A DNA stretch of 5,014 nucleotides, from assembly GCA_947303535.1 (NCBI GenBank), contig CAMYYQ010000137.1:1-5014 (forward strand). The letters run 5' to 3'. The stretch's first letter is position 1; each line of letters begins with the position of its first letter. The position numbers and the translations under genes were made by a program. The stretch is from an uncultured Ruminococcus sp. (GTDB taxonomy: Bacteria > Bacillota_A > Clostridia > Oscillospirales > Ruminococcaceae). Positions 1 to 5,014 of this stretch are shown here, in pieces. The notes beneath the pieces are model-generated. The model saw only the letters and a list, made by a program, of their open reading frames with translations. It ran no database searches and was not told the DNA's origin.

Positions 1-743
1 GTGCCTGTGATGCAAGAAGCTTTACAATTCTGGACAAGGTATTCCTCAGTGAACCTGTGGACAGCTACTATAAAACTCGCCGTGAGCACGGTACAGTTGT
101 GACTATGGCTTGTACAAGACCTGCCGAGACTTGTTTCTGCGGTACATTCGGCATAGATGCAGCTGCTCCCGAGGGCGATGCTGCCTGCTACAGCGACGGC
201 GAGAGTATTTTCTTCGAGGCTCACAATGAAAAGGGACAGAAGTTCATCGCCAGTATCTCAGCTCTTCTTGAAGAGGGCGACTCTGCAAAACTTGATGCTG
301 TACGCGATAAGACAAGAGAGATACTCAAAAAGCTTCCTCTTGCTGGACTTTCAACAGAGTCATTCGGCGGAGATAAGCTCATGGAGCATTTCAATTCCGA
401 GAAGTGGGCAGAGCTTTCAGAGAGCTGTCTTGGCTGCGGTACCTGTACATTTGTATGTCCTACCTGCCAGTGCTATGATATCAAGGACTTCAATACAGGT
501 CACGGCATTAAGCGTTTCCGCTGCTGGGACTCATGTATGTATTCAGACTTTACAAAAATGGCACACGGCAACCCGCGTCTTACTCAGCTTGAACGCTTCC
601 GTCAGAGATTTATGCACAAGCTTGTATACTTCCCGTCGAACAATAACGGCGAATTTGGCTGTGTAGGATGCGGAAGATGCCTTTCAAAGTGTCCTATATC
701 AATGAATATAGTCAAGTTAATGAAAGAATTGGAGGTAAAGTGA
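1..743 (+). CDS. 4Fe-4S dicluster electron-transfer protein, AsrA / sulfhydrogenase beta / FlxB-like (5' end outside window)
   Basis: Likely a soluble electron-transfer subunit that relays electrons between the NAD(P)H-oxidising flavoprotein encoded next and other redox partners. The frame is open from base 3 to the TGA at 741-743, giving 246 visible residues. No start is supported inside the window, and relatives are roughly 330-370 residues, so about 80-120 N-terminal residues are probably missing. A family-typical cysteine-rich stretch, ACTRPAETCFC, lies near 108-141. Two CxxCxxCxxxC [4Fe-4S] motifs follow, CLGCGTCTFVC at 426-458 and CVGCGRCLSKC at 660-692. Between them is a WDSC motif and an Arg-rich segment (about 525-625), both typical of AsrA and HydB-type proteins. 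There is no signal peptide in the visible part and no membrane segment. The stop overlaps the next start by one base, implying translational coupling. Seen: the cluster motifs and neighbours. Inferred: the exact partner. An AsrA role in sulfite reduction is unlikely because no AsrC-like sulfite reductase follows. Confidence 0.85.
   Translation, partial: ACDARSFTILDKVFLSEPVDSYYKTRREHGTVVTMACTRPAETCFCGTFGIDAAAPEGDAACYSDGESIFFEAHNEKGQKFIASISALLEEGDSAKLDAVRDKTREILKKLPLAGLSTESFGGDKLMEHFNSEKWAELSESCLGCGTCTFVCPTCQCYDIKDFNTGHGIKRFRCWDSCMYSDFTKMAHGNPRLTQLERFRQRFMHKLVYFPSNNNGEFGCVGCGRCLSKCPISMNIVKLMKELEVK
731..736 (+). promoter_or_regulatory. Ribosome binding site deciding the start at 743
   Basis: GGAGGT lies 6 bases before the ATG at 743, inside the last codons of the preceding gene. 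It selects the ATG at 743 over an in-frame ATG at 668, which lies 75 bases upstream within the second 4Fe-4S motif of the previous gene and has no comparable site. The TGATG junction (stop 741-743, start 743-745) is a classic coupled-translation arrangement. Confidence 0.85.
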
Positions 744-1570
744 TGAATAAAGATACATTGATACCTTACGTAGGAGTAGTTACCGATATAAGACAGGATA
801 CTCCTGATGTCAAGACATTCAGAGTCGTTTCACCTGAGGGCGGCAAGGTTTTTGAGCATATGCCCGGACAGTGTGCTATGCTGTCTATCCCCGGTGTAGG
901 TGAGGGTATGTTTTCAATAACATCTTCTCCTACAAATAAGGAGTTTATGGAGTTCAGCATAAAGAAGTGTGGCTGTCTCACAACATGGCTCCATGCAATG
1001 GACGTAGGTCAGCAGATAACTATCCGCGGACCTTACGGAAATCATTTCCCTGTTGAGACAGAGCTCAAGGGCAAGGACCTTCTCTTTATCGCAGGCGGTA
1101 TCGGACTTGCTCCTCTTCGTTCTGTTATAAACTATGTGCGTGATAAGCGTGAGGATTACGGGTCGGTGCAAATAGTTTACGGTTCACGTTCAAAAGATGA
1201 CCTTGTTGATTATAAGGAAATAATAGACGAATGGATGGCTGATGACGGCATTGAGGTCAACCTTACCATTGATAATCCTCAGGAGGGCTGGGACGGCCAT
1301 GTAGGATTTGTTCCTAACTATGTAAAGGAGCTTGATCCTTCCATAAACAAAACAGTCCTTATCTGCGGACCTCCGATAATGATAAAGTTTACACTTGCAG
1401 GACTTAAAGAGCTCGGATTTACCGATACACAGGTCTATACAACTATGGAATTGAAGATGAAGTGCGCTGTCGGCAAATGCGGACGCTGCAATATCGGTGA
1501 TAAGTATGTCTGCAAGGACGGACCTGTTTTCCGTTTCGACCAGCTTGACGAGCTGCCTGATGAATATTAA
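743..1570 (+). CDS. FAD/NAD(P)H-binding reductase subunit with [2Fe-2S] site (AsrB / sulfhydrogenase gamma / FlxA-like)
   Basis: Predicted to oxidise NADH or NADPH at FAD and pass electrons to Fe-S partners in the cytoplasm. The protein has 275 residues from the ATG at 743, the usual length for this ferredoxin-NADP reductase-fold family. Residues 1-100 form the FAD-binding barrel. The flavin motif appears as GMFSITSSP (55-63), where the Arg of the common RxYS motif is absent, as is usual in AsrB and sulfhydrogenase gamma relatives. Residues 110-215 form the NAD(P)-binding domain, with AGGIGLAPLRS at 117-127 and the CGPPIM motif at 208-213. The C-terminal [2Fe-2S] binding site of the dihydroorotate dehydrogenase B type uses C241, C246, C249 and C257. 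The gene overlaps its upstream neighbour by 1 base and lies 15 bases before the next gene. NADH versus NADPH preference cannot be told by eye. Its pairing with a fumarate reductase-like module, instead of a hydrogenase or sulfite reductase, is the unusual point. Confidence 0.9.
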   Translation: MNKDTLIPYVGVVTDIRQDTPDVKTFRVVSPEGGKVFEHMPGQCAMLSIPGVGEGMFSITSSPTNKEFMEFSIKKCGCLTTWLHAMDVGQQITIRGPYGNHFPVETELKGKDLLFIAGGIGLAPLRSVINYVRDKREDYGSVQIVYGSRSKDDLVDYKEIIDEWMADDGIEVNLTIDNPQEGWDGHVGFVPNYVKELDPSINKTVLICGPPIMIKFTLAGLKELGFTDTQVYTTMELKMKCAVGKCGRCNIGDKYVCKDGPVFRFDQLDELPDEY

Positions 1571-1577
1571 GGAGGAG
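1571..1577 (+). promoter_or_regulatory. Ribosome binding site for the Fe-S subunit gene
   Basis: GGAGGAG follows directly on the TAA stop of the upstream gene and ends 8 bases before the ATG at 1586. This spacing favours 1586 over the nearby in-frame ATG at 1595. Confidence 0.85.
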
Positions 1578-1585
1578 AATATCGC

Positions 1586-2269
1586 ATGGAAAATATGTTG
1601 AATGTTTACCTGTTCGGCAAGAAGTATCAGGTGCCCGCAGGTCTTACTATAATGACAGCAATGGAATATGCAGGCTATGACCTCGTAAGAGGCTGCGGCT
1701 GCCGCAACGGCTTCTGCGGTGCCTGTGCAACCATTTACAGAATAAAGGGCGAGATAGAGCTTCACGGATGTCTTGCCTGTCAGACAGAGGTACAGGAAGG
1801 AATGTATGTCGCAACACTTCCTTTCTTCCCGCTTGAAAAGAGAGTATACAATATTGAGGAGATAAAGCCTACTCAGCAGATAATGATGCAGCTTTATCCC
1901 GAGATATACAGCTGTATCGGCTGCAATGCCTGTACAAAAGCCTGTACACAGGAGCTCAACGTTATGCAGTATATCGCATATGCTCAGAGAGGAGAGTACG
2001 ATAAGTGTGCAGAGGAGAGCTTTGACTGCTTAATGTGCGGAGTATGTTCATCACGCTGTCCCGCAGGTATTTCCCACCCACAGGTAGCTATGCTGGCAAG
2101 AAGACTCAACGGCAAGTATATAGCACCTGAGTGCGGACATCTCTCTGACCGTGTAAAAGAAGTAAATGATGGTATCTTTGACAAGCAGATCGAGGAGCTT
2201 ATGACTAAGGCTGTCGATAATATCGAAGAGATCAAGGATATGTACAATCACCGCGAGATTGAGAAGTAA
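1586..2269 (+). CDS. Fumarate reductase/succinate dehydrogenase-like iron-sulfur subunit (2Fe-2S plus two 4Fe-4S motifs)
   Basis: The probable electron wire between the NAD(P)H-oxidising flavoprotein and the fumarate reductase-like flavoprotein encoded immediately downstream. The protein has 227 residues, near the FrdB/SdhB size of about 240. Residues 1-85 form a plant-ferredoxin-like [2Fe-2S] domain with C39-x4-C44-x2-C47-x14-C62; C37 and C65 are extra cysteines nearby. Residues 105-165 form an alpha-helical ferredoxin domain with two full motifs, C110-x2-C113-x2-C116-x3-C120 and C148-x2-C151-x2-C154-x3-C158 followed by Pro. In classical FrdB/SdhB the second motif lacks the second Cys and holds a [3Fe-4S] cluster. 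Here Cys151 is present, so a [4Fe-4S] cluster is predicted. The C-terminal 60 residues are charged and probably helical, with no CCG domain as in the TfrB subunit of thiol:fumarate reductase. It lies 12 bases before the flavoprotein gene. The family call is strong; the exact electron path is inferred. Confidence 0.9.
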   Translation: MENMLNVYLFGKKYQVPAGLTIMTAMEYAGYDLVRGCGCRNGFCGACATIYRIKGEIELHGCLACQTEVQEGMYVATLPFFPLEKRVYNIEEIKPTQQIMMQLYPEIYSCIGCNACTKACTQELNVMQYIAYAQRGEYDKCAEESFDCLMCGVCSSRCPAGISHPQVAMLARRLNGKYIAPECGHLSDRVKEVNDGIFDKQIEELMTKAVDNIEEIKDMYNHREIEK

Positions 2270-2276
2270 GGGGGGA
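2270..2276 (+). promoter_or_regulatory. G-rich ribosome binding site for the flavoprotein gene
   Basis: GGGGGGA starts right after the TAA at 2267-2269 and ends 5 bases before the ATG at 2282. It is an all-G variant of the usual GGAGG core but is well placed, and it supports the start that includes the long N-terminal extension. Confidence 0.7.
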
Positions 2277-2281
2277 TAACC

Positions 2282-3883
2282 ATGTATAAAATAGAAAAGC
2301 TTAATGAACTTGCAAAGGTAGTTGCTGCAAAGAGAGCTGAAAATGCTGCTATCGAACCAAGAAGAATGACAGCTGAGGAGAAAGATGATCTTCTTGCACA
2401 TTTCCACCCTGACTACAAGCAGGACGAATTCACTGTTCTTTCCGCAGGTGTGAACAAAGGCGATAAAGTGCCTACTCAGCTTGCTGCTCTTTTACAGGGC
2501 AAAAGTCGTATAAGTGCAGCAGATGTTGATCTTTCTTCACCTGATTATGATACAGACGTACTCATAATCGGCGGCGGCGGTGCAGGTGCTTCCGCAGCTA
2601 TAGAGGCTGACGAAGCAGGTGTAAAGGCAATGATCGTTACAAAGCTTCGTATCGGTGATGCAAATACAATGATGGCAGAGGGTGGTATCCAGGCTGCTGA
2701 CAAGCCCAACGATTCTCCTGCGATACACTTCCTTGATGCTTTCGGCGGCGGACATTTTGCTGCAAAGCCCGAGCTTGTAAAGAAACTCGTTACAAAGGCT
2801 CCTGAGGCTATTCAGTGGCTCAATAAGCTGGGCGTAGAATTCGATAAAGAGCCTGACGGCACTATGGTAACTACTCACGGCGGAGGTACTTCAAGAAAGA
2901 GAATGCACGCTGCAAAGGATTACTCAGGTGCTGAGATAATGCGTACTCTCCGTGATGAGGTCATCAACAGAGGTATACCGGTTATCGACTTTACAGCAGC
3001 TGTTGAGATAATCCTTGATGATAAGGGAAGAGCAGCAGGTGCAGTTCTTATGAACATGGAGACAAAGGAACTACTTGTTGCAAGAGCAAAGACAGTTATC
3101 ATCGCAACAGGCGGTGCGGGACGACTGCACTATCAGGGATTCCCTACATCAAACCACTACGGTGCAACTGCTGACGGACTTATCCTCGGATATCGTGTTG
3201 GTGCTAAGCTCCTTTATGCCGATACACTTCAGTATCACCCGACAGGAACAGGCTATCCAGAGCAGATATTCGGTGCGCTGGTAACGGAGAAGGTTCGTTC
3301 ACTTGGTGCAAAGCTTGTCAATATAGACGGTGATGTATTCATGCATCCACTTGAGACCCGTGATGTTACCGCAGCATCTATCATTCGTGAGTGTACTGAG
3401 CGCGGAAAGGGTATCGAGACTACTTTAGGCAAGTCTATATGGCTCGATACACCAATGATAGAGTATATCCACGGTGAGGGAACTATTGAGAAGCGTATAC
3501 CTGCAATGATGAGAATGTTCGGTAAGTACGGCATTGATATCCGCAAGGAGCCTATTCTCGTTTATCCTACTCTCCACTATCAGAACGGCGGACTTGATAT
3601 CACTGATGACTGCGCTACAGGTGTTGAGAATCTATATGCAGCAGGTGAGGTAGCAGGCGGTATCCACGGAAGAAACAGACTCATGGGCAACTCGCTCCTT
3701 GATGTTATCGTATTCGGCAGAAATGCAGGTATCTATGCAGCTGCCAAAGCCAAGGAAACAACAGCTTCTGATAAGCTCACTCTTGAGCATATCGAGAAAT
3801 TCAACAAGGAGCTTGCAGAGTCAGGTGCAGCAAGCAATGTAGCTTCACCTATGCTTCTCCCCAAATACGCAAGAAAGAAATAA
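2282..3883 (+). CDS. Fumarate reductase/succinate dehydrogenase-like flavoprotein, soluble type with N-terminal extension
   Basis: Predicted FAD enzyme interconverting fumarate and succinate, probably reducing fumarate in this anaerobic context. It has 533 residues. Residues 1-90 are a charged, mostly helical extension absent from E. coli FrdA/SdhA. The Rossmann FAD motif IIGGGGAGA is at 95-103, with E133-G134-G135 nearby. Active-site residues known from E. coli FrdA can be matched by eye: H319 in HPTG (His232), E336 (Glu245), R360 (Arg287, the proton-donating Arg), H432 in HYxxGG (His355) and R466 in NRLMGNS (Arg390). The covalent-FAD His44 position is N128, so FAD should be bound non-covalently. 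The protein ends only about 50 residues after the NSLLDVIVFGR motif (470-480), so the usual C-terminal helical domain is largely missing. No Tat signal or cytochrome domain is present, so it is cytoplasmic. L-aspartate oxidase shares many of these residues, but the adjacent Fe-S subunit argues for fumarate reductase. Substrate direction is inferred. Confidence 0.9.
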   Translation: MYKIEKLNELAKVVAAKRAENAAIEPRRMTAEEKDDLLAHFHPDYKQDEFTVLSAGVNKGDKVPTQLAALLQGKSRISAADVDLSSPDYDTDVLIIGGGGAGASAAIEADEAGVKAMIVTKLRIGDANTMMAEGGIQAADKPNDSPAIHFLDAFGGGHFAAKPELVKKLVTKAPEAIQWLNKLGVEFDKEPDGTMVTTHGGGTSRKRMHAAKDYSGAEIMRTLRDEVINRGIPVIDFTAAVEIILDDKGRAAGAVLMNMETKELLVARAKTVIIATGGAGRLHYQGFPTSNHYGATADGLILGYRVGAKLLYADTLQYHPTGTGYPEQIFGALVTEKVRSLGAKLVNIDGDVFMHPLETRDVTAASIIRECTERGKGIETTLGKSIWLDTPMIEYIHGEGTIEKRIPAMMRMFGKYGIDIRKEPILVYPTLHYQNGGLDITDDCATGVENLYAAGEVAGGIHGRNRLMGNSLLDVIVFGRNAGIYAAAKAKETTASDKLTLEHIEKFNKELAESGAASNVASPMLLPKYARKK

Positions 3884-3887
3884 AAAA

Positions 3888-3913
3888 TATGGGACGCTGT
3901 AAAGCGTCCCATA
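3888..3913. terminator. Perfect 11-bp hairpin with GTAA loop at the operon's 3' end
   Basis: Arms at 3888-3898 and 3903-3913 are perfect inverted repeats (TATGGGACGCT and its complement) around a four-base GTAA loop, a GNRA-type tetraloop in the plus-strand RNA. It begins 5 bases after the stop codon of the flavoprotein. The T-rich tract needed for intrinsic termination lies on the minus-strand side: the complement of 3871-3887 gives six T then T/C-rich sequence. The plus-strand side is A-rich and lacks a U run. It is therefore a textbook terminator only for minus-strand transcripts. On the plus strand it may act as a weak terminator, an mRNA 3'-end stabiliser or a partial barrier before the transporter gene. 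Confidence 0.75.
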
Positions 3914-3919
3914 AGTACG

Positions 3920-3927
3920 TATAAAAT
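3920..3927 (+). promoter_or_regulatory. Possible -10 element for the transporter gene
   Basis: TATAAAAT in the A/T-rich gap resembles a sigma-A -10 box and sits 23 bases before the ATG at 3951. No convincing -35 box is present at the right distance, because that position falls in the hairpin. The call is weak, and read-through from the operon is equally possible. Confidence 0.25.
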
Positions 3928-3950
3928 AAAAGAAAGTTAAGTGATATATA

Positions 3951-5014
3951 ATGGATTTTTTTAATGGAATTCTTTCGATACACGATGTTTCGTTCCTGAT
4001 GCTGTCTGTTATCGCCATTGCAGCACTTGGATATATTCTCGGAAGAATAACGATCAAGGGTGTTTCACTTGGTACAGCAGGTGTTTTCATAGTAGCTCTT
4101 GTATATGGCTGCACGTTCTATAAAGAGCTTTCTGCTGAAATAAATGTCGATTTCGTAGGTAAAGCCCTGAAAATAGTTGATAACCTCGGACTTATTCTCT
4201 TTGTTACGGCAGTCGGATTTATCGCAGGACCCAATTTCTTCGGAAACTTCAAGAAGAACTTCAAGTCATACGTTCTTCTTGCGATAATCATTATACTCAG
4301 CGGCGGACTTGCCTGTGCAGGTTGTATTGCCGTAGGCAAGAACTTTACAGAGCTTTCATCGGAAGAGTTTACAGCAATGCTGACAGGTATTCTTTCAGGT
4401 GCGCTTACAAGTACTCCCGGTTTCTCAGCAGCAAAGGACGCAGTTGGTTCAGATCATCTCCAGAGCATCGTATCAGTTGGATATGCTATTGCTTATATCT
4501 TTGGAGTTATCGGCGTTGTACTCTTTGTTCAGATCATTCCTAAGCTTACAAAGGCTGATATGGCTAAGGAAAGAGAGCTGCTTGCACCTTCTTCAAAGAA
4601 GAATGATAAAGGTAAGAAAATGTTCACTCCGATCGAAATGGACAGCTTCGGTATCATGCCTTTTGCACTTGCAGCTTGTTTAGGTATCATTATCGGTTCT
4701 TTCAAGTTCGGTAATTTCTCGCTTTCCACAACAGGCGGATGTCTTTTAGTATCGCTTATATTCGGACACTTCGGACGTATAGGCAAGTTTTCCATTATGC
4801 CTAAGGATTCTACACTCAAGGTTTTCCGTGAGCTTGGACTTATGTTCTTCCTTATCGGCGCAGGAGTTGCAGGCGGAGCAAAGTTCGTTCAGTATTTTGA
4901 TGCCGTATACTTCCTCTACGGAATGATAATGACCATACTTCCTATGATAATAGGCTATCTGTTTGCAAAGTATGTTCTGAAGCTCAGTCTTCTCAACAAC
5001 CTCGGCTCTATAAC
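3951..5014 (+). CDS. AAE-family membrane transporter (aspartate:alanine exchanger / YidE-YbjL duplication), possible succinate exporter; 3' end outside window
   Basis: An inner-membrane carrier; 354 complete codons are visible with no stop. Two related halves can be seen. In the first, a hydrophobic segment LGYILGRITIKGVSLGTAGV (26-45) is followed by LGLILFVTAVGFIAGPNFF (79-97) and the signature GALTSTPGFSAA (150-161). The second half repeats this order with LGIIIGSFKFGNFSLSTTGG (244-263) and LGLMFFLIGAGVAGGAKFV (295-313). The window ends at LGSI, where the second TSTP signature would be expected. About 10 membrane segments are recognisable. The linker between halves (about 197-232) is short and Lys-rich, whereas AspT- and SucE-type members carry a large cytoplasmic region with TrkA-C domains there. 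The ATG at 3951 is chosen because an in-frame TGA lies at 3942-3944 and the protein begins just before the first membrane helix. No strong ribosome site is seen. Family members exchange aspartate/alanine or export succinate. Substrate here is inferred from the neighbouring fumarate reductase-like genes. Confidence 0.85.
   Translation, partial: MDFFNGILSIHDVSFLMLSVIAIAALGYILGRITIKGVSLGTAGVFIVALVYGCTFYKELSAEINVDFVGKALKIVDNLGLILFVTAVGFIAGPNFFGNFKKNFKSYVLLAIIIILSGGLACAGCIAVGKNFTELSSEEFTAMLTGILSGALTSTPGFSAAKDAVGSDHLQSIVSVGYAIAYIFGVIGVVLFVQIIPKLTKADMAKERELLAPSSKKNDKGKKMFTPIEMDSFGIMPFALAACLGIIIGSFKFGNFSLSTTGGCLLVSLIFGHFGRIGKFSIMPKDSTLKVFRELGLMFFLIGAGVAGGAKFVQYFDAVYFLYGMIMTILPMIIGYLFAKYVLKLSLLNNLGSI

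What the first reader, a model, noticed from the sequence alone, without database searches (positions are those of the whole stretch)
1..3883. Hybrid operon: sulfhydrogenase/AsrAB/Flx-type NAD(P)H module fused by gene order to a fumarate reductase-like module with no membrane anchor
Seen: four tightly spaced genes (1-base overlap, then 15- and 12-base gaps) encode a 4Fe-4S dicluster protein, an FAD/NAD(P)H reductase, an FrdB-like Fe-S protein and an FrdA-like flavoprotein. Known: the first two types normally serve NiFe sulfhydrogenases, anaerobic sulfite reductase or Flx-Hdr complexes, while FrdAB normally works with quinone-reactive membrane subunits. Inference: this is a soluble NAD(P)H:fumarate oxidoreductase that lets an anaerobe reoxidise NAD(P)H with fumarate without quinones. 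It differs from the methanogen thiol:fumarate reductase, which uses a CCG-domain subunit.
Basis: partly seen in the sequence, partly recalled or inferred. Interest (0 to 1): 0.75.

Follow-up and report, generated by a model that had tools for sequence, protein, structure and literature searches.

The report
Probable bifurcating NADH-fumarate reductase operon
This stretch is the downstream end of a rumen bacterium's succinate-making operon, probably a soluble enzyme complex that uses NADH to reduce fumarate and, by splitting electron pairs, also charges ferredoxin; the same gene layout was proposed before in another bacterium, but the reaction is not proven here.

Summary
The four genes are real, correctly described and conserved, but the window shows only the end of the operon. 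It is Ruminococcus flavefaciens-type DNA (92.8% to strain YAD2003); its own genome is not held. In relatives five further redox genes precede gene 1: hdrB, hdrC, hdrA, mvhD (flxD) and a flxC-like gene. All nine stand in the same order in 109 of 133 loci; in 23 of the other 24 the sequence ends within 230 bases of the first gene found; one (Tindallia) has all nine rearranged. In Ruminococcus fumC leads the operon and an AspT-type carrier gene follows.

Best reading: a FlxABCD-HdrABC module joined to a quinone-free FrdAB, so that NADH electrons are split between fumarate and ferredoxin, with Rnf using the ferredoxin. The same layout was proposed for Pseudoclostridium thermosuccinogenes (PMC7282089, citing a 2019 preprint). 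So: a new member of a proposed kind for which I saw no biochemical proof. Added here: R. flavefaciens, the spread in a class sample, a candidate Rex site, and the close link between this HdrA and the fumarate reductase.

The parts
1..743 (+). Gene 1, FlxB-like / sulfhydrogenase-beta and AsrA-like 4Fe-4S dicluster protein; 5' end lies outside the window (full length 339 aa in L001)
   Evidence: Fer4_22 6.9e-31; ShyB 144.5 bits against a cut-off of 690; solved relative 9nez_B 3e-32
743..1570 (+). Gene 2, FlxA-like FAD/NAD(P)H reductase with a 2Fe-2S domain (start at the ATG of TGATG)
   Evidence: PF00970, PF00175, PF10418; solved relative 9nez_C 1.4e-55; most homologues begin near residue 26-29 of the longer ORF
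1586..2269 (+). Gene 3, short FrdB-like protein: 2Fe-2S (C39, C44, C47, C65) and two CxxCxxCxxxCP motifs (C110-C120, C148-C158)
   Evidence: these cysteines invariant in 58 aligned sequences
2282..3883 (+). Gene 4, FrdA-like flavoprotein with a conserved N-terminal extension (about residues 1-88) and no PF02910 match; Asn128 at the covalent-FAD position
   Evidence: PF00890 1.2e-71; active-site residues invariant in 56 sequences; model pLDDT 81.8, best PDB match 1kf6
3888..3913 (+). Stem-loop between gene 4 and the AspT gene (11 pairs, 4-base loop, -19.8 kcal/mol for the 67-base gap)
   Evidence: folds at -8 kcal/mol or lower in 77 of 78 Ruminococcus gaps examined; no shuffle control was made
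3951..5014 (+). AspT/YidE-type permease, cut by the window end; possible succinate exporter
   Evidence: PF06826; present after gene 4 in 79 of 80 Ruminococcus loci, contig end in the other

Best explanation
The window is the end of an operon fumC-hdrB-hdrC-hdrA-flxD(mvhD)-flxC-flxB-flxA-frdB-frdA-aspT. NADH is oxidised by FlxA (gene 2). Electrons pass through FlxB (gene 1), FlxC and FlxD to the FAD of HdrA, where they bifurcate: one goes to ferredoxin, the other through HdrC and the two CCG sites of HdrB to the 2Fe-2S and 4Fe-4S clusters of gene 3 and the FAD of gene 4, which reduces fumarate to succinate. FumC supplies fumarate, the AspT-type carrier exports succinate, Rnf turns reduced ferredoxin into an ion gradient, and Rex may tie expression to NADH/NAD+. 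Shown here: gene content, order, conservation, domains, active-site residues, and that the anchor and menaquinone families tested were not found. Inferred: that they form one complex, the electron route, bifurcation, fumarate as substrate, NADH rather than NADPH, transport and regulation; and that the window's own upstream DNA is like that of its relatives.
For: All nine redox genes in the same order in 109 of 133 loci, the rest cut by sequence ends except one rearranged set. HdrA full-length against 5odc HdrA, 3.3e-210. In 391 genomes of the class gene 3 is in 54 and this HdrA in 57, 53 shared. HdrB scores higher to SdhE, partner of a fumarate reductase, than to HdrB (147.6 against 134.3 bits), and its ten CCG cysteines are invariant in 11 copies. 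Fumarate-site residues invariant in 56 gene-4 sequences. Gene 3 has a fourth cysteine where E. coli FrdB has its 3Fe-4S motif. PF01127 and PF13085 0 of 6 genomes; PF03116 6 of 6 with a full rnfCDGEAB set in L171. Bifurcation is exergonic, -33 to -53 kJ/mol (ferredoxin potential recalled). Same layout in P. thermosuccinogenes.
Against: No biochemistry is known to me for the reaction. PMC8092306 (passage) says high transcription of fumarate reductase genes was not observed for the ruminococci in sheep. PMC7174568 (passage): R. flavefaciens succinate falls when a methanogen removes hydrogen, which a plain NADH sink explains as well. The gene-3 model was too poor to use and no complex was modelled. 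The stem-loop before aspT may separate that gene.
Confidence: 0.72

Rival explanations
1. One reading: genes 1-4 alone form a soluble, non-bifurcating NAD(P)H:fumarate oxidoreductase, and the upstream Hdr genes act separately.
For: Genes 1-4 are contiguous in 80 of 80 loci and could pass electrons without HdrA; the plain reaction is more exergonic (-68 kJ/mol).
Against: hdrB-hdrC-hdrA-mvhD-flxC are linked in every locus long enough to show it, even in the rearranged Tindallia set where frdAB touches hdrB and not flxA; HdrA and gene 3 occur together in 53 genomes.
Confidence: 0.13
2. Thiol-linked version: Flx-Hdr reduces a small disulfide or protein disulfide, and the thiol is then oxidised by a Tfr-like activity that reduces fumarate.
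For: HdrB keeps both CCG motifs, which in methanogens handle a heterodisulfide; gene 4 scores best to TfrA (346.6 bits).
Against: Gene 3 lacks the CCG part of TfrB; no thiol carrier gene was recognised in the operon of L001.
Confidence: 0.1
3. Gene 4 acts on another substrate (L-aspartate oxidase or another enoate), or the system runs as a succinate oxidase.
For: Some public names for relatives are L-aspartate oxidase, and the active-site residues are largely shared with NadB.
Against: A NadB-like gene lies two genes from NadC in the same genome; gene 4 scores 272.2 to nadB against a cut-off of 452.75 and higher to TfrA and SdhA/FrdA; fumC is adjacent. Asn at the covalent-FAD position does not favour succinate oxidation (recalled).
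Confidence: 0.05

Closest known systems
Pseudoclostridium thermosuccinogenes 'succinate operon' (PMC7282089, passages read; it cites Koendjbiharie and van Kranenburg 2019, 10.20944/preprints201912.0288.v1, not held)
   Same: Fumarase, seven Flx-Hdr genes (counted from the locus tags), two fumarate reductase genes and a hypothetical protein suggested there as a succinate transporter: the same layout as in R. flavefaciens L001.
   Different: The ferredoxin coupling is an assumption there too.
tfrAB with flxABCD-hdrABC in tubeworm symbionts and Thioflavicoccus (PMC6315080, passages read)
   Same: A fumarate reductase interspersed with Flx-Hdr genes, suggested to form one complex.
   Different: Gammaproteobacterial reductive TCA clusters that also hold korABCD; there a TfrB-type subunit is named.
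FlxABCD-HdrABC of Desulfovibrio (Ramos et al. 2015; seen only in reference lists, content recalled)
   Same: The seven Flx-Hdr subunit types.
   Different: No FrdAB in the operon there; other acceptor (recalled).
Methanogen thiol:fumarate reductase TfrAB
   Same: Gene 4 is closest to TfrA among NCBIfam models; gene 3 resembles the N-terminal part of TfrB.
   Different: Below both cut-offs (346.6 of 718; 36.1 of 385); the CCG part is a separate protein, HdrB.
Quinol:fumarate reductase / complex II
   Same: FrdA fold and fumarate-site residues.
   Different: No anchor found, Asn in place of the covalent-FAD His, no 3Fe-4S motif.

Membership tests
FlxABCD-HdrABC | FlxA, FlxB, FlxC, FlxD (MvhD) and HdrA, HdrB, HdrC types encoded together | tested here: met
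   In relatives of the window: 109 of 133 loci in one order, 23 cut by sequence ends, 1 rearranged. In the window itself only part of FlxB and FlxA are visible.
FlxABCD-HdrABC | Full-length HdrA of the bifurcating type | tested here: met
   L001 HdrA residues 3-660 against 5odc, 3.3e-210; below the curated HdrA cut-offs (805.4 of 1100 for HdrA2).
FlxABCD-HdrABC | NADH oxidation coupled to ferredoxin reduction | not testable with these tools
   Needs protein.
P. thermosuccinogenes-type succinate operon | Fumarase, Flx-Hdr, FrdAB and a putative transporter in one cluster | tested here: met
   L001 gene content against the description in PMC7282089; sequences not compared.
Thiol:fumarate reductase (TfrAB) | TfrA and TfrB family scores, CCG domains fused in TfrB | tested here: not met
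   346.6 of 718 and 36.1 of 385 bits; no CCG match in gene 3.
Quinol:fumarate reductase / complex II | Membrane anchor subunit | tested here: not met
   PF01127 0 of 6 genomes, with 7 of 14 control genomes positive; FrdC/FrdD families PF02300 and PF02313 were not searched.
Quinol:fumarate reductase / complex II | Covalent-FAD His and 3Fe-4S motif | tested here: not met
   Asn128 in 56 of 56; CxxCxxCxxxCP in gene 3.
L-aspartate oxidase (NadB) | NadB family score, nad gene context | tested here: not met
   272.2 of 452.75; a separate NadB-like gene, itself just below cut-off (439.5 of 452.75), lies near nadC.
Sulfhydrogenase / anaerobic sulfite reductase | Family scores of genes 1 and 2 | tested here: not met
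   ShyB 144.5 of 690, HydB 118 of 750, AsrA 122.5 of 323, HydG 190.5 of 650, AsrB 194 of 288.6; full-length gene 1 of L001 also below all three.
AspT/SucE-type carrier | Asp-Al_Ex domains; succinate transport | tested here: inconclusive
   Domains found; transport not testable; that a family member (SucE) exports succinate is recalled.

The most novel reading that the evidence does not exclude
Many anaerobes of this class without complex II make succinate by a quinone-free 'fumarate respiration' in the cytosol: HdrB no longer reduces a disulfide but serves as a direct relay from the HdrA bifurcation site into FrdB, so that each succinate yields reduced ferredoxin for Rnf. In this class the Flx-Hdr module is essentially dedicated to fumarate.
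Probability: 0.5. Interest if true: 0.75.

Novelty: new member of a known kind. Interest (0 to 1): 0.52.

Why it matters
R. flavefaciens is a rumen fibre degrader reported to make succinate (PMC7174568 passage). In the six genomes tested no membrane fumarate reductase anchor and no menaquinone marker over cut-off was found, so how the cell profits from that step is open. If the reading is right, succinate formation there yields reduced ferredoxin and, through Rnf, an ion gradient, which would change energy and hydrogen budgets in rumen models and make a proposed bifurcating enzyme testable in a cultured organism. It also gives a likely function to a protein family named 'FAD-dependent oxidoreductase', 'FAD-binding protein' or 'L-aspartate oxidase' in several database records.

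Tried and rejected
Rejected or led nowhere. (1) L-aspartate oxidase: a separate NadB-like gene near NadC. (2) Sulfhydrogenase or AsrAB: family cut-offs not met. (3) Quinone-linked complex II: PF01127, PF13085, PF02621 0 of 6, MenD over the cut-off 0 of 6; the sub-threshold MenD matches (57-82 bits against 244) may be other ThDP enzymes and were not followed up. (4) The AlphaFold model of gene 3 was too poor to use (pLDDT 56.5). (5) NADH against NADPH was not resolved. (6) Print: no paper with the phrase 'bifurcating fumarate reductase'; 'Ruminococcus flavefaciens' with 'heterodisulfide reductase' gave 6 papers, five seen as listing only, one (PMC6776011) by passages on other terms; 'Flx-Hdr', 'fumarate reductase', 'Ruminococc' gave 115 papers with two terms, 20 listed, of which only PMC7282089 showed 'Flx-Hdr', and it names Ruminococcus once, in a reference. 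These cover one open library only. Protein look-ups named some carriers of the gene-4 protein (Petroclostridium, Solibaculum, [Clostridium] leptum, Phocea, Tindallia, Natranaerobius, Anoxynatronum, Acetoanaerobium, Dethiobacter); the operon itself was seen for L160 (100% match to Petroclostridium sp. X23) and L133 (100% match to Tindallia magadiensis). (8) A general search for soluble NADH-dependent fumarate reductases gave nothing on this layout in the 20 rows listed.

Limits of the counts: only three candidates per genome were scored, up to seven. Rows dropped: the 30 short loci L081-L110 were left out of the nine-gene count and replaced by longer fetches of the same genomes (L140-L168; L081 is the genome of L001). 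Sequences 97% or more alike were dropped from the alignment sets. HdrB was aligned from 11 loci because the other copies in the sampled set failed the length filter. Of 80 Ruminococcus loci, 59 had enough sequence before fumC for the Rex scan and 78 a usable gap for the stem-loop.
Full report
Observation. The window holds the 3' part of gene 1 (to 743), gene 2 (743-1570), gene 3 (1586-2269), gene 4 (2282-3883) and the 5' part of an AspT-type permease gene (3951 onward). Domain and family scans agree with its naming. Among the families listed none of genes 1-4 reaches a curated cut-off (sulfhydrogenase, AsrAB, TfrAB, SdhA/FrdA, NadB), so each is a relative, not a member, of those.

Where it comes from. 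The closest fetched locus is R. flavefaciens YAD2003 (L001: 92.8% DNA identity; proteins 96-100%). No whole genome is held for the window, so everything upstream of position 1 is inferred from relatives.

The hidden half. In L001 six genes precede gene 1 on the same strand: class II fumarase (704 bits, over the TIGR00979 cut-off of 664.75), a two-CCG HdrB, HdrC, a 663-aa HdrA, MvhD/FlpD and a second Fe-S dicluster protein. Of the seven junctions from fumC to gene 2, five overlap and two have gaps of 6 and 15 bases. HdrA aligns over residues 3-660 with the solved HdrA 5odc (3.3e-210). HdrB scores higher to SdhE of the 8-methylmenaquinol:fumarate reductase than to HdrB models (147.6 against 134.3 bits), and its ten CCG cysteines are invariant in 11 aligned copies. 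SdhE is itself the CCG partner of an SdhB (recalled), so direct contact of HdrB with gene 3 is plausible.

Conservation. 133 loci were examined: the 80 Ruminococcus loci and 53 loci from the other gene-3-bearing genomes of the class sample. All nine redox genes stand in the same order in 109 (69 of 80; 40 of 53). In 23 of the 24 others the contig or fetched stretch ends within 230 bases of the first gene found. The last, L133 (100% protein match to Tindallia magadiensis), has fumarase alpha and beta, frdB, frdA, hdrB, hdrC, hdrA, mvhD, flxC, then flxB and flxA homologues (34% and 52%) in the adjoining L139: rearranged but together. In 391 genomes of the class (Clostridia, recalled), gene 3 is in 54 and this HdrA in 57 (E up to 1e-100), 53 shared. 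G077 has gene 3 without HdrA; its fetched contig ends in flxC (L149). G038 has HdrA without gene 3; its contig ends in gene 2 (L173). G028 carries a 48% HdrA in another context (L172); G043 and G071 are 43% partial matches. Related genomes are not independent, so the Fisher value (1.5e-59) overstates the case.

Neighbours. fumC is found in 69 of 80 Ruminococcus loci, the other 11 being cut. In the 53 others a fumarase gene was found in the fetched stretch in 19 (class I alpha and beta in 16, class II in 3); flanks differ in length, and in 34 none was found. AspT-type genes are found in 79 of 80 and 33 of 53. In the one genome read further upstream, the gene before fumC is rex (288.1 bits, cut-off 233; L135); rex sequence also shows at the very start of 4 of 80 loci, the others not reaching it. 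Before fumC a Rex-like box, TTGTTAA-N4-ATATCAA, comes within two mismatches of the recalled consensus in 33 of 59 stretches, against 8 of 1180 shuffles; 18 of 59 have four mismatches or more. The 59 are related sequences, so this is a lead.

Catalytic parts. Gene 4 keeps the residues aligned to H233, T245, E246, R288, H356 and R391 of E. coli FrdA (full-length numbering; roles recalled), all invariant in 56 aligned operon sequences; the position of FrdA H45 is Asn128 in all 56. The model (pLDDT 81.8) has E. coli FrdA 1kf6 as its best PDB match by E-value, TM-score 0.68. The R. flavefaciens NadB-like protein shares these residues except a Ser for the Thr, and also has Asn at the FAD position, so residues do not separate the two; family scores, the fumarase neighbour and the separate NadB do. 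Gene 3 has a fourth cysteine where E. coli FrdB has its 3Fe-4S motif, fitting a soluble chain.

Cell context. Six R. flavefaciens genomes were searched: PF01127 0 of 6, PF13085 0 of 6, PF02621 0 of 6, MenD over the cut-off 0 of 6. FrdC and FrdD families were not searched. A second gene-4 homologue (35-37%) occurs in 6 of 6; in the two inspected it lies two genes from a nadC-like gene, and one was scanned as NadB, just below cut-off. PF03116 6 of 6, with a full rnfCDGEAB set in L171. With -320 mV (NADH) and +33 mV (fumarate), both in PMC5861303 passages, and -400 to -500 mV for ferredoxin (recalled), bifurcation gives -53 to -33 kJ/mol.

Mechanism. NADH to FlxA, FlxB, FlxC, FlxD and HdrA-FAD; then one electron to ferredoxin and one through HdrC and HdrB to gene 3, gene 4 and fumarate. 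Everything beyond gene content, order and residues is inference.

Prior work. PMC7282089 (passages) describes the same layout in P. thermosuccinogenes, reports about four-fold induction under CO2 limitation (not significant for all subunits), and assumes ferredoxin coupling, citing a 2019 preprint that I could not read. PMC6315080 (passages) suggests a complex of tfrAB with Flx-Hdr in gammaproteobacteria.

Results against. PMC8092306 (passage): high transcription of fumarate reductase genes, seen in F. succinogenes in sheep, was not observed with the ruminococci; relatives of gene 4 often carry other names, so they may have been overlooked, but that is a guess. PMC7174568 (passage): succinate falls when a methanogen removes hydrogen, which does not separate a bifurcating from a plain NADH sink.

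Verdict. Observation confirmed; interpretation half right; most likely a bifurcating Flx-Hdr-fumarate reductase (0.72).

Noticed in passing
L135 (reverse complement), rex-fumC intergenic of 518 bases; upstream of fumC in the Ruminococcus loci: Conserved Rex-like box TTGTTAA-N4-ATATCAA, within two mismatches of the recalled consensus in 33 of 59 upstream stretches (8 of 1180 shuffles); rex itself is the neighbouring gene in L135.
   Followed up: partly
3888-3913: Strong stem-loop between gene 4 and the AspT gene; the gap folds at -8 kcal/mol or lower in 77 of 78 Ruminococcus loci examined. Terminator, attenuator or processing site unknown.
   Followed up: partly
3951-5014: AspT/YidE-type permease; its place after frdA suggests a succinate or fumarate/succinate carrier.
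   Followed up: partly
window 2282-2545 (gene 4 residues 1-88): Conserved N-terminal extension before the FAD domain, helical in the model, function unknown.
   Followed up: no
L174 (G001:C17): A second, more divergent RnfD/NqrB-like gene (131 bits) with further membrane-protein ORFs beside it; a similar weaker match in 6 of 6 genomes.
   Followed up: no
L172 (G028:C5): A 48% HdrA and MvhD beside ORFs that look by eye like GlcD/GlcF-type oxidase subunits: possibly another HdrA-linked oxidoreductase.
   Followed up: no
L135 (reverse complement), about 5322-9842: Aconitase-like and isocitrate dehydrogenase-like genes (named by eye) lie just before rex and the operon.
   Followed up: no
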